Below, one piece after another: positions 1-6,792 of a stretch of DNA of 6,792 nucleotides. The translations under genes were made by a program, and so were the position numbers. Under the pieces are notes generated by a model. That model had not been told where the DNA came from, made no database searches, and saw only the letters and a list, made by a program, of their open reading frames with translations. Origin of the DNA: Nitrospinota bacterium (GTDB lineage Bacteria > Tectomicrobia > Entotheonellia > J063); assembly GCA_003696125.1 (NCBI GenBank), contig RFHZ01000388.1, positions 1-6,792 of the forward strand, in the 5' to 3' direction. The number at the start of each line of letters is the position of its first letter. Positions within the stretch are counted from its first letter, which is position 1.

Positions 1-740
1 GTGGAGGACCGCTTCTGAATATCAATGGCGAGCTGATCGGCATCAACACGGCGATCTATAGTGAAGGGCAGGGGATCGGTTTTGCCATCCCCATCGACAA
101 GGCACGGCGTATTGTCGATGAACTGATCCACTATGGTGAGGTCCGGCCGGTATGGCTCGGGCTCTTTGTCCAGGATCTGACCCCACAGTTGGCCGAGGCA
201 CTGCAGTACGCAGGGAGCGAAGGGGTGATCATTACCCGGGTGATTAAGGGGAGCCCGGCCGAGCAAAGCAGGCTACGCCGGGGGGACGTGATCAGTGCGA
301 TCAACGGGAAGAGGATCAAGGACAAGGAGGATTATCTGCTCTTCCTGCGTGGTGTAACCCCGGGAGAAGAACTCCGCTTTACCCTTTCCCGCCGGGGAAA
401 GCGTCTAGACGTTACGGTAAAAACGATCGATTTTCCCCCGCAGCTTGCCGATGAGGTGGCACGTGACCTCCTGGGGGTGGAGGTCGGTTCCCTGACCAGG
501 GAGTGGCAGCGCCGTCTCCAGACACGGGAAGGGGCAGTGGTTACACATGTCATCCCGGGGAGTCTTGCCGACCAGATCGGGATACAGCGTGGGGATGTGA
601 TTCACAAGCTGAACAATGTCGAAATCAAGGATGCAGGCGACTTTTATAAGGCCGTATCCACCTTGCTTTACCGGGATAAGGCCCTCCTCCTGATCCAGCG
701 GGGTCCGTATGGATACCACCTGACCATCCCCCTGGCCTGA
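1..740 (+). CDS. HtrA/Do-family (S1C) serine protease, C-terminal part with two PDZ domains (5' truncated by window)
   Basis: Periplasmic or envelope-facing protein-quality-control protease of the HtrA/DegP/DegQ type, which degrades or holds misfolded proteins. The reading frame is open from the window edge and gives 245 residues from position 3 to the TGA at 738-740. The first residues are GGPLLNINGELIGINTA, the block that directly follows the catalytic serine in the family motif GNSGGPL. Bases 1-2 (GT) therefore fit the end of an AGT serine codon, and the His and Asp of the triad lie outside. The protease domain ends with GIGFAIPID (about residues 24-32). PDZ1 spans about residues 52-150, with a GVIITRVIKGSPA core and RGDVISAING. 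PDZ2 spans about 155-245, with GAVVTHVIPGSLA and RGDVIHKLNN. Two PDZ domains are typical of DegP/DegQ/MucD of Gram-negative bacteria. The exact subgroup cannot be set without the N-terminus. About 110 bases separate it from the next gene, so co-transcription is possible but not shown. Confidence 0.93.
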   Translation, partial: GGPLLNINGELIGINTAIYSEGQGIGFAIPIDKARRIVDELIHYGEVRPVWLGLFVQDLTPQLAEALQYAGSEGVIITRVIKGSPAEQSRLRRGDVISAINGKRIKDKEDYLLFLRGVTPGEELRFTLSRRGKRLDVTVKTIDFPPQLADEVARDLLGVEVGSLTREWQRRLQTREGAVVTHVIPGSLADQIGIQRGDVIHKLNNVEIKDAGDFYKAVSTLLYRDKALLLIQRGPYGYHLTIPLA

Positions 741-832
741 TCTGCCGGTATCCGTGTCAGGCACAGTGCATGCCGGACGTGTAGAGGGACTTCAACTCCT
801 CTGTGTCCAACGTCCTCTGCGAGGTGATCTTC

Positions 833-844
833 AGAAAGGAGTGA
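833..844 (+). promoter_or_regulatory. Strong Shine-Dalgarno that points to a CTG start at 851
   Basis: AGAAAGGAGTGA matches the full anti-SD complement AGAAAGGAGGTGA apart from one missing G. Its AGGAG core (837-841) lies nine bases before CTG 851, in the frame of the metallopeptidase. It overlaps GTG 841, so it cannot serve that codon, and it is far too distant to serve GTG 968. It is the main reason for placing the start at 851. Confidence 0.6.
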
Positions 845-850
845 ACAGGG

Positions 851-1468
851 CTGCAACAGAGACACACAGGTAGGATCGTCCTGCAGGGAGAGTCGATCTC
901 CTACACGGTACGGCGAAGCCAGCGAGCCAGATACCTGCGTATCGAGATCACTCCTACGCAAGGACTGGTGGTGACCTTACCCCGAGGCTGGTCCCTACAG
1001 AAAGTTCCGGAGGTGCTGCAACAGCGGGCCGGCTGGATCCGCAAGCACCTCTCCCTCCTGCAGGCAACTCCGGGAGAGTTTCCCGCTCATTTATCCCGGC
1101 CAGAGACGGCCTATCGCGAAGAAGCCCGGCGTTACTTCACGCAAAGAACCCGCTACTGGGCAGAGCGGATGGGGGTGACCTTTGGGCGGATTACCATTCG
1201 GGAACAGAAAACCCGCTGGGGGAGTTGCTCCCGGCAGGGGAACCTCAATTTTAACTGGCGGTTGATCTTGGCCCCGCCACCGGTCATCGACTACGTCATC
1301 GTGCATGAGCTGGCGCATCGCCTGCACCTGAACCACTCTCCCGCCTTCTGGGCCACGGTGGGGCGTCATCTCCCCGACTTTGCCCGACACCGCCGCTGGC
1401 TCAAAGAGAACGGTCACCGGCTATGGCAGTATACGGGTGAAGAAAAGGGAGACGTGCCAGGAGGATAA
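851..1468 (+). CDS. YgjP/DUF45-type (WLM/SprT-like) zinc metallopeptidase, probable CTG start
   Basis: Predicted cytoplasmic zinc-dependent peptidase of the YgjP/DUF45 family; its substrates are largely unknown. With a start at 851 it has 205 residues. The family N-terminal segment is visible as IVLQGESISYTVRRSQRARY followed by LRIEITP (from about residue 9). A KTRWGSCS signature lies at about 120-127, then HELAH at about 152-156, with a third ligand His in the HLNHS segment at about 162 before PAFW. This gives the HELxH-x5-H zinc site. No in-frame ATG, GTG or TTG exists between the upstream in-frame stop (842-844) and GTG 968. Starting at 968 would remove about 39 residues, including the conserved RRSxRARYLR strand. 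CTG 851 has a near-perfect ribosome binding site nine bases upstream. Alternatives are another rare codon such as ATC 875, or a frameshift joining the short GTG 841 frame. The family assignment is firm; the start is not. Confidence 0.85.
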   Translation: MQQRHTGRIVLQGESISYTVRRSQRARYLRIEITPTQGLVVTLPRGWSLQKVPEVLQQRAGWIRKHLSLLQATPGEFPAHLSRPETAYREEARRYFTQRTRYWAERMGVTFGRITIREQKTRWGSCSRQGNLNFNWRLILAPPPVIDYVIVHELAHRLHLNHSPAFWATVGRHLPDFARHRRWLKENGHRLWQYTGEEKGDVPGG

Positions 1469-1480
1469 TAGCAAAATCCC

Positions 1481-1518
1481 TTGCTTTCTTGTTTTTGTTC
1501 GCTAAAATAGTATAGAAT
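1481..1518 (+). promoter_or_regulatory. Probable sigma70-type promoter(s) for the ClC operon
   Basis: This AT-rich island stands out against GC-rich surroundings just after the metallopeptidase stop. TTGCTT (1481-1486) and TAAAAT (1503-1508) form a -35/-10 pair with a 16-base spacer. A second overlapping pair is TTGTTT (1489-1494) and TAGAAT (1513-1518) with an 18-base spacer. Either would start transcription near 1515-1526, giving a leader of about 180-190 bases before the ClC ATG at 1707. The match is by eye; no start site is known. Confidence 0.55.
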
Positions 1519-1523
1519 AGCAC

Positions 1524-1553
1524 AAGGGGAGAGAGCGGCTCTTCTTTCCCCTT
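1524..1553 (+). repeat. Leader hairpin 1 (inverted repeat)
   Basis: AAGGGGA (1524-1530) pairs with TCCCCTT (1547-1553), seven perfect pairs. Inside, AGAG (1532-1535) pairs with CTCT (1539-1542) around a CGG loop, leaving a small bulge at 1544-1546. It falls at or just after the predicted transcription start, so it may shape or protect the 5' end of the ClC mRNA. No T-run follows, so it is not an intrinsic terminator. Confidence 0.5.
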
Positions 1554-1561
1554 CTCCATAC

Positions 1562-1599
1562 GGTACCGGCTCTGCAGGGACTGCAGAGCCTGCTGTACC
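1562..1599 (+). repeat. Leader hairpin 2, perfect 10-bp stem
   Basis: GGCTCTGCAG (1568-1577) and CTGCAGAGCC (1581-1590) are perfect complements separated by a GGA loop. Beyond a small asymmetric internal loop, GGTAC (1562-1566) pairs with GTACC (1595-1599), extending the structure to 15 pairs. It lies between the promoter and the ClC start. The sequence after it is not T-rich, so it is unlikely to be a simple terminator. It could be part of an attenuator, a protein-binding operator (the arms contain the palindrome CTGCAG) or an mRNA stabiliser. Confidence 0.6.
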
Positions 1600-1610
1600 A
1601 GGTTCATTTA

Positions 1611-1625
1611 GAATCGGTAAGATTC
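1611..1625 (+). repeat. Leader hairpin 3 (short inverted repeat)
   Basis: GAATC (1611-1615) and GATTC (1621-1625) flank the five-base loop GGTAA. The stem is short and weak alone. It is listed because it is the third inverted repeat in a row within the same leader. Confidence 0.3.
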
Positions 1626-1690
1626 GACCTTTGATGATTCTGCAGGTCTAAACCTTCCTTGGAATTTACCAGAGTAAAATCTATACTTGA

Positions 1691-1698
1691 AGAAGGGA
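1691..1698 (+). promoter_or_regulatory. Shine-Dalgarno supporting ATG 1707 as the first ClC start
   Basis: AGAAGGGA lies eight to nine bases before ATG 1707. The upstream in-frame TTG at 1659 has no comparable site, and using it would add 16 residues with no counterpart in the second ClC. From 1707 the two proteins align from the first residues (LDR at 23-25 and 22-24). Confidence 0.6.
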
Positions 1699-1706
1699 CA
1701 GGGGGA

Positions 1707-3743
1707 ATGTCTAGAGAGGGTTCTGCACAGAGAAAACGCTGGTACTCGCTCGCCGATAGACTGGCACAGATCCTTGATCGCTGGCAGCCTGCGTACAACT
1801 TGATCCTCCTCTTGAGTGCGGTCCTGGTCGGGGTAGGAACCGGATTGGGAGCGGTCTTTTTCATCCGCATGATCGCCCTGTTTAATGAACTCTCCTTTGG
1901 GCCGATACAGGGGGAATTTGCCTTTCTGGGCAGGTTCTCCATTGTCCTGGTCCCCGTACTGGGAGGACTGCTGGCCGGTCCCCTCATCACCTACCTGGCC
2001 AGTGAGGCTAAAGGGCATGGGGTGCCCGAAGTGATGATGGCGATTGCCCTGCAGGGGGGACGCATCCGCCCCCGCGTGGTGGTGGTGAAGGCTCTCGCTT
2101 CCTCCTTCTGTATCGGGTCTGGTGGGTCGGCCGGACGGGAAGGACCGATCGTCCAGATCGGAGCCTCCTTCGGTTCTACCATCGGTCAGCTCTTCAAGAT
2201 GTCGGAACAGCGGATCAAAAACCTGGTCGCCTGCGGGGCAGCGGCCGGAATCGCGGCGACCTTCAATGCCCCGATCGCCGGGGTGATCTTCTCCCTGGAG
2301 GTGATCCTGGGTGAATTTAGCATCGGCAATTTCAGTACGGTGGTGATCTCGGCGGTAACCGCCAGCGTGATCAGCCGGGTCTTCCTCGGTGATACCCCGG
2401 CCTTCATTATTCCCGAATACTCCCTCCACGATCCCCGTGAACTGATCTTCTACGTGCTCCTCGGTCTCCTCTCCGCCTTTGCCGCCCTCCTCTTTGTCAA
2501 CCTGCTCTATAAACTGGAAGACCTGTTCGATGAGTGGAAGTTCCCCGATGCCCTCAAGCCGGCGGTAGGGGGGATCTTTGTCGGGCTGATCGGTATCTAT
2601 TACTCCCATGTTTTTGGCTCCGGATTTGAGACCATCGAGCGGGCCCTGACCAGTGATCTTCCCCTGTATCTCCTGCTCATCCTCATGTTCATGAAGATCC
2701 TCGCCACCTCCTTTACCCTCGGTTCAGGAAACTCGGGAGGTGTCTTTGCCCCGGCCCTGTTTACCGGGGCCATGCTGGGAGGGGCGTTTGGCACGGTGAT
2801 GCATACCTTTTTCCCTGACATCACCGCCTCTTCCGGTGCGTACGCGGTGGTCGGGATGTCTGCCGTCTTCTCTGCAGCAGCCAGGGCCCCAATCACCGGT
2901 ATTCTCATTCTCTTCGAGATGACCAACGACTATCGCATCATTCTCCCCTTGATGATCTCCACCGTTATCAGTACCATGGTGGCAGAGTGTTTTCAGAAGG
3001 ATTCGATCTATACCCTCAAGCTCACTCGACGAGGGGTTCGCCTGGTGCGTGGCCGCATGGTCGATATCATGGAGGGGATCCTGGTAGGGGAAGCGATGAG
3101 TGTCGATGTGGAGACGGTGCCCATGGACATGCCGGTACGAGACGTGGCCCAGAAGCTTACCCGCAGTCATCACCACGGCTTTATCGTGCTGGATGAAAAG
3201 GGGGAACTCTATGGGATCGTATCACTGCAGGATGTAGAAAAAGCCCTGAGCAATGGGCGAGTAGAGAACCTGCGGGCCAAGGATATCGCCACCACCTCGC
3301 TTCTGACCGTGTACCCGCACGATACCCTTCTTACCGCACTGGAGCGACTCGATACCCGGGATGTAGGACGCCTGCCGGTGGTAGACCCGCAAAACCCGAA
3401 GAAGATCGTCGGCCTGATCCGGCGATACGATATCATCCGCGCTTATCACCGGGCCATCTTGCGGCGGGAGACGATCCAGCAGCGACTCCTGCAGCGACAG
3501 GCAGAGGAGAAACCGGAAGTCGATTTTATGGAGTTCGATCTCAACGGGGACTCGCCGGCCGTAGGGAAGCGGGTTGATCAACTCCCGTTGCCCCAGGATG
3601 CGGTCCTGGTGGCGATCCGGCGAGATGGACAGACCCTGATCCCTCATGGCAACACCTCGTTGAAGACCGGGGATCACATCACCGTCTTTGCCACCAAGGC
3701 TTGTGTAGAGGAACTGGAGCACTGCTTTGTGAATGGCCGATGA
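1707..3743 (+). CDS. ClC-family anion transporter/channel with CBS pair and TrkA-C domain (copy 1)
   Basis: Inner-membrane anion (chloride-type) transport protein of the ClC family, 678 residues from ATG 1707. The ClC membrane domain covers about residues 30-440. Pore motifs: GHGVPEV at 103-109 (classical GSGIP, with His104 in place of the ion-coordinating Ser); GREGP at 143-147 with gating Glu145; FSLEVILGEF at 195-204, where Val199 replaces the internal proton Glu of E. coli ClC (Glu203); GVFAP at 345-349 with Phe347; and SIY at 433-435, whose Tyr435 matches the E. coli pore Tyr445. The conserved block NAPIAG is at 187-192. Two CBS domains follow (about 463-515 and 525-580), which in this family often bind adenine nucleotides and regulate gating. 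An RCK-C/TrkA-C domain (about 605-668) ends the protein. The gating Glu is compatible with exchange or gating, while the Val resembles channel-type ClCs, so mechanism and selectivity are open. It is probably the first gene of the operon, behind a structured leader. Confidence 0.93.
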   Translation: MSREGSAQRKRWYSLADRLAQILDRWQPAYNLILLLSAVLVGVGTGLGAVFFIRMIALFNELSFGPIQGEFAFLGRFSIVLVPVLGGLLAGPLITYLASEAKGHGVPEVMMAIALQGGRIRPRVVVVKALASSFCIGSGGSAGREGPIVQIGASFGSTIGQLFKMSEQRIKNLVACGAAAGIAATFNAPIAGVIFSLEVILGEFSIGNFSTVVISAVTASVISRVFLGDTPAFIIPEYSLHDPRELIFYVLLGLLSAFAALLFVNLLYKLEDLFDEWKFPDALKPAVGGIFVGLIGIYYSHVFGSGFETIERALTSDLPLYLLLILMFMKILATSFTLGSGNSGGVFAPALFTGAMLGGAFGTVMHTFFPDITASSGAYAVVGMSAVFSAAARAPITGILILFEMTNDYRIILPLMISTVISTMVAECFQKDSIYTLKLTRRGVRLVRGRMVDIMEGILVGEAMSVDVETVPMDMPVRDVAQKLTRSHHHGFIVLDEKGELYGIVSLQDVEKALSNGRVENLRAKDIATTSLLTVYPHDTLLTALERLDTRDVGRLPVVDPQNPKKIVGLIRRYDIIRAYHRAILRRETIQQRLLQRQAEEKPEVDFMEFDLNGDSPAVGKRVDQLPLPQDAVLVAIRRDGQTLIPHGNTSLKTGDHITVFATKACVEELEHCFVNGR

Positions 3744-3773
3744 AGGACGTTTTTGGCCTCTTTCTTTGTCTTT

Positions 3774-3805
3774 AGCGCAGGGGTAACAGGCCTTGCCCCT
3801 GTGCT
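3774..3805 (+). repeat. Strong intercistronic hairpin between the two ClC genes
   Basis: AGCGCAGGGGTAA (3774-3786) pairs with TTGCCCCTGTGCT (3793-3805), 13 consecutive pairs including two G-U, around the loop CAGGCC. It ends two bases before the Shine-Dalgarno of the second ClC. No T-run follows on either strand, so a canonical intrinsic terminator is unlikely. More probable roles are an mRNA processing or stabilising element, or control of translation of copy 2. The pyrimidine-rich stretch before it contains CCTCT (3757-3761), which could pair with AGAGG of the Shine-Dalgarno (3807-3811). Confidence 0.65.
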
Positions 3806-3806
3806 C

Positions 3807-3813
3807 AGAGGAG
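3807..3813 (+). promoter_or_regulatory. Shine-Dalgarno of the second ClC gene
   Basis: AGAGGAG lies seven bases before ATG 3821 and directly after the intercistronic hairpin. It is a strong site and fixes the start of copy 2. Confidence 0.75.
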
Positions 3814-3820
3814 TCTCGTT

Positions 3821-5851
3821 ATGGGCCTGGTTCGCCGGTCGGGGAGCAACCGGCACCGGCTGATGGGAGGACTGGTCCACGTCCTGGATCGCCTGCAGCC
3901 GTCACAGACCACCATTTTGATCAGCACCGCCCTGGCCACAGGTATCGGGGCTGGCATCGGAGCGATCGTCTTCCGCTGGCTCATCGAGGCCATCACCCGG
4001 CTGGCTTTCACCGGTGGGAATCGAGTCCTGGCCTTTCTGGGTGCGTATCATGTCATCGTTATCCCGGCCCTGGGTGGGCTCCTGGTGGGACCACTCATCT
4101 ATTTCTTTGCCCGGGAAGCCAGAGGACACGGGGTGCCGGAGGTCATGGAGGCCATTGCCCTCCGTGGAGGACGCATCCGTCCCATTGTCGCCGTGATCAA
4201 GGCTCTGGCCTCCTCCATCTGTATCGGTACAGGGGGGTCGGTGGGGCGAGAAGGCCCCATCGCGCAGATCGGCTCTGCCCTGGGATCGACCCTCGGGCAG
4301 TGGCTCAGGCTCTCCGATCAGCGGGTGCGGAACCTGGTGGCCTGCGGGGCAGCCGGAGGCATTGCGGCCACCTTTAACGCACCGATTGCCGGGACCATCT
4401 TTGCCCTGGAGGTGATCCTGGGGGAGTTCAGCGGTACCTATTTCAGCACGGTGGTCATCTCCTCGGTGACCGCCAGTGTCATCGGACGCGCCGTCTTCGG
4501 GGATGTACCCGCCTTTGCCGTGCCCCCTTATTCCCTGGTGAGCCTCTGGGAGTTCCCGCTCTATGTCGTGTTAGGTGTGCTGGCCGCGGTGGTGGGCCTG
4601 TTCTTTGTCCTGGTCCTCTATAGATTCGAGGATATCTTCAATGCCTGGCAGATTCCGGAATATCTGAAGCCAGCGGTGGGCGGGGTACTCATCGGTGTTC
4701 TTGGCTTCTTCTTCCCCCACATCTTTGGTGTGGGGTACGGCGCCATTGAGCAGGCCCTGCACAACGGGCTCCCCCTCTCCTTCATGGCCCTGCTTTTGCT
4801 GGTAAAGCTGCTTGCCACCTCCCTGACCCTGGGATCGGGCGGATCGGGTGGGATCTTTGCCCCTTCCCTGTTTTTGGGAGCCATGCTGGGGGGAAGCTTT
4901 GGTACGGTTGTGCACACCCTGTTCCCCACCTTCACCGCCCTTCCTGGTGCCTATGCGCTGGTAGGGATGGCGGCCGTGTTTGCCGCAGCGGCTCATGCGC
5001 CCATCACCTCTGTCCTCATCCTGTTCGAGATGACCGGGGATTACCGCATCATCCTTCCCCTGATGCTGGCTACGGTCATGAGCACCTTCCTGGCCGAGCG
5101 GGCGTACGCGGAATCGATCTATACCTTGAAGCTGAGCCGGCGGGGTATCCGGCTGTTGCGCGGCCGGGTCGTCGATATCATGGAGGGGATCCTGGTAGGG
5201 GAGGCGATGAGTGTCGATGTGGAGACCGTCCCCATGGACATGCCGGTACAGGAGGTGGCTCACAAACTCACCCGGAGCCATCACCACGGCTTCATGGTCC
5301 TGGATGAGAACAAGGAGCTCTACGGGATCGTGTCGCTACAGGATGTAGAGAAGGCGATGAGCCAGGGGAATACGGAAAACCTGTGTGCCAGAGACATCGC
5401 CACCACTTCGCTTTTGACCGTGTACCCGGATGATACCCTTCTCACCGCGCTGGAACGACTCGATACCCGGGATGTGGGCCGCCTGCCGGTGGTGGATCCG
5501 CAGAACCCGAAGAAGATCGTCGGCCTGATCCGGCGTTACGATATCATCCGCGCCTATCATCGCGCCATCTTACGGCGGGAAGCGATCCAGCAGCGGCTCG
5601 TGCACCGGCAACTGGAGGAGAGACCGGAAGTCGATTTTGTGGAGCTGGTGCTGGACCGGTCATCACCGGCCGTGGGAAGGCGGATCGATGAGATCCCTTT
5701 ACCCTATGATGCATTGATCGTGGCCATTCGCCGTAACGGACACACCATGATCCCGCATGGCAATACGGTACTGAAACCCGGGGATCATATTACCGTTTTT
5801 GCCGAGAAGCATTGTGTACCGGAAGTGCAACGCTGTTTCGTGAGCTTTTGA
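3821..5851 (+). CDS. ClC-family anion transporter/channel with CBS pair and TrkA-C domain (copy 2)
   Basis: Second inner-membrane ClC protein, 676 residues, a tandem paralogue of the preceding gene with the same architecture: membrane domain (about 30-440), CBS pair (about 462-515 and 524-579) and TrkA-C/RCK-C domain (about 604-667). Pore motifs match copy 1: GHGVPEV at 102-108 (His103), GREGP at 142-146 (gating Glu144), LEV at 196-198 with Val198 at the internal proton-Glu position, GIFAP at 344-348 (Phe346) and SIY at 432-434 (Tyr434). A hand alignment over residues 100-439 gives about 65% identity to copy 1. The CBS region (about 451-605) gives about 88% and the C-terminal domain about 62%. 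Divergence in the transmembrane helices may mean different conductance or expression, or the proteins may form heterodimers, since ClCs work as dimers; both ideas are inference. Its stop is separated by one base from the start of the HAD gene. Confidence 0.93.
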   Translation: MGLVRRSGSNRHRLMGGLVHVLDRLQPSQTTILISTALATGIGAGIGAIVFRWLIEAITRLAFTGGNRVLAFLGAYHVIVIPALGGLLVGPLIYFFAREARGHGVPEVMEAIALRGGRIRPIVAVIKALASSICIGTGGSVGREGPIAQIGSALGSTLGQWLRLSDQRVRNLVACGAAGGIAATFNAPIAGTIFALEVILGEFSGTYFSTVVISSVTASVIGRAVFGDVPAFAVPPYSLVSLWEFPLYVVLGVLAAVVGLFFVLVLYRFEDIFNAWQIPEYLKPAVGGVLIGVLGFFFPHIFGVGYGAIEQALHNGLPLSFMALLLLVKLLATSLTLGSGGSGGIFAPSLFLGAMLGGSFGTVVHTLFPTFTALPGAYALVGMAAVFAAAAHAPITSVLILFEMTGDYRIILPLMLATVMSTFLAERAYAESIYTLKLSRRGIRLLRGRVVDIMEGILVGEAMSVDVETVPMDMPVQEVAHKLTRSHHHGFMVLDENKELYGIVSLQDVEKAMSQGNTENLCARDIATTSLLTVYPDDTLLTALERLDTRDVGRLPVVDPQNPKKIVGLIRRYDIIRAYHRAILRREAIQQRLVHRQLEERPEVDFVELVLDRSSPAVGRRIDEIPLPYDALIVAIRRNGHTMIPHGNTVLKPGDHITVFAEKHCVPEVQRCFVSF

Positions 5852-5852
5852 G

Positions 5853-6665
5853 ATGAACGTTTCCCAGACCCGTTTCGACTTCAGGAGATATGCCGGTTTC
5901 GTCTTTGATGTCGATGGCGTCCTCTTTCGCGGAGAGGAGATTATTGATGGAGCCAGGGAGACCCTGCGCTATCTGAAGGCGCAGGGGAAAAAGGTCTTTT
6001 GCCTGTCCAACAACTCGCGTAACGACCGCTACCAGTACGCCGAGAAGTTCCGCTCCTTCCCCCTGGAGCCGGAAGAGCTCTTTCATGCGGCACGAGGGAC
6101 AGCCGAATATATCGCCTCCCTGCACCCCCGGGCCCGGGTGGCCTTTTTAGGGGGAGAGGGATTACGGACAGAGCTGCAACTACACGACCTGACACCGGTC
6201 GAGGTGACGGTCAATCCGCCGGAAGTAGATTTTCTGGTGGTGGGACACGATCCGGAATTCGACTATGCCAAGCTCACCGGTGCGGTGAGAATCTTACGAA
6301 GGGGAGCCAGGTTGATTGCGGTCAACATGGACCGTGTTTTCCCGCAGGCTGAAGGGGATATTCCTGGACCAGCCGGTCTGGTCAAGGCGCTGGAGTACTA
6401 TACCGGTGTGCAGGCCACGGTCATCGGGAAACCGACCCCGACCCTGGCCCACCTGGCCCTGCGCAAGATGGGGATTTCAGCAGAGGAGGGGGTCATGGTC
6501 GGGGACTCCCTCCTCTCCGATATCGCCTGTGGGAAAGCAGCCGGGATGACCACGGTGCTGGTGTTGACCGGTGAAGCGAGTCTGGAGGATGTGGAGCGCT
6601 CTTCTCTGCGTCCAGACTTTGTCCTCCAGGATGTTACCGCCTTGATAGAAGAGGGAGAGACGTGA
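5853..6665 (+). CDS. NagD/4-nitrophenylphosphatase-type HAD-IIA hydrolase
   Basis: Predicted cytoplasmic magnesium-dependent phosphatase of the HAD superfamily, subclass IIA (NagD, phosphoglycolate/4-nitrophenyl phosphatase-like), 270 residues, which is normal for the group. All four HAD motifs are intact. Motif I is FDVDGVL at 18-24 (nucleophile Asp19, acid/base Asp21). Motif II is LSNNS at 51-55 (Ser52). Motif III is IGKPTPT at 191-197 (Lys193). Motif IV is VGDSLLSD at 216-223 (Asp218, Asp223). The stretch between motifs II and III holds the C2-type cap, including FLVVGHDPEFDYAKL and VNMDRVFP, which are typical of NagD-like proteins. The natural substrate cannot be read from sequence; candidates in the family are phosphoglycolate, nucleotide monophosphates and sugar phosphates. 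ATG 5853 begins one base after the upstream ClC stop and has only a weak ribosome binding site, which suggests translational coupling. Its own stop overlaps the next start. Confidence 0.92.
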   Translation: MNVSQTRFDFRRYAGFVFDVDGVLFRGEEIIDGARETLRYLKAQGKKVFCLSNNSRNDRYQYAEKFRSFPLEPEELFHAARGTAEYIASLHPRARVAFLGGEGLRTELQLHDLTPVEVTVNPPEVDFLVVGHDPEFDYAKLTGAVRILRRGARLIAVNMDRVFPQAEGDIPGPAGLVKALEYYTGVQATVIGKPTPTLAHLALRKMGISAEEGVMVGDSLLSDIACGKAAGMTTVLVLTGEASLEDVERSSLRPDFVLQDVTALIEEGET

Positions 6666-6792
6666 TCGGTTCAGAGAGGGATAAACTCCGCCACTTGCAG
6701 GCTCATCTCCAGAACATGAAGCTTGCTCACCGTTTTCTGCTGGCACGGGTACAGGCCGAGCCACGCTCTATCATAGCCCTTCCCAAAGAGGA
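6662..6792 (+). CDS. Unidentified protein, N-terminal fragment (runs off window)
   Basis: A frame opens at GTG 6662, overlapping the HAD stop as GTGA, and stays open to the window end (43 full codons). GAGGGAG (6651-6657) lies four bases upstream and is a plausible ribosome binding site. The visible residues begin MIGSERDKLRHLQAHLQNMK and are charged, Leu/Gln/His-rich and probably helical, with no signal peptide or recognisable domain. The family cannot be named from this fragment. The overlap strongly suggests co-translation with the HAD phosphatase. The call rests on start geometry and openness only. Confidence 0.6.
   Translation, partial: MIGSERDKLRHLQAHLQNMKLAHRFLLARVQAEPRSIIALPKE

Follow-up and report, generated by a model that had tools for sequence, protein, structure and literature searches.

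Two tandem ClC genes of a Nitrospinota bacterium with discordant histories of pore and cytosolic module

A contig of a Nitrospinota bacterium (RFHZ01000388.1, assembly GCA_003696125.1; the window, i.e. the whole stretch of DNA analysed, comprises 6,792 nucleotides) encodes two neighbouring ClC proteins, and raises the question of how their cytosolic parts came to be far more alike than their pores. According to the ORF list and Pfam, the gene order is the end of an HtrA-like gene (two PDZ), a YgjP-like metallopeptidase, ClC-A, ClC-B and a HAD hydrolase. ClC-A and ClC-B share an identical domain order, namely Voltage_CLC, two CBS and TrkA_C (Pfam), and each is matched over the full length of Voltage_CLC (PF00654) with a score of 365 bits (cut-off 24.8). 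The features discussed below are the following:

1707..3743, + strand: ClC-A, 678 aa, type A pore (ORF, Pfam, membrane tree)
1962..2984, + strand: ClC-A membrane domain, diverged part (Voltage_CLC, aa 86-426)
3003..3068, + strand: interval inferred to contain the 5' breakpoint of ClC-A, aa 433-454, with aa 445 as the best position (change-point analysis, AlphaFold model)
3060..3527, + strand: stretch of ClC-A (linker and CBS pair) whose synonymous identity with ClC-B is highest (same-residue codon scan)
3528..3719, + strand: ClC-A TrkA_C, of recent common ancestry with ClC-B TrkA_C (Pfam; domain-only tree, support 99)
3821..5851, + strand: ClC-B, 676 aa, type B pore (ORF, Pfam, membrane tree)
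4073..5095, + strand: ClC-B membrane domain, diverged part (Voltage_CLC, aa 85-425)
5171..5638, + strand: ClC-B counterpart of 3060..3527, offset +2111 (codon scan, exact matches in register)
5639..5830, + strand: ClC-B TrkA_C (Pfam; domain-only tree)

The identity mosaic and its synonymous signal

In ClC-A numbering, protein identity between the two genes is 59.6% (263/441) in the membrane part (aa 1-444), 87.8% (137/156) in the linker and CBS pair (aa 445-600) and 65% (50/77; about 65-67%) in TrkA-C (aa 601-678). The mosaic described in the initial annotation (65/88/62%) is real, its values being slightly off because the membrane domain had only partly been counted. The two 32-base exact matches that it listed (3060-3091/5171-5202 and 3393-3424/5504-5535) are present, and two shorter ones of 23 bases (3093-3115) and 20 bases (3345-3364) occur as well; all four lie in register at +2111. 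The differences in the CBS part fall mostly at third codon positions, as had been observed (56, against 13 and 6 at positions 1 and 2), and the divergence of the two tails at the base level amounts to 16% for CBS and 29% for TrkA-C.

The same annotation had proposed a patch of low synonymous divergence. In 60-codon windows, dS is 0.5-1.1 over aa 451-600, and in the membrane part it runs from 0.9 up to saturation, so that the patch is lower than its surroundings but not low in absolute terms; with a synonymous divergence of about 0.5-1.1 in the tract, the exchange event is therefore old. The dN of the CBS part is low (0.04-0.13). A codon scan limited to codons with the same residue in both genes, so as to exclude effects of constraint on the protein, found 48% of these codons identical in the membrane part (aa 1-444), 68% in the CBS part (445-600; Fisher p=2.5e-4 for CBS vs membrane) and 58% in TrkA-C (601-678). 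The best segment (nt 3060-3527) has 70% identical codons vs 48% outside, a value reached by 10/1000 permutations (p about 0.01). Among 2568 homologous pairs, 288 have a membrane codon identity similar to that of ClC-A/ClC-B; the CBS minus membrane codon identity of these comparable pairs has a mean of -0.016 (sd 0.067), and the maximum, 0.187, is ClC-A/ClC-B itself. Synonymous identity is thus moderately raised inside the CBS segment, and this evidence by itself is moderate, the phylogenetic evidence given below being very strong. A second, younger tract within the CBS part (dS dip near 3291-3440) was considered and rejected as not significant, since 556/1000 permutations reach the best one; there is no sign of a separate smaller tract inside the module, and one event suffices.

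Discordant ancestry of the two halves, its 5' breakpoint interval and its recurrence among relatives

Homologues were collected by a genome scan and whole-genome searches, chiefly in Chloroflexota, and 129 were aligned. Across these, the CBS pair normally evolves faster and is less conserved than the membrane domain: pairs at 58-64% membrane identity have a mean CBS identity of 42-46% (sd 7-9). The CBS and TrkA-C parts of ClC-A and ClC-B are 88% and 67% identical to each other, and at most 54% and 45% identical to those of any other homologue; in CBS minus membrane identity, the pair lies above 99.8% of 989 A x B pairs.

Trees were built from 66 homologues with IQ-TREE under a mixture model. 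The membrane tree separates type A (23 rows, including ClC-A) from type B (43 rows, including ClC-B), the split being supported at 100/96, and a tree constrained to join ClC-A and ClC-B is rejected (p-AU 3.9e-5). The C-terminal half of the membrane part gives the A/B split with one change and the N-terminal half with two. In the cytosolic tree, ClC-A and ClC-B are sisters (100/100), as they also are when CBS (100) or TrkA-C (99) is analysed by itself. Separate trees per part, which the initial annotation had put forward as a check, thus branch differently: the CBS part clusters within the genome and the membrane part splits, i.e. one segment joins the paralogues while the remainder separates them. 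The partial gene conversion suggested there (or another recombinational replacement) is borne out by the conflicting trees, the AU tests and the family norm; its restriction to the CBS part is not, because the sisterhood of TrkA-C in its own tree places this domain in the exchanged unit. The lower identity of TrkA-C fits a faster-evolving domain. A parallel case is L163/L035, with 62% identity in the membrane part, 92% in CBS and 69% in TrkA-C.

A change-point model in which column conservation is taken into account places the switch at aa 445 (range 433-454, lnL gain of 39.7), which makes the 5' breakpoint definable. The switch of other mixed pairs lies at 408-444 (L163/L035), 441-496 (L123/L046) and 437-463 (L190/L046), and in some weaker mixed pairs the range is wide or the switch comes later. 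In the AlphaFold model (mean pLDDT 88.6, pTM 0.70), helix R (SIYTLKL) corresponds to 434-441, its Tyr aligning with Tyr445 of ClcA, and the linker that follows is of low confidence (pLDDT below 50 at 449-452). As the switch point coincides with helix R and this linker, the seam is the joint of pore and cytosolic module.

ClC-A/ClC-B is one case of recurrent tail exchange among related bacteria. Indeed, the pore-type label changes 11 times on the cytosolic tree (10-15 in 1000 bootstraps) and once on the membrane tree (in all 1000 bootstraps); the A/B labels were set from the membrane tree, whose single change is by construction, and it is the cytosolic count that carries weight. Forcing the A types into one clade of the cytosolic tree costs 659 log-likelihood units (p-AU 6.7e-5). 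The supported mixed clades include: (i) ClC-A and ClC-B of this contig, (ii) L163 (A) with L035 (B), (iii) L052/L146/L181 (A) with L045/L172/L180/L054 (B), with both types present in G084 and in G113, (iv) five A types within a group of 17, the rest being type B, (v) L173/L068 (A) with L166/L160/L169 (B), and (vi) L037/L156 (A) with L035/L154/L155 (B). L163 and L035 belong to different genomes, which suggests that copy loss or between-genome transfer may also play a part. The A and B copies are often non-adjacent. Among six genomes examined that have both pore types, only that of the present contig now has a pair that is strikingly homogenised; no such homogenisation was seen in the tandem pair of G205 or the divergent pair of G089. 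A further tandem ClC pair, L176 of G243 (2077-4257 and 4185-6410, minus strand), has identities of 68% in CBS, 48% in the pore and 37% in TrkA-C, and the CBS part of its second gene resembles that of L152 as well (69%).

Outside the pair, the tail of L034 (type B pore, 53-54% identity) comes closest, the position of the pair in the tail tree being weakly supported. No other close homologue occurs in the class of this genome, which comprises five genomes; searches at order level around G117 and G066 (two genomes each) yielded no closer relative, 400 genomes drawn from across the phylum produced few matches and none that was a closer pair, and the best match in plasmid records had about 49% identity. 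The relatives listed for this genome include only four genomes from its phylum, all of its class. The genes closest to the ClC pair are those of Chloroflexota, although the composition of the contig fits the genome; a horizontal gain, or an origin in a neighbouring phylum, is possible.

Probable recombination, rival explanations and known parallels

The pair very probably consists of old-split paralogues in which the cytosolic module of one gene was overwritten. On this view, the tandem consists of paralogues that parted long ago, one with a type A and one with a type B pore, and homologous recombination after the split, most likely gene conversion, would have replaced the linker, CBS pair and TrkA-C of one gene with those of the other, with a boundary just past pore helix R; the module would then have diverged anew, more quickly in TrkA-C. 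We infer that this step was a conversion between the two genes within one genome, which seems likelier than crossover because both genes are complete and in order.

Under the alternative named in the initial annotation, strong purifying selection would have kept the CBS pair alike as a regulatory module common to both proteins, without recombination; this agrees with the low dN of the CBS part and with the majority of third-position differences. However, the CBS pair is the faster and less conserved domain in the family, both tails are at most 54% identical to all others while the ClC-B pore is 71% identical to a pore from another genome, and synonymous identity is raised as well; the conflict between well-supported trees and the AU tests refute such selection as the sole cause, which makes it a very improbable explanation, and selection may have acted in addition to recombination. 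The tail could also be what both genes kept from a more recent tandem duplication, with a foreign pore having taken the place of the original pore half in one of them. The tree conflict alone is silent on which half moved, and either way unlike halves were joined at the same seam; nevertheless, pore type gives a clean two-way split (one change in all 1000 bootstraps) whereas the tails are scattered, so that it is simpler to regard the tail as mobile, and a pore replacement is unlikely.

Lastly, the assembly is fragmented (990 contigs, contamination of 7.98%) and metagenome contigs can be chimeric, and an assembly or binning artefact mixing two genes in one contig could be invoked. It is hardly credible: tails that differ at 16% (CBS) and 29% (TrkA-C) of bases are not one sequence assembled twice, a like pattern is found in other assemblies (L163/L035), and the composition of the contig correlates with that of the genome's other contigs at 0.87-0.95, the values for the compared loci of other genomes being 0.07-0.74, a match that speaks against a misbinned contig.

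ClC proteins are dimeric, and their CBS domains bind nucleotides in several members. On these general grounds, one may guess that the tail serves a shared ligand response or mixed dimers, and that the overwritten module has persisted in that two different pores share one sensor input or pair via the cytosolic dimer interface; a selective reason of this kind is compatible with the candidate conversion. More tentatively, the cytosolic module of Chloroflexota-type ClC proteins might be an exchangeable cartridge, swapped repeatedly between two pore lineages at the seam after helix R and kept for the same signal or for mixed dimers.

Conversion limited to one domain between paralogues is known elsewhere; for ClC proteins with CBS domains, where the exchange recurs at one seam, no report of it was found in the open-access literature. 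Bacteroidia and Chloroflexi both show conversion of domain 3 of RF1 and RF2, in opposite directions (Ishikawa et al. 2015, PMC4530459), likewise between old bacterial paralogues, in a single domain of common function and with conflicting trees. That work concerns an internal domain of about 100 aa in soluble release factors (two cases), whereas in the ClC membrane channels the exchanged unit is a regulatory module at the C-terminus, about 230 aa long, and the cases are more numerous. In mammals, the C-terminal part of the tandem paralogues TLR1/TLR6 has been repeatedly homogenised by conversion at similar boundaries, the N-terminal part having diverged, and this was ascribed to shared binding partners (Kruithof et al. 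2007, PMC2077338); these are eukaryotic receptors with independent events in 9/9 species, unlike the bacterial channels, homogenised in some genomes only. A study of 26 prokaryotic genes under long-lasting concerted evolution (Wang and Chen 2018, PMC6053082) describes, as here, a recurrent long-term conversion of bacterial paralogues, but reports it per gene and not per domain, and the words chloride and transporter are both absent from its main text.

If repeated tail exchange is indeed the explanation, nature has run many pore-sensor swaps in ClC proteins, and the cytosolic module would be portable between pores that are about 60% identical, with the cutting seam marked. Such natural chimeras would be ready material for studying the communication between CBS domains and the ClC pore. 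Whole-gene ClC trees would then call for caution, as they would blend two histories.

Pore residues and genomic context

Pore residues were compared over the 129 homologues (columns of aa 103, 144 and 198 in ClC-B). Glu_ex (in GREGP) is kept in 129/129, the E202 and Tyr445 positions are kept too, and a His occupies the position of ClcA Ser107 in 126/129. Glu_in (E203 of ClcA), the mark of antiporters that was looked for, is absent, being replaced by Val in ClC-A and ClC-B and by V/I/L/T in all homologues. ClC channels carry Val at this position, and a few antiporters are without the Glu (PMC3519907). The combination of His at the Ser107 position, Glu_ex and V/I/L/T at Glu_in is a channel-like signature in a bacterial ClC subfamily, and, judging from these residues, ClC-A and ClC-B may be channels. 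They resemble the ClcA proteins of Salmonella and E. coli (1kpl, 1kpk) in the ClC fold and motifs (Glu_ex in GREGP, E202, Tyr445), but add the CBS pair and TrkA_C, and their homologues differ at the Ser107 (His) and Glu_in (V/I/L/T) positions.

ClC-A and ClC-B are separated by 77 bases, and the ClC-B stop from the HAD start by 1 base; the close spacing of ClC-A, ClC-B and the HAD-family gene (3744-6665) suggests a single operon. An Rfam search gave no match, and promoter and terminator scans gave matches not above those of shuffled sequence. Upstream of ClC-A, at 1568-1590, lies a perfect 10-base inverted repeat, GGCTCTGCAG-GGA-CTGCAGAGCC, the sole exact copy genome-wide, which is possibly an operator or a leader hairpin.
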